From positions 372,001 through 436,000 of the forward strand of contig JAFCDQ010000001.1 in assembly GCA_017609645.1 (NCBI GenBank): DNA of 64,000 nt. Reading direction: 5' to 3'. The stretch is from Candidatus Woesearchaeota archaeon. Its GTDB lineage: Archaea; Nanobdellota; Nanobdellia; Woesearchaeales; ARS49. Both the position numbers and the translations under genes were made by a program. Positions 1-64,000 of the stretch are shown here, in pieces (position 1 is the stretch's first letter; each line of letters begins with the position of its first letter). The notes beneath the pieces are model-generated. The model did not search any database and was not told where the DNA came from. It saw only the letters and a list, made by a program, of their open reading frames with translations.

Positions 1-2
1 AA

Positions 3-1985
3 ACATTAACATTGCAACCTTATACAAAAGAACTAATTGCATTAAAAATTTCACCAGATGACTGCAAAAAATACGGAGACTTTAGCTTTAATTTGATTGC
101 AAAAACAAATCAGACAGACTTGACCAAGCAAATCCCATTAAGCCTGAAAATAAATGCTTACGGCATTCTTGAAATATCTCCTTCAGTAGATAGAATAAGA
201 ACAGACTATGAAGAAAAAGAAGCAGGCATTATAATTAAAAATTTAGGAGACACAGATGTAACTTATTTAGCAGAAATAGAAGAATCAAGCTGGATAACTG
301 TGCAAAATGAAATACAAATTGCAGCAAATTCAGAAAACGAATTAAAACTTTTCTTAAGACCAACAGTACTAACAGAAGAAGATGAATACACAGTCAAATT
401 AATATTGACTCGGCAAAATACACACACAAAATATGAAAAAGAATTAATTGTGGATTTAAACCCATTCTCTTTAGTTGAAAGAAAACCTGCAGTAATATAT
501 GTTCCATTAATAATAATCATACTGGTTGTTCTATTAATAGCAGGAATACTGTATTTCAAGAAAACAAAGACCTATAAGCATATGAAAGCAAAACACGAGA
601 AACGAAGAGCCAAATATAAAGCATTAATGAATAAAAGAAAAACAAAATTATCCAAAGAGAAATTAAAAAGATTGGATACAAGAGAAAAGAAAAGACAAAA
701 GCTGCTGGAAAAGAGGCAAAAAAGACTAGAAGCATTCATGAGAAAAAAAGCAGAAGCAAGAAAAAGAAAAGAAGAACAAAGAAAACTAAAAGCAGCAAAA
801 AAAGCAGAAACAAGAAAAAGAAAAGAAGCAAAAAAAGCAGAAAAAAAGAAAAAAGACCTTGAAAAAATAAAAGCAAAAGAAAAAGCCAAAAAACGATTAA
901 AACAAGAAATAACAAACAAAATCAAAGCAGAATTCAAACTAATTCCAAAAACAATCATTAAAACCGTTGATCAAAGAAAAAAATCATATTTCTGGATAGT
1001 ATACTTAATTATAGTAATTCTTTTGATATTAATACTTAGAGAAATAGGTCTGGCAATATTATTATTATTAGTGATTATATTATTAGTCAAAGAATCAAAG
1101 AAAATAAGTTACTTTAGCAAACAATGGCAATTCTTAGAAAAAGGAAAGACAGAACACGCAGCGACAAAATGGAAATCAGGAATAACAGCATTCAATGTAT
1201 TAGCAATGAAAAATGTTGAGAAAGCAGTATTAGAAGTAAAAAGGATACTGCCAAAAATAAAAGACATGAAAATATACACAGGCTTTGTTGTAAAAACAAA
1301 TATCGATGATATTCTAAAATTAACAAACGTCAAGCTGAGAATAAACAAAAAATGGCTGAAAAGAAGAAATATAGACGTTGATGATGTCAGACTAGTCAAG
1401 AATGTAAGAGGAGACTGGAAAACGCAAAGAAGCCAATTTGCAGGATCAGATGCTAACTATTATTATTTCAAAGCTGACAGTTTAACTGCTGGTGAATATT
1501 TGATTAAAGGAAAACCAACACCACAAGAAAAGAAGAAGAAAAAGAAAATAAACATATTATGGATTGCTGTTATTGGATTGATTGCTTTATTTGCAATACA
1601 ACCTATGTTATCTTTCAAAGGCATTCCTCCTCAAGTATGGTCAAAAGACACACAACACAAAATACAATTAAATGATTATTTCCTAGATCCAGATGCAGAC
1701 AACTTAATTTATTCAGCAGATGAAGCAGAAAACATGCTAATAGAGATTAATGGCGCACTAGCAATATTAACACCGCAAGCGGGCTGGACAGGAGAAACAT
1801 ACACAAAATTCTATGCAGCAGATCCTTTAGGAGAAGAAGCTATAAGCAATCCAGTTAGATTAATAGTAAAGAAAAATGCACTCTTTGACAGAGGATTAGC
1901 ATGGGTGAATATTGTAATTCTAGCATTGTTGTTGTTCTTAATTATATTGGTGCTTTTTGAGAAGAAATCAAAGAAGAATGAATAA
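3..1985 (+). CDS. Multi-pass membrane protein with PGF-pre-PGF-like domain (5' end outside window)
   Basis: The frame is open from the left edge, so the real start lies upstream; the first start-like codon inside is TTG at 12. Counting from it there are 657 residues. Visible parts in order: a beta-rich extracytoplasmic stretch (1-155), a membrane helix (160-181), a Lys/Arg/Glu-rich charged helix (183-305), two membrane helices (325-362), a PGF-pre-PGF-like domain (about 380-505, with the Lys-Trp-Leu core and Tyr-rich strands of that family), a helix (518-536), an Ig/cadherin-like domain (545-630) and a final membrane helix. PGF-pre-PGF domains occur in archaeal surface proteins. The substrate or partner is unknown. 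The cytoplasmic polybasic segment inside a surface protein is unusual and might touch nucleic acid or ribosomes, which is inference. Confidence 0.6.
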   Translation, partial: TLTLQPYTKELIALKISPDDCKKYGDFSFNLIAKTNQTDLTKQIPLSLKINAYGILEISPSVDRIRTDYEEKEAGIIIKNLGDTDVTYLAEIEESSWITVQNEIQIAANSENELKLFLRPTVLTEEDEYTVKLILTRQNTHTKYEKELIVDLNPFSLVERKPAVIYVPLIIIILVVLLIAGILYFKKTKTYKHMKAKHEKRRAKYKALMNKRKTKLSKEKLKRLDTREKKRQKLLEKRQKRLEAFMRKKAEARKRKEEQRKLKAAKKAETRKRKEAKKAEKKKKDLEKIKAKEKAKKRLKQEITNKIKAEFKLIPKTIIKTVDQRKKSYFWIVYLIIVILLILILREIGLAILLLLVIILLVKESKKISYFSKQWQFLEKGKTEHAATKWKSGITAFNVLAMKNVEKAVLEVKRILPKIKDMKIYTGFVVKTNIDDILKLTNVKLRINKKWLKRRNIDVDDVRLVKNVRGDWKTQRSQFAGSDANYYYFKADSLTAGEYLIKGKPTPQEKKKKKKINILWIAVIGLIALFAIQPMLSFKGIPPQVWSKDTQHKIQLNDYFLDPDADNLIYSADEAENMLIEINGALAILTPQAGWTGETYTKFYAADPLGEEAISNPVRLIVKKNALFDRGLAWVNIVILALLLFLIILVLFEKKSKKNE

Positions 1986-1999
1986 TTTCTATAGAAAGC

Positions 2000-2007
2000 T
2001 TTAAATA
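2000..2007 (+). promoter_or_regulatory. TATA box for the 2031 lipoprotein gene
   Basis: TTTAAATA is centred about 27 bases before the ATG at 2031. No Shine-Dalgarno sequence lies between them, so the transcript is probably leaderless. This supports 2031 as the start. Confidence 0.6.
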
Positions 2008-2030
2008 CTGTTACTAGGTAGTAGTCTAGA

Positions 2031-3644
2031 ATGGTAATGGGCAAAATTGTGAAAGGATTAGCTATTTTAACTGCTTTTTATTTTGCAGTCTTAACAGGCT
2101 GTGATAAAAAAACTCAGTTACCTGAACAACAAATTAAACCAAATATTTCTCAAATTCAAGAAAAAGAAAAATCAAGAACAATAGAAGAAGTGATTCAGCC
2201 TCAAAAATCAGAAGTGTTGACAGAATTTGAAACATATATCAATGAAATAACAAGTATACAATCAAAAAAGACTGGGAAAAGAATTTTTGATGAAGAACAA
2301 GCAAATGAATTTTATAAAAAGGATTTGTCTCCTACTCAAATCAAAGAAGTAATGGATGTTCTTCTTGATTATGAAACAAAATCAAGCATAAAAAAATGCG
2401 AATTTATTGATTTTTTTGAAAAAGATATTGAAATTCCAAAAATAAAGAATTTTGTAGAAAAACTTAAAGTTGATATAGATTTAAATGAGATTTTATATTA
2501 TCTAACTAAAGAAGATAAAATTGACGTAGACTTTATTAATAAGCTTGCAGAAAAGAAAAATGAAAAAACCGGAGAAAGAATTTTCCATAGCTATTTTATT
2601 AAATTATTAAGTAAAAAAGAATTAAAATCTGATCATATATTAGATTATACTAATAAAGCAATAGAAATATTCAGAAAATATACGAAAGACAATAAAAGAG
2701 TTCTACATTATAATATACATGCAGGAATAACTAATCTTCTAAAAAATAGCGTTCCAATTGAAGTTGTTGAAAACACTGCTAGAATTCTAAAAGAAAACAA
2801 TTCCTCTCTATTTGATGCAGATGATATGCTAAGAATTCATTCTCACAAATTTAGTGAGACATATCTTAGAAAAGCTATCAAAAAAATGACAAGCATTGAG
2901 CATTTAATTAGTTTTTATGATGAAATAGATGGAAAAGAAGTTAATGATAAAAGACTTTTTGACGAAAAAACAGCAGCAATCTTACTTGGAGAAGGAGTTT
3001 CTCTCGAAAGAATTGAAGAAATTGCTAACATTAAAGATGTTGAAGGGTGGGATTCTGATGAAGAATCTGTTTTTTTGCACGATCCTTTAAGAATTAACAA
3101 ATATTTATGTGCGCAGAAAACTGGCTTTAGTATTGTTAAAATAGAACGTCATAATGTGAATCTTCATAACTTGCTTATTTCTGATTTAAGTGTAGAAGAA
3201 ATAAAGAAAAGATATTGGGAAAGACGCAATTTAAAATATAATAATAAAAATTTATTGAGCATAGAAACTGCTGCAGAGACAGTTCTTATGCCATTTGATT
3301 TTGTGAAAGGAATAGCTAATATCAAAGATACAGAAGGAAAAGCTGTTTATGATGATACTTTTGCTCATTCCATAGACGATCTTTGGAACTATTTTGGCAG
3401 ATGTGAAAAAAAAGAAAAAATTGAAGAAAGTATTGAAAAAATCAAAAACTATACACAAGAAGTTCAAAAAACATTGAAGGAAAAAAGAAAAAGATTTAGA
3501 TTTGGGGATTATTATATCGCTACTTTAATCGTAGAAGATATGCCTCTTGATCATGTTAAAAAATGGATTGCTGACTATGATTTTCATATAATAGATAAAG
3601 AAATGATGAAATTGATGATTAATAAATATAGAAGAAAAAAATAA
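2031..3644 (+). CDS. Repeat-containing lipoprotein, unknown function
   Basis: 537 residues. The N-terminus is a lipoprotein signal: basic start, hydrophobic run, then a lipobox Leu-Thr-Gly-Cys with Cys near 24, so the protein should be lipid-anchored on the outer face of the membrane. The rest is helical and carries about four degenerate repeats. Each has a Thr-Gly-x-Arg-Ile-Phe or related step, then an Ala/Leu helix and a 'Gly-Val-Ser-x-x-x-Ile' turn; 'Ala-Asn-Ile-Lys-Asp-x-Glu-Gly' occurs twice, near residues 336 and 425. This resembles a HEAT/TPR-like solenoid, but I do not recognise a named family. It stands alone with its own TATA box. Confidence 0.55.
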   Translation: MVMGKIVKGLAILTAFYFAVLTGCDKKTQLPEQQIKPNISQIQEKEKSRTIEEVIQPQKSEVLTEFETYINEITSIQSKKTGKRIFDEEQANEFYKKDLSPTQIKEVMDVLLDYETKSSIKKCEFIDFFEKDIEIPKIKNFVEKLKVDIDLNEILYYLTKEDKIDVDFINKLAEKKNEKTGERIFHSYFIKLLSKKELKSDHILDYTNKAIEIFRKYTKDNKRVLHYNIHAGITNLLKNSVPIEVVENTARILKENNSSLFDADDMLRIHSHKFSETYLRKAIKKMTSIEHLISFYDEIDGKEVNDKRLFDEKTAAILLGEGVSLERIEEIANIKDVEGWDSDEESVFLHDPLRINKYLCAQKTGFSIVKIERHNVNLHNLLISDLSVEEIKKRYWERRNLKYNNKNLLSIETAAETVLMPFDFVKGIANIKDTEGKAVYDDTFAHSIDDLWNYFGRCEKKEKIEESIEKIKNYTQEVQKTLKEKRKRFRFGDYYIATLIVEDMPLDHVKKWIADYDFHIIDKEMMKLMINKYRRKK

Positions 3645-3648
3645 AAAA

Positions 3649-4512
3649 TCAAAACAAACTAAATAAGAATTCTTTGTAAATAATACAAACTGTTAAAGCA
3701 GCCCAAACAAAAGCACTCATAAGAAGCTTCCAATCTTTAACTGCAGTCTCAGGATTTCTAGCAATAGAACTGCCCTTTAATACCAGACTGAAATATTTTA
3801 ATATAGTGTAAAGAGCAAAAGGCAGGGTTATAAATAAACCAGAATGCTGGCTGAAAAAACAATACAAAGCATAACACATAACCAATAAAGCAGTAGAAAT
3901 CAACATTAAAGCATAAGTTAAATCTTTACTATAGTAAGTGAGAGTTTTTCTAATCTTAGAAGCTTTATCTTTAAGAAATGAAACCTCGCCAAAACGCTTG
4001 CCTGACACAAGAAAAAAAGCTAAAAAGAAAACACCAAGAATAAGCCAAGCACTTATGCTTACATTAATAAGAAAAGCACCTGAAATAGCCCTTAAAACAA
4101 AATTAACACTAATTGTAAGAATATCTGCAATAACTTCTTTCTTAAGCCAAAGAGTATAAATCAAACTAATTTGAAACAAAATAATAACAGTTAAAGCAAA
4201 AAGAATATTTAACTTCAAAGCAGCAAGAATCCCAGTAATTAAAAGTAAAAAAGAAAGAAACAAAGCTGTGAGTGTGCTGATTTTTCCTGAAGAAATAGGC
4301 CTTAACTTTTTCTCAGGATGAAGCCTGTCTTTTTTTGCATCAATAATATCATTAATAATATATTGAGAAGAAGATACAAAACAAAGAACAACAAAACCAG
4401 CAAAAGAGAGCAGTAACAAATTAAAATCAAATAACCTGCCTGAAAAGATTAAAGGAAGAAAAATTAAAAGATTCTTATACCACTGCTTAACCCGTAATAA
4501 TTGAAACAACAT
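3649..4512 (-). CDS. UbiA-family prenyltransferase (DPPR synthase-like)
   Basis: 287 residues and about eight membrane helices. UbiA enzymes move a polyprenyl group onto an acceptor at the membrane. The first Asp-rich motif is clear near residue 54 (Asn-Asp-Ile-Ile-Asp...Lys-Asp-Arg-x-His-Pro-x-Lys...Arg-Pro). The N-terminal Arg-x-Lys-Gln-Trp-x-Lys-Asn and the C-terminal Lys-Tyr-Phe...Asp-Trp-Lys-Leu resemble decaprenyl-phosphate phosphoribosyltransferase (DPPR synthase) more than menaquinone or heme enzymes. That suggests a role in making a lipid-linked pentose donor for surface glycans, which is inference. It ends four bases from the converging lipoprotein gene. Confidence 0.75.
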   Translation of the reverse strand: MLFQLLRVKQWYKNLLIFLPLIFSGRLFDFNLLLLSFAGFVVLCFVSSSQYIINDIIDAKKDRLHPEKKLRPISSGKISTLTALFLSFLLLITGILAALKLNILFALTVIILFQISLIYTLWLKKEVIADILTISVNFVLRAISGAFLINVSISAWLILGVFFLAFFLVSGKRFGEVSFLKDKASKIRKTLTYYSKDLTYALMLISTALLVMCYALYCFFSQHSGLFITLPFALYTILKYFSLVLKGSSIARNPETAVKDWKLLMSAFVWAALTVCIIYKEFLFSLF

Positions 4513-4567
4513 AACAATATGACTAAATATTGATTCTTATAAGCTTTTATAGACTAGAAAAATTATT

Positions 4568-5665
4568 TTACACAATCGCAAACACAGCACCAGCAACAAA
4601 CACAACAGTAATAATTACATCAACAAATAAAGGAATTTTCACAATTTTCTTAAATTGCTTGCAAGCAACCCTATGAGCAAAAATCATCAAAATAGCCATC
4701 ATAGAACCCGCAATCGCACCAGCAATATCAATTGTCTTAGCAAAACTTTCAAGGAAAAACATGCCAATCAAAGAAGGTACAAACGCCAATAAAAAAGACT
4801 TAGTTTTACTCAATAAAAAATCCCTAATAAACATATCATACAAAGCATAAGAAACAGCTAAAAAACTCGTTGCTAACGCTAACAAAGCAAAAATATTAAT
4901 CAAAATCCCCATAACAGGAGAAAAAACCTGCTGCAAACCAATAGTAGCAACTTCAGTAGTAGCACTTCCAGTTCTCGCGATAACAGTAGCAATAAACAAC
5001 AAATAAACAAAAATAGGAATAATAGAACCGATAATAATTATCTTCTTAAACTCCTTAAGTTTAGGTTTGAGCTCATACACTGCAGGAACACTAACAAAAC
5101 CTAAGTAAGCGAACAAAGCAATACCAAAAACCATCCCTACTCCATTAAAAGTAAAACCAGAAAAAGATTTTAACGTGACACTATTATTCATACCCAGAAT
5201 AACAATAATGCCGACAATAGCAAGCTTGATTGTTTCTAAAAATAATTCACTGCCGCTAATAACTTGAATACCTTTCACAACAATAAATGCTCCAACAATA
5301 TAAAAGCCAATTCTCCACATCAGCTCAGAACCACCCATAACTGACAAAATCCTTCCGCAACCAATAGCATAAGCAATCAAAGCACCATAACTCAACAAAA
5401 GCATAGCAAAAGTCATCAAAATCTTACCTTGCTTGCCAAGAAATCTTTCAACTAAACCAACTAATTGATGAGGCTTTTTCATGGCAACACTAACATCGCC
5501 AATCCTCAAATTAATAAAAAGCATAATCAAACCTAAGACAACAATTAATAAAATAGCAGACCAGAAACCAGACTGAGCAACAGCAAAAGGCAAAGCAAGA
5601 ACTCCTCCGCCAATAATACAGCCCGTCATCAAAGCAATACCCTGCCAGAATACTTTATTAGCCAT
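4568..5665 (-). CDS. Amino-acid permease, aromatic (HAAAP)-type
   Basis: 365 residues with about eleven membrane helices. The N-terminal Gly-Cys-Ile-Ile-Gly-Gly-Gly-Val-Leu-Ala-Leu-Pro segment (about 15-26) is the signature of the hydroxy/aromatic amino-acid permease and AAAP families, where the broken first helix binds substrate. The length is slightly below the usual 400. It probably imports an aromatic or branched amino acid by cation symport; the exact substrate cannot be read. It is a single gene whose start is set by ATG at 5665 with a weak GAGGTAA just upstream. Confidence 0.75.
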   Translation of the reverse strand: MANKVFWQGIALMTGCIIGGGVLALPFAVAQSGFWSAILLIVVLGLIMLFINLRIGDVSVAMKKPHQLVGLVERFLGKQGKILMTFAMLLLSYGALIAYAIGCGRILSVMGGSELMWRIGFYIVGAFIVVKGIQVISGSELFLETIKLAIVGIIVILGMNNSVTLKSFSGFTFNGVGMVFGIALFAYLGFVSVPAVYELKPKLKEFKKIIIIGSIIPIFVYLLFIATVIARTGSATTEVATIGLQQVFSPVMGILINIFALLALATSFLAVSYALYDMFIRDFLLSKTKSFLLAFVPSLIGMFFLESFAKTIDIAGAIAGSMMAILMIFAHRVACKQFKKIVKIPLFVDVIITVVFVAGAVFAIV

Positions 5666-5734
5666 AAATTACCTCTTTTTAAAGTATTACTGCAGTAGGT
5701 GTTTTTAAAGTTAACTAACAAAATTTAAAGAAAA

Positions 5735-5744
5735 CTTTTTAAAA
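5735..5744 (+). promoter_or_regulatory. TATA box for the tRNA-Arg/tRNA-Trp pair
   Basis: CTTTTTAAAA lies about 30 bases before the first base of tRNA-Arg at 5770. No separate TATA is seen in the 9-base gap before tRNA-Trp, so the two tRNAs are probably co-transcribed. Confidence 0.5.
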
Positions 5745-5769
5745 CAGCCTCATCATTTAATCTCTATAT

Positions 5770-5861
5770 GGGCCTGTAGCTCAGCCTGGATAGAGCGGCA
5801 GCCTTCTAAACTACAAAATGAAGGCAGCTGAAGGTCGAGGGTTCGAATCCCTTCAGGCCCG
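5770..5861 (+). tRNA. tRNA-Arg(TCT) with 17-nt intron
   Basis: The cloverleaf is complete: acceptor GGGCCTG/CAGGCCC, D stem GCTC/GAGC, T arm GAGGG-TTCGAAT-CCCTT and discriminator G at 5861. The anticodon loop begins CTTCTA at 5803, giving anticodon TCT. An intron at the canonical 37/38 site covers 5809-5825; its 3' part GAAGGC pairs with the exon GCCTTC to form the bulge-helix-bulge region. The 27-43 pair is a G-A mismatch. No CCA is encoded. Confidence 0.9.
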
Positions 5862-5870
5862 TATTTCATT

Positions 5871-5972
5871 GGGGATATAGTATAACCTGGCTATTATTTC
5901 CGGCTCCAGACTGCTGGAGTGACTCCATCAAGGAGGGCCCGGACGATCTGAGTTCGAATCTCAGTGTCCCCA
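5871..5972 (+). tRNA. tRNA-Trp(CCA) with 28-nt intron
   Basis: Acceptor GGGGATA/TGTCCCC, discriminator A at 5972, anticodon stem TCCGG/CCGGA and T arm CTGAG-TTCGAAT-CTCAG. The loop CTCCAG at 5904-5909 gives anticodon CCA. An intron at 37/38 covers 5910-5937; it contains a CTCC...GGAG helix and can also pair with the anticodon. Trp is the tRNA most often interrupted in archaea. Here the intron is short and shows no C/D-box guide. Confidence 0.9.
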
Positions 5973-6035
5973 TATTTTTTTCACTGGACAAACATCCACG
6001 TAAGCTATATTAAAAGTACAGTTTTATGAATAGTT

Positions 6036-6728
6036 ATGAATAAATATGAACTATTTGGCATTATCTTAGGAGATGGTTGCTTGAATTATTATCCGAAAAA
6101 AAGAGTTTATTCTTTAGAGATTACAGGCAATGCTGAAGAGGAAGTAGATTATTATTACAAAATTTCTGAGTTATTATTCAAATTAACAGGAATTAAACCT
6201 AAAATCAAAGTAAAATATGAGAAAAAAGGCAAATCTTTGAAATTATTCTTATATAATAAAAAGTTCGTCGAGCAAATAAAATTTAAAGAAGGATTTAATT
6301 TTAAAAATAAAGCAAATGAGGCCATTCTTCCTGATAAATTTTTGAAATGGCAGTATATGAAGCATATTTTAAGGGGTTTATTTGAAACTGATGGTTGTTT
6401 ATATTTCTCAAGAATTAATGGAAAGCCAAAATATCCTAGGATAGAAATTAAAACAAATAGTGATAATTTAGCACAGCAATTATATTCTATTCTTAAAAAA
6501 CAAAATTTTCGAGTCCAAAAGAGAAAAGATAAATTTTCTAATATTGTATATATAAGTGGGAAAAAAGAGCTCGAAAAATGGATAAGGAAAATAGGCTTTA
6601 GCAGCTTGAAAAATAAGACAAAATACTTACTTTGGAAAAGGTTAAATTTTTATATACCTCACACGTCTCTTAGAGAAAGAATTGATATTTTGCAGAGGCG
6701 AGCTGAGGTGCCCTATTTCAAAGGGTAG
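6036..6728 (+). CDS. Free-standing LAGLIDADG homing endonuclease
   Basis: 230 residues with two LAGLIDADG helices: Leu-Phe-Gly-Ile-Ile-Leu-Gly-Asp-Gly near residue 6 and Leu-Arg-Gly-Leu-Phe-Glu-Thr-Asp-Gly near 112. Each keeps its catalytic acidic residue, so this is a monomeric double-motif enzyme that cuts a long asymmetric DNA site; it could alternatively act as an intron maturase. The gene is not inside an intron. It fills the gap between tRNA-Trp and a type II tRNA, whose first base is 10 bases past its stop. All surrounding tRNAs carry short introns, so a tRNA gene or intron is the natural guess for its target. Confidence 0.85.
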   Translation: MNKYELFGIILGDGCLNYYPKKRVYSLEITGNAEEEVDYYYKISELLFKLTGIKPKIKVKYEKKGKSLKLFLYNKKFVEQIKFKEGFNFKNKANEAILPDKFLKWQYMKHILRGLFETDGCLYFSRINGKPKYPRIEIKTNSDNLAQQLYSILKKQNFRVQKRKDKFSNIVYISGKKELEKWIRKIGFSSLKNKTKYLLWKRLNFYIPHTSLRERIDILQRRAEVPYFKG

Positions 6729-6738
6729 CCCTTGTACG

Positions 6739-6845
6739 CAGAGGTGGCCAAGCGGCTAAGGCGGTCGATTCTATGAAGAGTAATATCTTCTAGAAACCGA
6801 AGCTGCAACCCGGCTTATCGTGGGTTCGAGTCCCACCCTCTGCTT
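6739..6845 (+). tRNA. Type II tRNA (Ser-like), intron-bearing or degenerate, anticodon unresolved
   Basis: The acceptor stem GCAGAGG/CCTCTGC, D stem GCC/GGC, long variable arm (AAGCTG/CGGCTT) and T arm GTGGG-TTCGAGT-CCCAC are clear, and the D arm matches serine tRNAs. The anticodon arm does not close. By counting from the D stem, 27-31 is GTCGA and 34-36 would be CTA, but no complement TCGAC follows. Instead CGGT...TTCTA pairs with TAGAA-ACCG around a bulged CGA, and an inner hairpin GAAGA/TCTTC (6776-6796) looks like an intron. Discriminator T is odd for Ser. It may have more than one intron or be a pseudogene. Confidence 0.6.
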
Positions 6846-6875
6846 TTTTTTTATTAAACATAGGAGATTTTTCTT

Positions 6876-7643
6876 ATGGCAAAACTACTAATAATCAAAG
6901 AGAAAAGACAGGAAGTTGATGGTAGACAGAGGACTGTGATTAAAGGAAAGCAGTATATTGTTAGAGATATGAATAAAGATTTTGAAACAACATATGGAAC
7001 AATAAAAAAAGCTGACTTGAAGAAAAAAGGAATTGTTAAAAGTTCAACAGGAAAAGAATTTGTTTTAGTAGAAGCAGGATTTTCTGATTTGTTCAAGAGA
7101 TTAAGGAAATTACCTCAAGCAATGAATCTAAAAGAACTTGGTGCTGTGGCAGCAGAAACAGGAGTAAATAAAGATTCAATTGTTGTAGATGCAGGAACAG
7201 GAAGCGGACATACAGCATGTTATTTAGCAAACATTTGCAAACATGTCTATACATATGAAATAAAAGAAGAGAATATTGATGTAGCAAAAGAAAATGCAAA
7301 ATTTCTTGACTTGAAAAATATAACATTCTATAAAAAAAGTTTATATGATGGAATTAAGGAGAAGAATGTTGATATGATATTGTTAGATTTGCCGAACCCT
7401 GTGAAAGTAATTGATCATGCAATAAAAGCGTTGAAAACAGGAGGAAATATTGTTATTTATTCTTTATGTCTTCAGCCATTAGAAGAATTTATAGCAGAAG
7501 CAAAAAACAAAAAAGAATTACTTTGCGGCAAAACAATAGAACTAATAGAAAGAAAATGGAAAATACAAGACAAAATCACTCGTCCTGATAATATAGAAAT
7601 AGGACATACTGGATTCTTGACTTTTATAAAAAGAATAGTTTAA
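6876..7643 (+). CDS. trmI: tRNA (adenine-57/58-N1)-methyltransferase TrmI
   Basis: 255 residues. The enzyme uses SAM to methylate adenine N1 in the T loop of tRNA. An N-terminal beta domain (1-60) is followed by a Rossmann methyltransferase core. Motif I is Val-Asp-Ala-Gly-Thr-Gly-Ser-Gly-His (about 102-110), motif IV is Leu-Leu-Asp-Leu-Pro-Asn-Pro (about 168-174), and the C-terminal Arg-Pro...Gly-His-Thr-Gly-Phe-Leu ending is typical of the family. It follows a tRNA gene by 30 bases with a GGAG-type ribosome-binding site, so it may be co-transcribed with it. Confidence 0.9.
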   Translation: MAKLLIIKEKRQEVDGRQRTVIKGKQYIVRDMNKDFETTYGTIKKADLKKKGIVKSSTGKEFVLVEAGFSDLFKRLRKLPQAMNLKELGAVAAETGVNKDSIVVDAGTGSGHTACYLANICKHVYTYEIKEENIDVAKENAKFLDLKNITFYKKSLYDGIKEKNVDMILLDLPNPVKVIDHAIKALKTGGNIVIYSLCLQPLEEFIAEAKNKKELLCGKTIELIERKWKIQDKITRPDNIEIGHTGFLTFIKRIV

Positions 7644-7727
7644 TAACCACTTTTTCTAAAAATAACCACAAAAAGATAAATATTAGCACAACTGATTAGT
7701 GATGATAACAAACAATGGGTGAAAAAA

Positions 7728-8225
7728 ATGACACAAAGAAAAAAAATAATTGAAATTAAACATGAAGAAACAATTAATGAAAGATGTGGGAAGCCAAGCA
7801 AACTTAAAAAATGCTTGATGTACGGCACTCTTTTAATTACAACTGCAACAATTGGCGGCAAACTTTTATATGACGCGGGCTTTGGAGCTGGTGAAGTTGA
7901 AGGTTACTTCCAAGGAAAAAACGATGCGCAAATTGTTCAAAAATTTGTGCAACCTTATAGAGACAGCGAAAATGCTTATTTTCTTAAAGCATGGGAAGAA
8001 GGTGTTCACGTTAATTTTGGTGACGAAGAGACAAGACTAGAACAAGAAGTTAAAGAATGCTGCCCAGAAAATATGGATCGAGAAGATTTCAAAAAAGCAA
8101 TAGAAAGACACGATACTCATTTGACAACTTTTGATTTAGGATTCTTTGAATCAGCTAAAAAACAAAAGGATAGACAATCTGGATATGATAAAAAGCAAAG
8201 ATATAATCATAGAGGAAAAAGGTAA
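7728..8225 (+). CDS. Small single-pass membrane protein, unknown
   Basis: 165 residues from the ATG at 7728, chosen over the GTG at 7719 because GGGTG sits six bases before it. A basic N-terminus (1-30) precedes one membrane helix (about 29-47), followed by a Gly-rich 'Tyr-Asp-Ala-Gly-Phe-Gly-Ala-Gly' segment and a charged tail. The layout resembles the next gene, whose product has the same basic region, helix and Gly/Tyr segment, suggesting diverged duplicates. No known family recognised. Confidence 0.5.
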   Translation: MTQRKKIIEIKHEETINERCGKPSKLKKCLMYGTLLITTATIGGKLLYDAGFGAGEVEGYFQGKNDAQIVQKFVQPYRDSENAYFLKAWEEGVHVNFGDEETRLEQEVKECCPENMDREDFKKAIERHDTHLTTFDLGFFESAKKQKDRQSGYDKKQRYNHRGKR

Positions 8226-8277
8226 AAGCAATGGTTGAAAACTTCAGAAAAAAGTTTGAAGAACGAAGTAAATAAAA

Positions 8278-8613
8278 ATGAAACAAAAAATGAATTTCAT
8301 CAAAAAAATAAAGGAAAAATACAATAATTTGTCTACAAAGGCAAAAAAAGGTATTGCATATGTAGGGATTGGATTCCTTGGTTTATTTGTGACTAGTGGA
8401 ATTTACACAATAGGTCATAATCGCGGAATTCAAGAAACGTTTGATTATGCAAGTGAAAACTCATATAATACTGGATGGATTGAAGGATATACAGAGGGTT
8501 ATATAAAATCCACTTTTGACCCTGGAGTAATTAAAGAGGTTAAAGAACCCACGCATTCTGACAACAAAAAATCTTTAAAGGAATTTTTAGACGAAATGAA
8601 AGAGGAAAAATAA
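8278..8613 (+). CDS. Small single-pass membrane protein, unknown
   Basis: 111 residues: basic N-terminus, one membrane helix (about 26-46), then 'Gly-His-Asn-Arg-Gly...Gly-Trp-Ile-Glu-Gly-Tyr-Thr-Glu-Gly-Tyr' and an acidic/basic tail. The Gly-Trp/Tyr pattern just after the membrane echoes the upstream protein. It is separated by one base from the next gene, so they are co-translated. No family recognised. Confidence 0.5.
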   Translation: MKQKMNFIKKIKEKYNNLSTKAKKGIAYVGIGFLGLFVTSGIYTIGHNRGIQETFDYASENSYNTGWIEGYTEGYIKSTFDPGVIKEVKEPTHSDNKKSLKEFLDEMKEEK

Positions 8614-8614
8614 A

Positions 8615-8902
8615 ATGAAAGAAAATAAAGGAGAAGGAATCTTAAGAAAAACAATCAATTATTTCAAAAATATAGATTGGAAGAAAGTTAAAAGAAATCT
8701 TGCGAAAGCAAGTATGCCAATGCCTGGCCCTTTTAAGTACGTACAAAAAGAATTGTTGTATGGGTGTTCTTTGAAACTTGGTGAAGAATTAAATCAAGAA
8801 GAATATCCAATATTAGCTTACCAAAGATTAGAAGACAAGAATGAAAGCTACTCAGCTTCTGATATTATCAAGAGAGTAAGCGAACTTGAAAAAATAATCT
8901 GA
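8615..8902 (+). CDS. Small soluble protein, unknown
   Basis: 95 residues, basic at the N-terminus with an aromatic 'Phe-Lys-Asn-Ile-Asp-Trp-Lys-Lys' helix, a Met/Pro-rich bend and a charged C-terminal helix. Last of three small genes read together from about 7.7 kb. It shows no signal, no membrane helix and no metal ligands. I do not recognise it. Confidence 0.45.
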   Translation: MKENKGEGILRKTINYFKNIDWKKVKRNLAKASMPMPGPFKYVQKELLYGCSLKLGEELNQEEYPILAYQRLEDKNESYSASDIIKRVSELEKII

Positions 8903-9010
8903 AGATAGTGCACAAAATTATAATTTAAAAGAGAATATGATCTTAGATGCAGTAATTTCCTGTTCTGAGTACAATCAAAACACACAAAAAAGCATCCGAA
9001 CATATTAGGG

Positions 9011-9035
9011 GCTGGCTTAATTGCCAGCTTCTTTT
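9011..9035 (+). terminator. Hairpin followed by T-rich tract
   Basis: GCTGGC (9011-9016) and GCCAGC (9023-9028) pair perfectly around TTAATT, then CTTCTTTT follows. It could end transcription of the three small genes. It also sits 17 bases before the surE start, so it could instead be a 5' leader hairpin. Confidence 0.5.
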
Positions 9036-9045
9036 ATAATCAAAA

Positions 9046-9777
9046 ATGAAAGAAAAACCATTAATCTTGATAACAAATGATGATGGATATACATCAAAAG
9101 GAATCATTGAATTAGCGAAAGCAGCAAAACAATATGGAGATGTAGTAATTGCAGCTCCAAAGTATGAGCAGTCAAGCACTGGAAGAGGACTAACAAGGAA
9201 AAAACCAATAAGTGTGGAAGAGATTAAAGAAGAGGTTGTTAGAACATACGCAATAGATGCTACTCCTGCAACATGTGTGGTAATTGCTTTAAATGCTGGT
9301 TTGCTCTATAAAAAACCTGATTTAGTGCTTTCTGGAATAAACAATGGAGAGAATCTTTCATCTTGTATAACCTTAAGCGGCACCATAGGGGCAGCTATAG
9401 AAGCAGCAAGTTATGATATTCCTGCAATAGCTTTTTCATTACAAAGACCAAAAGACCTGCCTGGAGCAGAAGTATGTTTTGAAGATGCTGCAAAAATCGC
9501 CTCGAAGTTTATTAAACAATTGTTAAATCAAGATATAGATGCTTGTTTATTGAATATTAATATACCTTATGAAGCAGATATTAATACATCTGCAATCTAT
9601 GGGGAAATAAGCAACCATAAACATTATCCCACAAAAGTTAGTACAAGAAATGGGAATTATTTTGTTGATTTAGCTAAAAGCTATGAAATGATTGTAAAAG
9701 ATTCTGATGCAGATATTGTTTTGAATAAACGACGCATATCAATCACACCTTTAGACTATCTAATTGGGAAGAATTAG
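9046..9777 (+). CDS. surE: 5'/3'-nucleotidase SurE
   Basis: 243 residues, normal for the family. SurE removes phosphate from nucleoside monophosphates. The metal-binding start Ile-Thr-Asn-Asp-Asp-Gly-Tyr (about 7-13) and Ser-Gly-Ile-Asn-Asn-Gly-Glu-Asn (about 98-105) are intact, as is the Ser/Thr-rich segment near 45. The next gene has its own TATA box, so surE ends its transcript. Confidence 0.92.
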   Translation: MKEKPLILITNDDGYTSKGIIELAKAAKQYGDVVIAAPKYEQSSTGRGLTRKKPISVEEIKEEVVRTYAIDATPATCVVIALNAGLLYKKPDLVLSGINNGENLSSCITLSGTIGAAIEAASYDIPAIAFSLQRPKDLPGAEVCFEDAAKIASKFIKQLLNQDIDACLLNINIPYEADINTSAIYGEISNHKHYPTKVSTRNGNYFVDLAKSYEMIVKDSDADIVLNKRRISITPLDYLIGKN

Positions 9778-9809
9778 ACACTATCGGATAGTAGTGAAAA
9801 ACAGAAAGA

Positions 9810-9818
9810 TTTATAAAG
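9810..9818 (+). promoter_or_regulatory. TATA box for the 9843 gene
   Basis: TTTATAAAG is centred about 29 bases before ATG 9843 with no ribosome-binding site between, consistent with a leaderless message. Confidence 0.55.
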
Positions 9819-9842
9819 AAAGCCTGCCTAAAGAACAGTATA

Positions 9843-11639
9843 ATGGCTGACATAGAAGATTTTATTGGAAACATCAGTAGAGGTAAAGGTATAGTTATTT
9901 GCCCTAAAAAAAGAGAGGAGCAAGAGAGAGAAAGGCAAGAACTTAAAGAATTAATTATATGTGATTCTATTTGGAGAGATCGTACTTTCTCTGCAAAGAA
10001 TAAAGAAGGTGAAATCACTACATTTCTAAAACTTGTTGATGAAAATGAAAAAAAAGGTTTTGGAATAAATCAAGCTCTTTATTCTTTAGATATTCAACCT
10101 GCCAAACCAAATGCTTTTTTTCAATATGATAATAAATATTTGATGAAACTAGCACATTTAGGGAGTTTTAAACCACTTTCTAAATTTACAAAAAAGGAAA
10201 TTACAAATGAAAAATTAAGTGAATTAGCTAAATTTCTTGCAAAAACACATATTAAACTTTACAAGACATTTAAACCAGGAAGTGAACATTGTTCAAGAAA
10301 AGAAGAATTATTTGAAAAATTTGATCATGTACGAACTGTAAGAGAGAGATTAGGTCTATTAAAACCTAAAACAGACAAACTTCAACGTTTAAGCGGAATG
10401 ATAGGGCAAATTGGAGAGCGTCTTTATACAGGAGATTGGTCAAAACAATTTATAGTTCATGGTGATGGCTGGGCAGATAATGTAGTTTATCATAATGGTG
10501 AATGGAACTTTATAGATTGGGATCAATCAGGAATAGGAGCACCAACAATAGATTTAGCAAGATTTGTAATAGAGCTGCAAAGATTTGGCATATCTCAAGA
10601 TGATTTTATGGAAAAATATTACCAAGCGTTACCTGAAGACGAACTTGGGGATGTTGCAGAAGGTTGTAACAGATTTTTATCAAGTAGTATTGCATTTGTA
10701 GGACTACATAGATTTACTTCACACAGTATCTTAGCTTCAGAAGAGAAAAACGAGTCAAAACAAAAAGAGCAGATGGCTGGAGCTTTAAGACATATTTATG
10801 CACTTAAACAAGAAGATCCTAAACTTTTAGAAAGCATTGTTAAAAATCTTAAAAAAAATCCAGACTTGCCTAAGAAATCTGGAGAATTTATGCTAGAACT
10901 TATGGAAGCTGTGAATGAAAAAGATGTTAAGATTGAAGAAACTCCAAAATCAGAGGCAGTGATTGAAGTAAATTATTCTAAAAATACCGCGGATAAACTA
11001 GAAAATTCTAATAAAAAAGTTTCAATATTTTCAGGAGTAAAAAACAGAGCAGGAAAAGTTGCAGCAGCAATACTTGCATTTTTTGGAATAGCATCATGTT
11101 ATGTATCTTGCGCCGGACTAACTTTGATGAACCCATGTGTTACGACAAATACGATTATGAATCACACTGCTCCAGAAAGGAGTTCTTCCGCACCGTCATT
11201 AACTGAAGAAGTAAAATCAAATTCAATTATATTTAAATATCCAGAAGCACAACTATTAGAATATAGCTTAAATGAAATAGTTACAAATGCCAGAGAAGTA
11301 GTCAACGTAAATGACACTTTCTATGACAAACCAAGGACAGAATTAGAAAGAGAAATAGTCACTTATTTCGCAGATATGAATATAGAAAAAGAACAAGCAA
11401 GCAAATATTTCAAAGTGCTTGAAGAAGAAAAAGTATTAGAAGAATTTTATCAGATAAAAGATATAATCAGATTAGAATTAAAAGACACATATGATTTAAC
11501 TTTGCACAGTTTTATGCAGAAAGGATACTTAGAAGATTCAAATGGAAAAGAGTTCAAAGCGTACGACGAAATAAAACAATACGTTGACGAATTATTTGGA
11601 GATTACTTAGCAAAGAAGTTAAAAGACGAAAAACAATGA
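9843..11639 (+). CDS. APH-like kinase domain fused to a membrane anchor and outer helical domain
   Basis: 598 residues. The middle of the N-terminal half (about 200-235) has a phosphotransferase core like aminoglycoside/choline kinases: His-Gly-Asp-x-x-x-x-Asn (catalytic Asp, metal Asn) then Ile-Asp-Trp-Asp (the DFG-like metal site). The nucleotide-binding N-lobe is poorly conserved. A membrane helix (about 403-425, ending in Cys-rich Ala/Gly) follows, then a charged helical domain of about 170 residues that would face outward. I know no named family with this order. The substrate is unknown; a small molecule or membrane-linked sugar is possible. The gene is leaderless and its stop abuts the converging phoU-like gene. 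Confidence 0.65.
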   Translation: MADIEDFIGNISRGKGIVICPKKREEQERERQELKELIICDSIWRDRTFSAKNKEGEITTFLKLVDENEKKGFGINQALYSLDIQPAKPNAFFQYDNKYLMKLAHLGSFKPLSKFTKKEITNEKLSELAKFLAKTHIKLYKTFKPGSEHCSRKEELFEKFDHVRTVRERLGLLKPKTDKLQRLSGMIGQIGERLYTGDWSKQFIVHGDGWADNVVYHNGEWNFIDWDQSGIGAPTIDLARFVIELQRFGISQDDFMEKYYQALPEDELGDVAEGCNRFLSSSIAFVGLHRFTSHSILASEEKNESKQKEQMAGALRHIYALKQEDPKLLESIVKNLKKNPDLPKKSGEFMLELMEAVNEKDVKIEETPKSEAVIEVNYSKNTADKLENSNKKVSIFSGVKNRAGKVAAAILAFFGIASCYVSCAGLTLMNPCVTTNTIMNHTAPERSSSAPSLTEEVKSNSIIFKYPEAQLLEYSLNEIVTNAREVVNVNDTFYDKPRTELEREIVTYFADMNIEKEQASKYFKVLEEEKVLEEFYQIKDIIRLELKDTYDLTLHSFMQKGYLEDSNGKEFKAYDEIKQYVDELFGDYLAKKLKDEKQ

Positions 11640-12554
11640 TTATTTTGCTTTTTCTAATGCAATAACCCCTGAAGCAGGAGCTCCAAGAAGATAAAGTGTC
11701 CTTTCAAGTTTAGAAAGTTCACATAAAGTAAAATTCAAGTTTCCAGACGATTTTTCAAGGAGAGAATTTATTAATTTAAGTGCTTTACTGCATAAATTGT
11801 TGTAAATATGAATTTTTTGAATGTCTTTTTTGAATATGGCATCATAGAGTGTATCAAATGCTTTTTTGAAATATTTCATAATAGAGATTAAAGCTTCGCT
11901 AATCTTTGTTTTAGACATTGTTTTATAGATATCAAGCAAGACACCATTACTATAATGAAGTTGGGATATAAGCAAATAATGAGAATGAAAAGACGGTTCA
12001 AATTTCTCACATTTAACTAAAACACGCCTGCAAAAATCAGCAAAACGCCTTATCCTGTTATTTACATCTTCTATTAAAGCAAGATTTTCAAATTTTTTGC
12101 TTTTCATATCATTCAAAATAATATTAAACATCTCTATAATAAGGAAGAAAATCTTTTTTCTCAAAAGTTCAAATTGACCTTCTTCAATCGGAGTTATCTG
12201 TTTAGCAACACAGCTATTTTTTGATTCTTTTACGATTTCAAAACCAATCATTAAATCAATATGTTTTGAAATAAGAGGCAGAACTGAAGAGTTATTGAAT
12301 TTTATATTAATCTCATCAAAACCCGCCTTATAGCAGTTACCCAAAATATTTCTAAGGCTCCTTTCTTCAGCATCAACAAGATGAACAAAAATCTTATTCT
12401 CTTTTGCAACAGTTTCTGGAACTAATTCAATGATATTACCTCTGTCTTTTATGGTCATCTTGCTTCCAGACTTGAGTTTATTCTTTTCAATCCACTTCTT
12501 AGGAAGACTTATCATCAAAGTCGAAGGACCATGTCTTACGAGTTTTCTTTCCAT
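11640..12554 (-). CDS. PhoU-domain regulator with N-terminal AbrB-type DNA-binding domain
   Basis: 304 residues. The first 50 form a SpoVT/AbrB swapped-hairpin domain (Pro-Ser-Thr-Leu-Met-Ile-Ser-Leu-Pro-Lys-Lys-Trp near 10-21). The rest is helical with PhoU-like repeats. Archaeal proteins of this type are annotated as phosphate-uptake regulators and may sense metals or phosphate while binding DNA. No Pst transport genes are nearby. ABCE1 lies upstream on the same strand with a 69-base AT-rich gap. Confidence 0.75.
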   Translation of the reverse strand: MERKLVRHGPSTLMISLPKKWIEKNKLKSGSKMTIKDRGNIIELVPETVAKENKIFVHLVDAEERSLRNILGNCYKAGFDEINIKFNNSSVLPLISKHIDLMIGFEIVKESKNSCVAKQITPIEEGQFELLRKKIFFLIIEMFNIILNDMKSKKFENLALIEDVNNRIRRFADFCRRVLVKCEKFEPSFHSHYLLISQLHYSNGVLLDIYKTMSKTKISEALISIMKYFKKAFDTLYDAIFKKDIQKIHIYNNLCSKALKLINSLLEKSSGNLNFTLCELSKLERTLYLLGAPASGVIALEKAK

Positions 12555-12623
12555 AGAAAATGTTAAAATTTAGAATTATTTAAAGTTTTTGGAAATGTAA
12601 ATAATTATAAAAAGTGTAAATAA

Positions 12624-14375
12624 TCAAGCATATAACTTGCCTTCTTGTTTTTGCTCTCTATCTAACCTAGAACCAGGCTTATTAATACGAGGACGATTGC
12701 TTTCTTTATCTCTTCTCAAAGTAATATTAAGTTTTGTAAGAAAATGATTCATACCTTCCTGCATCTTAAAAGGACCTTTAGCCTCACCATGTTTAGCAGG
12801 AACACCATCGAAAACCATCAACTTATCAGACAAATAATCAACAAACATCAAATCATGATCAACAACAAGCACACTAGCATCTCTTTCCTCCGCAACTTCA
12901 CGAATAATTTTAGCGACTAACAGTCTTTGCTCAACATCAAGATAAGCAGAAGGTTCGTCCAGCAAGAAAATATCAGCATCCTTACTTAAAGCATGAGCAA
13001 TCGCAACTCTCTGCAATTCACCGCCTGAGAGCTCACTTAATTTTTGTGTAAGCAAAGGATGCAATTCTAATGGACGAAATAAATGATCAAAATGCTTCAT
13101 AGCATCTTTTAACAATTCTCCGACTATTTGATCACTTTCACTATCTAAATACTGAGGCTTATAAGAAACCTTAATCTTATCAGACAGCATGCCTTCTTCT
13201 TCATCAAGAATGCCTGCCAAAATCTTAACAAAACTAGTTTTACCAATACCATTCTCACCAACAATACCAATAGATTCCTGTACGCCAATCTCCCCTTTAT
13301 TTGCAATTACAGTAAAATCTCCTAATGTTTTCTTGATGCCTTCCCATGAAACTAAAGGACGAAATTCAACATCCCTAAATTCTCGTCTTGCAATAAAAGA
13401 AATCTCATGATCTCTAAAACGCATATTCTCGTCCTTAATATAACCAGACAAATAAACATTAATAGCAGTCCTTGTAGTCTTAGGCAAACTAACCACTCCA
13501 AATGCACCTTCCTCGCCATACATAATATGCACAAGATCAGTCATATAATCCAAAATAACTAAATCATGCTCAATAACCATCACAGCAGTATCTTCATTAG
13601 CAAGACTTTGAATAAATTTACTGACGAGAATTCTCTGTTTAATATCTAAATAAGAACTAGGTTCATCGAAAAAATAAACATTAGCTTTTTTCAACACAGT
13701 AGCTGCAATAGCAACTCTTTGCAATTCACCGCCGCTAATATGCGAAATATCTCTCTTTAAAACAGCCCCTAAAGAAAGTTTCTCGACAATTTCTTTGAAC
13801 TTTCCTGTTTCATCAACTTTCTTCAACAAACTTTCAACAGTTCCTTTATAGTTCTTAGGAATCAAATCAACTTGCTGAGGTTTATAAGAAACAACAATCT
13901 TGCCGTCTCTTAATGATTCAAAAAACCTCTGCGCTTCATGACCTTTAAAAAACTGAACAAGCTCGTCATAAGAAACAGACTCGTCCTTGCCAAGATTAGG
14001 CTTAATAATACCTGCAAGAATTTTAACAGCAGTAGACTTGCCAATACCATTTCTTCCAAGAATGCCAACAACTTTTCCAAAAATTGGAGTTGGTAAACTG
14101 TAAAGATGAAAACCATTCATACCAAAACGATGAATCGGCTTGTCCAAAGCCGCAGGCAAATTAACAATACTAATAGCATCAAAAGGACACCTATTTGGAC
14201 AGACACCGCATCCAGTACATAATTTCTCGTCAATCTTGGCTTTAGAAGTTAAAGGATCTTTAGTAATGCAGTCTTTTTGCTGCATATTAACAGGGCAAAG
14301 CCTAGCACAAAGATACTCTCCACAGCCAACAGGATTACACCTGTCTTTCCTGACGATAGCGATTCTATTAGTCAT
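12624..14375 (-). CDS. ABCE1/Rli1 ribosome-recycling ATPase
   Basis: 583 residues. ABCE1 splits the ribosome after termination. The N-terminus holds eight Cys in two ferredoxin-like clusters (residues 13-64, including Cys-Thr-Gly-Cys-Gly-Val-Cys). Two ATPase halves follow, each with Walker A (Gly-Arg-Asn-Gly-Ile-Gly-Lys-Ser and Gly-Glu-Asn-Gly-Ile-Gly-Lys-Thr), signature Ser-Gly-Gly-Glu-Leu-Gln-Arg and a Walker B ending Asp-Glu-Pro-Ser. All catalytic parts are intact. A TTTAAAG element lies about 30 bases upstream of the start on the minus strand. Universal in archaea. Confidence 0.97.
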   Translation of the reverse strand: MTNRIAIVRKDRCNPVGCGEYLCARLCPVNMQQKDCITKDPLTSKAKIDEKLCTGCGVCPNRCPFDAISIVNLPAALDKPIHRFGMNGFHLYSLPTPIFGKVVGILGRNGIGKSTAVKILAGIIKPNLGKDESVSYDELVQFFKGHEAQRFFESLRDGKIVVSYKPQQVDLIPKNYKGTVESLLKKVDETGKFKEIVEKLSLGAVLKRDISHISGGELQRVAIAATVLKKANVYFFDEPSSYLDIKQRILVSKFIQSLANEDTAVMVIEHDLVILDYMTDLVHIMYGEEGAFGVVSLPKTTRTAINVYLSGYIKDENMRFRDHEISFIARREFRDVEFRPLVSWEGIKKTLGDFTVIANKGEIGVQESIGIVGENGIGKTSFVKILAGILDEEEGMLSDKIKVSYKPQYLDSESDQIVGELLKDAMKHFDHLFRPLELHPLLTQKLSELSGGELQRVAIAHALSKDADIFLLDEPSAYLDVEQRLLVAKIIREVAEERDASVLVVDHDLMFVDYLSDKLMVFDGVPAKHGEAKGPFKMQEGMNHFLTKLNITLRRDKESNRPRINKPGSRLDREQKQEGKLYA

Positions 14376-14480
14376 AGTAATTGTGAGCTAACAGAGCTTT
14401 AAAAAATTTTGTAAAAAATCTTATTTTAAAAAATTAAATTTAATTTTGCCTAACTATATTTTTAGCGCTTTAGTAGATAG

Positions 14481-14490
14481 ATTTATAAAA
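14481..14490 (+). promoter_or_regulatory. TATA box deciding the Nudix gene start
   Basis: ATTTATAAAA is centred about 27 bases before ATG 14512. An in-frame ATG at 14446 lies upstream of this element and would not be transcribed from it, so 14512 is preferred. Confidence 0.6.
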
Positions 14491-14511
14491 ATTAGCATTA
14501 TTCTCAAAAAT

Positions 14512-14892
14512 ATGATTGAGTTTACAGCAGGAATAATGATAAAAAATAAGAAAGTGCTTCTTTTATGTAGATCAGAGTATGAGGATGAAATTGGTAAGTG
14601 GAATCCGCCTAATGAAACTATTGAAGAAAACGAAGATCCTTCTGCTGCTGTAATAAGAGGAGTTAAAGAAGAAACTAATTTGGATTATAAAATTGATAAA
14701 TTATTGTTTGAACATATTTTTAATAATAAAAAAACAAATGTTTATTTAGGCACTGTTTCTGGGGAACTAAAAATAGATAAAAGAGAATCTTCTGCATATG
14801 GTTGGTTTTCATATGAAGATGCCAAAGAATTAGAGTATGCTTTTGGTTATGATAAGTTAATTGAAAGGTTACATGAATTGGAACTTTTTTAA
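14512..14892 (+). CDS. Nudix-family protein with altered Nudix box
   Basis: 126 residues from the promoter-supported ATG. Nudix enzymes hydrolyse nucleoside diphosphates linked to another group. The fold pattern is recognisable, but the box deviates: the usual Gly-Gly before the first Glu is Pro-Asn, and the Arg-Glu-x-x-Glu-Glu core reads Arg-Gly-Val-Lys-Glu-Glu-Thr-Asn, losing the first Glu. The last two metal-binding Glu are kept. Activity may be changed or lost. The first repeat locus begins 20 bases after its stop. Confidence 0.75.
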   Translation: MIEFTAGIMIKNKKVLLLCRSEYEDEIGKWNPPNETIEENEDPSAAVIRGVKEETNLDYKIDKLLFEHIFNNKKTNVYLGTVSGELKIDKRESSAYGWFSYEDAKELEYAFGYDKLIERLHELELF

Positions 14893-14912
14893 CTTTGCAA
14901 AGTTTATTGAAA

Positions 14913-14985
14913 ATATAGTTGCCAAGGGCAAGTATTAATGTCGTTGTGTTTATTGAAAATAGGCGCAAGGCGCGTATTAATGTTG
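14913..14985 (+). repeat. Covarying hairpin repeat, locus 1 (two copies)
   Basis: Copy a, 14913-14943: ATATAG, arm TTGC, CAAGG, arm GCAA, GTATTAATG, TCG. Copy b, 14957-14985: AAATAG, arm GCG, CAAGG, arm CGC, GTATTAATG, TTG. Copies start 44 bases apart and each is preceded by TTTATTGAAAAT. The arms differ in sequence but are exactly complementary within each copy, giving a stem closed by C-G with AAG as the loop. The same unit occurs at 45.1 and 51.3 kb. Confidence 0.85.
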
Positions 14986-15033
14986 CAATAAAAAAGAGTT
15001 ACATTTAAAAAAACATAGACCTCATCCCCCTTT

Positions 15034-15189
15034 ATGAAGTGCGAAATATGTAAGAAGAAAATAGCAGAAATGTTTCTAGGAAAGATAAAAGGAACTATAA
15101 TTAAAGATGCTAAAGGGAAGAAACATTACATCTGCTTTGAATGCCAAAAAAATATGGGCAGTAAAGAGAAAATATTAGAGAAACTTTAA
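15034..15189 (+). CDS. 51-residue zinc-ribbon microprotein
   Basis: Begins at ATG 15034 with a TATA-like ATTTAAAAAA about 28 bases upstream, so the gene is real though short. Cys-Glu-Ile-Cys at residues 3-6 and Cys-Phe-Glu-Cys at 34-37 make one four-Cys zinc site around a basic strand region. Such tiny Zn proteins in archaea often bind RNA or the ribosome; here the role is unknown. It is followed 29 bases later by tRNA-Thr. Confidence 0.75.
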   Translation: MKCEICKKKIAEMFLGKIKGTIIKDAKGKKHYICFECQKNMGSKEKILEKL

Positions 15190-15218
15190 ATAACAAACAT
15201 TTAAAATACTTCTAAACC

Positions 15219-15317
15219 GCCTCTGTAGCTCAGTCGTAGAGCAGCTGCCTCGTAAAGCTTAAATACTATTAAGCTGATGAAAGCAGCAGGTCGGGAGTTC
15301 AAATCTCTCCAGAGGCT
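15219..15317 (+). tRNA. tRNA-Thr(CGT) with 27-nt intron
   Basis: Acceptor GCCTCTG/CAGAGGC, D stem GCTC/GAGC, anticodon stem GCTGC/GCAGC, T arm GGGAG-TTCAAAT-CTCTC and discriminator T at 15317 as in archaeal Thr tRNAs. The loop CTCGTA (15249-15254) gives anticodon CGT. The intron at 37/38 covers 15255-15281 and folds as AGCTTAA/TTAAGCT. A TATA-like ATTTAAAATA lies about 18 bases upstream. Confidence 0.92.
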
Positions 15318-15359
15318 TTTCCTGGCTTTAGCCCAGGTGATAATCTCTCGAGAGGGTTT
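15302..15359 (+). repeat. Partial duplication of the tRNA-Thr 3' end
   Basis: The 18 bases at 15302-15319 (end of the tRNA and its trailer) recur at 15342-15359 with 16 matches. Between them is a hairpin CCTGG/CCAGG. The second copy makes the palindrome CTCTCGAGAG. It could be a terminator/leader structure for the next gene or a scar from integration or recombination at the tRNA end. Confidence 0.6.
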
Positions 15360-15372
15360 AAGGTGAAACAAA

Positions 15373-15945
15373 ATGAAAATTGAAAAAAAAACATTAATGG
15401 GATTATTTATCGCATTTATCATGATATTTAGTGTTTTCGGAGTATTATTCTACGGTTTTAATCAGCAAACAGAAGAAAGAGTACAAGACTATAAAGGACA
15501 AAAATTTGTTTATAGAAAAGATTTTGTAACAGAAATAGATGGAGAAAAAGCGCATTTTGTCATATTTCCTGCAGAACTAGAAAACATAAAACTAGACGAT
15601 AAATCAAAACAACTGCTTAAAGAATATGCATTCACAGTAACTTATGACCCTCAAAGCGAATTAGCTTCAGACATGGCAACAGCACAATACAAATTATTTG
15701 AAGAACGATTAAAACCATTCAAAAAATACGTGCAAAGAGCACTAACCGACAGCCAATCCACAGGGCTCGCAGAAATAACATGCCAAAATGCAACAAGCCA
15801 AAATCCAGTGATAATGCTTGAATATGGAAACGAGACAACCATAACTTCAGAAGGAGACTGTATAATTGCAAAAGGCGATTCAACAATGGGAATATATGAA
15901 GTAAGCGACAGACTAGTGTATCAAATGCTAGGGGTGATGCAGTGA
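15373..15945 (+). CDS. Membrane-anchored extracytoplasmic protein, paralogue of the next gene
   Basis: 190 residues, AGGTG ribosome-binding site. One membrane helix (about 9-28) anchors a soluble outer domain with two Cys (near 137 and 164) that could form a disulfide. The last 50 residues align loosely with the next protein: Ile-Thr-Cys...Asn-Pro-Val-Ile...Gly-Asp-Cys-Ile...Ser-Asp-Arg-Leu-Val-Tyr...Gly-Val. The stop overlaps the next start as GTGA. Family not recognised. Confidence 0.6.
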   Translation: MKIEKKTLMGLFIAFIMIFSVFGVLFYGFNQQTEERVQDYKGQKFVYRKDFVTEIDGEKAHFVIFPAELENIKLDDKSKQLLKEYAFTVTYDPQSELASDMATAQYKLFEERLKPFKKYVQRALTDSQSTGLAEITCQNATSQNPVIMLEYGNETTITSEGDCIIAKGDSTMGIYEVSDRLVYQMLGVMQ

Positions 15946-16598
15946 CTCCTGAGGGGAAAAAAGCAAAAATAAAACTAGAACCAAAACATTGGTTTTATGT
16001 AATAGTATGTTCAGCAGTTGCAATATTTATCATCGTCTTGTTCTTAATACCAGAACTAATGCCGGAAAAGCCAACAGTAACGGAAGTGGAGTATGATTAC
16101 TTTAAATTCAAAAAAGCAGGGCCTGTGTGGGAAACACAATTGATGTATAAAGACAGATTATTACAGCCAAGCTTCAGATTTCTTCCAGGAGAAGTTGAAA
16201 ATGTTCCTATAACTGGAGAAATAGACGATGATTTTGGCAATGATGTAATCTATTTAACATTTGATCCATTAGCAGAAAAGTCAGAATTTCAAACATTAAC
16301 AATAGCAGTCTCTGAAATGGGAATGAATATTGTAACAGGACTAGAGAAAAAAATAGAAGCTGCATGCACAAGAAATGAAACAGAAGACTGCTTGACAAGG
16401 CCAATAGTAACCTGTGAAGATGATAAATCAGTAGTATTTTTTAATTCAACAGGAGAGCCAGAAGTAATATTAAAAGGAAACTGCATTGAATTCAGAGGAA
16501 AAGGATTTGATTTATTAAAATCAGTTGATAAGGTATTATACAAATGGTACGGAATAATCAAGAACACTATTTCAGCCGACGCCCTGCTTCCAAGCTGA
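15942..16598 (+). CDS. Membrane-anchored extracytoplasmic protein, paralogue of the previous gene
   Basis: 218 residues, GTG start overlapping the preceding TGA. It has one N-terminal membrane helix (about 17-38) and an outer domain with four Cys (near 142, 149, 157 and 181). The C-terminal Val-Thr-Cys...Gly-Asn-Cys-Ile-Glu...Val-Asp-Lys-Val-Leu-Tyr...Gly-Ile pattern matches its partner, so these are tandem diverged duplicates, probably a pair or hetero-oligomer at the cell surface. The 3' end overlaps the methyltransferase gene by 55 bases. Confidence 0.6.
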   Translation: MTPEGKKAKIKLEPKHWFYVIVCSAVAIFIIVLFLIPELMPEKPTVTEVEYDYFKFKKAGPVWETQLMYKDRLLQPSFRFLPGEVENVPITGEIDDDFGNDVIYLTFDPLAEKSEFQTLTIAVSEMGMNIVTGLEKKIEAACTRNETEDCLTRPIVTCEDDKSVVFFNSTGEPEVILKGNCIEFRGKGFDLLKSVDKVLYKWYGIIKNTISADALLPS

Positions 16599-17149
16599 AA
16601 GAAAGAAAAATACAAACATTCTTGAGAAAGAAAGAACTAATATTTTATACAGGCAGCAGTGTATTCTCACCAAAAAAAATAGACTTAGGAAGCAAATTAT
16701 TGATAGAAAAGTCACAAGTGAAAGAAAGTGATGCTGTGCTGGATCTAGGCTGCGGATATGGCGCAGTAGGCATAACAATTGCGAAGACCTTTCCAAAAAC
16801 AAAAGTAATAATGAGTGATGTGAATGAACGAGCAGTAATGTTTGCAAAAAAAAATATCAAGGAAAATAAAGTAAAAGCAAAAGCAATTAAAAGCGACTGT
16901 TTTGACAAAATCCAAGAAAAATTTGATGTAATTCTTTTGAATCCTCCTCAGACAGCAGGGAAAAAACTTTGCTTTAAAATGATTGAAGAAGCAAAAAAAC
17001 ATCTGAATAAAGAAGGAAGTCTGCAATTAGTTGCAAGACATCAAAAAGGCGGCAAAAGCCTTCAGAAAAAAATGGAAGAAGTTTTCGGCAATGTTAAAGC
17101 TATAGCAAAAAAGTCAGGTTACAGAATATATTTCTCTCAATCAAGCTAA
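16544..17149 (+). CDS. RsmC/MJ0882-like class I methyltransferase
   Basis: 201 residues. Glu-His-Tyr-Phe-Ser...Pro-Ala-Ser-Lys-Leu near residue 7 is the conserved beginning of the archaeal RsmC-like family, so the long overlap with the previous gene is genuine. Motif I is Asp-Leu-Gly-Cys-Gly-Tyr-Gly (about 67-73). The catalytic motif is Asn-Pro-Pro-Gln (about 129), like the Asn-Pro-Pro-Tyr/Phe of N-methyltransferases acting on guanine or adenine. It probably methylates rRNA or tRNA; the exact base is unknown. Confidence 0.85.
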   Translation: MVRNNQEHYFSRRPASKLKERKIQTFLRKKELIFYTGSSVFSPKKIDLGSKLLIEKSQVKESDAVLDLGCGYGAVGITIAKTFPKTKVIMSDVNERAVMFAKKNIKENKVKAKAIKSDCFDKIQEKFDVILLNPPQTAGKKLCFKMIEEAKKHLNKEGSLQLVARHQKGGKSLQKKMEEVFGNVKAIAKKSGYRIYFSQSS

Positions 17150-17151
17150 AG

Positions 17152-17161
17152 CTTTAAATAA
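17152..17161 (+). promoter_or_regulatory. TATA box for the DHH-like gene
   Basis: CTTTAAATAA lies about 40 bases before ATG 17196, and GAGGGGG sits 8 bases before that start, so this message has a short leader with a ribosome-binding site. Confidence 0.55.
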
Positions 17162-17195
17162 TCTGGAATCTACAAATTCTCGAGGGGGAAAAGCA

Positions 17196-18092
17196 ATGCT
17201 TTACATCTATTCATCAGAACAATTCGACGGTATAGCAACCAGCGCAATACTAGTAAGATATGCTACACTAAAAAGATTAAATTATCGCATAGATCTCGTC
17301 GATTATTCACAAGAGATACTGCTTCAAGATAATGCACACATTTTCTTTGCAGATATTAATCCAGAAAGAATGGATTTAGAAAAAATTGATAAACAAATAT
17401 TTTTCTGGGCAGCATACTATCCGCATAAAAATGAAGAAAAAATAAAACAAATAACAAAACATAACTATGTCATGCAGCCCACTGCTTATGAAGAATTTGT
17501 GAAAAAATCTGCTGCAGAAGCAACATTTGAAAAATTTCTGCCAAAAGACAGGATTGCGCTGGAAATAGCCAAACTTGCAAGAGACATCAAATTCTGGGAA
17601 AGAAAAAATAAAAAAGCAGAGAAACTTAACACACTTTTATCGTCAGGATATGACAAAAAACAAATAATAGAAACCATAGCAAAAGGATCTTTGTGGAATG
17701 AAACATTTGAACAAAAATTCAATGAATATGTTTTGAAACGAGAAGAAACACTAAAAGAAATGATGAAAACCCTGAAAATCAAAAAATATCTGAAACTTAA
17801 TTTTGGCTTCTTTCTGGCAAGCAATTCGCTTTCATCAGCAGATTCAGGGCATCATGCATTAGAAAAACATCAAGGCATAGATGTTGCATTAATAATTTTC
17901 CGAAACGGGAAAATAAGCTTTCGCCGACGAGAAAACTGTGAAATTGATTTAGCAAAAATTGCAAAATTGTTTAAAGGTGGAGGCCATCCTTATGCAGCGG
18001 CCGGAGAGTTAGGGAAAAACATCACACAAAAAAGTTTTGATACAATAATTTTCTCCGTCAATCAAACACTTCAAAATTTCTTCATAGACTAA
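17196..18092 (+). CDS. DHH-DHHA1-like phosphoesterase, degenerate DHH domain
   Basis: 298 residues. The C-terminal DHHA1 motif Gly-Gly-Gly-His-Pro-Tyr-Ala-Ala-Ala-Gly (about 262-271) is intact. The N-terminus keeps Phe-Asp-Gly-Ile-Ala-Thr-Ser-Ala but has lost the His-x-Asp-x-Asp start (it reads Ser-Glu-Gln-Phe-Asp), and the Asp-His-His triad position near 72 reads Ala-Ala-Tyr-Tyr. Since DHH enzymes bind manganese through those residues, catalysis is doubtful; substrate binding through DHHA1 may persist. A related intact family in archaea is the RecJ-like/GAN group. Confidence 0.75.
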   Translation: MLYIYSSEQFDGIATSAILVRYATLKRLNYRIDLVDYSQEILLQDNAHIFFADINPERMDLEKIDKQIFFWAAYYPHKNEEKIKQITKHNYVMQPTAYEEFVKKSAAEATFEKFLPKDRIALEIAKLARDIKFWERKNKKAEKLNTLLSSGYDKKQIIETIAKGSLWNETFEQKFNEYVLKREETLKEMMKTLKIKKYLKLNFGFFLASNSLSSADSGHHALEKHQGIDVALIIFRNGKISFRRRENCEIDLAKIAKLFKGGGHPYAAAGELGKNITQKSFDTIIFSVNQTLQNFFID

Positions 18093-18159
18093 AAAAACAA
18101 AACGTTTAAATAGTAGTTTTGTTATAAATTAAATATAACTTAAAAAGAGGTGCAGTGCG

Positions 18160-18270
18160 ATGGCAAAGAAAAAGAAAAAGACAACCAAAAAGAAAGCCAA
18201 GAAAAAAGTAAAGAAAAAGAAGAAGAAGACTACCAAGAAAAAAACAAAAAAGAGAAAAAAGAAGAGATAG
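18160..18270 (+). CDS. 36-residue poly-lysine peptide
   Basis: ATG at 18160 with GAGGTG eight bases upstream and a TATA-like run near 18125, then 36 codons to TAG. Apart from Met and a few Ala, Thr, Val and Arg, every residue is Lys, with both AAA and AAG used and Lys-Thr-Thr-Lys steps. This looks like a free histone H1/Alba-tail-like chromatin or RNA-condensing peptide. A strong terminator hairpin follows 10 bases after the stop, marking a complete small transcription unit. Confidence 0.7.
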   Translation: MAKKKKKTTKKKAKKKVKKKKKKTTKKKTKKRKKKR

Positions 18271-18280
18271 TTGACTTTCA

Positions 18281-18313
18281 CTGCCTCGGCAGATGTCGGG
18301 GCAGGGCTTTTTA
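18281..18313 (+). terminator. Stem-loop terminator after the poly-lysine gene
   Basis: CTGCCTCG (18281-18288) pairs with CGGGGCAG (18297-18304) through eight pairs (one T-G wobble), then GG and a CTTTTTATT tract. It is unusually GC-rich for this DNA. Confidence 0.65.
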
Positions 18314-18368
18314 TTCTGATTCTAAAAAAACAAAACAAATAAAAACAAACAAGTTCTAAAGAAATTAT

Positions 18369-18917
18369 ATGATATATGTACAAGAACTAGTCGATATGGT
18401 TCTAATGACATTAATAGTCGGCTTTATTTTTATGTTCATAATAAACAAAGAAGGAAAATTTACCTGGAAAATGTTTATTTTTTCTGCACTAGCAATAGCA
18501 CCTGCTATAATATTACATGAACTAGGACATAAAATTGTAGGGATACTATTTGGGTATACAGCAGTATTCCATGCAGAATACATGTGGTTAGGAATAGGAG
18601 TTGTGCTCGCATTAATGCGCTCGCCAATAATATTCTTTGTACCTGCATTTGTAACAATCAGTTGTGCAACAGCAGCTTGTGTGGATACGCCATTGGCAAG
18701 AGCAGCAATCGCATTTGCAGGACCATTTGTGAACTTACTTTTATTTTTTACAGCATTGATTGTTTTGAAAACTCATAAAGACTTAAGCAAAAAAGCATTC
18801 TTATTTTGGCATTTAACAAAAATAGTAAATATATTCTTGTTTATATTCAATATGCTGCCAATACCTGGATTTGACGGCTCAAAAGTATTCCCTGCAGTGA
18901 TACAAGCTATATTCTGA
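18369..18917 (+). CDS. Site-2-type membrane metalloprotease (M50)
   Basis: 182 residues, all membrane core. The zinc motif His-Glu-Leu-Gly-His is at about 50-54 and the third ligand motif Asn-Met-Leu-Pro-Ile-Pro-Gly-Phe-Asp-Gly at about 161-170, so the enzyme should cut within membrane helices of its substrates. There is no PDZ or CBS domain, and it is short for the family. The substrate is unknown. It converges with a cupin gene. Confidence 0.88.
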   Translation: MIYVQELVDMVLMTLIVGFIFMFIINKEGKFTWKMFIFSALAIAPAIILHELGHKIVGILFGYTAVFHAEYMWLGIGVVLALMRSPIIFFVPAFVTISCATAACVDTPLARAAIAFAGPFVNLLLFFTALIVLKTHKDLSKKAFLFWHLTKIVNIFLFIFNMLPIPGFDGSKVFPAVIQAIF

Positions 18918-18919
18918 AA

Positions 18920-19261
18920 TTAATCAACAAATTCATGCTGTTCTGCAAACCAAGCAGGAGAAGTAGGAATAGCCACTATCAAATCTTCACCCTCAATCCA
19001 ATAAGATTTACCTTTTTCAAAAAAGAACGCATCGCCTTCTTTAACTTCAAAATCACCAGATTCATGATGAATAATGCCTTTACCAGAAATAACAAAATAA
19101 ATTTCATTACACTCTTTATTAATAACTCTTTTTTTCCCAGGAAATCTGCCATTAATCTTAGCAGTCGCAAAACCTAATTCTTTACTAGGAAAACCAAATT
19201 CCCAAACAGTTAAGAATTCAGAAACTTCTTTCTTTTTAGCATCTTCTTTTTTAATTAACAT
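18920..19261 (-). CDS. Single-domain cupin protein
   Basis: 113 residues forming one small beta barrel: Cys-Asn-Glu-Ile-Tyr-Phe-Val-Ile-Ser-Gly-Lys-Gly (about 51-62) and Gly-Asp-Ala-Phe-Phe-Phe-Glu-Lys-Gly (about 77-85) are the two cupin motifs. The usual His of motif 1 is replaced by Asn, so metal binding may be incomplete, though Glu and a His-His pair are nearby. Sugar or small-molecule binding is plausible; role unknown. Confidence 0.75.
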   Translation of the reverse strand: MLIKKEDAKKKEVSEFLTVWEFGFPSKELGFATAKINGRFPGKKRVINKECNEIYFVISGKGIIHHESGDFEVKEGDAFFFEKGKSYWIEGEDLIVAIPTSPAWFAEQHEFVD

Positions 19262-19367
19262 CTTATCTAAGAGAATTCTAAACTCTTATAAAAATCTTTA
19301 TATTATACCTTATAAACCAAAATCTTTAAAAAAGGAACATAATCTATCGTCATATTAGGGGAAACCA

Positions 19368-20258
19368 ATGGGAATCAAGCAAAAACTACTGCATTTTTAT
19401 GACAAAAAGTACAAATCACTATTATTCTTTTCAATATCACTATTAATAATATCCTTCATAATATTAGGAGTAAACTATGCGCAAACAGGCGAGCTCTTTC
19501 ACAAAGGAGTAACATTAAAAGGAGGATTAACAATAACAATACCAGTAGAAAGCGCAAAAGACATACATGATATAGAAAACAAATTAAGCTCTGATTTTCC
19601 AAAAGCAGACATAAGTGTAAGAGAAATAACCGAAGCAGGAAAATCCATAGCAGTAATAATAGAAGCAGCAGATATAACTAAAGATGAAATAATAACCGCA
19701 CTTCCGACTGTAGGATTAACTGTAACAGAAGGGGATTATTCAGTAGAAAGTATGGGAAGCAGTTTAGGCGCAAGATTCTTCCAACAAACAGTCAAAGCAT
19801 TAATATTCGCGTTCGTTGCAATGGCACTAGTTGTTTTCATAACATTCAGAGCATTAGTACCAAGTCTTTTTGTAATACTAGCAGCATTTTCAGACATAAC
19901 ATGTACACTAGCCATAACTGTGCTTCTAGGAATGAAATTATCAACAGCAGGAATAGCAGCATTCTTAATGCTTATAGGTTATTCAGTCGATACTGACATT
20001 CTTTTAACAACAAAAGTCCTGAAAAGAAAACAAGAAGGCGGCACAATATTTGAAAGAACAGTCAAAGCAATGAAAACAGGAACACTGATGAGCATAACAT
20101 CAATAGTAGCTGCATTCGCAGGATATCTGCTTTCTCAAAGTGATGTAATCAAACAAATCATGCTGATTATTACAATAGGATTAGTAATAGACATGATCAT
20201 GACCTGGTTCCAAAATGCCAGCATATTAAGATGGTGGATGGAAAAGAAAAAAAAGTAA
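19368..20258 (+). CDS. secF: Protein-export subunit SecF
   Basis: 296 residues with six membrane helices. After helix 1, Leu-Lys-Gly-Gly-Leu-Thr-Ile (about 48-54) is the start of the outer P1-like domain, and the C-terminal half is the RND-type bundle. SecF and SecD together help pull exported proteins through SecYEG. Archaea have no SecA, so the motor role here is less clear. A TATA CTTTAAAAAA lies near 19324, AGGGG precedes the start, and secD follows after one base. Confidence 0.93.
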   Translation: MGIKQKLLHFYDKKYKSLLFFSISLLIISFIILGVNYAQTGELFHKGVTLKGGLTITIPVESAKDIHDIENKLSSDFPKADISVREITEAGKSIAVIIEAADITKDEIITALPTVGLTVTEGDYSVESMGSSLGARFFQQTVKALIFAFVAMALVVFITFRALVPSLFVILAAFSDITCTLAITVLLGMKLSTAGIAAFLMLIGYSVDTDILLTTKVLKRKQEGGTIFERTVKAMKTGTLMSITSIVAAFAGYLLSQSDVIKQIMLIITIGLVIDMIMTWFQNASILRWWMEKKKK

Positions 20259-20259
20259 G

Positions 20260-21981
20260 ATGGGAAAACTAAAAAAAATATTACTGGATATCAGAGTTAT
20301 TATTCTAATAGTTGCACTAATAATGGCAGTAGTAGCAATACATCCATCACCAGGAACAGAAGGAGTAACAATCAAAGCAGTACAAAAGAATTCTTTGGCA
20401 AACTTAGCAGGAATAGAAAATCCAGAACCAAAAGCCACGCCATTAAGCAAAGAAAGAATTCTAGTTATGAACAATAAACCAGTAAATAATTTACAAGATT
20501 ATTACGCGATAATTGATAAATTACAAGCTGAACAAACACTTACGATAAGAACAACAAAAACAACCTATAAAATACAAATAGTGCCAGAAATCGAAATCAA
20601 AGAACTGAATGAAACAGAAACAATAACGGAAGAAGTAGTAAAAGAAGTAAATGAAACAATTGATGGAGAAACAGTATTAGTAAATAAAACAATAAATGAA
20701 ACAAAAACAGTTCCAAAAACCGAAGAAAAAATAATAGGATTAAAACCATTAGGAATAAGTATAGGCAAAGCGCCAACATCAAACATAAGACAAGGCCTTG
20801 ATTTACAAGGAGGAACAAGAGTTTTATTAAAACCAGTAGAAGAAATAGATTCACAAACAATGTCAACAGTGGTTGACAGTTTAAAAGAAAGATTAAACAT
20901 TTATGGCTTAGGTGATGTTGTAGTAACAGAAGTAAGCGACAGCCCAGACTTCCTCGGAGGAGGAAGAAAATATGTTCTAGTAGAAATAGCAGGCGCTACA
21001 CCAGAAGAAGTAAAAGACTTACTAGCTAAGCAAGGAAAGTTTGAAGGAAAAATCACAAATGAAACAGTATTCAAAGGCGGAACTGACATAACATATGTTT
21101 GCAGAACAGCAGAATGTTCAGGCATAGACTCAAGAAGACCCTGCGGAAAAATGGGAGACTCTTCTTGGGGATGCGGATTTCACTTTGCAATCTCACTAAA
21201 ACCAGACGCTGCGCAAAGACAAGCAGATTTAACAAGAAATTTAGAAGTCATAGGAGACCATCTAAGCGATAAATTAACCCTTTACTTAGACGATGTACAA
21301 GTCGATGAATTAAGCATATCTGCTGATTTACAAGGCAGAGCAGTAACAGACATAGAAATAACAGGAACAGGACAAGGAATAACACAATCAGAAGCACTAC
21401 AAGATTCTCTGAAAAACATGAAAAGACTGCAAACAATCCTGATAACAGGAAGCTTGCCAGTAAAACTGGAAGTAGAAAGAATGGACACAATAAGTCCAAC
21501 ATTAGGAAAACAATTCTTAAAAAATGCATGGCTAGTAGGATTAGTCGCTATACTAGCAGTCATAATAATATTAGTCTTTTCATACAAAAAATTAATGCTA
21601 GCAATACCAATTTCAATAGCATCAGTCTCAGAAGTTATATTAATCTTAGGAATAGCTGCGCTTATCGGATGGAATCTTGATTTAGCAGCAATAGCAGGAA
21701 TAATTATTGCAGTAGGAACAGGAGTAGATCATCAGATAATTATAGCAGATGAAGTATTACGAGAAGGATCCGTAACCTATAATTGGAAAGAACAACTCAA
21801 AAGAGCATTCTTCATCATCATGACCGCATACTTTACAACTGTAGTGGCAATGATGCCATTATTATTTGCAGGAGCAGGATTATTAAAAGGATTTGCAATC
21901 ACTACAATACTTGGAGTTAGTGTTGGTGTGTTCATCACAAGACCAGCATATGCTGCAATAGTCAAGCATCTACTAAAATGA
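20260..21981 (+). CDS. secD: Protein-export subunit SecD
   Basis: 573 residues. The N-terminal membrane helix is followed by a PDZ-like outer segment (about 35-105), a Glu/Thr/Asn-rich linker, the SecD motif Gly-Leu-Asp-Leu-Gln-Gly-Gly-Thr-Arg (about 178-186), the P1 domain and five C-terminal helices. A Cys-rich loop (about 285-308; Cys-Arg-Thr-Ala-Glu-Cys...Cys...Cys) is an unusual insertion. It overlaps the next gene by ATGA. The archaeal order secF-secD is kept. Confidence 0.93.
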   Translation: MGKLKKILLDIRVIILIVALIMAVVAIHPSPGTEGVTIKAVQKNSLANLAGIENPEPKATPLSKERILVMNNKPVNNLQDYYAIIDKLQAEQTLTIRTTKTTYKIQIVPEIEIKELNETETITEEVVKEVNETIDGETVLVNKTINETKTVPKTEEKIIGLKPLGISIGKAPTSNIRQGLDLQGGTRVLLKPVEEIDSQTMSTVVDSLKERLNIYGLGDVVVTEVSDSPDFLGGGRKYVLVEIAGATPEEVKDLLAKQGKFEGKITNETVFKGGTDITYVCRTAECSGIDSRRPCGKMGDSSWGCGFHFAISLKPDAAQRQADLTRNLEVIGDHLSDKLTLYLDDVQVDELSISADLQGRAVTDIEITGTGQGITQSEALQDSLKNMKRLQTILITGSLPVKLEVERMDTISPTLGKQFLKNAWLVGLVAILAVIIILVFSYKKLMLAIPISIASVSEVILILGIAALIGWNLDLAAIAGIIIAVGTGVDHQIIIADEVLREGSVTYNWKEQLKRAFFIIMTAYFTTVVAMMPLLFAGAGLLKGFAITTILGVSVGVFITRPAYAAIVKHLLK

Positions 21982-22292
21982 AGAAGGAGTTCTATTTAGC
22001 CGCAATAGTTGCTGTTTTAATTTCAATTGCACAATATTTCTTAAAAACAGGAGCAAATGCACTTCCTAGTTTTACATTTTCTTTAATTATAGGATTATTA
22101 CTTTATGTAATTGCAATGCCAATACTAGTATTTGCACTGATGTTGGGAGAGATAAGTTATGTTTATCCCGTACTTGCTCTTAGTTTTATATTTGTGAGTT
22201 TACTAGCAGTATTTGTATTTGGAGAAGCACTTAGTGTGGTTAATTGGATAGGTGTTTTAATTATTGCTGTAGGGGTGGCAATAGTAAAATGA
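21978..22292 (+). CDS. SMR/EamA-like four-helix transporter subunit 1
   Basis: 104 residues with four membrane helices, the length of small multidrug resistance proteins or the ArnE/ArnF lipid-sugar flippase halves. Start overlaps the secD stop (ATGA) and the stop overlaps the next SMR-like start. Two different small subunits in tandem suggest a heterodimer with opposite topologies. Cargo unknown. Confidence 0.7.
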   Translation: MKKEFYLAAIVAVLISIAQYFLKTGANALPSFTFSLIIGLLLYVIAMPILVFALMLGEISYVYPVLALSFIFVSLLAVFVFGEALSVVNWIGVLIIAVGVAIVK

Positions 22293-22615
22293 ATTACTCC
22301 ATAATATTAGGATTAGTTGCAGCATTACTAGCTTCATTTGCAGGAATCATGCTAAAACGAGGAGCACTTGCAATAATATTTCAAGGATTTTTTAACAAAA
22401 GATTAATGTTTTCATTATTTCTTTATGGAACATCAATGATAGTATTTGTAATAGCTTTGAAACTTGGCAGGTTGTCTATGATATACGGCCTTGCTGCTGT
22501 GAATTATGCATTTACCAGTTTTTTAGGAATGATATATTTTAAAGAAAGCAGAAAAAAAAGAAAGATTTTAGGGATATTGTTAGTTGTTATTGGGATTGTG
22601 TTGTTAGGTGTTTGA
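22289..22615 (+). CDS. SMR/EamA-like four-helix transporter subunit 2
   Basis: 108 residues from the ATG at 22289, which overlaps the preceding TGA; a start further upstream would give a non-membrane Cys-rich extension. It has four membrane helices and a basic C-terminal loop Lys-Lys-Arg-Lys. Pairs with the previous gene, as in EbrAB or ArnEF. It ends the secFD operon; the next gene has its own TATA at 22627. Confidence 0.7.
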   Translation: MNYSIILGLVAALLASFAGIMLKRGALAIIFQGFFNKRLMFSLFLYGTSMIVFVIALKLGRLSMIYGLAAVNYAFTSFLGMIYFKESRKKRKILGILLVVIGIVLLGV

Positions 22616-22658
22616 ATTCTCAGATAAATTTAAAACTAAAGAAACAATTTAAAGATAT

Positions 22659-23912
22659 ATGCAAAAAAGAGAATCTGTCTTGCGTAACATTCGATTAACC
22701 TATTTATTTAGTTTTCTTGGTGGATTGATGTTTTTTATACCAATCTATGCATTATATTTACAACAAGAATTGTTTACAGTTTTTAATGTAACATTGATTA
22801 TTGCTCTTCAATCTATTGCAACTTTAATTTTCGAAGTTCCTAGTGGAGCTGTTGCAGACTTATTTGGAAGAAAAAATACACTCATCTTTTCAAGATTTTT
22901 AGCAGTCATTGCGTTAATTTTTTTAGCAGTTGGAAATAATTTAATTTTTTTTGTAATTTACGCAATACTTAATGCTCTGGCAATGAGTTTAGTAAGTGGA
23001 ACAGATACTGCGTTAATATTTGATTCAATAAAAGGAATTGATAAAACAACAAAAAAAACTGCGATGGCTTTGTCAGAAGCTGCATTAGGGAAAAAAGAAG
23101 CTCCTTTAATGATGGAGGGTCTTCAAAAAAAGCCCCATTTCAAAAAAGTTATGGCGATAAAAAATAGCATGTGGCCTATTGGAGCAAGTATAAGTTCTTT
23201 GGTGGGCGGGTTCTTAGCTATTACATCTTTGCGACTGCCAATTTTTGCCACCATAATTCCATTTAGTTTAGCTTTCTTCTTGGCATTTTTTTTAAAAGAA
23301 CCAAAATATAAGAAAGAGACACATAAAAATATATTTTCACACATGTTTAGCTCAACAAAAATAGTTCTAAAGAAAAAACAAGTATTGTTGTTGACTTTAT
23401 TGGGATTCTTATTTTATTCATTTATTGAAACACCCCATCAATTAAATGCCATATTCTTTGAATTCAAAGCCATACCTTTGAATTACTACGGCTTTATTTT
23501 TGCAGGAATGTTTCTATTAAGTTTTTTCGGAGCATTAAGCTCTTATTGGGTAAGCAATAAAATAGGAAATAAGAATACTATTATTATCAGTGCGTTAATG
23601 CCTCCATTTTTACTTTTTGGATCGACTTTGGTTTTTGGTGTGTGGGCAGGAATATTTATCATTATTTCTGCTTTATTCTGGGGAATAAGATGGCCTGTTA
23701 TGATGCATTTATTAAATCTGGAAATAGAGTCCAAACACAGAGCTACTATTATATCAATAGGAAATCTTTTAAAAAAATTTGGACTTGCTATATTCGCACC
23801 TATTTTTGGTTATTTTGTTGATTTATGGAATATCAATACAGCGTTCAAAATATCTGCAGGCTTATCTTTAATAACGTTTTTCTTAGTGTTTTTTATTAAA
23901 GAAAAAGATTAA
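22659..23912 (+). CDS. Major facilitator superfamily transporter
   Basis: 417 residues, twelve membrane helices. The cytoplasmic loop between helices 2 and 3 reads Asp-Leu-Phe-Gly-Arg-Lys-Asn (about 68-74), the MFS motif A. The central loop is basic. Substrate cannot be assigned; the sequence is closest in feel to drug/metabolite efflux carriers. Leaderless, with AATTTAAAAC about 27 bases before the start. Confidence 0.85.
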   Translation: MQKRESVLRNIRLTYLFSFLGGLMFFIPIYALYLQQELFTVFNVTLIIALQSIATLIFEVPSGAVADLFGRKNTLIFSRFLAVIALIFLAVGNNLIFFVIYAILNALAMSLVSGTDTALIFDSIKGIDKTTKKTAMALSEAALGKKEAPLMMEGLQKKPHFKKVMAIKNSMWPIGASISSLVGGFLAITSLRLPIFATIIPFSLAFFLAFFLKEPKYKKETHKNIFSHMFSSTKIVLKKKQVLLLTLLGFLFYSFIETPHQLNAIFFEFKAIPLNYYGFIFAGMFLLSFFGALSSYWVSNKIGNKNTIIISALMPPFLLFGSTLVFGVWAGIFIIISALFWGIRWPVMMHLLNLEIESKHRATIISIGNLLKKFGLAIFAPIFGYFVDLWNINTAFKISAGLSLITFFLVFFIKEKD

Positions 23913-23944
23913 ATTCTTAAACTCTTAATTTATTCCATTCTTTT

Positions 23945-24973
23945 ATGAGAGGATTTACTGCAATAGACTTGATGTATATGCTGAAAGAACTACAGCAATT
24001 AGTAGGCGGCAGAATGGACAAAATATACCAAATGGATGATGAGCTTTACATCAATATCTATGTAACAAATGAAGGCAAAAAATTATTGCGTGTGAAGCAG
24101 GATAAATTATGGTTAACTAAGAATAAACCGGAATTTGAAGAACTGCCGCACTTTGCAGAAACCTTACGAAGACATATTGATAATGCCCGCATTAGAGAAA
24201 TAAAACAAATAGGATCTGAAAGAATTCTTGAGATTACTTTGCAAAAAGAAGAAACATACAAACTTTATATTGAACTTTTCAGCACAGGAAATATTGTTTT
24301 AGAGAAAGAAGACAAAATAATTGCCGCACTGCATGAACGAAAATGGAAAGACAGAGAAATCAGAAGAGGACGACCGTATAAACTGCCTCCAGAAATGAAT
24401 GATGTATTTGCAATAACAAAAGAAAAAGTTAAAGAAGCATTGAAAGAAGAAAAAGCTGCAAAAGCAACAGCAAAACTAGGATTGGGAAAAGACTATGCCT
24501 TTGAAATATGCACCAGAGCAGGGATTCCTTTAGATCAAATAAATGCAGATGCTGATAGATTGATGAAGTCAATAAAAGAGATATTAACATCTGAAATTAA
24601 TCCTCAAGTATATTATGAAGACGATAAAGCAGTAGATGCAACACCAATGCCATTTATCAGCAAAAAACAAAAAAACATCTCTACAAAAACATTTTCTGCA
24701 GCAGTAGATTTAATTGAAGAAAAACCAGTCAAAAAAGATAAAACCTTGGTTGAGACTGACAAAACAGCAAAAATAATCAAACTGCAGGAAAAACAAATCA
24801 AAGAAATAAAAGAAAAAGCAGCAAAAGAACAAAGAAAAGGCGAGTTGATATACGAAAAATATCAAGAATTGAAAGAAATTCTTGAAAAGATCAAAAATAA
24901 AGAAGAACTGCCTGAGAATGTAACCATAGACTGGGAAAGAAAAAAAGTAAAGATTAAATTAGAAGATAAGTAA
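23945..24973 (+). CDS. RqcH/NEMF-like NFACT-N protein lacking the NFACT-R domain
   Basis: 342 residues where archaeal RqcH is about 600-670. The NFACT-N domain (1-130, starting Thr-Ala-Ile-Asp-Leu) recognises peptidyl-tRNA on stalled 50S subunits. The helix-hairpin-helix region (150-200) and coiled coil (255-325) are present. The protein ends at Ile-Asp-Trp-Glu-Arg-Lys-Lys-Val, just where NFACT-R would begin. No remnant of NFACT-R follows; an unrelated gene starts 33 bases on. It may still bind stalled ribosomes, or the missing domain may be encoded elsewhere. Confidence 0.85.
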   Translation: MRGFTAIDLMYMLKELQQLVGGRMDKIYQMDDELYINIYVTNEGKKLLRVKQDKLWLTKNKPEFEELPHFAETLRRHIDNARIREIKQIGSERILEITLQKEETYKLYIELFSTGNIVLEKEDKIIAALHERKWKDREIRRGRPYKLPPEMNDVFAITKEKVKEALKEEKAAKATAKLGLGKDYAFEICTRAGIPLDQINADADRLMKSIKEILTSEINPQVYYEDDKAVDATPMPFISKKQKNISTKTFSAAVDLIEEKPVKKDKTLVETDKTAKIIKLQEKQIKEIKEKAAKEQRKGELIYEKYQELKEILEKIKNKEELPENVTIDWERKKVKIKLEDK

Positions 24974-25005
24974 CATTTAAATAAACAAATCGAATTCTTA
25001 TTTTT

Positions 25006-25416
25006 ATGGAAAAAGAAAAAAAAGATGAAAAATCAGTTCTAGACGGAGATCTTGACAAAGCAGGAGTTGACTCAGAAGAGCCTTTTAAAGAAGATAAAGA
25101 ACAAGAAGAAAACACAGAAGAAAAATCAAGAAAAGACAACATGGGCGATGAAACAGCAGACGTGTATTCAGAAGGCGGCAGAGAAGATGCTGTTGAAAAT
25201 GATGCAATCTCTCCTGCAGAAGAAGGATTTACAGAAGGAGCAGAAGGACAAGAACAAAAAGGAACAAGAGGAGACTGTGCTACGTGCGGCAAACCTTTAG
25301 GTGATAGAGAAGAAGGCGTTGTTGAGAGAGAAATAAACGGAGAAAAAGTACAGTTTTGCTGTGAAGAATGCGCTAAAAATTATGAATCACTCCCTCCTGA
25401 AGCAAAAGGAGAATGA
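25006..25416 (+). CDS. Acidic protein with C-terminal TRASH-like zinc finger
   Basis: 136 residues. The first 85 are low-complexity and strongly acidic. The end has Cys-Ala-Thr-Cys-Gly-Lys (about 92-97) and Phe-Cys-Cys-Glu-Glu-Cys-Ala (about 117-123), a TRASH/MYM-type zinc or metal-binding finger. A TATA ATTTAAATAA lies 26 bases before the start. Its stop overlaps the trm1 start (ATGA), so it is co-translated with a tRNA-modifying enzyme. Function unknown. Confidence 0.7.
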   Translation: MEKEKKDEKSVLDGDLDKAGVDSEEPFKEDKEQEENTEEKSRKDNMGDETADVYSEGGREDAVENDAISPAEEGFTEGAEGQEQKGTRGDCATCGKPLGDREEGVVEREINGEKVQFCCEECAKNYESLPPEAKGE

Positions 25417-26591
25417 ACAAAGAAGAGAACTGTATTCTTGAAGTAAAACAGCGAAAAGTTGTTTCAAAAGAGATGGAAGTATTTTATAATCCGGTCATGA
25501 AACTAAACAGAGATTTATCTATTATTTTATTAAAATCCTGGAAAAAGAAAAATCTAAGAATAGCAGATATGATGGCAGGCTCAGGGGTTAGAGCAATTAG
25601 ATTTCTACAAGAACTGTCTGCTAAGAAAATAGAGACTATTTGGTGCAATGATTTATCAGAAAAAGCATACAAGTCAATAAAAGCACATTTTAAACTAAAC
25701 AAAATAAAAACAAAAAAAGTTGAAATAACAAAAGAAGAAGCAAATATAGGTCTTCTTAGAAGAAAAGGATTTGATTATTTAGAAGTTGACCCTTTTGGCA
25801 CACCAAATCCATTTCTGGATTCATCTATTAAGAGATTATCAAGAGAAGGAATCTTAGCTGTTACAGCCACAGATACTAGCGCATTAAGCGGCACTTATCC
25901 CAAAGCATGCCAAAAAAAATACTGGGCAATTCCATTAAAAAATTCTTTTATGCATGAAACAGCACTGCGAATTTTGATAAGAAAAGTGCAATTAATCGGA
26001 ATACAATATGAAAAACCATTAATTCCCATATTTTGCTATGCGAGCGACCATTACGTTCGGTTGTATTTTAAACTAGAGAAAAGCAAGACAAAAGTCGAAG
26101 AAATAATCAAGCAGCATAAATATTTGCTCTGGAATAAAGAAACATTTGAAATAAACACTTCTGATACTCAAAAAAGCATACCTGCAATCGAGGTTGCGGG
26201 TCTTTACTTTTTTGGTCGAAATCATCTCAGGAAACTCAAAACTACAGTTGTGAGAGGATTTCATTTTCCTGAAAAAGATTTTGAAATAGCAGGTCCTTTA
26301 TGGATTGGAAAATTATATGATTCTGCATTAGTGAAAAAAATGTATAAAAATTCTGAACAATATAAAGAAGCAAAAAAATTACTAGAGTTGATATTAGAAG
26401 AACTCAAAGTAAATATGATGGGTAGTTATGATGTACATAAACTAAGCAAAAAACTAAGAAAAAGCGCTCCTGCAATGGCCGTCTTATTTGAAAAAATACA
26501 AAAAAAAGGATATAAAGTTGTAAGAACACATACAAACAGAACAGCAATAAAAACAAACATGCCAATTAACGACGTACTGCGGTTACTTTAG
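25413..26591 (+). CDS. trm1: tRNA (guanine-26-N2)-dimethyltransferase Trm1
   Basis: 392 residues, full length. It dimethylates G26 of tRNA using SAM. The start has Phe-Tyr-Asn-Pro-Val-Met-x-x-Asn-Arg-Asp, motif I is Asp-Met-Met-Ala-Gly-Ser-Gly-Val-Arg-Ala-Ile-Arg (about 51-62), and the catalytic Asp-Pro-Phe-Gly-Thr-Pro is at about 128-133. The 3' end overlaps the converging FKBP gene by 26 bases. Confidence 0.95.
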   Translation: MNKEENCILEVKQRKVVSKEMEVFYNPVMKLNRDLSIILLKSWKKKNLRIADMMAGSGVRAIRFLQELSAKKIETIWCNDLSEKAYKSIKAHFKLNKIKTKKVEITKEEANIGLLRRKGFDYLEVDPFGTPNPFLDSSIKRLSREGILAVTATDTSALSGTYPKACQKKYWAIPLKNSFMHETALRILIRKVQLIGIQYEKPLIPIFCYASDHYVRLYFKLEKSKTKVEEIIKQHKYLLWNKETFEINTSDTQKSIPAIEVAGLYFFGRNHLRKLKTTVVRGFHFPEKDFEIAGPLWIGKLYDSALVKKMYKNSEQYKEAKKLLELILEELKVNMMGSYDVHKLSKKLRKSAPAMAVLFEKIQKKGYKVVRTHTNRTAIKTNMPINDVLRLL

Positions 26592-27576
26592 TTTTTTTAG
26601 GAATAGATTTTTCTCTAACTTCCTTCACATCAGGAATTCTCTCAAGAAGTTTTGCTTCTAAGGTAAGCCACTTATCATTAATATTATCAGTTCTAAAAAG
26701 CTTAAATTGATCTTCTGCAATATCAACAATCTTAAACTTTCCAGGCATCTTAACCATACCTGCGCCAAAGAAATAATCAATCATATCACCTTCTTTAGGA
26801 TTATAACGAATATTTATCTTTTCATCAGTAGTTGAAACTTCAGCTAATCCAAACTCTGTTTCATAAATCTTTTTTTCAGGCGTATGCTTAAATTGAATAA
26901 CTTTTTCAAAAATAGCATCTACAACAACAGGCCAGGCAACATCCTTAAGCTTGATTTTATCTCTTTCTTTAATAACAGGATCTCCGACTGCATTATTTTC
27001 AGTTATCTCAACGATCTTAAAACTCCAAGGATAATCAGGATTAGAAACAGTTTTACCAACAACAGGCTCTTCATTAAACAATTTCTGAAAAGACTTCAAA
27101 GGCAAACCTTGATAACGCGGAATAGCAAAATAAAGATTACTTTCCTTGTCTCTGTTAATCTTAACATAAAGTTCTTTTTCAGTAGGAGCAATATCAACAG
27201 TCTTTTCTTCACCAACTTTCCAGCCAATCACGGCCTTGTCAAAAACCTTTTCCTTTAGCTTATCGCTATTCCCAAGAATAAAAGAATAATGCCCTTTAAC
27301 ATAATTAGTAATATTATACTGCTTAGCAAGTTCAGGATTATTAGTATCAACAACTTCACCAGTCTTTTTGATCTTCAATACATAATCCATAGACAAAAGA
27401 TCTCCAAATTTAGTCAAGTTCTCATCTTTGAGATTTTCTTCATCACTAATTACAGTTTCATCAATCAATTTAGTTTCAGTCTTATCAATAGGAACATCTT
27501 TCTTGAATGGATATTTAAACAAAAGAACTATGATTATTATTATTACAACCAGTAAAACAAATCTTTTCAGCCTCAT
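26566..27576 (-). CDS. Membrane-anchored SlyD-like FKBP prolyl isomerase
   Basis: 336 residues. An N-terminal membrane helix (5-23) places the rest outside the cell. The FKBP core (about 58-190) has 'Leu-Ser-Met-Asp-Tyr-Val-Leu' and the Lys-Ala-Val-Ile-Gly-Trp-Lys-Val-Gly-Glu core strand, with an insert-in-flap chaperone part as in SlyD, then a C-terminal domain of about 120 residues. It probably aids folding of exported proteins. Its start overlaps the aEF-1beta stop (ATGA). Confidence 0.8.
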   Translation of the reverse strand: MRLKRFVLLVVIIIIIVLLFKYPFKKDVPIDKTETKLIDETVISDEENLKDENLTKFGDLLSMDYVLKIKKTGEVVDTNNPELAKQYNITNYVKGHYSFILGNSDKLKEKVFDKAVIGWKVGEEKTVDIAPTEKELYVKINRDKESNLYFAIPRYQGLPLKSFQKLFNEEPVVGKTVSNPDYPWSFKIVEITENNAVGDPVIKERDKIKLKDVAWPVVVDAIFEKVIQFKHTPEKKIYETEFGLAEVSTTDEKINIRYNPKEGDMIDYFFGAGMVKMPGKFKIVDIAEDQFKLFRTDNINDKWLTLEAKLLERIPDVKEVREKSIPKKTKVTAVRR

Positions 27577-27866
27577 CCTATGATCCTTCTCACATCTTTA
27601 ACTTCAACAGATTTGACATTTTCAATCTTAGCCAAATCTTGTTCAAGATTTTCAGTACCGCCAATGCTCTCATCCAAAATAACCTTGACATCAAGAGCCT
27701 TAAGACCAAAAGCAACCTCGACTATTTCACTTTTGAAATCACTATCTAACTTAAAATCATCACCTGCAAAAATTGTTACTAATTCTTTCACTTTAACTTC
27801 AACAGCAGACAAATCTGTATCAGGAGATTCTGCCATTATATTAAAAGTAACAATAACCTTTGCCAT
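27573..27866 (-). CDS. Elongation factor aEF-1beta
   Basis: 97 residues, the usual size, from ATG 27866; a longer upstream reading of the frame overlaps the Zn-ribbon gene and is not credible. The Met-Ala-Lys-Val-Ile-Val-Thr start and the Asp-Val-Lys-Val...Ser-Val-Glu-Val-x-Asp-Val-Arg-Arg end are typical. It exchanges GDP for GTP on aEF-1alpha. Located two bases after the Zn-ribbon gene, an arrangement seen widely in archaea. Confidence 0.93.
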   Translation of the reverse strand: MAKVIVTFNIMAESPDTDLSAVEVKVKELVTIFAGDDFKLDSDFKSEIVEVAFGLKALDVKVILDESIGGTENLEQDLAKIENVKSVEVKDVRRIIG

Positions 27867-27867
27867 T

Positions 27868-28038
27868 TTAATTAGGGCCCTCAAAACCGCAATTAGGACA
27901 TTTATACTTGGCAACAATCTTTCTGCAAAGCTCACATCTAACTATTTCATACTTGCCGCATTTAGGGCAAAGAAACTTTGCAACACCTCTAGAGCCTTTC
28001 AAAGGCTTTTTACATGAAGTACAAATCAGTTCTGTCAT
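27868..28038 (-). CDS. Zn-ribbon RNA-binding protein (COG2888-type)
   Basis: 56 residues with eight Cys in four pairs: Cys-Thr-Ser-Cys (6-9), Cys-Pro-Lys-Cys (24-27), Cys-Glu-Leu-Cys (35-38) and Cys-Pro-Asn-Cys (47-50), giving two zinc ribbons. This small archaeal family is predicted to work in translation and is commonly next to aEF-1beta, as here. First gene of the Zn-ribbon/aEF-1beta/FKBP operon. Confidence 0.9.
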   Translation of the reverse strand: MTELICTSCKKPLKGSRGVAKFLCPKCGKYEIVRCELCRKIVAKYKCPNCGFEGPN

Positions 28039-28160
28039 TTTCAACTAAAACTTAGGAGTTCCTTATAAAAAGCTTATGGTTTGAATGTCAATTACACTTT
28101 ATGAAATCCACTTTTAAGTAGTTACTTGTTTTTGGTAAAAACTTAAAAAAAGAAGATATA

Positions 28161-28169
28161 TTTATAAAT
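28161..28169 (+). promoter_or_regulatory. TATA box for the giant coiled-coil gene
   Basis: TTTATAAAT is centred about 33 bases before the GTG start at 28198; AAGGGG lies just upstream of that GTG. Confidence 0.5.
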
Positions 28170-28197
28170 GAAAAGATACTAAAATACCCTAAAAGGG

Positions 28198-31100
28198 GTG
28201 GTTCGAATAGCTAAAGGGCAAGCCGAAAAAACGAAAAAAAAGCCTAAAACATTGAAGTCTCAAGATTCGGAACTAAAAAAGAAAATAAAAGAAAAGAGAC
28301 GGATATTGAGACGGTTGGATAGATTAGCTTCTAAAATCATTTCTAAAGCTGAAAAAGAGAAAAAAAACACAGAACTACAAAAAAAAGCTGCAGAACAAGA
28401 AAAAAACAGCTTAATAAGACAAAAACAATCACTTGATAAAAAAGTAAGACAAGTTCTAAAATTAATCAAAAAAGAAAAAAGATTCACCGCAGAGATAGCG
28501 CTGCAGGAAAAGATAATAAATGACTTAAGCACAAAAAGAACTGCAACAGAAAGTGAAGTAAGAAAATTAGTTGAAACAAGAACAAACTTGAAAAAAGAAG
28601 TAAAAGGAGTAGTAACTCAAATACAAAACAAACAAAAAGACATAACAAAAACAAAAACAATAATACAAAAGAAATTTGACGAAGTCGTAGAGAAAGGCAA
28701 AGCTGCAACAGATATGATGGCAGAAGCCAAAACTGAAAGACAGAAAGCAGAAAAATTAAAAGACAGACAAAAAGAAATCAAAAAATTAGAAAAAACTATT
28801 TTCAAAAAGATAGAAAAAGAGAAAAAAGAATTAGAAAATTTACTGCAAAACAGACAAGACCTGGAAAAACTCAAACAAGAACAAAACAAAGAATTAAAAG
28901 TTCTCCAAAGCAAGAGGAGATCTGCAGAATTAGATGCTAACCAGTTTCTAAATTTAAGCAAAAAAGCAAAAAATGAATTAACAGACATTCTTAACAAAGT
29001 TAACGCCAAAAAGAAAGAACTAGAAACTTTGACAAAAGGTAAAAGAGCAAAATTAATATTACAAAAAGAAAAAACAATAGATAGAAAAGAAAAAGAATTG
29101 GCAGAATTTGCTTCAAAACTTGAAAGCAAGCTAAAAGAGTATAAGAAAGTAAACCAAGAGATAGATGGCATGCAAAAACTTTTGGGACAACAAAAATCCC
29201 AAATAACGCAAAACAAGAAAATATCACAGATGCTCAAAGACCAAATAACTCTTAGAACAAATAAATTTGAAAAAATAAAGAACGAAAAAGTAGAAAGATT
29301 TGACAAACTAGCAAAGCTTGATGCTGAAATAAAGAAAAAACAAAAAGCAGCAAAAGATGTCCAGAATCTTCTAAAGACAAATGTAGACAAGCTGCAAAAA
29401 CTAAAAGACTTGGCAATAGTATTCGACAAGCAAGTTGATAATAAAGAAAATGAAGCAAAAAAGTTTGTGCAGCTGGCTAATGAGAAGAAAGATGAAATAA
29501 AACAAATCTCTTATCGATTTGAACAAGCAAGGAAAAAACGAGATACAATCAAAAAACTTGCTTTGACAGAGAAAAACCTTGCTGAGAGTATAAAGCAACT
29601 TGAAGGTAAAAAGAAAGACTTTTTGAGTTATTTTATAGAACAGGAAAAGAGGTTACAAAGATCCAAAAAACAACTGAATGCTACTACTTCGGACCTTGCG
29701 ACAAGAAGAAAAGAAATCTCTGAAGTTAAAGTTTCACAAAAACAATATTCTCCTCAACTTAAAAAAATAAAAGAATTAGAGCAATACAAGCAAAAACTCA
29801 TTAAAGATATCCCTGCATTAGTCAACAAGTACAACAAATTCACAATATTATTAGAAAAAAGTGAAAAAAGAGTCCTTGAAGCAGAAAAAACTCTTGTTGG
29901 GCAAAATAAGATGCTTTACGCGCATAAACGACTAATACAAGTGACAGAAGACAAGATAAGACAGTTAAAAGAAGATGAAAAACAAGCATTTCAATCTTCA
30001 AATGATGCCAGGAAATCATATAGAACTGTAGGAGAGAATGTCCTAAAATTAACACAAGATGTCAAAGAATTAAGCAGAATCAAAAATGTCTTAACAACAG
30101 AGAGTATTAGGTTAGAAAACAGAAACAAAAATCTAAAGAAAGCTTTACTGGGATTGGATAATAAGGAAAAAGACATTAAACAAAGAGACCAAAACAGCTT
30201 GAAATTATTAAAACAAAGAGAAGAAGCAATTGCTGTGATCAAGGAAAAAGAAAAAATTGCTGAAGAAATCAAGAATAAATTAGCAAGTCATAAGGATATA
30301 CTGCTTAAATTAGACCAAAAAGCAAAAGAGATAAAACAAAAAGAAAATAATCTTCAAAATTTTGAAAAAGGTCTGCTAGACAAAGAAAAAGCATTATTAG
30401 CAACAGCAAAAGATATTTCTGCAAAAGAACAAAGAGTAAGTCAAATGGATGCAATGACAGAAAATCTGAAAAAAGAAAAAGAGTCTATGACTGAGTATAT
30501 ACAAATGCTAAAAGAAGAAGAACAAAAACGAGAAGAAGAATGGAGCCAGAAAAAAGAAGAACTTGCCCTGCATAAAAAACAAATTGAGCATCACAAAGCA
30601 GCGCTGGAAAAAGTAGCAGGCGGAGATTTAAGACAATTAGAAGAAAAAGAAGAAGAAATATCCAATATTCTAAGGGCTGTTGAAAAAGATAAAAGAGCTT
30701 TAGTGGGTGAGCAGCAAAGTATTGTGCAACAAATAAAAAGTCTAGACAAAGTAAAGCAAAAAATCGATGCTGGCCAACAAAAATTAGACCAGCAAGCAAA
30801 ATCACAAACTCAAACACAAAAACAATTACAACAGAAAGAAAGTGTGCTGAGAAAGGGAATGGAAGATCTGAGAAAAGCAAAAATACCATTAGAGAAGGAA
30901 CGCCGAGAACTAGACAAATCCAAATCAATCATACAACAAGCAAATGCGTTGAAAAAAGAAATGGGCTCCTTAGAACAGAGAAAGACTATGTTAGAAAGAC
31001 AAATTGCTAAAGTAGAAGCAAGAACCATTGGTGCAGAAGTTGAAACAAGAATGCGAAGTAGAGTGCTGCAAGACAAAGCCACAACATTAGGCAAAAAAGA

Positions 31101-31434
31101 AAAAACACTTGAAAGAGAGTTCAAACAATTAATGGAAGAAAAAGGAAAAGTAAGTGATTTAGAAAAGAGAAAAGAAAAAGCATTCAAAGATTATTTGAGA
31201 ACTGAATTAAAGAAAACAAAAAAAATAACTGAAAAGAAAGAAGCATATCCTGACGTTAAAGCGATGCTGGAAGAAGCTCAGGACCTGCTTTCACAAGGAA
31301 AAATAAATGATGCTGTCAGGAAAGCAGCAGAGATAGAATTATTTCTAGGCAAAATCAAAAATACTGAAGAAAAAAGACCTTTAGAATATGACTTAAAAGA
31401 GCTAAAAACAAGCATCAAAATAGAGATGTTGTGA
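28198..31434 (+). CDS. Giant coiled-coil protein (1078 residues)
   Basis: GTG start. Almost the whole protein is a Lys/Glu/Gln/Leu coiled coil from residue 20 to about 1010 with few breaks. A basic head (1-20) and a small TPR-like helical end (about 1020-1078, Ala-Met-Leu-Glu-Glu-Ala-Gln-Asp-Leu) complete it. There are no Walker motifs or hinge, so it is not an SMC or Rad50 ATPase, and no signal or membrane helix. A filament, spacer or scaffold in the cytoplasm is the likely role; cell-shape or division functions are speculation. Confidence 0.6.
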   Translation: MVRIAKGQAEKTKKKPKTLKSQDSELKKKIKEKRRILRRLDRLASKIISKAEKEKKNTELQKKAAEQEKNSLIRQKQSLDKKVRQVLKLIKKEKRFTAEIALQEKIINDLSTKRTATESEVRKLVETRTNLKKEVKGVVTQIQNKQKDITKTKTIIQKKFDEVVEKGKAATDMMAEAKTERQKAEKLKDRQKEIKKLEKTIFKKIEKEKKELENLLQNRQDLEKLKQEQNKELKVLQSKRRSAELDANQFLNLSKKAKNELTDILNKVNAKKKELETLTKGKRAKLILQKEKTIDRKEKELAEFASKLESKLKEYKKVNQEIDGMQKLLGQQKSQITQNKKISQMLKDQITLRTNKFEKIKNEKVERFDKLAKLDAEIKKKQKAAKDVQNLLKTNVDKLQKLKDLAIVFDKQVDNKENEAKKFVQLANEKKDEIKQISYRFEQARKKRDTIKKLALTEKNLAESIKQLEGKKKDFLSYFIEQEKRLQRSKKQLNATTSDLATRRKEISEVKVSQKQYSPQLKKIKELEQYKQKLIKDIPALVNKYNKFTILLEKSEKRVLEAEKTLVGQNKMLYAHKRLIQVTEDKIRQLKEDEKQAFQSSNDARKSYRTVGENVLKLTQDVKELSRIKNVLTTESIRLENRNKNLKKALLGLDNKEKDIKQRDQNSLKLLKQREEAIAVIKEKEKIAEEIKNKLASHKDILLKLDQKAKEIKQKENNLQNFEKGLLDKEKALLATAKDISAKEQRVSQMDAMTENLKKEKESMTEYIQMLKEEEQKREEEWSQKKEELALHKKQIEHHKAALEKVAGGDLRQLEEKEEEISNILRAVEKDKRALVGEQQSIVQQIKSLDKVKQKIDAGQQKLDQQAKSQTQTQKQLQQKESVLRKGMEDLRKAKIPLEKERRELDKSKSIIQQANALKKEMGSLEQRKTMLERQIAKVEARTIGAEVETRMRSRVLQDKATTLGKKEKTLEREFKQLMEEKGKVSDLEKRKEKAFKDYLRTELKKTKKITEKKEAYPDVKAMLEEAQDLLSQGKINDAVRKAAEIELFLGKIKNTEEKRPLEYDLKELKTSIKIEML

Positions 31435-31500
31435 TTCTTTATTTTTATTTCTGACTTGGGGTTATAAAACTATTTAAAAAAATAGATTTAATACATTTTT

Positions 31501-33537
31501 ATGTCTGAGAATGCGCGAAACCAGATTTCTGAAGCAATACTAAACATAGGTCATAGCATCGATATTGAAAAAGGAATACCTTGGGGAGTTGGAAAAAGAA
31601 TGCCAGTATACTTCGATTTCAGAAGTTTTTTAGGAAATTATGAGTTAAGACAATTAGCAGTGAATACATTAGTAGAATTAGTCGAAAAACATGAGTCAAG
31701 ACAAGATGAATTGAAACAGAAAGGGTTCTTAGAAGAGGAAGATAGATATGATTTAGTAACAGGTCTGCCAACAGCAGGATTTGCTTTTGCTGCCGGCGTA
31801 GCTGATAAACTAGCATTACCATTAGTTCTTTTACATGAAGATAAAACTTATATTTTTGAAAATATAGCTTCACTTAAAACTGGTAAAGTTCAATTTGATG
31901 CAATAGCAAGCACAAGCCCTTTAGCAATACCTTTTGGAGTCAAAACAGCAGATGAACTGCAACTTCCTTTTATTTATGTAAGAAAAGAAAAAAAAGGATA
32001 TGGATTAAATAAATTAATAGAGGGTTTGCCAGAAAATAATGCACATATCAAAAAAGTTATGTTAATTGATTATTTTATAAAAGACAGTTATTTAGATTCT
32101 GCTATAGAAACTTTAGAAAATGCTGGAATAATAGTAGAGAATTTTATCACAGAAAATATAGCAAATAGATTAATAATAGAGGATGACTCTTCGTTAGAAA
32201 AAAAAATTTTGCTTTTTATCGATGATTTAATAAGCACAGGAGAGAAACAAGTTGGCGACATAAGAAACTACAGAAACAAAGGGGCTATAGTTAACCAGAT
32301 CTATGTGCTGCTTGATTATGGTTTTAAAAAAACAAATGCTTTATTTGAACCAAGAGAAGAAATAGACACAGAAGAAATAGACACAGAAGAAATAGATGCG
32401 GTAGATAAAAAGAAAACAAAGAATTTTTACCAAGGTTGTGAAATAAAATTTGTAAAAAGATACCAAGACGTCTTAGACAAATTAAGAGGAAAAGGAATCT
32501 CTGATGAAATAATTTGTGAAATTTTCACGTGGAGAGAAGATCATCAAAATTGGTATGAAAATAAAAGGAAGGAGGAATTAAAAATGGGAAATAATCCAAC
32601 AATAGGACAACACCTAGACGAAACAACAGGGTATAGTGACCTTGATTTGCAAAAAGTTGTTTTAATAACGTCAGGAAAATCATTGACACCGTATTTTGTA
32701 AATGCAGAAAAATTGTGCAGAGATCAAAACATCTCTAAATTTCTGAACGAAAATGAAAACAATGCAGCTGCAATTATTGAGCATGCTCAAAAATTAACAC
32801 AAGAACACCCTGAATTTGAAAAAGATATTGAAATAATGGCTGAAAACGTTGCAGAATTGCTCAAGAAAGGAAAAGGAAGGGAATTAGCAATTTCTGGAGG
32901 CCTGAGACGAGATCTGATCTTTTCAGGACCAATCGCAAGGCGTTTGAGTCTGGCGCATATAGCATTGTATAAACAAGATGAAGGACAAGGAATATATGAT
33001 GATAAAGTAGAGATAATACATCCTACTGGAGAAGTAGAACTAGTTAATGAAAACATACCTTTTTACGTAGTTCATGTAGCTGATTTGATGACAAAAGGTT
33101 CAAGTTCTTACAGCATAGACGAAGTAACACAAAGAAAAGTTGGCTGGATTCCGATGCTAAGAGAAAGAAAAGCAACAGTCAATGATTTCGTAGTTGCTGT
33201 GACAAGATTACAAGGAGGGGAGACAACACTTGAAGCACAAGGAGTGACTCTCCATTCTTTTGTTGAAATAAATAAAGAGTATTTGGATGTGCATTCAAAC
33301 CAACCAGAAATAGCAGCAGCATATGCTGAAAGTGAAAGAAAATGGACCGAGAATTATTTAAAAGAGCATGGCGTAGAAATTTTAGTGCCGTATTTCAAAG
33401 AAGGTCAGAAAAAACTTAAAAGAGCGCAGAGTTTTATGAAGTTATATAAGGGATTTTTAGAAGAGTCTGGATTAATGGAACAATTAGACGAAGCAGTTTA
33501 CCAAGAGTATGGTAAGTCATTAAATGAAATAATTTGA
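31501..33537 (+). CDS. pyrE: Tandem-fused orotate phosphoribosyltransferase
   Basis: 678 residues, about three times one OPRT. Both halves have a PRTase fold. The first holds the PRPP loop Phe-Ile-Asp-Asp-Leu-Ile-Ser-Thr-Gly (about 238-246). The second (from about 375) has a degenerate equivalent, Val-Ala-Asp-Leu-Met-Thr-Lys-Gly-Ser-Ser, near 524. An acidic triple repeat Glu-Ile-Asp-Thr-Glu links them. OPRT joins orotate and PRPP to give OMP. One half probably catalyses and the other may be structural. It starts the pyrimidine cluster, with a leaderless-type TATA at 31471. Confidence 0.82.
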   Translation: MSENARNQISEAILNIGHSIDIEKGIPWGVGKRMPVYFDFRSFLGNYELRQLAVNTLVELVEKHESRQDELKQKGFLEEEDRYDLVTGLPTAGFAFAAGVADKLALPLVLLHEDKTYIFENIASLKTGKVQFDAIASTSPLAIPFGVKTADELQLPFIYVRKEKKGYGLNKLIEGLPENNAHIKKVMLIDYFIKDSYLDSAIETLENAGIIVENFITENIANRLIIEDDSSLEKKILLFIDDLISTGEKQVGDIRNYRNKGAIVNQIYVLLDYGFKKTNALFEPREEIDTEEIDTEEIDAVDKKKTKNFYQGCEIKFVKRYQDVLDKLRGKGISDEIICEIFTWREDHQNWYENKRKEELKMGNNPTIGQHLDETTGYSDLDLQKVVLITSGKSLTPYFVNAEKLCRDQNISKFLNENENNAAAIIEHAQKLTQEHPEFEKDIEIMAENVAELLKKGKGRELAISGGLRRDLIFSGPIARRLSLAHIALYKQDEGQGIYDDKVEIIHPTGEVELVNENIPFYVVHVADLMTKGSSSYSIDEVTQRKVGWIPMLRERKATVNDFVVAVTRLQGGETTLEAQGVTLHSFVEINKEYLDVHSNQPEIAAAYAESERKWTENYLKEHGVEILVPYFKEGQKKLKRAQSFMKLYKGFLEESGLMEQLDEAVYQEYGKSLNEII

Positions 33538-33546
33538 GGTGGGAAA

Positions 33547-34410
33547 ATGGTAAAATTAAATGAAAAAGAAGAAAAAGCAAGAAAAAAAGTTTGTTTACCT
33601 TTAGATGAATTAGAAACACTAGATGATATTAAAGAAATTGTAAAAGAGTTGAGCCCTTATGTTGGATTGTTTAAAGTAGGAAAAGAATCTTTCACACGAT
33701 TTGGACCAGAAGCAGTAAACTTAATACAAGATAGTGGCGCAAATGTGTTTTTAGATCTAAAATACCATGATATACCAAATACGGTAAGAGGGGCGGCTCA
33801 AGCAGCAACAAAATTAGGTGTTTATATGTTTAATGTGCATGCTTCTGGTGGATTAAAAATGATGCAAGCCGCAAGACTTGGTGTAGAACAAGGAGTTGAA
33901 AAATATGGAACAAAAGCACCAAAAATAACTGCAGTAACAGTATTGACAAGTCTGGACGAAGCAACATATTTGCAAGTATTCCCGCCAACAAACCCTAACT
34001 TGAAAAAAGTGAACTTTACAAAATACATTGATATGAAAAAAGACGATGAAGCATTACAAGAAGCATTTAGAGAATTATTAGATGCGCATGGTTTAACAGG
34101 AATTGTACAAAATCAAGTCTTACATCTTGCAAAGTTAGCTAATGAAGCAAAACTTGATGGTATTGTTTGTTCAGCAGCAGATTTAGGAGGAGCTTTGTGC
34201 TATAGTCTGCCAGAAGGATTTATGAAAGTGACGCCAGGAATTAAAGGACCAAATACTCCTGCAGGAGAAGACCAAAAGAGAGTATTCACCCCAGGGAATG
34301 CTGTTGAAGATGGTGCATCACTCTTAGTGATAGGAAGAGCAATAACTAAAGCAGAGGACAAACCAAAAGCAGCGTATGAAGTTTTGCAGGATATAGCTGA
34401 AAAATTTTAA
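33547..34410 (+). CDS. pyrF: Orotidine 5'-phosphate decarboxylase PyrF
   Basis: 287 residues. It removes CO2 from OMP to give UMP. The catalytic Asp-Leu-Lys-Tyr-His-Asp-Ile-Pro (about 76-83) is intact, and Phe-Lys-Val-Gly-Lys-Glu near 43 is the beta-2 motif. The length and insertions near 125-150 resemble the longer bacterial/eukaryotic-like subfamily rather than the short archaeal one. GAGGTGGG ribosome-binding site; 9 bases after the OPRT gene, so the last two steps of UMP synthesis are coupled. Confidence 0.93.
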   Translation: MVKLNEKEEKARKKVCLPLDELETLDDIKEIVKELSPYVGLFKVGKESFTRFGPEAVNLIQDSGANVFLDLKYHDIPNTVRGAAQAATKLGVYMFNVHASGGLKMMQAARLGVEQGVEKYGTKAPKITAVTVLTSLDEATYLQVFPPTNPNLKKVNFTKYIDMKKDDEALQEAFRELLDAHGLTGIVQNQVLHLAKLANEAKLDGIVCSAADLGGALCYSLPEGFMKVTPGIKGPNTPAGEDQKRVFTPGNAVEDGASLLVIGRAITKAEDKPKAAYEVLQDIAEKF

Positions 34411-34436
34411 ATTAATTTTTTTATTTTATTTTCATA

Positions 34437-35483
34437 ATGCACATAGATCCACATGTACACTTAAGAGATTGGGGAAATAAAGCAGAGTCAATAGACCATG
34501 GACTGATGGTTGCAGAGAGTCAGGGAATTGGCGCTGTCTTTGACATGCCTAATGTTAATCATCCTGAAACAAAACAACCAATCATCTCAACAAAAGAAGT
34601 CGCAGACAGATTAACCTTAGCTTTTAGAGCGAATTCTCCTGTATTTTATGGATTATATGTAGGATTAACAGCAGATAGAGCTCAAATACAAGAAGCAGTA
34701 GAAATATACAATCATTTTCCAAATGTTATTGGATTAAAATTATTTGCATGCGAATCAGTAGGAGATTTAAAAGTTGACAAAGAAGATGAGCAAGATTTAG
34801 TTTACAGAACTTTAAGTGAAGAAAGATTTGATGGAGTTTTAGCAGTACATTGTGAAAAAGAATCATTAATGAAACCAGAATTCTGGAATCCAAAAAGACC
34901 AAAATCACATTCTGAAGCAAGACCTTCATTCACAGAATCATTCTCAGTAAACGATCAAATACAAAAAGCCACAAACAATAATTTTCCAGGACATTTGCAT
35001 ATAGCTCATATTTCAGTTCCTTATTCAGTCGAATTAGTCAAAGAAGCAAAAAAAGATAACAAAATCAGAATTTCTTGCGGAGCAACACCACAGCACATCT
35101 TATTAGACACTGAAGCATATAAACTAAGAAGAAGCATTAAATATAAAGTAAATCCTCCTTTAAGAGGTCCAAAACAAGCAGAAAAAATGCTGGACTATTT
35201 GCTTCACGGTGATGTTGATTATTTAGAAAGTGATCACGCACCCCATACATTAAAAGATAAAATAAAAAAACATATGTCAGGACTTCCAAATCTGCCGTAT
35301 TTTCAATTAATCTTAAGCTTATTAAGAGAAAGAGGATTTACAGATGAGAGAATAGATGAAATTACAAACACAAAAATACAAGAAATATTTGGATTAAACT
35401 TGCCTGAAAAGAAATTAAACATTGGAGGAGATTATTCAAAAGATTATTGTTTTAATCCTTATACACATTTAATTAAGAAATAA
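34437..35483 (+). CDS. pyrC: Dihydroorotase PyrC
   Basis: 348 residues, amidohydrolase barrel. Zinc ligands are visible: His-Val-His-Leu-Arg-Asp (6-11), the lysine of Gly-Leu-Lys-Leu-Phe (about 100), His-Cys-Glu (about 140), His-Ile-Ala-His (about 183) and Glu-Ser-Asp-His-Ala-Pro-His (about 263-269). It closes carbamoyl aspartate to dihydroorotate. It begins 27 bases after pyrF, completing a three-gene pyrimidine unit; the carbamoyltransferase and dehydrogenase genes are not in this window. Confidence 0.93.
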   Translation: MHIDPHVHLRDWGNKAESIDHGLMVAESQGIGAVFDMPNVNHPETKQPIISTKEVADRLTLAFRANSPVFYGLYVGLTADRAQIQEAVEIYNHFPNVIGLKLFACESVGDLKVDKEDEQDLVYRTLSEERFDGVLAVHCEKESLMKPEFWNPKRPKSHSEARPSFTESFSVNDQIQKATNNNFPGHLHIAHISVPYSVELVKEAKKDNKIRISCGATPQHILLDTEAYKLRRSIKYKVNPPLRGPKQAEKMLDYLLHGDVDYLESDHAPHTLKDKIKKHMSGLPNLPYFQLILSLLRERGFTDERIDEITNTKIQEIFGLNLPEKKLNIGGDYSKDYCFNPYTHLIKK

Positions 35484-35486
35484 TTT

Positions 35487-36575
35487 TTATTTTGTTTTTA
35501 TTATATTATCTTGTATTTCAAACATTTTACCTAAGAATTTCTCAACAACATAAATATTCGTCTTAGTATGGTCGCTGATAGTACTGGCTTTGATTTGAGA
35601 ACCAGGCAAGAGAGCCATAAAAGGAATAAGGTTATCAGCAAGATGTTCATCAACACAACAGCCTGAATTAATTTCTTTGATTAACTTATTAGCAGCGCCC
35701 TCACCTACTTTTTCAGCAAGAACTCCTCTCTCGCCAAGATTATCTACGCCAAGAATAACAGGCTCGTCAGGATTAAATTCCTTATTAGTGCTGCACTTAG
35801 CCCATAAAGTAATTCCTGTGCCATCACTTAAAGTATCAACATACTCTTTGTTAATATTAACAGAAGTGTTTAAAGAGGATAATTTTGCATTAGCAGCTGC
35901 AGCGATTCTTTCAGCAACAGTTCTTTGCATTAATCCAGAAGATGCTGTAACATTACCATCAATACTAACAATTTTAGGAGTGTCAACAAGATTAAAAGGA
36001 GAAACAACAGTTGTTAAACTTTTCTTGAACTTATCAAAATCATCAAAAGCATTCCTATCAAGCAAAGGATTAATCTTAACTTCAACAATACCGCCTCCTT
36101 TAGGATAATAACCTCTTTTCTTTACAGTAATAGAAATGTTCTGACAAAATCTCTTAATCTGAGGCTGAATGACATTAATCAGATAGTCTGTAAGAGGACT
36201 CCAAATAACATCTGTTCCGCCAATAATTGTTAATGTATGTTGTTTAGAAGCAAACATCGCGGGCAAAAGAATAGCTTGCAAGAGCAAAGTAATACTTCCT
36301 GCTGTAATTATATCAATTGTTTCATTCTTGCCAACATATTTGCCAGGAATAAAAGTAATCTCTCTACTACCAAGAGTGTCACCAATAGCCTTAGCATTGC
36401 AAATTTTTGCAAGAGCTTTAATTCCAGTAAGATGCTGCTGTTTAACGCCAGGCTTTTCACGCTTAGCTCTGATGTCTGTCATCTTAAATGATATTCCTGT
36501 AATAGTAGAAAGCGCTAAAGCTGTACGAAGCATTTGACCGCCACCACTTCCGTAAGAACCATCTAATTCAAGCAT
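35487..36575 (-). CDS. rtcA: RNA 3'-terminal phosphate cyclase RtcA
   Basis: 362 residues. Using ATP it converts an RNA 3'-phosphate to a 2',3'-cyclic phosphate. The start Leu-Asp-Gly-Ser-Tyr-Gly-Ser-Gly-Gly-Gly-Gln (about 3-13) and Arg-Ala-x-Arg-x-x-Pro-Gly (about 36-43) are signatures, and the adenylated His sits in Ser-Asp-His-Thr-Lys-Thr-Asn near 334. In an archaeon with many tRNA introns, RNA-end metabolism fits, though RtcA is not part of splicing itself. Confidence 0.94.
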   Translation of the reverse strand: MLELDGSYGSGGGQMLRTALALSTITGISFKMTDIRAKREKPGVKQQHLTGIKALAKICNAKAIGDTLGSREITFIPGKYVGKNETIDIITAGSITLLLQAILLPAMFASKQHTLTIIGGTDVIWSPLTDYLINVIQPQIKRFCQNISITVKKRGYYPKGGGIVEVKINPLLDRNAFDDFDKFKKSLTTVVSPFNLVDTPKIVSIDGNVTASSGLMQRTVAERIAAAANAKLSSLNTSVNINKEYVDTLSDGTGITLWAKCSTNKEFNPDEPVILGVDNLGERGVLAEKVGEGAANKLIKEINSGCCVDEHLADNLIPFMALLPGSQIKASTISDHTKTNIYVVEKFLGKMFEIQDNIIKTK

Positions 36576-36613
36576 AAAAAAAGAAAAAGAAAAGAAATAT
36601 AAAAATATTTTCT

Positions 36614-36847
36614 TTATTCAAAGTCTAAATTCTCTAAATCGTCTAACTCTGCTTCTAAGTTATCAAGTTCATCAAGCTCTGTTAGATCAATATCATCGAC
36701 TTCTGCAAAAGCTTCTCCATCAAGGTCTGCAGTAGTGTCAACTTCTCCTGTGACAATAATTTCTTTCTCAGGAGCTGTTTTAGGTTGACAAGCTGCAACT
36801 AACAATAACAGAGACACCAATACTATAAAACCCAAGCTTTTTTTCAT
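36614..36847 (-). CDS. Small acidic lipoprotein
   Basis: 77 residues from the second of two close ATGs; GAGGT is eight bases from it but only two from the first. The signal peptide ends at a lipobox Val-Ala-Ala-Cys (Cys near 20). The mature part is 57 residues, very rich in Asp, Glu and Leu. It lies just downstream of the secreted coiled-coil gene that also ends in an acidic tail, so the two may act together on the cell surface, perhaps binding cations. Confidence 0.65.
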   Translation of the reverse strand: MKKSLGFIVLVSLLLLVAACQPKTAPEKEIIVTGEVDTTADLDGEAFAEVDDIDLTELDELDNLEAELDDLENLDFE

Positions 36848-36870
36848 CGTCATTTACCTCGCTCTGTTAT

Positions 36871-37905
36871 TTATTCTTGAGTCTCCTCAGTATTTAAATT
36901 GTCTGTCTCATCAGTTTCTGTTTCTGCAGTTTCATCTTCTTCTGTTTCATCTTCGTCTTCTGTTTCAGTTTCTTCAGTCTCTTCTAAATCAATACCTTGT
37001 TCTTGAGCTCTTACTCTAGTTTGCCTTAAATTCTTCAAAACAGAATTTAAAGAATTTTTAGATTCTTGCAAAAGTCTATGAGATGCTTTCATCTGTTCTC
37101 TAGCTTGAGCAAGCAAACCTTTAGCGTTCTCGCTTGATTCAGCTTTTGCTTCTTCAAAGAACTTATTAGCTTCTTCAAAAGCAGCTTTAGCTTCTCCTAA
37201 TTTAGAAGTGAATTCACGAACATCAACACTACTTGTGTCAACGCCTTTTCTTTCTAAGTTAGAAATCATTCTCTTAAGCTTTTTATCAAGCAGGTCAGTC
37301 TTCTTGAAAACATTGCCAAATCTTTGCAATTGAGCTTTGTGAAGTTTTAAAGAAACTTTTTCTTTAGCATGTTTCCAAGACTTCTTCATCTTGCCAACAA
37401 CTTCTTTAAGCTGATCTTTATCTTTAATTTCAGTTTGACCTTCAATTTCAGATCCAGCTTCATTTAGATTAGAAATTTCGCCATCAATTACAGCAAGAGA
37501 AGCTTGTTTTTCTTCATCAGAAAGCTTTGATTTTTGAATACTCTTCTTAGCTTTCTCAAGAAATTGAACAGCTCTTCTAGCAGCACTAGCTATTTGATTT
37601 TTAGCCTGTACTTTAGATTCTTTTCTAAGCTGTTTGCAATTTTCAGCATTGTCTCCTTTACATTCAAGCAATCTATTTCTTAATTGACTGGCTTCAGTCT
37701 TTTTTGCTTGAAGTCTGGTCTTCACCTCAGCTTTTTTAGCAGTTGCTTGAGCAACACGTTGAGCTGCGCCTCCTGCAGCTCTTATCTTAAAAGTGCTACC
37801 TTCAGCTTTAATATCTTTACCTGAATTACCTCCTTCATTGCCTGCAAGAACAGGAACGCTGAATATCATAAGCAAAGCCAACATAAGGGCCATAATTTTC
37901 TTCAT
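36871..37905 (-). CDS. Secreted coiled-coil protein with acidic tail
   Basis: 344 residues from ATG 37905, chosen because GGAGG is 9 bases upstream and a classical signal peptide (1-20, ending Val-Leu-Ala) follows at once; the frame extends 71 codons further upstream without signal character. The mature protein is Ala/Lys/Glu-rich helix from 45 to 300, with one Cys pair near 110-118, and ends in about 40 residues of Glu, Asp and Thr. Probably exported or surface-bound. A TATTTATAAATA element is 55 bases upstream. Confidence 0.7.
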   Translation of the reverse strand: MKKIMALMLALLMIFSVPVLAGNEGGNSGKDIKAEGSTFKIRAAGGAAQRVAQATAKKAEVKTRLQAKKTEASQLRNRLLECKGDNAENCKQLRKESKVQAKNQIASAARRAVQFLEKAKKSIQKSKLSDEEKQASLAVIDGEISNLNEAGSEIEGQTEIKDKDQLKEVVGKMKKSWKHAKEKVSLKLHKAQLQRFGNVFKKTDLLDKKLKRMISNLERKGVDTSSVDVREFTSKLGEAKAAFEEANKFFEEAKAESSENAKGLLAQAREQMKASHRLLQESKNSLNSVLKNLRQTRVRAQEQGIDLEETEETETEDEDETEEDETAETETDETDNLNTEETQE

Positions 37906-38072
37906 TTTCAAACCTCCGCGCCTAAGCACAATACCATAATGGGTGAGTTTATTTATAAATACACTTTTACAAAAGTTTTTAGAAAATGCTTTATATGCTT
38001 TATGAAGCTTTATAACGCTTGAATTCAAAAGAATGAGAAGGTTTAAAAATCCTGAGAAATTAGTACTAAAAT

Positions 38073-38741
38073 ATGAGAAAAATAGCAATATTCCTGATTG
38101 TGTTGATACTATGCACATTTAGTGTCGTCGGAGCCACAATTCAGGGCACAGTATATGATATGGGCTTAGATTTAGTAAAAAACACAAAAGTAGAGATAAA
38201 TACCGCTCCAAAACAAATGATGATAGCAAAAGATGGCACTTATTCTTTTAATGCGCCAACAGGTGATTATATTATTAAAGCAGAGTATGAAGATCAAATT
38301 GCAGAAGAAAGCATAACAGTCAGTGCAGAAGGAGAATTTACTTTAGATTTGATATTATTGCCTGAATTTGCAGACATGCCAACAGAAGAAGAATTAGGAT
38401 TCGCAGAAGATTACGATATATACTTTGATGAAACTGGAAAAATGAATCCAATTACTTTTACAATTTTATTTGTAGCATTAATATTGATAGTTGTTTTAGT
38501 TACTTATTATATAAAGAAAAAAAAGAAAAAAGAAAAAGAAAGCAAGAAATTAATGAAAGAAGACAGTGAACACTTATTAGAATTCTTGAAAAAAGAAGGC
38601 GGCAGAGCATTACAAAAAGATATCCGCAAACATTTAGGAATATCTGAAGCAAAAGCATCATTGCTAATAGATGAGCTGGTTGCAAAAGGTAAAGTAGAGA
38701 AAATCAAAAAAGGCCGCGGTAATATTGTCATACTCAAATGA
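38073..38741 (+). CDS. Membrane-bound winged-helix regulator with outer Ig-like domain
   Basis: 222 residues. A signal-like N-terminal helix (1-20), then a carboxypeptidase-regulatory-like beta domain outside (21-95), an acidic spacer, a membrane helix (about 130-150), a Lys-rich linker and a cytoplasmic winged helix-turn-helix (about 160-222; Leu-Gln-Lys-Asp-Ile-Arg-Lys-His-Leu-Gly-Ile-Ser). This order suggests a one-protein sensor that reads an outside signal and acts on DNA. It overlaps the DUF460 gene by ATGA. Confidence 0.78.
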   Translation: MRKIAIFLIVLILCTFSVVGATIQGTVYDMGLDLVKNTKVEINTAPKQMMIAKDGTYSFNAPTGDYIIKAEYEDQIAEESITVSAEGEFTLDLILLPEFADMPTEEELGFAEDYDIYFDETGKMNPITFTILFVALILIVVLVTYYIKKKKKKEKESKKLMKEDSEHLLEFLKKEGGRALQKDIRKHLGISEAKASLLIDELVAKGKVEKIKKGRGNIVILK

Positions 38742-39853
38742 GAAGTGTGTTGGTTATAGGGGTGGACCCTGGCACAACAGTTGGCTGGGCTGCCTTAAAC
38801 AAAAAAGGGGAAGTTGTGAGCATTGGCTCAAGAAAAGGAATCGCACTAGATGAATTAACAGCTTTAATCAGGGAAATAGGCAAAGTAGTGATAGTAGGAA
38901 CAGACAAAGCCAAACTGCCCACATTAGTTAGATCAATAAGCGCAAAATTCAGAGCAAAAACTGTTTGTCCAGGAAGAGACCTAACCAAAGCTGAAAAAAA
39001 AGCATTAACAAATGAAGAAGCATTTCTAAATAATCATGAAAAAGATGCATTAGCAGCTGCAAAATTAGCATTCAAAAGAAAATATCCTTTATTCAGAAAA
39101 GTCAAATCTTATGTAAAAAAATATGATAAACATAACATAGAAGATAAAATACTGGCAAAAGTGCTGAAAACAAACAACAGCATTACTGCAGCTGTCCAAG
39201 AAATAGAGAAAAAAGAAACAGTGAGAGTAAAAGAAAAGAAAACCATTGAAACAAAAACAAAAATTGAAACAATATTACGTAAAGAAAACCTGACTTTAAG
39301 AAAAATGATAAACAAATTACAGCTTAGAGTCAGGGAATTAGATTCAAAGGTCAAGAAAAATACCAAACAAGTTTACAGACCAAAAGAACACTTATTCATG
39401 CAAAAAGACCAAATAATAAACAATCTGCGAACAGAATTAGAAAAAGAAAAAAAAGCATTAACTGATATGAAAAGAAAACAAAAAAAACTACTTAATAGTA
39501 TATTAAATATAAAAGGAAAACAAGTTATTAACTGCCTGCCTAATTTAGGAATGCACGCACTAGAAAAAATTGATTTAAAGAAAAATGAAGTTCTATTTGT
39601 AGAAGATCCAAACTGTTTTAGTGAAAAAGCTGTAGAACAGCTCAGAGAATTAGAAGTTGACAAAGTAATTCATATAAAACCTTTAACAAGGAAAGTAAGA
39701 AAAATACTTCCATTTATTTTTATTCCTGCTAAACATATAGAAATGCAAAGATTTGGAGATTTAGCTTTTATTAGAAAAAAAGATTTACAGCAAAATAAAG
39801 CAGACATATTTCATAAAGTCGTAGAAGAATATAAAAATCAGCGTAAATTATGA
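38738..39853 (+). CDS. DUF460-type protein with RNase H-like N-terminus
   Basis: 371 residues; archaeal DUF460 proteins are often longer. The start Gly-Val-Asp-Pro-Gly-Thr-Thr-Val-Gly-Trp (8-17) is the first acidic strand of an RNase H/RuvC-like fold, and a second acidic site occurs at Asn-His-Glu-Lys-Asp-Ala-Leu-Ala-Ala-Ala (about 98-107). A coiled coil (about 155-265) and a C-terminal domain follow. A nucleic-acid enzyme is likely, but its substrate is not known. The 3' end overlaps the converging NMD3-like gene by 16 bases. Confidence 0.75.
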   Translation: MRSVLVIGVDPGTTVGWAALNKKGEVVSIGSRKGIALDELTALIREIGKVVIVGTDKAKLPTLVRSISAKFRAKTVCPGRDLTKAEKKALTNEEAFLNNHEKDALAAAKLAFKRKYPLFRKVKSYVKKYDKHNIEDKILAKVLKTNNSITAAVQEIEKKETVRVKEKKTIETKTKIETILRKENLTLRKMINKLQLRVRELDSKVKKNTKQVYRPKEHLFMQKDQIINNLRTELEKEKKALTDMKRKQKKLLNSILNIKGKQVINCLPNLGMHALEKIDLKKNEVLFVEDPNCFSEKAVEQLRELEVDKVIHIKPLTRKVRKILPFIFIPAKHIEMQRFGDLAFIRKKDLQQNKADIFHKVVEEYKNQRKL

Positions 39854-40299
39854 AGAAACACATCAAGTTTTGTTACTATTTTTTTGCCGTCTTTTGACAT
39901 TAAAGTAACCATTTTTTTATTAACTTTAACAAGCTTAACTTTTTCACCTAAATAATTGAAATTCTGGCCGATTTTTACAGGTAAAGATCTGAACAGAACA
40001 TTCACTCTATGAACTGCTTTACTGGTAACTCTGCTAAATGTGAATAATTTAGAGCTGACTTTAGTAATGCCAGGGAAAGTCTGCTTAAGCTTTTTGCCAA
40101 GTCTCTGCAAATAATGCTGATCAGTAAGATAAAGATCAACACCGCCTCTAACTTTTTTTAGCTTAGCAATTCTAGATCTTTTATCGCGCACAATTGTTTT
40201 TTTAACCCATTCCAATATTTCGTCAGAACAATCTCTAAGCTGAAGAATTCCTTCAAAATAATCAGGATGCTTGTTTTCGAGTTTGTCAAGAGTTGCCAT
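39838..40299 (-). CDS. NMD3-like protein lacking the zinc-finger domain
   Basis: 153 residues. Tyr-Phe-Glu-Gly-Ile-Leu-Gln-Leu-Arg (about 14-22), Gly-Val-Asp-Leu-Tyr-Leu-Thr (about 52-58) and Val-His-Arg-Val-Asn-Val-Leu-Phe-Arg (about 95-103) match the region after the zinc fingers in archaeal NMD3, a 60S/50S export or assembly factor family. The four Cys pairs of the N-terminus are absent and no upstream remnant is seen. A late 50S assembly role is possible. Confidence 0.65.
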   Translation of the reverse strand: MATLDKLENKHPDYFEGILQLRDCSDEILEWVKKTIVRDKRSRIAKLKKVRGGVDLYLTDQHYLQRLGKKLKQTFPGITKVSSKLFTFSRVTSKAVHRVNVLFRSLPVKIGQNFNYLGEKVKLVKVNKKMVTLMSKDGKKIVTKLDVFLHNLR

Positions 40300-40387
40300 A
40301 AAAACCTAAAATGAGTGGAAAATATATAATAGTTTTGTAATAAAATATACCCAAAGGCTTTTATATCCTAAAAAAGCAGTAAAAAAC

Positions 40388-41005
40388 ATGGCAAAGAAAT
40401 CAGCTTTGAAGAAAATCTGGCACTTCATATGGCATGAAGACAGTATATGGAGCTGGATAGTGAATGTCATACTGGCATTTGTGATAATCAAATTTCTTTT
40501 ATACCCTGGATTAGGATTCGCGTTAGGAACACCTGCTCCAATAGTTGCAGTTGTTTCAGGCAGCATGGAACATGATTTGCCTCTTAGTGGATGGTGGACA
40601 AAAGAAACCTGCTGTGATAACCAATGCACTCTTAAAAAAGTTCATGGAGATTTTTATGAAGAAAAAGGAATAACCAAAGAAGAATTTTCTAATTATCCAT
40701 TTGAATTTGGATTTGACAAAGGAGACATAATGTTTCTCCAGAAAAGAACTGACATAAAAACAGGAGATGTAATTGTTTATAGCATACAAGAAAGGCCAGA
40801 TCCAATAATACATAGAGTTATTGATATTAAAACAGAGAATGGAAAGAATTATTATTTTACAAAAGGAGACCATAACTGTGGAATTGCTTCTTTTGAAAAT
40901 GCAATACAAGAAGAAAACATATTAGGGAAAGCTTCAATAAGAGTGCCATTCCTAGGATGGATAAAAATAGGCTTTGTCGATATAGTAAGTTTATTTACGA
41001 GGTGA
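40388..41005 (+). CDS. Archaeal signal peptidase I
   Basis: 205 residues. One N-terminal membrane helix (about 24-46), then the catalytic Val-Val-Ser-Gly-Ser-Met (Ser near 57) and Ile-Ile-His-Arg-Val (His near 139), the Ser-His type found in archaea and the ER, with Lys-Gly-Asp-His-Asn near 155. It removes signal peptides outside the membrane. A Cys-rich insert (Cys-Cys-Asp-Asn-Gln-Cys, about 74-79) after the serine is unusual. TFS follows after five bases. Confidence 0.92.
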   Translation: MAKKSALKKIWHFIWHEDSIWSWIVNVILAFVIIKFLLYPGLGFALGTPAPIVAVVSGSMEHDLPLSGWWTKETCCDNQCTLKKVHGDFYEEKGITKEEFSNYPFEFGFDKGDIMFLQKRTDIKTGDVIVYSIQERPDPIIHRVIDIKTENGKNYYFTKGDHNCGIASFENAIQEENILGKASIRVPFLGWIKIGFVDIVSLFTR

Positions 41006-41010
41006 TAATA

Positions 41011-41322
41011 GTGCAGTTTTGCCCAAAATGCGGAACAATATTGATGCCACACAAGACAAAGGATAAAGTTGTAGTGAAATGTAAATGCGGCTACAAAAGT
41101 GAGACAGACGATGTTGTTATAATAGAAAAAAGCGAGAAACAAAAAGAAATTGAAGTTATAAACGAAGCTGAAACAATGTATCCTGTAGTTGATGCAGAAT
41201 GTCCAAAATGCGGGCATGATAAAGCAGAATTCTGGACCAGACAAATGAGATCTGCAGACGAACCAGAAACACGTTTCTTTAAGTGTGTAAACTGCAAGCA
41301 CGTATGGAGGGAATATTCTTGA
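41011..41322 (+). CDS. Transcription factor S (TFS)
   Basis: 103 residues from GTG 41011, set by GAGGTG nine bases before it and by the expected Phe-Cys-Pro-Lys-Cys-Gly start. The N-terminal ribbon (Cys-x-x-Cys...Cys-x-Cys) and C-terminal ribbon (Cys-Pro-Lys-Cys-Gly...Cys-Val-Asn-Cys) are complete, as is the acidic dipeptide Asp-Glu in Arg-Ser-Ala-Asp-Glu-Pro-Glu-Thr, which triggers RNA cleavage by stalled RNA polymerase. Confidence 0.95.
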   Translation: MQFCPKCGTILMPHKTKDKVVVKCKCGYKSETDDVVIIEKSEKQKEIEVINEAETMYPVVDAECPKCGHDKAEFWTRQMRSADEPETRFFKCVNCKHVWREYS

Positions 41323-41522
41323 AAGTCATTGTTATTCCCAATGCCGCAAAGACTGAGATTGTTGAACAGAAAAAAGATTATTTGAAAATCCGCTTGAAAG
41401 CTGTGCCTGCTAAAGGGAAAGCAAATGAAGAACTTTTAAAATTCTTGAAAAAAAAGCTTAAAATCAAGGCCAGAATTGTAAAAGGTTCAAGAAATCGAGA
41501 AAAAATTCTAGAAATCTTGTAA
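41319..41522 (+). CDS. DUF167/YggU-family protein
   Basis: 67 residues from TTG 41319, which overlaps the TFS stop (TTGA) and has GGAGG eight bases before it; an ATG at 41304 would remove that site. Lys-Val-Ile-Val-Ile-Pro-Asn-Ala-Ala-Lys (2-11) and Val-Pro-Ala-Lys-Gly-Lys-Ala-Asn-Glu-Glu-Leu (about 30-40) are the family signature. The function of DUF167 is unknown. Confidence 0.85.
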   Translation: MKVIVIPNAAKTEIVEQKKDYLKIRLKAVPAKGKANEELLKFLKKKLKIKARIVKGSRNREKILEIL

Positions 41523-41577
41523 AATTTTCTAATTATTTTTAGTTAATTGTTTAAAAAACAAAAATAACTTAATTTGT

Positions 41578-41811
41578 ATGTCAGAAGTTTTTGTTGTAAT
41601 TGTGGATGAAGTGAAAAGAAAGATATTTGTTGGAAAAGTACATTACAGACTCTTGCGAAAAATTGGAAGAGGAGAATTGTATAAAGATTTAGAAGCATTT
41701 GATCTAGATGAAGGGTATTTAATGATAGATAAAAGGAAGAAAGTTTTAGTTAATGCGCAAAAAGCCTGCAATGTCTGGGCAAAAGGATTTGATGTGTTTA
41801 CGATATATTAG
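41578..41811 (+). CDS. Small hypothetical protein
   Basis: 77 residues, mixed alpha/beta by pattern, with a beta-rich N-terminus and an Asn-Ala-Gln-Lys-Ala-Cys-Asn-Val-Trp helix at the end. A TTTAAAAAA element about 28 bases upstream suggests its own leaderless message. I do not recognise it. Confidence 0.55.
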   Translation: MSEVFVVIVDEVKRKIFVGKVHYRLLRKIGRGELYKDLEAFDLDEGYLMIDKRKKVLVNAQKACNVWAKGFDVFTIY

Positions 41812-41859
41812 AAAGATTTATATAGTCTTTTATACTACATTTATGTAGTCTTGCTGATA

Positions 41860-42069
41860 ATGGTTTATTTCATAGATATTCAACCAACAAGACACTATCT
41901 TGAAGAACATTCGAAAGATGTTCCTTGGGATAAAGTTTTAGAGATTCTTTTTACTACAAAGAATCCTAAACGAAAAGGAACTAAATTTGTAATAGAGAAA
42001 GAAGGTTATTATGTTTTATTTGAGATTAAGAATAATGTTTTGTATGTTATTAATGCTAAGAAAAAATGA
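41860..42069 (+). CDS. Toxin-like small protein (DUF4258/BrnT-like)
   Basis: 69 residues from ATG 41860; a TTG at 41851 lies better for a leaderless start from TTTATATA (41817) and remains possible. An N-terminal helix with Arg-His-Tyr-Leu-Glu-Glu-His is followed by 'Val-Leu-Glu-Ile-Leu-Phe...Asn-Pro' and three beta strands, the pattern of DUF4258/RelE-like RNases. Its stop overlaps the next gene (ATGA), as in toxin-antitoxin pairs. Family assignment is by pattern only. Confidence 0.55.
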   Translation: MVYFIDIQPTRHYLEEHSKDVPWDKVLEILFTTKNPKRKGTKFVIEKEGYYVLFEIKNNVLYVINAKKK

Positions 42070-42380
42070 AATGTCCAAAATGTAAATCAAATTTAAAGAA
42101 AATCAAGGTTAATGTAGCTGGTGCAACAAGTAAAGTGATAAGTTATCAATGTCCAAAATGTGATTATTTTGAATTTGAATCAAAAACTTCTCAAAAAGTG
42201 ATTACAGAATTAAGAGAAAGTCCTTTGAAAATAAAACAAAAAATTGTAAAGTTGTCGGGGGATAGATTAGGAATTTATTTTAATAATAATGTAGTGAGAA
42301 GTTTAGGACTTAAAAAAGGAGAAGATATTTATGTTTCTGTTCCAGATAAGAAGCATTTAGTTCTTGAATTAGGGGATTAA
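42066..42380 (+). CDS. Antitoxin-like protein: zinc ribbon plus AbrB domain
   Basis: 104 residues. Cys-Pro-Lys-Cys (3-6) and Cys-Pro-Lys-Cys (29-32) form one zinc site as in YgiT/MqsA-type antitoxins. The end (about 55-104) has Val-Lys-Leu-Ser-Gly-Asp-Arg-Leu-Gly-Ile-Tyr-Phe...Leu-Gly-Leu-Lys-Lys-Gly, a SpoVT/AbrB DNA-binding hairpin. Paired with the preceding small gene by a 4-base overlap, it probably binds that protein and represses the pair. Confidence 0.65.
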   Translation: MKCPKCKSNLKKIKVNVAGATSKVISYQCPKCDYFEFESKTSQKVITELRESPLKIKQKIVKLSGDRLGIYFNNNVVRSLGLKKGEDIYVSVPDKKHLVLELGD

Positions 42381-43117
42381 AAATTATCTAGTTTCTTTTG
42401 TCCTTTCTTATATTTCTCTAAATGTTTAGGCGGTTCTATTGCTTTGAATTGAAAACCCCAATCTTCAAGCATCTTCTTAGCATTATTTGTTATCTTAGAT
42501 GCTGCAAGAATACCTCTTATTTCTTTAATACCTTTGCTTGCTTGCATTTTTTCAACATATCTTCTTAATTGCGTAACTGCGCCAAGATCAGCGCAATAAC
42601 GTTTGCATTCAATAATTGTTAGGGTGTTGTTTTTGTCGACACCAAGAACATCAATAAAACCATATTTTGTTTGTTCCTCTCTGCTAGCTGCTTTAAATCC
42701 AGGTTCTATTAATTCAGGATTTTCATAAATCATATCACTCATATCTTTTTCAGTACCTGAAATTGTGATAGTATGGCCATCTTCAAGTTTATGACTATTA
42801 ATGAAATGAACTTGATTAACAAAAATATTCATGAATTCTTTCAAACCAAGATTGCTAGAATGGAGTATTAAAGAATTATCTTCAATCTTAGCAGAATGAA
42901 AAGAACCTGGCTTCATGTAATTCACAGGAGCATTACCTTTAGGCTGATGAACAAGCAACGCCTTATCTGCTTTTATCATTATGATCCTGTCTCCAAAATC
43001 AAGAAAACTCTCTGCCCTGCCAGAATATTCTACTTTGCAATTGCAGCCAATGATAATAGTTTGATTTTTATTTAGTGCGCTATTGATTTTTTCAGCATGA
43101 TTGTTTAATTCCGGCAT
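42377..43117 (-). CDS. nucS: Mismatch/flap endonuclease NucS (EndoMS)
   Basis: 246 residues from ATG 43117. The C-terminal nuclease domain has Gly-Phe-Ile-Asp-Val-Leu-Gly (about 159-165), Ile-Ile-Glu-Cys-Lys-Arg (about 176-181) and Gln-Leu-Arg-Arg-Tyr (about 193-197), the RecB-like active site. The N-terminal half is the dimer/DNA-binding domain. NucS cuts both strands at mismatches or branched DNA in archaea lacking MutSL. Confidence 0.92.
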   Translation of the reverse strand: MPELNNHAEKINSALNKNQTIIIGCNCKVEYSGRAESFLDFGDRIIMIKADKALLVHQPKGNAPVNYMKPGSFHSAKIEDNSLILHSSNLGLKEFMNIFVNQVHFINSHKLEDGHTITISGTEKDMSDMIYENPELIEPGFKAASREEQTKYGFIDVLGVDKNNTLTIIECKRYCADLGAVTQLRRYVEKMQASKGIKEIRGILAASKITNNAKKMLEDWGFQFKAIEPPKHLEKYKKGQKKLDNF

Positions 43118-43147
43118 TTTAATAAAAGAAAAATACAATGTTTTAAT

Positions 43148-44185
43148 TTATTTTTGTTTTGCATAAGGCATAAGTTCTTTTTTAACAATATCTAACTTAA
43201 CACCTGCCTGCTTGAAAACTCTCTTAGATTCCCTGCTTGCATGGTAATCTCTCTCTGCTACAACTCTTTTAATACCTGCATTAATAATAAGTTTAGCGCA
43301 ATCATAACAAGGAGTCATCAAACAGTACAAAGTGCCATTTTCTATACTAATACCATGACGTGCTGCTTGAGCTATAGCATTTGCTTCACAATGCGTAGTT
43401 CTGACACAATGCTTTGAAACAGTGCCATCTTCATGAGTCTTTGAATGAAGTTCATGACCTACATCATTACAATGAGGCAAACCCACAGGAGAACCAACAT
43501 AACCAGCCGAAAGGATTCTTTTATTTCGTACAATGACTGCGCCAGATCTACCTCTGTCACAAGTACTGCGAGAAGCTAGGGAATAAATAATCTTGATAAA
43601 ATATTCATCCCAAGAAGGTCTTTTATTGATTAAAGCTTTGGATTTTTTATAGAATTTATCAAGCTTTTTATGCAACTCTTTGATAGTTTTGTTGTTGTTG
43701 ATTATAACATTAGGATCTTTAAACACAAGATGCAACTGTTGCTTTTCAATATCATTACTTTTCTCTGACTCTTCTGACTTTTTGAACTCTTCAAAGGTTT
43801 TTATTTTTTCATCTTCTTTTCGTTCAGTGCGTTTTAACAAACGCTGAAATCTGGTTTTAATCGGAGCATCAACATGAACATGAACAAAATCTTTTCGGGA
43901 CTTAAAAATTTCTAGCTCAAACAAACTTCTGATACTAGAGATAACATAATTTCTATTTGGAAGCATAGAATTAAGAGCAACTCTTGCAAGAACACTAGGA
44001 CCAAATTTTTTTCTAAGAGCATTAGCATATTTGATTAAAATAGCTCTTGTGCAAGGTTTTTTTTGTTTTTTCAGTTCATTTCTTAATAAGTCCGATAGAG
44101 AAATATGCAAAAAACCTTTCCCTTGCAAATAAGAAGAAACAGAATCTTTTCCAGCACAGTATGTTCCAGTTAAACCAATAATCAT
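43148..44185 (-). CDS. dCMP deaminase with N-terminal kinase-like P-loop domain
   Basis: 345 residues from ATG 44185, set by AAAGGTGG just upstream. The first 190 resemble a nucleotide-kinase fold with Gly-Leu-Thr-Gly-Thr-Tyr-Cys-Ala-Gly-Lys-Asp (4-14), a P-loop like dephospho-CoA and NMP kinases. The end is a dCMP deaminase: His-Cys-Glu-Ala-Asn-Ala and Pro-Cys-Tyr-Asp-Cys bind the catalytic zinc. Yeast Dcd1 has a comparable but decayed N-terminus. It makes dUMP for thymidylate and lies opposite the thymidylate kinase gene. Confidence 0.85.
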   Translation of the reverse strand: MIIGLTGTYCAGKDSVSSYLQGKGFLHISLSDLLRNELKKQKKPCTRAILIKYANALRKKFGPSVLARVALNSMLPNRNYVISSIRSLFELEIFKSRKDFVHVHVDAPIKTRFQRLLKRTERKEDEKIKTFEEFKKSEESEKSNDIEKQQLHLVFKDPNVIINNNKTIKELHKKLDKFYKKSKALINKRPSWDEYFIKIIYSLASRSTCDRGRSGAVIVRNKRILSAGYVGSPVGLPHCNDVGHELHSKTHEDGTVSKHCVRTTHCEANAIAQAARHGISIENGTLYCLMTPCYDCAKLIINAGIKRVVAERDYHASRESKRVFKQAGVKLDIVKKELMPYAKQK

Positions 44186-44332
44186 ATTTCCACCTTTTTT
44201 ACTAAAATTAAGAAAAGTATTTGATTTATATTGATTAATGTAATCGAGTATATAAATTAAAGAATAGAATATAGATTTGCTACTAGAAAGAGATTGAGAA
44301 AGTTTAAGGAATAATATTGAACTTAGTCTTTT

Positions 44333-44938
44333 GTGAAAGGAAAATTCATAGTATTTGAAGGAATAGACGGCTGTGGGAAAGGCACGCAATTAAAGATGGC
44401 AGCAGCGTTTCTTTTTGATATGAATAAAGATTTTGATATTTTTAAAACAAGAGAGCCAACAAGAGATTTTAAAGAAATAAGAGAAAAACTTGCCCAACAA
44501 ACCGAAGTCAAAGAAAATGCAGAATGGTATTTGAATGCGTTTATAGAAGATAGAAAAAATCATCTTGTTAAATATATCATTCCTGCATTGAATAATGGAA
44601 CATTAGTTTTGTGTGATAGATATAAACATTCAACACATACTTATCAACAAACACAAGGAATAGATGTAAATAGAATCATAGAACTGCATAATGGTTTATT
44701 AGTGCCTGATTTGACTTTTATTTTTGACTGTCCTGCATCAATTGCTTTTAAGAGAAGAGAAAACGCAGGAGCAACAGAAGTGTTTGACAAAGACTTGTTA
44801 TTTCAAGAAGAATTAAGACAAAATTATTTGAAATTAAAAGAAAAATTGTCTGATGAGAAAATAATTATCTTAGATGCAGCAAAAAAACCAGAAGAAATAT
44901 TTGAAGAAGTTAAAAAACATATTCTTAATATTTTATAA
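44333..44938 (+). CDS. tmk: Thymidylate kinase
   Basis: 201 residues, GTG start. P-loop Gly-Ile-Asp-Gly-Cys-Gly-Lys-Gly-Thr (about 10-18) and Cys-Asp-Arg-Tyr (about 88-91, the DRY-like motif) with Thr-Tyr-Gln-Gln-Thr-Gln-Gly define dTMP kinase. It makes dTDP from dTMP. The deaminase is divergent across a 147-base spacer, so the two dTTP-pathway genes share one control region. Confidence 0.92.
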   Translation: MKGKFIVFEGIDGCGKGTQLKMAAAFLFDMNKDFDIFKTREPTRDFKEIREKLAQQTEVKENAEWYLNAFIEDRKNHLVKYIIPALNNGTLVLCDRYKHSTHTYQQTQGIDVNRIIELHNGLLVPDLTFIFDCPASIAFKRRENAGATEVFDKDLLFQEELRQNYLKLKEKLSDEKIIILDAAKKPEEIFEEVKKHILNIL

Positions 44939-45109
44939 AAAAACTTAAATCACCTCTTTTTTAGTGATCACCCAGATTTTTTTTCCCACACTGAGATTTT
45001 TAGGTTATAGCAAGTATATAAACACTCTTAGCGCAAGAAATAGAGTAAGGAATATATATAGTAAAAAAAAGGTTTTGGAATAGATAATAATTACTTTTCT
45101 TAAGCTAGA
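44939..45109 (+). other. Intergenic region before the large repeat array
   Basis: This gene-free stretch continues through the repeat array to 45281. It holds a weak ATCAC/GTGAT hairpin with a T-rich loop (44949-44968), perhaps ending tmk transcription. It also has a TATA-like GTATATAAAC (45014-45023) with no gene after it on the plus strand before the array, so the array may be transcribed as a noncoding RNA. No open frame looks real. Confidence 0.4.
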
Positions 45110-45276
45110 CTATAGGCACCAAGGGTGCGTATTAATGCAGCTACTTTAAATAAAAAATATAGTGCGCAAGGCGCAGTATTTATGTCGCGGAGTTGATATT
45201 GAAAATAGGCACAAGGTGCGTATTAATGCCGCTACTTTAAATTAAAAATATAGGTGCAAGGCACGTATTGTTGTTG
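45110..45276 (+). repeat. Covarying hairpin repeat, locus 2 (four copies)
   Basis: Four tandem units starting at 45110, 45157, 45203 and 45248 (spacing 45-47). Arms are GCAC/GTGC, TGCG/CGCA, GCA/TGC and GTG/CAC, each perfectly paired around CAAGG. The left flank is (A/T)ATAG, the right GTATTAATG with changes only in copy 2 (GTATTTATG) and copy 4 (GTATTGTTG), then YNG-like triplets. Units 1 and 3 are followed by the same GCTACTTTAAAT linker, so the four copies probably arose by duplication of a two-unit block. The array lies between convergent genes. Confidence 0.88.
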
Positions 45277-45281
45277 TGTTA

Positions 45282-45749
45282 TTAGAATTTCGCAAGGACT
45301 TGAGAAGAATGACTTATTACTTCGCCTGTTTTTGTATCTACCTTAACATTAACTGTGTTGAAATTCTGTGCTAGGAAAGTAATATTAAATATTGGCTGAG
45401 TGATATTTTGAATAATGATGAAATGCTTAGTTATGATTTGATTAGAATATTTTTCTTTAAGAATTTCTTTAGCTTTTTCTAAAGCATCATTCATCGAAAT
45501 TTTAACATCATCAGAATTTAATTCAGAAATTTTAATATCTGACTTAAGAATATCTTCTTCTTTATTATGAACAATTTTTTCTCCACAAATAAAAGTAACC
45601 ATTTTTTTAATTTCAGAATTATAAAAACCAAACTGCCATTCACCATCTTCCATAAAAAAAGCATGAGCAAGAAAAAATTCATTATGTGATTCTTTCCAAG
45701 ATTTAAATTCCTGGCTGTCAGTCAGTTTTTTTAGTTTTTCATGGAACAT
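45282..45749 (-). CDS. Small protein with PepSY-like C-terminus
   Basis: 155 residues, no signal or membrane helix. The C-terminal part (about 83-155) has a helix-strand pattern 'Ala-Leu-Glu-Lys-Ala-Lys-Glu-Ile-Leu...Val-Asp-Thr-Lys-Thr-Gly-Glu-Val' as in PepSY domains. The N-terminal half, with Asp-Gly-Glu-Trp-Gln-Phe-Gly-Phe-Tyr, may be a second copy. Function unknown. Its stop is 6 bases from the repeat array. Confidence 0.55.
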   Translation of the reverse strand: MFHEKLKKLTDSQEFKSWKESHNEFFLAHAFFMEDGEWQFGFYNSEIKKMVTFICGEKIVHNKEEDILKSDIKISELNSDDVKISMNDALEKAKEILKEKYSNQIITKHFIIIQNITQPIFNITFLAQNFNTVNVKVDTKTGEVISHSSQVLAKF

Positions 45750-45801
45750 TTATTGAGGAAGAGGGCAAAGATTTAAAAAAGCTTCTCAAAATTTTGTTGA
45801 T

Positions 45802-46548
45802 ATGCTGTTATTAATAGGAATTGGCTTAGGGAATAAAGAAGATATAACCTTAAAAGGGTTAGATTTAGTTAAAAAAGCAGACAAGATTTATCTAGACGTA
45901 TATACATCAAAATTTGCAGATTCTATTGAAGTATTAGAGAAATTCTATGATAAAAAGATAATTCCTGCGCCTAGAGAAATATTAGAATCTGACAAATTAG
46001 TTGATGAAGCTAAGAAAGAGAATGTTGTTTTATTGGTTGTAGGAGATGCGCTAAGTGCGACAACACATGTTGATTTATTAATGCAGGCAAAAGAAAAAAA
46101 TGTAGAAGTAAATGTTGTATTCAATGCAAGCATCTTAACTGCTGTAGGAATTACAGGATTGCAGCTATATAAATTTGGTAAAACAACAAGCCTGCCATTT
46201 TGGAAAGAAAATTATAAACCAGAAAATGCTTATGATATACTGAAGCAAAATAAAACTATTGGCGCGCATACATTATGTTTATTGGATATCACACCTGAAA
46301 AATGCATGACTGTTCCTGAAGCAATAGAAATTTTGCTTAAGATTGAAGAGAAGAGAAAAGAAAACGTGTTTAATGAAGATACTTTATGCATTGGATGTGC
46401 TAGAATTGGCTGTAAAGATGAGAAAATAATTGCAGGCAAAGCAAAAGAACTAGTTTCTAAAGACTTTGGAGCACCTTTGCATAGTCTGATTGTAGTTGGA
46501 GAAATGCATTTTGTCGAAGAAGAAGCTGTGAATCAACTGAAAAGCTAA
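45802..46548 (+). CDS. dph5: Diphthine synthase Dph5
   Basis: 248 residues, standard length. This SAM enzyme methylates the diphthamide intermediate on elongation factor 2. Gly-Ile-Gly-Leu-Gly (6-10), Leu-Val-Val-Gly-Asp-Ala-Leu-Ser-Ala-Thr-Thr-His (about 76-87) and Gly-Lys-Thr-Thr-Ser-Leu-Pro-Phe (about 125-132) are the tetrapyrrole-methylase-like signature. Its presence implies diphthamide is made, a trait absent from some DPANN groups. Leaderless, ATTTAAAAAA near 45771. Confidence 0.95.
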   Translation: MLLLIGIGLGNKEDITLKGLDLVKKADKIYLDVYTSKFADSIEVLEKFYDKKIIPAPREILESDKLVDEAKKENVVLLVVGDALSATTHVDLLMQAKEKNVEVNVVFNASILTAVGITGLQLYKFGKTTSLPFWKENYKPENAYDILKQNKTIGAHTLCLLDITPEKCMTVPEAIEILLKIEEKRKENVFNEDTLCIGCARIGCKDEKIIAGKAKELVSKDFGAPLHSLIVVGEMHFVEEEAVNQLKS

Positions 46549-46560
46549 TTTTAACGATAT

Positions 46561-46569
46561 TTTTATAAA
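46561..46569 (+). promoter_or_regulatory. TATA box for tRNA-Gln(TTG)
   Basis: TTTTATAAA is centred about 30 bases before the first base of the tRNA at 46595. A second TATA-like TTTAAATAAA at 46581 is too close to serve the tRNA start. Confidence 0.5.
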
Positions 46570-46594
46570 CGGGCTATTGTTTTAAATAAACAAC

Positions 46595-46708
46595 AGTCCC
46601 GTAGTCTAGCGGCCAAGGATGCAGGCCTTTGGCAGTAAAAGGGAGGGTCTTTAGGGGTCCTCAAGCTGAAGACAGCCTGAGACCCCGGTTCAAATCCGGG
46701 CGGGACTA
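46595..46708 (+). tRNA. tRNA-Gln(TTG) with 41-nt intron
   Basis: Acceptor AGTCCCG/CGGGACT with discriminator A, anticodon stem CAGGC/GCCTG and T arm CCCCG-GTTCAAAT-CCGGG. The loop CTTTGG (46627-46632) gives anticodon TTG. The intron at 37/38 covers 46633-46673. The next protein gene begins 12 bases after the tRNA and may be co-transcribed. Confidence 0.92.
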
Positions 46709-46720
46709 TAAGAGGTTAAC

Positions 46721-47182
46721 ATGGAAATTGAAGAAAACGCAATCAAAACCAAATATGAAGGATTGAAGAAAAAATACAATCTGCCAAGCTATGAAGATAT
46801 TTGCAATGAGTTTGAGATAAATGACGTGCTAAAAAAACTTGGATTCATGCCTGCATATTTCCTAAGATTTTTAAGAAGAACTGCTGTAGATAAATTATAT
46901 TCATGGGTAAATTATCTGCATGTGTTTATCCTTCCAAATCAACAATCAGCAGTATTAATGAATGAATACCAAAACTTTGATGAAAAGAAAAGAGAAGAAA
47001 TCATAGACTATGCAACACAAATAATGATCATATCCAGAAAATCAGTAGAGCTAGAATTAGAAAAAGATGAAAAAGAAGATGCTAAATTATTAAAAGAAGC
47101 ATATGACAAATTACAAGAATTAAAACCAAAACTATTAGAAATAGCAAAAGAAAACGTCAAAATCTGGAAAGAAAAGAGGTGA
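46721..47182 (+). CDS. Helical hypothetical protein
   Basis: 153 residues, all alpha by pattern, with an aromatic, slightly hydrophobic middle (about 40-75, Phe-Met-Pro-Ala-Tyr-Phe-Leu-Arg-Phe-Leu) and a charged C-terminal helix. No signal peptide or motif. GAGGT ribosome-binding site; followed after four bases by the PAP2 gene, so the two are expressed together, and directly preceded by tRNA-Gln. I do not recognise the family. Confidence 0.6.
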   Translation: MEIEENAIKTKYEGLKKKYNLPSYEDICNEFEINDVLKKLGFMPAYFLRFLRRTAVDKLYSWVNYLHVFILPNQQSAVLMNEYQNFDEKKREEIIDYATQIMIISRKSVELELEKDEKEDAKLLKEAYDKLQELKPKLLEIAKENVKIWKEKR

Positions 47183-47186
47183 AACC

Positions 47187-47639
47187 ATGCTAGATGAAGT
47201 TTGGCAAGATATCAAAGCATTTGGAGGACTGCCGTTTTATTTAATTATAACTTTAGTATTCTTAATAATGTATGATTATTATGTTTTTTTTGCATTAGTA
47301 TTAGGATTAATACTTTCTTATGTAGTCACAATAGGTATAAGGCTTGTTTATTTCAAACAAAGACCGCAAAAAGTCAAATATAAAAATTTAATACAAAAAG
47401 TAGATGCGAGCAGTTTCCCAAGTTTGCATACAATAAGAGTCGTTGTTTTAGGACTAATATTGATGGTAGTAGTAAGCAGACCATTATTCAGCCTTCTAGT
47501 AATACCTTTTGTTTTATTATCTGCTTATGCGCGAGTAAAACTGAAAAGACATCATTTATCAGATGTAATAGCAGGTATATTTTTAGGGGTTGTAATAGCA
47601 CTTTTCTCACTTTGGATCTCTAATATATTATTTTTATAG
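47187..47639 (+). CDS. PAP2-family membrane phosphatase
   Basis: 150 residues with about five membrane helices. All three catalytic signatures are present: Lys-Gln-Arg-Pro (about 57-60), Pro-Ser-Leu-His (about 76-79) and Arg-x5-His-His-x-x-x-Asp (about 116-126). It probably removes phosphate from a lipid such as a polyprenyl pyrophosphate, recycling glycan carriers, and may connect to the UbiA enzyme at 3.6 kb. GAGGTG ribosome-binding site. Confidence 0.87.
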   Translation: MLDEVWQDIKAFGGLPFYLIITLVFLIMYDYYVFFALVLGLILSYVVTIGIRLVYFKQRPQKVKYKNLIQKVDASSFPSLHTIRVVVLGLILMVVVSRPLFSLLVIPFVLLSAYARVKLKRHHLSDVIAGIFLGVVIALFSLWISNILFL

Positions 47640-47677
47640 AGAATTTTGCAAAACAATAGAAAATTGACAAAATTCTC
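47639..47677 (+). terminator. Inverted repeat after the PAP2 gene
   Basis: GAGAATTTTG (47639-47648) is perfectly complementary to CAAAATTCTC (47668-47677), a ten-pair stem with a 19-base loop, starting at the stop codon. No clean T run follows, so it may stabilise the 3' end rather than terminate. Confidence 0.5.
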
Positions 47678-47799
47678 TAAGAGAACTTTAAATAACACTA
47701 AATTTAATAGTAAAAACAAAGAATTTAATAAAAAAATGACTTATTTAAAGTTATCTATAGTAAATAATAAAAATGAGAGCTTAATTCTTTACTTTAGAT

Positions 47800-47922
47800 A
47801 GTCCCATAGTCTAGCGGCCAAGGATATCAGGCCCTGGTAAGTGAAGATTGTTTGGAGTAAATGAAGATCCAAACTTCATTTGGAGTTACCTGAAGACCCC
47901 GGTTCAAATCCGGGTGGGACTA
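47800..47922 (+). tRNA. tRNA-Gln(CTG) with 50-nt intron and C33
   Basis: The body is nearly identical to the tRNA-Gln(TTG) at 46595: acceptor AGTCCCA/TGGGACT, discriminator A, same D and T arms. The anticodon stem is TCAGG/CCTGA and the loop CCCTGG (47832-47837), so the anticodon is CTG but position 33 is C, not the near-universal T. The intron covers 47838-47887. Aligned base by base with the sister gene, the shift is real. Confidence 0.85.
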
Positions 47923-47972
47923 TATTTTCCAAAGCATAAATTCTTATAAATTACGCTTGGAGAAACAAAAAA

Positions 47973-49124
47973 ATGGGGAAAATAAAGGGGAAAAATTCAT
48001 GGATAGGTACAGATTCAGAGAATTATACAGCTCAATTATTTGGGATGAAAGTAAGCAAAGATCATGAGTTTAGACCTGATCTTTTAACTACAGCAATAAA
48101 CAATGCTCTTTTGACAATAGAACTAAAATCAGGCAAAGCAAACAAAGGAGTTGTTTCAGATTATCAATTATATTATGCAATAACAACAGAGCAAGATTAT
48201 AAAGAATTCTTTGGCGAAAAAATTCCAAAAGGCAATCATAATTCAAAAAATGGGAAAATGCTGTTTGATCTAAACGCAGCAAGACAATATCCTGCAGTAA
48301 AAACACCTGTAGCTTTTTATTATGCTATTTTGAACAGACCTGATGATATTAAAAATAATGATCTGCACTGCAATTTATCAACAATACAATTGCAATGGGG
48401 AAATCATTATTTAGTGCCGCACGAGTTTATATTTTATACTTTTGTAATACAAAGAGTAAAAAGAACAGGAGAAAAATTTTATGATGCTTTAGACAAAGTC
48501 AAAAAAATAATACAATTAGATGTTTTAAAGCAATATTTAAGCCCAAAAGAAGTGGCAATTTTAGAAGAAAATGCAGGGTATTCATTAAAAGAAAGAAAAA
48601 GAGACAAACAATCATGGCAAAATATCTTTGCAAATGACATCTTGGCGATTTTTAAGAAAGATCGAAGTTTAACATCTTCTTGCGGCAGAAAAAGATTGAA
48701 CAAACTAGAATTTCACATTCCTCAGCTAAAAGACGTGAAAAGAATAGAAATTCCAGGGCCAAATGGAAATTCAATTTATATCTTAGCGAAGCCTGAAGAT
48801 GAAAAAATCTTTAATGTGCAATTAAGAAATAACGTAGAAGCTAAACTCGAATATTTAGAAGGAGTAAAAGAAGAAAGAGCAGATGCAGAAGAAATTTTAT
48901 TTGAAGAAATTATAAGAATTAAAAAAAGCTTAAGCAAAAAAGAAATCAAACTCTTTCAACAAGACAAAGATCATTTTTTAAATACAAGACAAAAATCAAA
49001 AATTTTCATCAGGCGTATGAATCCAAAAATAAAAAGGAAATTAGAGGCATTAGTTAGATGGGAAAGTGCTAAAGCAGTCCCTTCTAAAACAAATATTTTG
49101 CAGGAAACATCAACTAATTCTTAA
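47973..49124 (+). CDS. Putative PD-(D/E)XK nuclease-like protein
   Basis: 383 residues, no known full-length match that I recognise. Near the N-terminus Pro-Asp-Leu-Leu...Leu-Thr-Ile-Glu-Leu-Lys-Ser-Gly-Lys (about 35-55) has the Asp...Glu-x-Lys spacing of restriction-like nucleases. The middle is basic with aromatic clusters and the end is helical and charged. No methyltransferase or specificity partner lies nearby. Its gene starts 50 bases after an intron-bearing tRNA-Gln. The nuclease reading is inference from one motif. Confidence 0.5.
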   Translation: MGKIKGKNSWIGTDSENYTAQLFGMKVSKDHEFRPDLLTTAINNALLTIELKSGKANKGVVSDYQLYYAITTEQDYKEFFGEKIPKGNHNSKNGKMLFDLNAARQYPAVKTPVAFYYAILNRPDDIKNNDLHCNLSTIQLQWGNHYLVPHEFIFYTFVIQRVKRTGEKFYDALDKVKKIIQLDVLKQYLSPKEVAILEENAGYSLKERKRDKQSWQNIFANDILAIFKKDRSLTSSCGRKRLNKLEFHIPQLKDVKRIEIPGPNGNSIYILAKPEDEKIFNVQLRNNVEAKLEYLEGVKEERADAEEILFEEIIRIKKSLSKKEIKLFQQDKDHFLNTRQKSKIFIRRMNPKIKRKLEALVRWESAKAVPSKTNILQETSTNS

Positions 49125-49134
49125 GAATACTTTT

Positions 49135-49854
49135 TTATTCTTCATCAACTTTACAAGTGCCGCCAAATACTTTAATCTCTTCAACCCACATAGTTCCTTT
49201 AGCAGCATTAATTCTTTTTTCAGGCTCTAACTCATAGGATTCATTATCAACATTAATCTTAATAATGCCGTCTGACAAGATACTGTCAAGCATTATAAAA
49301 AATTCACCTTCAGGAGTTACAATATTCTCGTTAATTCTCAAATCTTTCAACATCCTGCAAAGCCTTTTATTAGGATATTGAAAACAAACACGGACTGCCC
49401 AAGCAGTTTCAACACACTTGCTATATCTATCACAATCACCCTGATGACAACAGCTGCCGCCACTTAAACATTTTTTTTGCTCATCACAATAAAAAAAGCT
49501 TTCTTCACAAATACATTTTTCCTGCTCTTCATCAAAAATCTCATGATACTCGCAAATTTCACTGCTTGTGCATTTAAAATCAAGACAATGCTCATTACTT
49601 TCACAATCATCATCTTCGCAACAACCAGAGAGAATGCATTTATCCGCGCAAACTTGGCCTTTGCAAACACACTCACCTTCTTCGCAAATATAACCATTAG
49701 TACAAATAACTTTATCACAAGATTTTTCCTCATCAACAAAATCTTTATTATCAACATTAACAACAGTATCTCCTGTGATTTTCTGAGCAACAATTTCATT
49801 ACTGCTAGAACAAGCAATTAAGAATACCATTAAAAAGGCAAATAACCATTTCAT
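49135..49854 (-). CDS. Cys-rich lipoprotein
   Basis: 239 residues. Signal peptide with lipobox Leu-Ile-Ala-Cys (Cys 15). Residues 45-155 hold about 22 Cys in EGF/Dickkopf-like spacing, including Cys-Cys-Glu-Asp-Asp-Asp-Cys and Cys-Cys-His-Gln-Gly-Asp-Cys, implying many disulfides outside the cell. The last 80 residues are a beta-rich domain. Probably a surface-binding protein; no partner is evident. Confidence 0.7.
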   Translation of the reverse strand: MKWLFAFLMVFLIACSSSNEIVAQKITGDTVVNVDNKDFVDEEKSCDKVICTNGYICEEGECVCKGQVCADKCILSGCCEDDDCESNEHCLDFKCTSSEICEYHEIFDEEQEKCICEESFFYCDEQKKCLSGGSCCHQGDCDRYSKCVETAWAVRVCFQYPNKRLCRMLKDLRINENIVTPEGEFFIMLDSILSDGIIKINVDNESYELEPEKRINAAKGTMWVEEIKVFGGTCKVDEE

Positions 49855-49881
49855 AATGAGACTACTCGAGAATAGTTGTAT

Positions 49882-50652
49882 TTAAACCTTTCGCACTTTA
49901 AACATTCTGCATAACTCATTATGAGCTGCTTTATTACTGGCAATATAATTTTCACAAGACCATTTTTTGCTGCCATATTCAATTACTTTGCCGCCTGCTT
50001 CTTCAATCAATAAAAAACCAGCAATATTGCCAAAAGGATCAAATTTACCTTTAGTTTTTACTCTCGCAGTTAGCCTACCGCAAGCAACATAAGCTAGTTC
50101 AACACCAGAACAGCCAAAATATCTAGTAATTTCATAACGAATTTTTTTACCTATCCTTTTCCAATTTTCAGGATTGCCGCAAATAAAAATATTGTTCTTA
50201 CCTTTGTTCTTATTGACATGAATTCTTTTACCATTCAAAAAAGCACCTTTTCCTTTGATAGTATGAAAAAATTCATTTAATTTAGGAAGGTAAATTACGC
50301 CAATTACTGGTTTATTTTTATAAAGAACTGCAATTGACAATCCAAACATAGGAATATTATGAGCATAATTCAAAGTGCCGTCAAGAGGGTCAATAACCCA
50401 AATATAATCACTTTTGTGTTTTTCAAATTCACTTTCCTCAGCAAGAAAAGAATGATTAGGAAATTTCTTTTTAATAATTTTTTTGATTAATTTTTCAGAT
50501 TGAATGTCTACATTCAATGCATAATCCCATTTATTTTTCATCACTTTAATCTTAGCAGATTTTTGTTTGCTCAATAAAAGCTTAGCAGCAGCCTTAGTAG
50601 CAGAAAAAGCTACTTTTAGAAGAGCTTGCTTACTTACCTCTTTTTTAGTCAT
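49882..50652 (-). CDS. Inositol monophosphatase/FBPase-family phosphatase
   Basis: 256 residues from ATG 50652, which is leaderless relative to the TTTAAA at 50674. The metal site Trp-Val-Ile-Asp-Pro-Leu-Asp-Gly-Thr-Leu-Asn (about 85-95) and Glu-Glu-Ser (about 72) are clear; the second motif reads Phe-Asp-Pro-Phe-Gly-Asn-Ile-Ala-Gly rather than Trp-Asp-x-Ala-Ala-Gly. In archaea such enzymes act on inositol 1-phosphate, fructose 1,6-bisphosphate or PAP. Divergent from uS15. Confidence 0.87.
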   Translation of the reverse strand: MTKKEVSKQALLKVAFSATKAAAKLLLSKQKSAKIKVMKNKWDYALNVDIQSEKLIKKIIKKKFPNHSFLAEESEFEKHKSDYIWVIDPLDGTLNYAHNIPMFGLSIAVLYKNKPVIGVIYLPKLNEFFHTIKGKGAFLNGKRIHVNKNKGKNNIFICGNPENWKRIGKKIRYEITRYFGCSGVELAYVACGRLTARVKTKGKFDPFGNIAGFLLIEEAGGKVIEYGSKKWSCENYIASNKAAHNELCRMFKVRKV

Positions 50653-50671
50653 ATAGACTATATAGACCAAA

Positions 50672-50682
50672 ACATTTAAAAA
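50672..50682. promoter_or_regulatory. Shared TATA for the phosphatase and uS15 genes
   Basis: The near-palindrome CATTTAAAAAC lies about 26 bases before the phosphatase ATG on the minus strand and about 27 before the expected uS15 transcript start on the plus strand. It may drive both directions. Confidence 0.45.
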
Positions 50683-50703
50683 CTATTCGTTGATTTTATG
50701 ATT

Positions 50704-50763
50704 GTTCAAGAGACGAATCGGTGAAAGCTTGTTCGAACTGGCGATCAAAACTGATTCTTGAAC
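50704..50763 (+). promoter_or_regulatory. Structured 5' leader of the uS15 gene
   Basis: GTTCAAGA (50704-50711) pairs with TCTTGAAC (50756-50763), closing a 44-base internal region that contains the palindrome GTTCGAAC and an alternative GAATC/GATTC pairing. The stem ends one base before the GAGGT ribosome-binding site (50765-50769). This is the position expected for an autoregulatory element. In bacteria S15 represses its own message through leader structures; whether the archaeal one does is inference. Confidence 0.5.
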
Positions 50764-50777
50764 AGAGGTATACAACA

Positions 50778-51233
50778 ATGGCAAGAATGCATTCAAGAGC
50801 AAGAGGAAAAGCAGGCTCTCACAAACCATTAGAACCAAAAAAACCAACTTGGGTAAGATACGGCGCAAAAGAAGTAGAGATGCTTATTGCAAAACTAGCA
50901 AAAGAAGAAATGAGCACAAGTGAAATAGGAATCACATTAAGAGACAGTTATGGAATTCCTCAGGTTAAACAAATCACAGGCAAAAAAATACAAAAAATTC
51001 TTCAAGAGAAAAAATTATTAGCAGATTTGCCAGAAGATCTAAAGAACTTGATCACAAGAGCAATAATCATAAGAAAACATATGGAAAATAACAAACATGA
51101 TATGACTGCAAAAAGAGGCGTGCAGTTAACAGAGGCAAAAATTAACAGACTTGTAAAATATTACAAAGCAAACAAAAAATTACCTGTAGACTGGAAATAC
51201 AAACCAGAAACAGCAAGAATGTTGATTGGTTAA
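50778..51233 (+). CDS. rpsO: Ribosomal protein uS15
   Basis: 151 residues from ATG 50778 with Met-Ala-Arg-Met-His-Ser-Arg-Ala-Arg-Gly, the universal archaeal/eukaryotic start; the frame's extension upstream is the leader, not protein. Leu-Thr-Glu-Ala-Lys-Ile-Asn-Arg-Leu-Val-Lys-Tyr-Tyr near the end is the 16S rRNA-binding helix. It binds the central domain of 16S rRNA early in assembly. Confidence 0.97.
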   Translation: MARMHSRARGKAGSHKPLEPKKPTWVRYGAKEVEMLIAKLAKEEMSTSEIGITLRDSYGIPQVKQITGKKIQKILQEKKLLADLPEDLKNLITRAIIIRKHMENNKHDMTAKRGVQLTEAKINRLVKYYKANKKLPVDWKYKPETARMLIG

Positions 51234-51255
51234 ATTTTTTTCTTTTTAATTTAAA

Positions 51256-51331
51256 AAATAGTTGCCAAGGGCAAGTATTAATCTCGAAGTGTTTGTTAAA
51301 ATATAGGCGTCAAGGACGCGTATTAATGTTG
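51256..51331 (+). repeat. Covarying hairpin repeat, locus 3 (two copies)
   Basis: Copy g, 51256-51286: AAATAG, arm TTGC, CAAGG, arm GCAA, GTATTAATC, TCG. Copy h, 51301-51331: ATATAG, arm GCGT, CAAGG, arm ACGC, GTATTAATG, TTG. They start 45 bases apart in the gap between convergent uS15 and an unknown gene. Copy g has the same arms as copy a at 14.9 kb, and both loci share the order of a TTGC copy followed by a GCG-type copy. Confidence 0.85.
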
Positions 51332-51358
51332 TTAAATAAAAAATTAGAAAAAAAATAT

Positions 51359-51757
51359 TTATTTTGGAAGTAGTGCTTCTAATTCTGCTAACTTTTCTTT
51401 TATCGCTGTTTTTTTATTAGCCAGTGCTCCTTTTACAGTAAGTTCAAAATCTTCTTTACTTGCACCACCAGGTATTGCTGATAAGTTTACACTTTTTAAA
51501 TCACTGTCGGTCTTTTCGATAGCTTTTGTTAGCAGTTCATGAGCATGGTCATAAGGTATAACAAAAAGATAAGGCGCACCAGCTCCAACATATACTATAT
51601 GCTCGTCATTAGTCATGCCAACAAATTCATGAATTTCGCTTGTCATTGACTGGTTTATCATGCCTGGTTTACGATTATATGGTTTTATTGCTTCCTCAGC
51701 TTGTTTAGCATTCATAGTTGGAAGTTCTTCTTTTAGATCTTCATAATTATTTTTCAT
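51359..51757 (-). CDS. Hypothetical soluble protein
   Basis: 132 residues. A central beta-rich part (about 45-70, 'Gly-Met-Thr-Asn-Asp-Glu-His-Ile-Val-Tyr-Val-Gly-Ala-Gly-Ala-Pro') sits between charged helices. It lies 22 bases downstream of the winged-helix gene and may be its co-expressed partner. No family recognised. Confidence 0.55.
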   Translation of the reverse strand: MKNNYEDLKEELPTMNAKQAEEAIKPYNRKPGMINQSMTSEIHEFVGMTNDEHIVYVGAGAPYLFVIPYDHAHELLTKAIEKTDSDLKSVNLSAIPGGASKEDFELTVKGALANKKTAIKEKLAELEALLPK

Positions 51758-51779
51758 TTTTTTAAATTAAAAGAAAAAA

Positions 51780-52055
51780 TTAAAGAGCGCCTCTAACACA
51801 ATCAATTGCATTAGCCACGTCTTCTCCTTTTTGAGTTAGAGTAAGAAGTTTTAATCTTCCTTGTTTATCAAAATCAATCAGGCCTTCTCTTTGCATTTCT
51901 TGAAGAATCTTAACAACATGTGAATAAGTGCAGTCAACATTCTTAGCTAAAGAACTAGCATAAACTTCTGATTTGGCATTTCTTAACTCGACCAACATCA
52001 TAGCTGGTTTTTCACGAAATAAAATTTTGAAAATTTTCTTATTTTTTAGTCCCAC
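51780..52055 (-). CDS. Small winged helix-turn-helix regulator
   Basis: 91 residues from GTG 52055, chosen because a GGGGGG run lies seven bases before it; a TTG at 52070 is the alternative. Ala-Ser-Ser-Leu-Ala-Lys-Asn-Val-Asp-Cys-Thr-Tyr-Ser-His-Val-Val-Lys-Ile-Leu is the recognition region of a MarR/ArsR-like domain, followed by a wing (Gly-Arg-Leu-Lys-Leu-Leu-Thr-Leu-Thr). No sensor domain. Divergent from the XPD helicase gene. Confidence 0.75.
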   Translation of the reverse strand: MGLKNKKIFKILFREKPAMMLVELRNAKSEVYASSLAKNVDCTYSHVVKILQEMQREGLIDFDKQGRLKLLTLTQKGEDVANAIDCVRGAL

Positions 52056-52212
52056 TGTAGATCCCCCCAATTAATGTGATAAAACGATTGTATTTCAATA
52101 TATATTTAAATGTTTCGTTAGTGTCTTCACTGTCCAAAACTAAAAAAAGCCAAAAATCGTTACAAGACTGCGATAAAAAACTATAAAAACTAGACCTTAC
52201 TTTTAGAAAAAG

Positions 52213-54000
52213 ATGCAATTTCCATACGATAAAAAGAGGCCAGTGCAAGAAGATATGATAAAACAAGTAGAAACCTCATTAAAAAACAAAAAATTCATGC
52301 TAATACACGCGCCAACAGGATTAGGCAAAACAGCTGCTTCTTTAATGCCTGCATTGAATTATGCTATTGAGAATAACAAAACAATATTTTTCTTGACTTC
52401 TAGGCATACGCAGCAAAAAATAGTTTTTGAAACAATACACAAAATAAATGAAAAAAATGATTCTGAGATTCAAGTTGTTGGCGTAATAGGGAAAAAAAAC
52501 ATGTGCTCTCAGCAAAATGTAGAACAATTAAACTCAGGAGATTTTGCAGAATACTGCAAAGCACTGACTTCGGATAAACTCTGCACGTTTTATGAAAACA
52601 GCAGGAAAAAAGCAATACTAGAATTAGTAACGCAACAAGTTAAGAATAAAACACCGGAAGAATTAATTAAAGTCTGCAAAACCCATTATTTATGCCCTTA
52701 TGAAATTACTATGCAGCTTGCTAGAACTGCTAAATTAGTTATATCAGATTATTATTATTTATTCAATCCATTTATCAGGCAAACTTTTTTCTCAAAAATA
52801 AACAAAGAACTGAAAGATGCAGTAGTAATAATAGATGAAGCGCATAATTTAGCAGGAAGACTGCGTAAGTTGTGGAGCACGCAATTATCTAATAAAATCT
52901 TAGTTATTGCTTTGAAAGAAGCAAAAAAATACAATCAGCAGCATTTAATTCCTTACATACAAACATTGATTGAAGATTTGAATAAAATATCAGACGAATT
53001 TATTCGAGATGGCGAAAGAATGGCCAAAAGATCTGAAATCAGCTTAAGTGATAAAAAAGATATTGCGGAAGAATTTGAAGAAGCAGCTAAGATTGTTTTA
53101 GAAGATCAAAAAAGAAGCGCATTTAATGCCATTGCTAGTTTTCTTAATACCTGGGAGCAAGAAATTGGATATTCCCGCATTTTAAGAAAAGAAGGAGACT
53201 TTGTAATTTTGAAACACAATTGTATTGATGCAGCTATCTTAACAAAAGATGTGTTTGAAGAAGCTAATTCAGTTCTTGCAATGTCAGGCACGTTATTACC
53301 ATTAGAAATGTATGCAGACTTGTTAGGGTTTCCAAGAGATACTGTGAAAGAAAATTATCCCTGCATATTTCCTGACGAGAACAGACTTGCTTTAGTTGTG
53401 CCAAAAACAACAACAAAATATGCAAAAAGAAGTGAAGAACAGTATAAGAACATAGCAAAAGCCGCAGCAATGATAGCAAATTCTATTCCTGGAAATGTCG
53501 CAATATTTTTTCCAAGCTATAGACTAAGAGATTCTGTGTTAAAATATTTTGAATCAGAATATGAAAATAATATATTTTTAGAACAAAGCGGCATGTCAAA
53601 AGAAGAAAAAGAAAAATTGCTTTCTAAGTTTAAAATTTCTCACGGCGCGTTACTAGGAGTTGCAGCAGGAAGTTTTGGAGAAGGTATTGATATGCCGGGA
53701 ATATTAAAAGGCGTTATTGTAGTAGGACTGCCTCTAGAAAAGCCTAACTTAGAAACACAACAAAAAATACAATATTATGAAGACAAATTTAAGAAAGGAT
53801 GGGATTACGGCTATGTTCTGCCTGCAATAACAACATGTTTTCAAAATGTTGGCAGATGTATTAGAACTGAAAGAGATAAAGGGGTTTTAGTTTTTTTAGA
53901 TGAAAGATTTAGCTGGCCAATGTATGCTAAGTCTTTCCCAAAAGACTGGAAAGTTCAAATTTCAGTAAATCCTGTTGCATTGATAGAAGAATTCTTTTGA
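52213..54000 (+). CDS. XPD/Rad3-type iron-sulfur DNA helicase
   Basis: 595 residues. Superfamily 2 helicase with Walker A Ala-Pro-Thr-Gly-Leu-Gly-Lys-Thr (about 35-42) and Walker B Ile-Asp-Glu-Ala-His (about 210-214). Four Cys between them (near 98, 116, 125 and 157, the last in Leu-Cys-Pro-Tyr) are placed as in the XPD 4Fe-4S domain. The C-terminal motifs V and VI (Gly-Glu-Gly-Ile-Asp; Gln-Asn-Val-Gly-Arg-Cys-Ile-Arg) are intact. It unwinds DNA 5' to 3', probably in repair. Confidence 0.92.
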   Translation: MQFPYDKKRPVQEDMIKQVETSLKNKKFMLIHAPTGLGKTAASLMPALNYAIENNKTIFFLTSRHTQQKIVFETIHKINEKNDSEIQVVGVIGKKNMCSQQNVEQLNSGDFAEYCKALTSDKLCTFYENSRKKAILELVTQQVKNKTPEELIKVCKTHYLCPYEITMQLARTAKLVISDYYYLFNPFIRQTFFSKINKELKDAVVIIDEAHNLAGRLRKLWSTQLSNKILVIALKEAKKYNQQHLIPYIQTLIEDLNKISDEFIRDGERMAKRSEISLSDKKDIAEEFEEAAKIVLEDQKRSAFNAIASFLNTWEQEIGYSRILRKEGDFVILKHNCIDAAILTKDVFEEANSVLAMSGTLLPLEMYADLLGFPRDTVKENYPCIFPDENRLALVVPKTTTKYAKRSEEQYKNIAKAAAMIANSIPGNVAIFFPSYRLRDSVLKYFESEYENNIFLEQSGMSKEEKEKLLSKFKISHGALLGVAAGSFGEGIDMPGILKGVIVVGLPLEKPNLETQQKIQYYEDKFKKGWDYGYVLPAITTCFQNVGRCIRTERDKGVLVFLDERFSWPMYAKSFPKDWKVQISVNPVALIEEFF

Positions 54001-54053
54001 AGTGGCATAAATTTTATAAATGAGGAAGATTATAATATAACAAAGGTGAAAAA

Positions 54054-54965
54054 ATGAAAAAAAGAGAGTCTGTATATGTTAGAATTATCGCATTTGCAGC
54101 AGATATGAACAAAAGATTCAAAAAATTAGAACTTTTATTTCAAAATCTAGAATTACACCCTTTAGCGCAAACAGAAAAAGAAATTAAGTTTACACTAGAC
54201 ACTTACTTAGAAATAAAAAAACAAATAAAACGTCTTCTTGGACATAAAAAATCCATAGCAAAAATTGCAGCAAAAGAGCCAAAAATGTTAACAAGTATTG
54301 TAAGATATCTTAACAAACTCGCAGATGTTGAAAAATTAATTTTACAAGCCATACCTATAGTTAAAAAAGAACTTTCTGCTTTTCGAGCAAAAAATGATGA
54401 AGATTTTAAAAGATACCTGCATGATGAACAAATAATCAGACACCAAATCCAATTAACTTTAGCTAAAAATATACCTAAAGCACAAGGCAAGTCATTAATA
54501 TATACAATAAAAATTTTCATAGCAATTATTATAGCAGCAATTTCTGCCAGCTGTGCTCAAATAGAAAAAGCAGAACCAAGAAAAACTCAAGAAAAAGTTA
54601 ACGTAGCTAAAATTTTAGAAGAACAAAAAATTGCAAGCTGGAAAGAAGTAGGATTTCCAGATACTCATGCAGTTGAATTATTTAAAGAAAGAGGAGGAAC
54701 TTTAAAAAAAGCAAAAAAACTTTACAAAGCAGGCATGAGACGTTGGGATTTTATAACCAAAGTAGTTGAGATAAAACCAGAGTTAAGTTCTGAAGATCTA
54801 AAAATCATTAAACGCTTGAAAGAGTTAAGAATGGAAGATATAGTTGTTAGTATTGCATTAAGAAATGGTTTTACCTTAAAACAACTGAACTTTTATCTTA
54901 GAATTGGGGTAAGTAAAGCGCAATTAATTTCAGTGATTCAAAAAGGACACTTACCTAAAAAATAA
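54054..54965 (+). CDS. Helical protein with internal membrane segment, unknown
   Basis: 303 residues, AAAGGTG ribosome-binding site. A charged helical N-terminal domain (1-140), one membrane helix (about 148-164) ending in Ser-Ala-Ser-Cys that resembles a lipobox but is far from the N-terminus, then a helical domain of 130 residues with two repeat-like units ('Ala-Val-Glu-Leu-Phe-Lys-Glu-Arg-Gly' and 'Ile-Val-Val-Ser-Ile-Ala-Leu-Arg-Asn-Gly'). The build recalls the 9843 fusion and the 2031 lipoprotein, but I cannot name it. Confidence 0.55.
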   Translation: MKKRESVYVRIIAFAADMNKRFKKLELLFQNLELHPLAQTEKEIKFTLDTYLEIKKQIKRLLGHKKSIAKIAAKEPKMLTSIVRYLNKLADVEKLILQAIPIVKKELSAFRAKNDEDFKRYLHDEQIIRHQIQLTLAKNIPKAQGKSLIYTIKIFIAIIIAAISASCAQIEKAEPRKTQEKVNVAKILEEQKIASWKEVGFPDTHAVELFKERGGTLKKAKKLYKAGMRRWDFITKVVEIKPELSSEDLKIIKRLKELRMEDIVVSIALRNGFTLKQLNFYLRIGVSKAQLISVIQKGHLPKK

Positions 54966-54999
54966 TTCTATTTCTTTTTTTATTATATTAGAAAAGGGT

Positions 55000-55105
55000 G
55001 ACAGCTTGCCTACTTTCCCTCGAAACGAAGTACAGGTAAGCACGGAAGGCGGTTTAACTTCCAGGTTCGAATGGGACTGGGTGGAACCCACCTCCTATGG
55101 CCGTC
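55000..55105 (-). rRNA. 5S ribosomal RNA
   Basis: Read on the minus strand, GACGGCCATAGGAGG starts the molecule and AAGCTGTC ends helix I (GACGGC/GCTGTC). The interior has CCCATTCGAAC, then TGGAAGTTAAACC, the conserved loop B/C segment of 5S rRNA. Ends may differ by a few bases. No 16S or 23S gene is next to it, so it is a solitary 5S gene. Confidence 0.9.
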
Positions 55106-55128
55106 TGAAATGATAGAATCTGCGTGTT

Positions 55129-55138
55129 TATTTATAAG
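55129..55138 (-). promoter_or_regulatory. TATA box for the 5S rRNA gene
   Basis: On the minus strand GCTTATAAATA is centred about 28 bases before the 5S start, showing that the 5S gene has its own promoter. Confidence 0.6.
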
Positions 55139-55150
55139 CTTTTTGGTGAA

Positions 55151-56413
55151 TTATTCATATCTCAAGGCATCAACTGGCTTTAATTTAGAAGCTCTATAAG
55201 CAGGAATCGCACCTGCAATCATGCCAATAAAAATAGAAAACAGAAAAGCAAATACTAATAGTTCAACAGAAAGAGCCGTTGTTCCAAGCATACGGCCCAT
55301 CATGCCGCCGCCTGTTGCTCCACCAGAAGCTAAAATCCCTATATAACCCGAAGCAACAGAACCAACAACAACGCCGCCAATACCTCCGACAAGACCGATC
55401 ATGCCCGCATTCATCAAGAAAATCATCATAATATCAATATTTTTTGCACCAATAGCTTTCATCACACCAATTTCTTTTGTTTTCTCAAGAACAGAAGTAA
55501 ACATAGTATTAGAAATTCCAACTGCGCCAACAACTAAAGAAATAGCAGCAATAGCGCCTAAGAAAATAGCCATAGTATTCAAAGTTTCAGAAATATTCTG
55601 CTGCATTTCTTTCATAGAAGAAACTGAAAAATCTTTTTTGTCTTCACGCAGAATTCCTCTTGCCATCATTAATTTTTTTTCTATTTTTTCTATTGTTTCA
55701 TCTACTAAGTCCAAATCTTCAACTTTTACTGTAATTACACCAAATTCTTTTTCACCAACATCTTCTAAAACAACTCTTGCAGCTTCAATAGGAATAATAA
55801 CTGCATTATCGTCCTCACCTTCTTTTAAAATGCCCACTACTTTGAAAATCCTGCCTTCAATTGTAACTTGCCTGTTAATCTGGACAGGTTTATCAAAAAA
55901 TTCATTTGCTCTTCTATAACCCAACACAACAGCATACTTATCTCCTTTAATCAAATATCTGCCTGACTCAAGTTTATCAGAAATCATGTTTCTCCAAACT
56001 GCTGTATCAACACCTTTAACTGAAACCTCTCCGCTACGCGCTAAATATTTCATCTCACCCCTGGCTGAAACAGTTCCCATAACATACTTTACATTCGGAA
56101 TATTTTTTAATACAATAATATCTTTAATCGTTAAATTTTTCTGCTTTGTAGAACTTCTTTCATTTTCTTGGCCACCAGGTCTATGCATACCTCTAAATCC
56201 CATAGCTCTAGAAAAACCCGGACTTACTGTAATTATATCTGCATCAAAACTAGCAAAACGCTCTTCTATACTTTGCTGCGCACCTTGACTAACTGAAATT
56301 ATTGAAACTACAGCAGCAATTCCTATCACAATACCAATAATAGTCAGCCAGCTTCTTAACTTACTGTGAGCCAGCATATTCCATGCTAGCTGCAATGATT
56401 TACGAAGTCTCAT
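55151..56413 (-). CDS. MacB/FtsX-type ABC transporter permease
   Basis: 420 residues: one N-terminal membrane helix (about 21-43), an outer MacB-like domain (about 45-270) and three C-terminal helices with the FtsX core (Glu-Ile-Gly-Val-Met-Lys-Ala-Ile-Gly-Ala near 315-324). A Gly/Met-rich loop (Gly-Gly-Gly-Met-Met-Gly) lies between the last helices. These permeases move or release envelope molecules rather than import. Its ATPase and an outer accessory protein are just upstream. Confidence 0.88.
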   Translation of the reverse strand: MRLRKSLQLAWNMLAHSKLRSWLTIIGIVIGIAAVVSIISVSQGAQQSIEERFASFDADIITVSPGFSRAMGFRGMHRPGGQENERSSTKQKNLTIKDIIVLKNIPNVKYVMGTVSARGEMKYLARSGEVSVKGVDTAVWRNMISDKLESGRYLIKGDKYAVVLGYRRANEFFDKPVQINRQVTIEGRIFKVVGILKEGEDDNAVIIPIEAARVVLEDVGEKEFGVITVKVEDLDLVDETIEKIEKKLMMARGILREDKKDFSVSSMKEMQQNISETLNTMAIFLGAIAAISLVVGAVGISNTMFTSVLEKTKEIGVMKAIGAKNIDIMMIFLMNAGMIGLVGGIGGVVVGSVASGYIGILASGGATGGGMMGRMLGTTALSVELLVFAFLFSIFIGMIAGAIPAYRASKLKPVDALRYE

Positions 56414-57381
56414 TTCTTTTTTCTCTTTTTGCTTTCTTTTATTTTCTTAGATATTTTCCAGCCAACAAACAACACAATAATAATAATTGCCCAGAACCAC
56501 CATTCTTGATAAATCTCTTTTTGCTGCGGCATAGAACCAAAACGACCCATTCTTTCAGACATGCCTTCAGGCATTTTTCCATTGGTTGGCATCTTGCCTG
56601 TCATAGCAGCGCCTGCTTCAAAAATAATTCCTTTCAGCAAACTTCTACGCTCGCCAATATTATCTGTGTAATCAATTTGAATCTGCAAAAGCTTTTTACC
56701 ACGTGCTTTAGGCTTTAACTCAAAACTAACTAAAGTATAATCACCATCTTCTAAATTGCCAACCATCTGACCAGACGTGCCTATAACTTCAAAGAAGTCC
56801 TGCTCAGGAATTTTAACAATAACAGAACTGGCGACATTCTTACCTGTATTAGCAATAGCAACAGAAACCTCATTATCAGTTGATTCCTGCACAACAAGAT
56901 CAAAATCAGTCTGAGCATCTTCTACTGATATATCAAAAGTTTTATACAACCAAGAATCACTGCCATCTTCGTTATATCTTAAGTTAATTTCATTAGTGCC
57001 TTCTGTCGCATCTTTATCAACTTTAATCTTGTATTCCAGCACAACAATATTATCATCATCGACTTTTCCATAACCAATTTTTCCAAGAGACTTGATTGCA
57101 TCTTCTTTAGAATCTAAACTAAAGGGGAATTTTTCAACTAATTCAAAAGTCGCATCCCTAGTGTAACCTGTACCTAAATTTTCAACTTTAATCCACAAAG
57201 TAAAATACTCACCAGGATTTACAGGATAAGGCTCGTACCTTAAATTTTTAACCTGCAAATTAGCTGCTTTAGAACTGCTATATGCAGGGAATGTGCTGAA
57301 TTCAGTTTCGTAAACTTCAGCGCCAACAAAAGTTGTTAACAGTAACAAAACAAACAAACCAACTAAAATATTTTTTTTCAT
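56410..57381 (-). CDS. Secreted accessory protein with CARDB-like domains and C-terminal anchor
   Basis: 323 residues. Signal peptide (1-21), two beta-sandwich domains resembling CARDB/NEW3 folds (about 40-150 and 155-250), a Met/Gly-rich linker, and a membrane helix (about 297-313) followed by a Lys tail. It overlaps the permease start and the ATPase stop by four bases each, so it is the third component of this transporter, taking the place of a MacA-like adaptor. Confidence 0.75.
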   Translation of the reverse strand: MKKNILVGLFVLLLLTTFVGAEVYETEFSTFPAYSSSKAANLQVKNLRYEPYPVNPGEYFTLWIKVENLGTGYTRDATFELVEKFPFSLDSKEDAIKSLGKIGYGKVDDDNIVVLEYKIKVDKDATEGTNEINLRYNEDGSDSWLYKTFDISVEDAQTDFDLVVQESTDNEVSVAIANTGKNVASSVIVKIPEQDFFEVIGTSGQMVGNLEDGDYTLVSFELKPKARGKKLLQIQIDYTDNIGERRSLLKGIIFEAGAAMTGKMPTNGKMPEGMSERMGRFGSMPQQKEIYQEWWFWAIIIIVLFVGWKISKKIKESKKRKKK

Positions 57382-58073
57382 TTTTTCACCTTCTTATCTT
57401 TAATTATCATTCCATCCTTTAACTGGACAACTCTTTTGGCATATTTAACCAAATGAATATCATGTGTAATAAGAATAACAGTCTTGCCTTCTTTCTTATT
57501 CAACTCTCCTAAAAAATTCATCACAAACTTACCTGTTTCACTATCAAGATTGCCAGTAGGTTCGTCAGCAAGAATCACTTCAGGATCATTTGACAAAGCT
57601 CTTGCAATAGCAACCCTTTGCTGCTGACCGCCGCTAAGTTCAGTAGGCTTATGATGCGTTCTATCACCTAACCCAAGAATTTTTAACAACTTTTCAGCGC
57701 GTTCTTTAGCAAAGCTGCTTGGTTCATTAATAAATTCCATAGGCAGCATAACATTCTGCAAAGCAGACAATGTGGGGATAAGATTAAACTGCTGAAAAAT
57801 AAAACCAATAGTTTCTCCTCTTAACTCAGCAAGAGAAGATTCTCTCATCTCTTCAATCTTCTTGCCTTTCAAATAAATAGCGCCTTTAGAAGGAACATCC
57901 AAAGCGCCAACAAGATTCATCATAGTGCTCTTACCAGAACCACTAGGACCTGTAATAGCAACAAAATCTCCTTTATTTATATCTAGATTTATTTTTTTTA
58001 AAACAGTAAGAGGGCCTGCTCTACCCATATCATAAATTTTCCAAACATTAGATAATTTTAATATTGAATCCAT
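57378..58073 (-). CDS. MacB/LolD-type ABC transporter ATPase
   Basis: 231 residues from ATG 58073. Walker A Gly-Pro-Ser-Gly-Ser-Gly-Lys-Ser (about 37-44), signature Leu-Ser-Gly-Gly-Gln-Gln-Gln-Arg (about 142-149), Walker B Val-Ile-Leu-Ala-Asp-Glu-Pro-Thr-Gly-Asn-Leu-Asp and the switch His (Ile-Thr-His-Asp) are intact. First gene of the ATPase/CARDB/permease operon; starts two bases after the PEP synthase stop. Confidence 0.93.
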   Translation of the reverse strand: MDSILKLSNVWKIYDMGRAGPLTVLKKINLDINKGDFVAITGPSGSGKSTMMNLVGALDVPSKGAIYLKGKKIEEMRESSLAELRGETIGFIFQQFNLIPTLSALQNVMLPMEFINEPSSFAKERAEKLLKILGLGDRTHHKPTELSGGQQQRVAIARALSNDPEVILADEPTGNLDSETGKFVMNFLGELNKKEGKTVILITHDIHLVKYAKRVVQLKDGMIIKDKKVKK

Positions 58074-58074
58074 C

Positions 58075-60483
58075 TTATTTCTCGAGCTTAGCAACCTGCA
58101 TTCTGACCTTGATAATTGCGTCAGGGGTTAGGCTCATGCTGTCAATATGATTTTCAACTAAGAATTTAACAATTTCAGGATAAGTAGAAGGAGAATCACC
58201 GCAGATTCCAATTTTCTTCTTATGTTTTCTTGCTATTCTGATAACTTGCTCAATCATCTTTAGAACAGCAGGGTTTCTTTCGTCGAAAAGATGGCTGATT
58301 AATTCTGAATCACGGTCAATTCCTAATGTCAGTTGAGTTAAGTCATTGCTTCCAATGCTGAAACCATCAAAGATTTTAGCAAAATCCTCTGCAAGAATAA
58401 CATTACTAGGAACTTCACACATAACATAAACTTCTAAACCATCTTGATGCTGTTTTAAACCATGTTCAGACATAACTTTCAAAACTTTTTTGCCTTCATC
58501 AACAGTTCTACACATAGGAACCATAACCTTGACATTCTTTAAACCAAATTCTTTTCTAACCCTGTTAATTGCCTTGCATTCTAAAGCAAAAGCTTTCTTA
58601 TAATCGTCGCTATAATATCTTGATGCTCCTCTCCAGCCAAGCATAGGATTTTCTTCCTTAGGCTCAAAAAATTTACCACCAATTAAATTTCTATACTCAT
58701 TACTCTTGAAATCTGAAAGCCTTACAATAACGGGCTTTGGATAAAATGCAGCAGCAATCATGGCAATGCCAAAAGCAAGTTTTTCAATAAAGAATTCTTT
58801 TTTGTTATCATAACCAACTGTTAATTTTTTTATTTTGTCTTTAACTTCTTTATCTTTTAATTCTTTAAAATTTAACAAAGCTAATGGATGTATCTTGATG
58901 TATTCATTAATAATAAATTCTTCACGTGCTAAGCCAACACCATCATTAGGCAAAAAGCTCAACTCAAAAGCTTCATCAGGAGTGCCAAGATTCATCATAA
59001 TCTTAGTCTTTGTTTTAGGAATCTTCTTTAAAAAAATCTTATTAACTTTAAATTTAAGTTTACCTTCATAAACTCTGCCTTCTTCACCTTCTGAACAAGA
59101 AACAGTAATCTGTTTTTTATTTTTTATATTTTCAGTAGCGTCATTACAACCGACAATGCAAGGCAAGCCAAGTTCTCTACTGACAATAGCTGCATGAGAT
59201 GTTCTTCCGCCTTTATTTGTAACAATTGCGCTGGCTATACGCATCGCAGGAACCCAATCAGGATCAGTCATGTTAGTAACAAGCACTTCTCCATGCTTGA
59301 ACTGATGAATGTCCTTAGCATCTTTAATAATATGAGATTTGCCCTGGCCAATTTTCGTGCCAACACTTTTACCAGAGCATAACAATTTACCTTTACCTAA
59401 TAACTTATATTCCTCAAGAACATTAACATCTTTCTGACTTTGAACTGTTTCTGGACGAGCTTGAACAATAAATAATTCACCTGTCTTACCGTCCTTAGCC
59501 CACTCCATATCCATAGGCGTAAACTTTTTATGTTTTTTAGAATAATGATCTTCAATAATAATCGCCCATTTTGCAAGCTTTAACGCTTCTAAATCAGAAA
59601 TACAAAAATTTTCTCTTTCACTTTTAGACGTAGGAACTTGCTTAATAGGTTTATGACTATCATGAGAATAAACGATTTTTTTTGCTTTAGAACCAACTTT
59701 TTTGCTAATAAGAGAATGGTAACCTTGCTTTAAAGTAGGCTTGAAAATATAAAATTCATCAGGATTAACCAAACCTTGAACAACACTCTCGCCAAGACCG
59801 TAACTTCCATTAATAAAAACCGCATCTTTAAAACCAGTTTCAGTATCAATACTAAACATAACTCCAGAACTTGACAAGTCACTTCTAACCATTCTCTGAA
59901 CTCCGACGCTCAAAGCAACTGTCATATGATTAAATTTATTTTCAATTCTATAAGCAATGGCTCTGTTAGTGAAAAGACTGGCAAAACATTTCTTTACAGC
60001 AACAAGTAAAGAATTAATTCCGGTAATGTTAAGAAAAGTCTCTTGCTGACCTGCAAAAGAAGCAGTTGGCAAGTCTTCTGCTGTTGCAGAACTTCTTACT
60101 GCAACATCAACATTTTTGATTTTGCTAAGTTTAGATAATTTCGTGTAAGCAATCGTAATTTCTTTGATGAGTTCTTCTGGAAGTTTGCAAGACATAATAA
60201 TATCCCTGCATTTCTTACCTGCTTTGCTTAAACTTTTTACATTCTTTGCGCTAATTCCTCTTAAAGCAGATTTTAATTTTTTTTCAACTTTATTAATTTT
60301 AAGAACCTGCCAATAAGCATGAGACGTAGTAGCAAAACCATAAGGAATCTTAATACCTTTTTTTGTAAGAGTTTGATACATCTCACCAAGGCTTGCATTC
60401 TTGCCACCAACTAAAGGAACATCATCTATATCAAGTTCTTTGAACCATAAAACAAGCTTCTTAGCTCTATTTTTACCTGCCAC
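58075..60483 (-). CDS. ppsA: Phosphoenolpyruvate synthase
   Basis: 802 residues, full length. It makes PEP from pyruvate, ATP and water. The nucleotide-binding domain starts Val-Gly-Gly-Lys-Asn-Ala-Ser-Leu-Gly-Glu-Met (22-32), the phosphohistidine is in Gly-Gly-Arg-Thr-Ser-His-Ala-Ala (about 420-427), and the catalytic Cys is in Gly-Ile-Cys-Gly-Asp-Ser-Pro-Ser near 759. This suggests gluconeogenesis or a PEP-pyruvate switch, more than a minimal symbiont would need. The ABC operon begins two bases after it. Confidence 0.96.
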   Translation of the reverse strand: MAGKNRAKKLVLWFKELDIDDVPLVGGKNASLGEMYQTLTKKGIKIPYGFATTSHAYWQVLKINKVEKKLKSALRGISAKNVKSLSKAGKKCRDIIMSCKLPEELIKEITIAYTKLSKLSKIKNVDVAVRSSATAEDLPTASFAGQQETFLNITGINSLLVAVKKCFASLFTNRAIAYRIENKFNHMTVALSVGVQRMVRSDLSSSGVMFSIDTETGFKDAVFINGSYGLGESVVQGLVNPDEFYIFKPTLKQGYHSLISKKVGSKAKKIVYSHDSHKPIKQVPTSKSERENFCISDLEALKLAKWAIIIEDHYSKKHKKFTPMDMEWAKDGKTGELFIVQARPETVQSQKDVNVLEEYKLLGKGKLLCSGKSVGTKIGQGKSHIIKDAKDIHQFKHGEVLVTNMTDPDWVPAMRIASAIVTNKGGRTSHAAIVSRELGLPCIVGCNDATENIKNKKQITVSCSEGEEGRVYEGKLKFKVNKIFLKKIPKTKTKIMMNLGTPDEAFELSFLPNDGVGLAREEFIINEYIKIHPLALLNFKELKDKEVKDKIKKLTVGYDNKKEFFIEKLAFGIAMIAAAFYPKPVIVRLSDFKSNEYRNLIGGKFFEPKEENPMLGWRGASRYYSDDYKKAFALECKAINRVRKEFGLKNVKVMVPMCRTVDEGKKVLKVMSEHGLKQHQDGLEVYVMCEVPSNVILAEDFAKIFDGFSIGSNDLTQLTLGIDRDSELISHLFDERNPAVLKMIEQVIRIARKHKKKIGICGDSPSTYPEIVKFLVENHIDSMSLTPDAIIKVRMQVAKLEK

Positions 60484-60576
60484 AAATACACCTCTTTTCA
60501 GGCTATAATATGAGAATAGGGTATATAAATGTTATTGAAGATAAACTTTAAAAACATCAGAACTAATTAATTCTTA

Positions 60577-61239
60577 ATGGAGTTAAAAAAGAGGTATGCT
60601 GGAGATAAAGAAGCACTTCTTAGAAGATGGCCTGATATAGAGAAAAAGGTAAAAAACGCATTCTTAAAAGTTCCAAGAGAATTATTCATAGAAAAAGAAC
60701 TAGCAATACATGCATATGATGACACTCCTTTGCCAATTCCAGCAGATCAAACAATCAGCCAACCAACAACTGTTATTAGGATGTTAAATGAATTAGATTT
60801 GAAAAAAGGACAAAAAGTTTTGGAAATAGGTGCGGGAAGCGGATATAATGCAGCAATAATGTCAAAATTAGTAGGAAATGAAGGAAAAGTAATCAGCATT
60901 GAAATAATTCCTGAATTAGTCAAGTTTGCAAAAGACAACATAAAAAAAGCAAAAATAACAAACGTCAAGATTGTAAAAGCAGATGGCAGCAAAGGATATC
61001 TTAAAGAAAAACCATATGACAGAATAATATGCACTGCAGCAAGCCCAAAAATACCTAAAGCTTGGAAAGAACAACTAAAAAATGGCGGAATATTATTAAC
61101 CCCGGTAGGCGATTTATACGGGCAAGTAATGGTCAAAGTCAAAAGAATAAACAAAAATTATGAAATAGATGAACTAGGACATTACCTGTTTGTTCCATTA
61201 AGAGGCAAACATGGATTTAAATTAAAAAAGAAAAAATAA
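60577..61239 (+). CDS. pcm: Protein-L-isoaspartate O-methyltransferase
   Basis: 220 residues, complete. It repairs damaged aspartyl residues in proteins using SAM. Asp-Gln-Thr-Ile-Ser-Gln-Pro (about 59-65) and Leu-Glu-Ile-Gly-Ala-Gly-Ser-Gly-Tyr-Asn-Ala (about 84-94) are the family motifs. TATA-like ACTTTAAAAAC is about 28 bases before the start. Confidence 0.95.
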   Translation: MELKKRYAGDKEALLRRWPDIEKKVKNAFLKVPRELFIEKELAIHAYDDTPLPIPADQTISQPTTVIRMLNELDLKKGQKVLEIGAGSGYNAAIMSKLVGNEGKVISIEIIPELVKFAKDNIKKAKITNVKIVKADGSKGYLKEKPYDRIICTAASPKIPKAWKEQLKNGGILLTPVGDLYGQVMVKVKRINKNYEIDELGHYLFVPLRGKHGFKLKKKK

Positions 61240-61241
61240 TA

Positions 61242-62042
61242 TTATCTTCGTCTTTTCTTAGATCTCTTTTTTCTCACTGGCGTTTTTCTTGACTTTCTTC
61301 TTTTACTAACTTTTTTCTTGATTTTTCTTTTGACTCTCTTTATGCCTTTCTTTACTCTTTTTTTTGCTTTTCTGACTTTGCGTTTTACTTTTCTCTTAAC
61401 TCTTCTTACGCCTTTCTTTACTTTTCTCTTAACAGCTCTTCTGACTTTTGATTTAGCAGCTTTTTTCTTAATTTTTCTTTTGACTCTTCTTACGCCTTTC
61501 TTTACTTTTCTTTTTGTTTTTCTTACTTTTCTTTTTATTTTTCTTTTGACTCTTCTTATTCCTCTTTTTACTTTTCTTTTTGTTTTTCTTACTTTTCTCT
61601 TAACAACTTTTCTTTTGATTCTTCTTATGCCTTTCTTTACTCTTTTTTTTGCTTTTCTTACTTTTCGTTTAACAGCTCTTTTGACTTTTGATTTAGCAAC
61701 TTTTCTTTTGAGTCTTCTTACGCCTTTTTTTATTTTTCTTTTTGCTTTTCTAACTTTTCGCTTAACAGCTCTTTTGACTCTTTTATTTACAGCTTTTCTC
61801 ACTTTAGGAATAAATTTTCTAGCTTTCTTAATCTCATAATCTAATTCTTGTGCAGCAAACTTCCTGAATTTTTCCTGCTCTCTTTTTAATTCTTTAATCA
61901 CAGCTTTTAACAATCTCTTAGCTTCTTTCTTGTTAATCAAGCCATTGCCTAAAAGAGTTTTCATCTCTTTCTTTGCTTTACTCTTAGCTTTTTTAGCAGC
62001 TTTCGCGCCACCTAACAAACTTTTAAAAATTCCAGTTTTCAT
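61242..62042 (-). CDS. Giant Lys/Arg repeat protein (H1-like nucleic-acid-binding)
   Basis: 266 residues from ATG 62042, set by GAGGTGAG nine bases upstream. Residues 1-90 form a helical, phasin-like domain (Lys-Thr-Leu-Leu-Gly-Asn-Gly-Leu-Ile-Asn-Lys-Lys-Glu-Ala). From about 90 to the end there are six or seven imperfect units of 22-35 residues built on Arg-Lys-Val-Arg-Lys-x-Lys-Arg-x-Val-Lys-Lys-Gly-Val-Arg-Arg. The charge is extreme. Likely a chromatin or RNA-compacting protein, or a membrane-surface protein. Confidence 0.7.
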   Translation of the reverse strand: MKTGIFKSLLGGAKAAKKAKSKAKKEMKTLLGNGLINKKEAKRLLKAVIKELKREQEKFRKFAAQELDYEIKKARKFIPKVRKAVNKRVKRAVKRKVRKAKRKIKKGVRRLKRKVAKSKVKRAVKRKVRKAKKRVKKGIRRIKRKVVKRKVRKTKRKVKRGIRRVKRKIKRKVRKTKRKVKKGVRRVKRKIKKKAAKSKVRRAVKRKVKKGVRRVKRKVKRKVRKAKKRVKKGIKRVKRKIKKKVSKRRKSRKTPVRKKRSKKRRR

Positions 62043-62112
62043 GAAACTCACCTCATTTATTATTGTTAAAAGCAAAAGTAGTTTATAAAGATTTAGTTTT
62101 AATTTCTAAAAG

Positions 62113-63747
62113 TTAGTGTATAGGTAATTTAGGCTCGCGAATAATAGACAAAAACAAAGGAACCATCAAAATACCTGCAAGAATCAAACCAATAATACTC
62201 AATACAGGATAACCATCAATAAAAGGACCAATCTCAATCAACATAGCAGACGCAATAATCAAAGCAGTAATTATCAAAGCATAAGCCAAACGATTGCTAC
62301 TGCTAGAAATATTAAAACCAATCCGTCTAAAATGAGAATCATCCAGATTAAATTCAAACCTGCCAGAATCAAGCTTTTCAATTAATTCAAGACCTTTTTG
62401 CGGAATATCCTTAGCATTTTCAAACATTTTTTTTGTTTCTGAAATAAAATATTTCTTCAAAGCAGCAGGAGACTTAAACTTTGAAAGAAGCTTAGAAGCT
62501 TTTTTTTTAGTATAACCAACAAAGTTAAACTTAGGGTCAATATACAAACAAGTTCCTTCAGCAGTAACCAATGCCTTTGCAAACAAAACAGAATTCTCAG
62601 GAACAGAAAAATTATTGTTAGTGCAGGCAACAAACAAATGATAAAGCGCATGTGTTGCTTTAGCTTCTTTTCCCTGCCCTGTATACCATTCATTAACAAT
62701 CTTATAAACATCATGCTTTAATCTCGACATATTCGTATCCCTGCTAGAAGAACCATACTTTAATAAAACTCTAAAAATAGCATCAGGATCTTTATTAATA
62801 ACTGCATTATACAGCAGCAATCCAAGCATCTTCAAATTCTTGTTAATAAAACCAACAATACCAAAATCAATAATGCCTACCTTTCCTTCTTTCATAACAA
62901 TAACATTACCAGGATGCAAGTCACCATGAAAAAAACCATAATCAAAAACTTCTTTCATCAGTTCGTTAAGAATGACTTCAGCTAATTTTTTATCAGGATG
63001 TCTAAATTCTGAAAGTTTTTTGCCAGGTAAATAATCCATAACTAAAATTTTTTTATTAGTAGCAGGCCAGTACACCTTAGGAACAACAATCTTTGCAGAA
63101 TGGCGCTGTTTGCAAAAACGCTCAATATTTCTGGCTTCAAAAATAAGATTCAATTCATTATTAGTGTAACGCTCAAACTCATCAATAATTACCTTAGGCT
63201 TAACAGGAAGATTATTAAGACGATTCTCCAGCTTAGAAGCAATAAAACGCAAAACCTCAATATCTGCGTCAAATTTATCCTTAATACCAGGTCTTAAAAC
63301 TTTTATAACAACATCTCTGCCATTAATTAATTTAGCTTTATGCACTTGCGCAACACTAGCGCTGCCAACAGGTTTAGGATCAATATGCTTGAAAACTTTA
63401 TTAATATCTTTACCAAGATTTTTCTCAATCTGTTTTTTAATGACTGAAAACTTTTCAGGATTAGCTTGGTCCAACAATTTCTTGAATTCATCACAAAATT
63501 CGATAGGAACAAGATCAGGCCTTATGCTAAGCAGCTGGCCAAGCTTAACAAAAGCACCACCTAGCTCCTCCATAGACTCGCGAAGCCTGACAGCAAGATC
63601 ATCAACCCTTTTTTTATCCATCAAAAATCTTTTTGTGAAAGGCAAATGCAGTTTTAAATTAAGTTCATCAATCAAGAAACCAAGACCATTTTTTAATAAA
63701 ACTCTGACAACTCTTGCAATACGCTTCAACTCTTTTTTTTTCATCAA
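62113..63747 (-). CDS. UbiB/ABC1 atypical kinase
   Basis: 544 residues. The KxGQ-type motif Lys-Leu-Gly-Gln (about 47-50), Ala-Ser-Val-Ala-Gln-Val-His (P-loop replacement, about 111-117), the lysine in Val-Val-Ile-Lys-Val-Leu, catalytic His-Gly-Asp-Leu-His-Pro-Gly-Asn (about 274-281) and Ile-Asp-Phe-Gly (about 292) are all present. Two membrane helices close the protein (about 480-525). In other organisms UbiB helps quinone or isoprenoid lipid handling at the membrane. Confidence 0.92.
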   Translation of the reverse strand: MMKKKELKRIARVVRVLLKNGLGFLIDELNLKLHLPFTKRFLMDKKRVDDLAVRLRESMEELGGAFVKLGQLLSIRPDLVPIEFCDEFKKLLDQANPEKFSVIKKQIEKNLGKDINKVFKHIDPKPVGSASVAQVHKAKLINGRDVVIKVLRPGIKDKFDADIEVLRFIASKLENRLNNLPVKPKVIIDEFERYTNNELNLIFEARNIERFCKQRHSAKIVVPKVYWPATNKKILVMDYLPGKKLSEFRHPDKKLAEVILNELMKEVFDYGFFHGDLHPGNVIVMKEGKVGIIDFGIVGFINKNLKMLGLLLYNAVINKDPDAIFRVLLKYGSSSRDTNMSRLKHDVYKIVNEWYTGQGKEAKATHALYHLFVACTNNNFSVPENSVLFAKALVTAEGTCLYIDPKFNFVGYTKKKASKLLSKFKSPAALKKYFISETKKMFENAKDIPQKGLELIEKLDSGRFEFNLDDSHFRRIGFNISSSSNRLAYALIITALIIASAMLIEIGPFIDGYPVLSIIGLILAGILMVPLFLSIIREPKLPIH

Positions 63748-63799
63748 CTATATATAAAACACTAAACATTTTTAAATGCTTCTCTGTTTTTCTAGGCTA

Positions 63800-64000
63800 A
63801 TGACAGAACTAATCATAACAGAAAAGCCAAATGCAAGCAAAAGAATAGCAGAAGCTTTAGCAGATAAAAAACCAACAAAACTCACTAATCAAGGCGTTGC
63901 ATACTACACATTAACGCATAAAGGAAAAGACATACTCGTCGCTTGCGCAGTAGGACACTTATTTGGACTGACAGAAAAAGTCAAATCAAAAAATTTTGCA
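63800..64000 (+). CDS. topA: DNA topoisomerase IA (3' end outside window)
   Basis: The first 67 codons are visible from ATG 63800, with TTTTTAAATG about 28 bases upstream. Glu-Leu-Ile-Ile-Thr-Glu-Lys-Pro-Asn-Ala-Ser-Lys-Arg-Ile-Ala-Glu-Ala is the TOPRIM start of archaeal topoisomerase I, and Ala-Val-Gly-His-Leu-Phe-Gly-Leu follows near 51-58. The gene runs off the right edge. Type III topoisomerases share this start, so the subtype is open. Confidence 0.88.
   Translation, partial: MTELIITEKPNASKRIAEALADKKPTKLTNQGVAYYTLTHKGKDILVACAVGHLFGLTEKVKSKNFA

Follow-up and report, generated by a model that had tools for sequence, protein, structure and literature searches.

The genome of Candidatus Woesearchaeota archaeon carries a family of short intergenic hairpins with at least 37 units, identified by a profile search together with a reading of the arrays, at what we group as 15 loci in this single genome. 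Its members vary in their arms by compensated changes, and they lie on one strand only. We give an even chance to the reading that this is a short, non-autonomous, REP-like hairpin element which is not itself a REP member and whose acting form is single-stranded DNA of a single replication strand. The uniformity of strand, the fact that this strand is the A-rich and better-folding one, the confinement of the loci to ~40% of the genome and the distinct 3′ flanks at array ends are new here.

Structure and covariation of the hairpin units

The window analyzed is a stretch of 64,000 nucleotides, C1:372001-436000, from a genome of 1.125 Mb in four contigs. The initial annotation had described eight copies of the element in it, four of them in tandem. 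All eight were found on the + strand and the four-unit array spans 45112-45269, with starts 45–47 bp apart (Table 1). The seven different arm sequences, complementary in all eight copies, were as it had listed them. ATAG and CAAGG are indeed shared by all eight, but the right flank it considered constant, GTATTAATG, is exact in only five, since GTATTTATG (45159), GTATTGTTG (45250) and GTATTAATC (51258) occur in its place; GTATT is present to the right of the hairpin in all eight. The motif CAAGG-N3..10-GTATT occurs 8 times in the window compared with 0.68 times expected from shuffles, and the full pattern 5 times compared with 0.00. Non-coding DNA makes up ~6% of the window. It also holds four tRNAs of 99–114 bases (5871-5972, 6738-6844, 15219-15317 and 46595-46708) that were detected with Rfam and missed by ARAGORN in bacterial mode; these probably bear introns.

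Table 1. Hairpin units in the window and their surroundings.
Feature	Position	Strand	Context
Hairpin unit, arms TTGC/GCAA	14915-14936	+	First of a pair, downstream of NUDIX gene (14446-14892 +)
Hairpin unit, arms GCG/CGC	14959-14978	+	Second of the pair after the NUDIX gene
Four-unit array with flanks	45096-45279	+	Between thymidylate kinase (44333-44938 +) and 155-aa ORF (45282-45749 −)
Hairpin unit, arms GCAC/GTGC	45112-45133	+	In four-unit array
Hairpin unit, arms TGCG/CGCA	45159-45180	+	In four-unit array
Hairpin unit, arms GCA/TGC	45205-45224	+	In four-unit array
Hairpin unit, arms GTG/CAC	45250-45269	+	Last unit of the array; divergent 3′ flank GTATTGTTG
Hairpin unit, arms TTGC/GCAA	51258-51279	+	Just downstream of ribosomal protein S15 gene (50721-51233 +)
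Hairpin unit, arms GCGT/ACGC	51303-51324	+	

Genome-wide, the strict pattern was matched by 27 copies and its reversed control by none. A covariance model built from 21 units with four-base arms gave 28 matches, on the same strands as the units, and none elsewhere. The unit can be written TTTANTKAAAATATAG - arm - C AAG G - arm′ - GTATTAATGTYG. Its helix, which the initial annotation had not followed beyond the arms, is made up of ATA/TAT, a constant G.G mismatch, three or four variable pairs and a C-G pair that closes the AAG loop. Nearly all 37 units have ATAG as their foot. Perfect arms of 10 types are present in 30 units, and the other seven deviate by G.T or A.C pairs. Four of these seven are paired by G.T on the + strand; the remaining three show G.T pairing only on the − strand, and two of the three are in one shared array segment. 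Several mismatched units look like the left arm of one type combined with the right arm of another. A coding sequence running through the array (ATG TCG ... TAG) was considered and rejected because stops at the variable codon break the frame in several units.

The covariation of the arms was examined on alignment A1 against shuffles that ignore the relatedness of the units: 98.2% of cells were paired compared with 78.2% in the shuffles, and there were 31 double changes compared with 8.6, a number reached in none of 500 shuffles. When the partner column was slid by one to three positions, the signal was lost. Descent alone would hardly yield ten different types of perfect arms. Judged by the 30 perfect units and this covariation, the further genomic copies do not lose arm pairing freely. 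The pairing noted in the window is thus kept genome-wide, but the claim that the hairpin must be under selection was too strong, because perfect stems can also be made and repaired by template switching in DNA, with no selection involved (PMC8794818).

Strand, chromosome position and array organization

All units are intergenic; ORFs that apparently overlap arrays were judged to be spurious starts or to lie at contig ends. Every unit is on the + strand of C1 or the − strand of C2 whatever the direction of the neighboring genes, which are divergent, convergent or codirectional. In DNA folding, the unit-bearing strand folds better in 34 of the 37 units. The AT skew at fourfold sites, for which a crude ORF caller was applied to sampled stretches, is of one sign throughout C1 (+), C2 (−) and C4 (+), approaching zero only in C1:450-550k and C2:50-100k. 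Since the skew keeps one sign per contig, every unit falls on the A-rich strand. No ori/ter switch was seen in this skew in the sampled stretches of C1, C2 and C4; a simple two-replichore orientation was rejected because the switch is absent inside every contig. Genes for Orc1/Cdc6 were located at C1:183k and C1:301k. The loci are confined to C1:213-580k and C2:227-316k and range over ~455 kb of ordinary genes. In another genome of the same order (G035, L276-L295), a complete single contig of 1.30 Mb, one strand is A-rich in 20 of 20 samples. Strand asymmetry over a whole chromosome with no ori/ter switch possibly reflects one-directional replication in these archaea; a chromosome-wide GC skew of one sign in a Microgenomates bacterium has been read as mostly one-directional replication (PMC7143001).

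The arms vary while the loop and feet are constant, which argues that what is recognized is a folded single strand, and the use of one strand regardless of the genes argues for DNA rather than RNA. We consider it rather unlikely that the array acts as RNA. On that view each locus would be transcribed, the hairpins of a small RNA or of 3′ untranslated regions would be where proteins bind or processing takes place, and the pairing would be maintained by selection on the RNA. The covariation is of the kind seen in RNA, four of the seven deviating units would stay G.U-paired if the + strand is the RNA, this strand folds better with RNA energies too, and many arrays are located just downstream of stop codons. 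Read-through RNA, however, would carry either strand, whereas one strand is used at all 15 loci with genes running either way. In addition, the three other deviating units would be G.U-paired only on the opposite strand, and Rfam holds no match. The uniformity of strand across gene orientations favors single-stranded DNA over RNA.

A unit may stand alone or belong to a head-to-tail array of 2–5, with a spacing of 43–47 bp within regular arrays. The array-final units have a different 3′ flank: GTATT is followed by A in 18 of the 21 units that are not last and in 3 of the 12 that are (Fisher p=0.0009, for a comparison chosen after the fact). The right ends of C1 and C2 (L087:14521-14718 and L090:11927-12065) lie at arrays that have a multi-unit segment in common, which fits copying, and the hairpin repeats probably broke the assembly there. 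Equal arms in neighboring units were seen in 0 of 21 cases; with P=0.16 (P=0.02 when just the first three letters are compared), we do not claim that neighbors avoid equal arms. Two NUDIX genes (window 14446-14892 and L088:7770-8264) each directly adjoin a hairpin array. At L086:9372-9763, a second inverted repeat, GAAAATCCTAA...TTAGGATTTTC, separates a solitary unit from an array of five.

Some features of the arrays could also arise with no selection on pairing, if template switching in the hairpin copies one arm to the other and the arrays spread by slippage and recombination, so that perfect arms are a mutational footprint. Besides the known capacity of switching to make and mend stems, the units that combine arms of two types would fit this explanation. 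So would the arrays at C1:440k and C2:228k, where the ~30-bp spacer is unchanged and both hairpins differ by compensated changes, and the near independence of arm type from flank similarity (Mantel r=0.10). Switching alone, however, would not keep the AAG triloop and the ATAG and GTATT flanks constant, and it does not account for the spread of the units over 15 intergenic loci, all on one strand, so we regard it as an unlikely sole explanation. Selection for pairing and template-switch repair may both act.

KOPS and Chi-type sequences are repeated, oriented chromosome sites. It is very unlikely that the hairpins are polar marks of this kind, read by a DNA translocase or a chromosome-folding protein: although their intergenic position and their uniform orientation along with the asymmetry in chromosome composition would suit such marks, the arrays are clustered in 40% of the genome with none elsewhere, marks of this type are usually short fixed words with no need for varying paired arms, and the element is absent from all sampled relatives.

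Relatives and known hairpin systems

The initial annotation knew of no named archaeal element like this one, and nothing catalogued matches it. There was no match above the gathering threshold among the Rfam families and none in viral contigs, phages or plasmids. The pattern did not exceed background in 57 relatives, and the element was absent from 241 other genomes of the order and from a sample of 370 other genomes in the phylum. Neither the element nor a matching empty site was present in any relative sampled. One weak model match in a genome of the same family (G020, E=0.07) does not resemble the element, and three pattern matches in bacterial genomes are single, unpaired and due to chance. 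A de novo hairpin-array detector recovered the family strongly in the source genome (G000; 25 sites, 9 arm types); applied to ~870 kb from seven relatives, it yielded no similar family. Another genome (G001; L176:8147, L182, L183, L185) has several copies of a conserved ~70-bp palindromic repeat, GTGCACAGAAAATCTTCGATTTTCTAGTGCTTGAGCAC, which is perhaps a miniature element.

The suggested likeness to REP elements holds for form. Like REP/REPIN with TnpA-REP (RAYT), the element is a short intergenic hairpin with a tetranucleotide at its 5′ foot and compensated arms, present in many copies and in clusters. In Pseudomonas fluorescens SBW25, REPs likewise show compensatory arm changes and form tandem arrays oriented by chromosome side (PMC3116915). 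Membership fails: the foot is ATAG instead of GT[AG]G, the units are head to tail on one strand and not in inverted pairs (BIME/REPIN), and REPs have a cognate Y1 transposase gene. The Y1 profile (PF01797), which gave matches in five genomes as a positive control, had none in the source genome, of which ~18 kb of the sampled stretches was masked and completeness is 90%. A single tyrosine recombinase was found in the genome, encoded on C4 (L091:6543-7757) far from the arrays; it has 404 aa and a zinc-finger-like CxxC pair at its C-terminus.

Y1 genes are present in 6 of 26 genomes of the archaeal family. None of the six is flanked by CAAGG hairpins, and the hairpins nearby are of other kinds. 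One family member (G003) has an IS200 (L241:5261-5800) that encodes a Y1 transposase (5287-5742 −, Pfam 1.1e-31). This IS200 carries two identical C-AGA-G hairpins, which are followed by GGGTATTAAA and have constant arms. Further copies of this hairpin are at other contig ends, including one tandem pair 50 bp apart. They were considered as a related array class and turned out to be IS200 ends with identical arms. The purine triloop closed by C-G and the following GGGTATTAAA resemble our element, whose arms in contrast vary, which forms 45-bp arrays and for which no tnpA was found. More generally, the subterminal hairpins of IS200/IS605 and of their miniature derivatives are also ~20 nt long and on one strand. 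They are substrates as single-stranded DNA, with a bias to the lagging-strand template, and the elements insert at a fixed tetra- or pentanucleotide with no duplication of the target. Two of the hairpins flank tnpA or its remnant, however, whereas a spacing of 43–47 bp leaves no room for a gene.

Integron attC sites are imperfect hairpins in same-strand arrays that are recognized by structure. By eye, nothing like their RYYYAAC and GTTRRRY boxes was seen in the element, there are no gene cassettes between the units, and the loci are scattered over the ~455 kb of ordinary genes. REP/REPIN and IS200 ends are the closest in working style, and the defining features of both fail here.

A proposed REP-like element acting as single-stranded DNA

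We infer single-stranded DNA as the acting form of the REP-like element, and also its mobility, the enzyme and the source of that enzyme. A protein would probably recognize the shape of the hairpin, that is, the C-G-closed AAG triloop, the stem with its G.G mismatch and the ATAG foot, but not the letters of the arms. We propose that the arms drift in compensated pairs because the shape is what is recognized. Insertion or retention of copies would be limited to the strand that is exposed as a single-stranded template, and we propose this as the reason for their single orientation.

The location of all copies on one strand is as expected of a mobile element copied through single-stranded DNA. 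The REP-like reading also gains from the IS200 in the same archaeal family and from the known action of Y1 enzymes on hairpins with a foot tetranucleotide and on the lagging-strand template (PMC6006769). Counted against it are the lack of a Y1_Tnp match in the genome within the coverage given above, the Y1 genes of the family with no flanking CAAGG hairpins, the lack of an empty site in the sampled relatives, none of which carries the element, and the restriction of the loci to ~40% of the genome, which free transposition does not predict. It is also conceivable, if doubtful, that the chromosome is replicated mostly one way and that the element spreads by a non-Y1 enzyme only via the strand that is permanently the lagging template. 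If this is true, replication would have a natural strand label in the hairpins.

Hairpin repeats of the REP type are a theme of bacteria. In a 2018 survey, the Y1 transposases of Archaea were of the IS200 subclass only, with none of the REP class (PMC6006769). A REP-like family in a small-genome archaeon, under a strict strand rule, with compensated arms but neither inverted pairs nor an enzyme found, would point to an unrecognized process of single-strand DNA. The orientation of the units could furthermore mark the replication strand independently in a group with poorly known origins.
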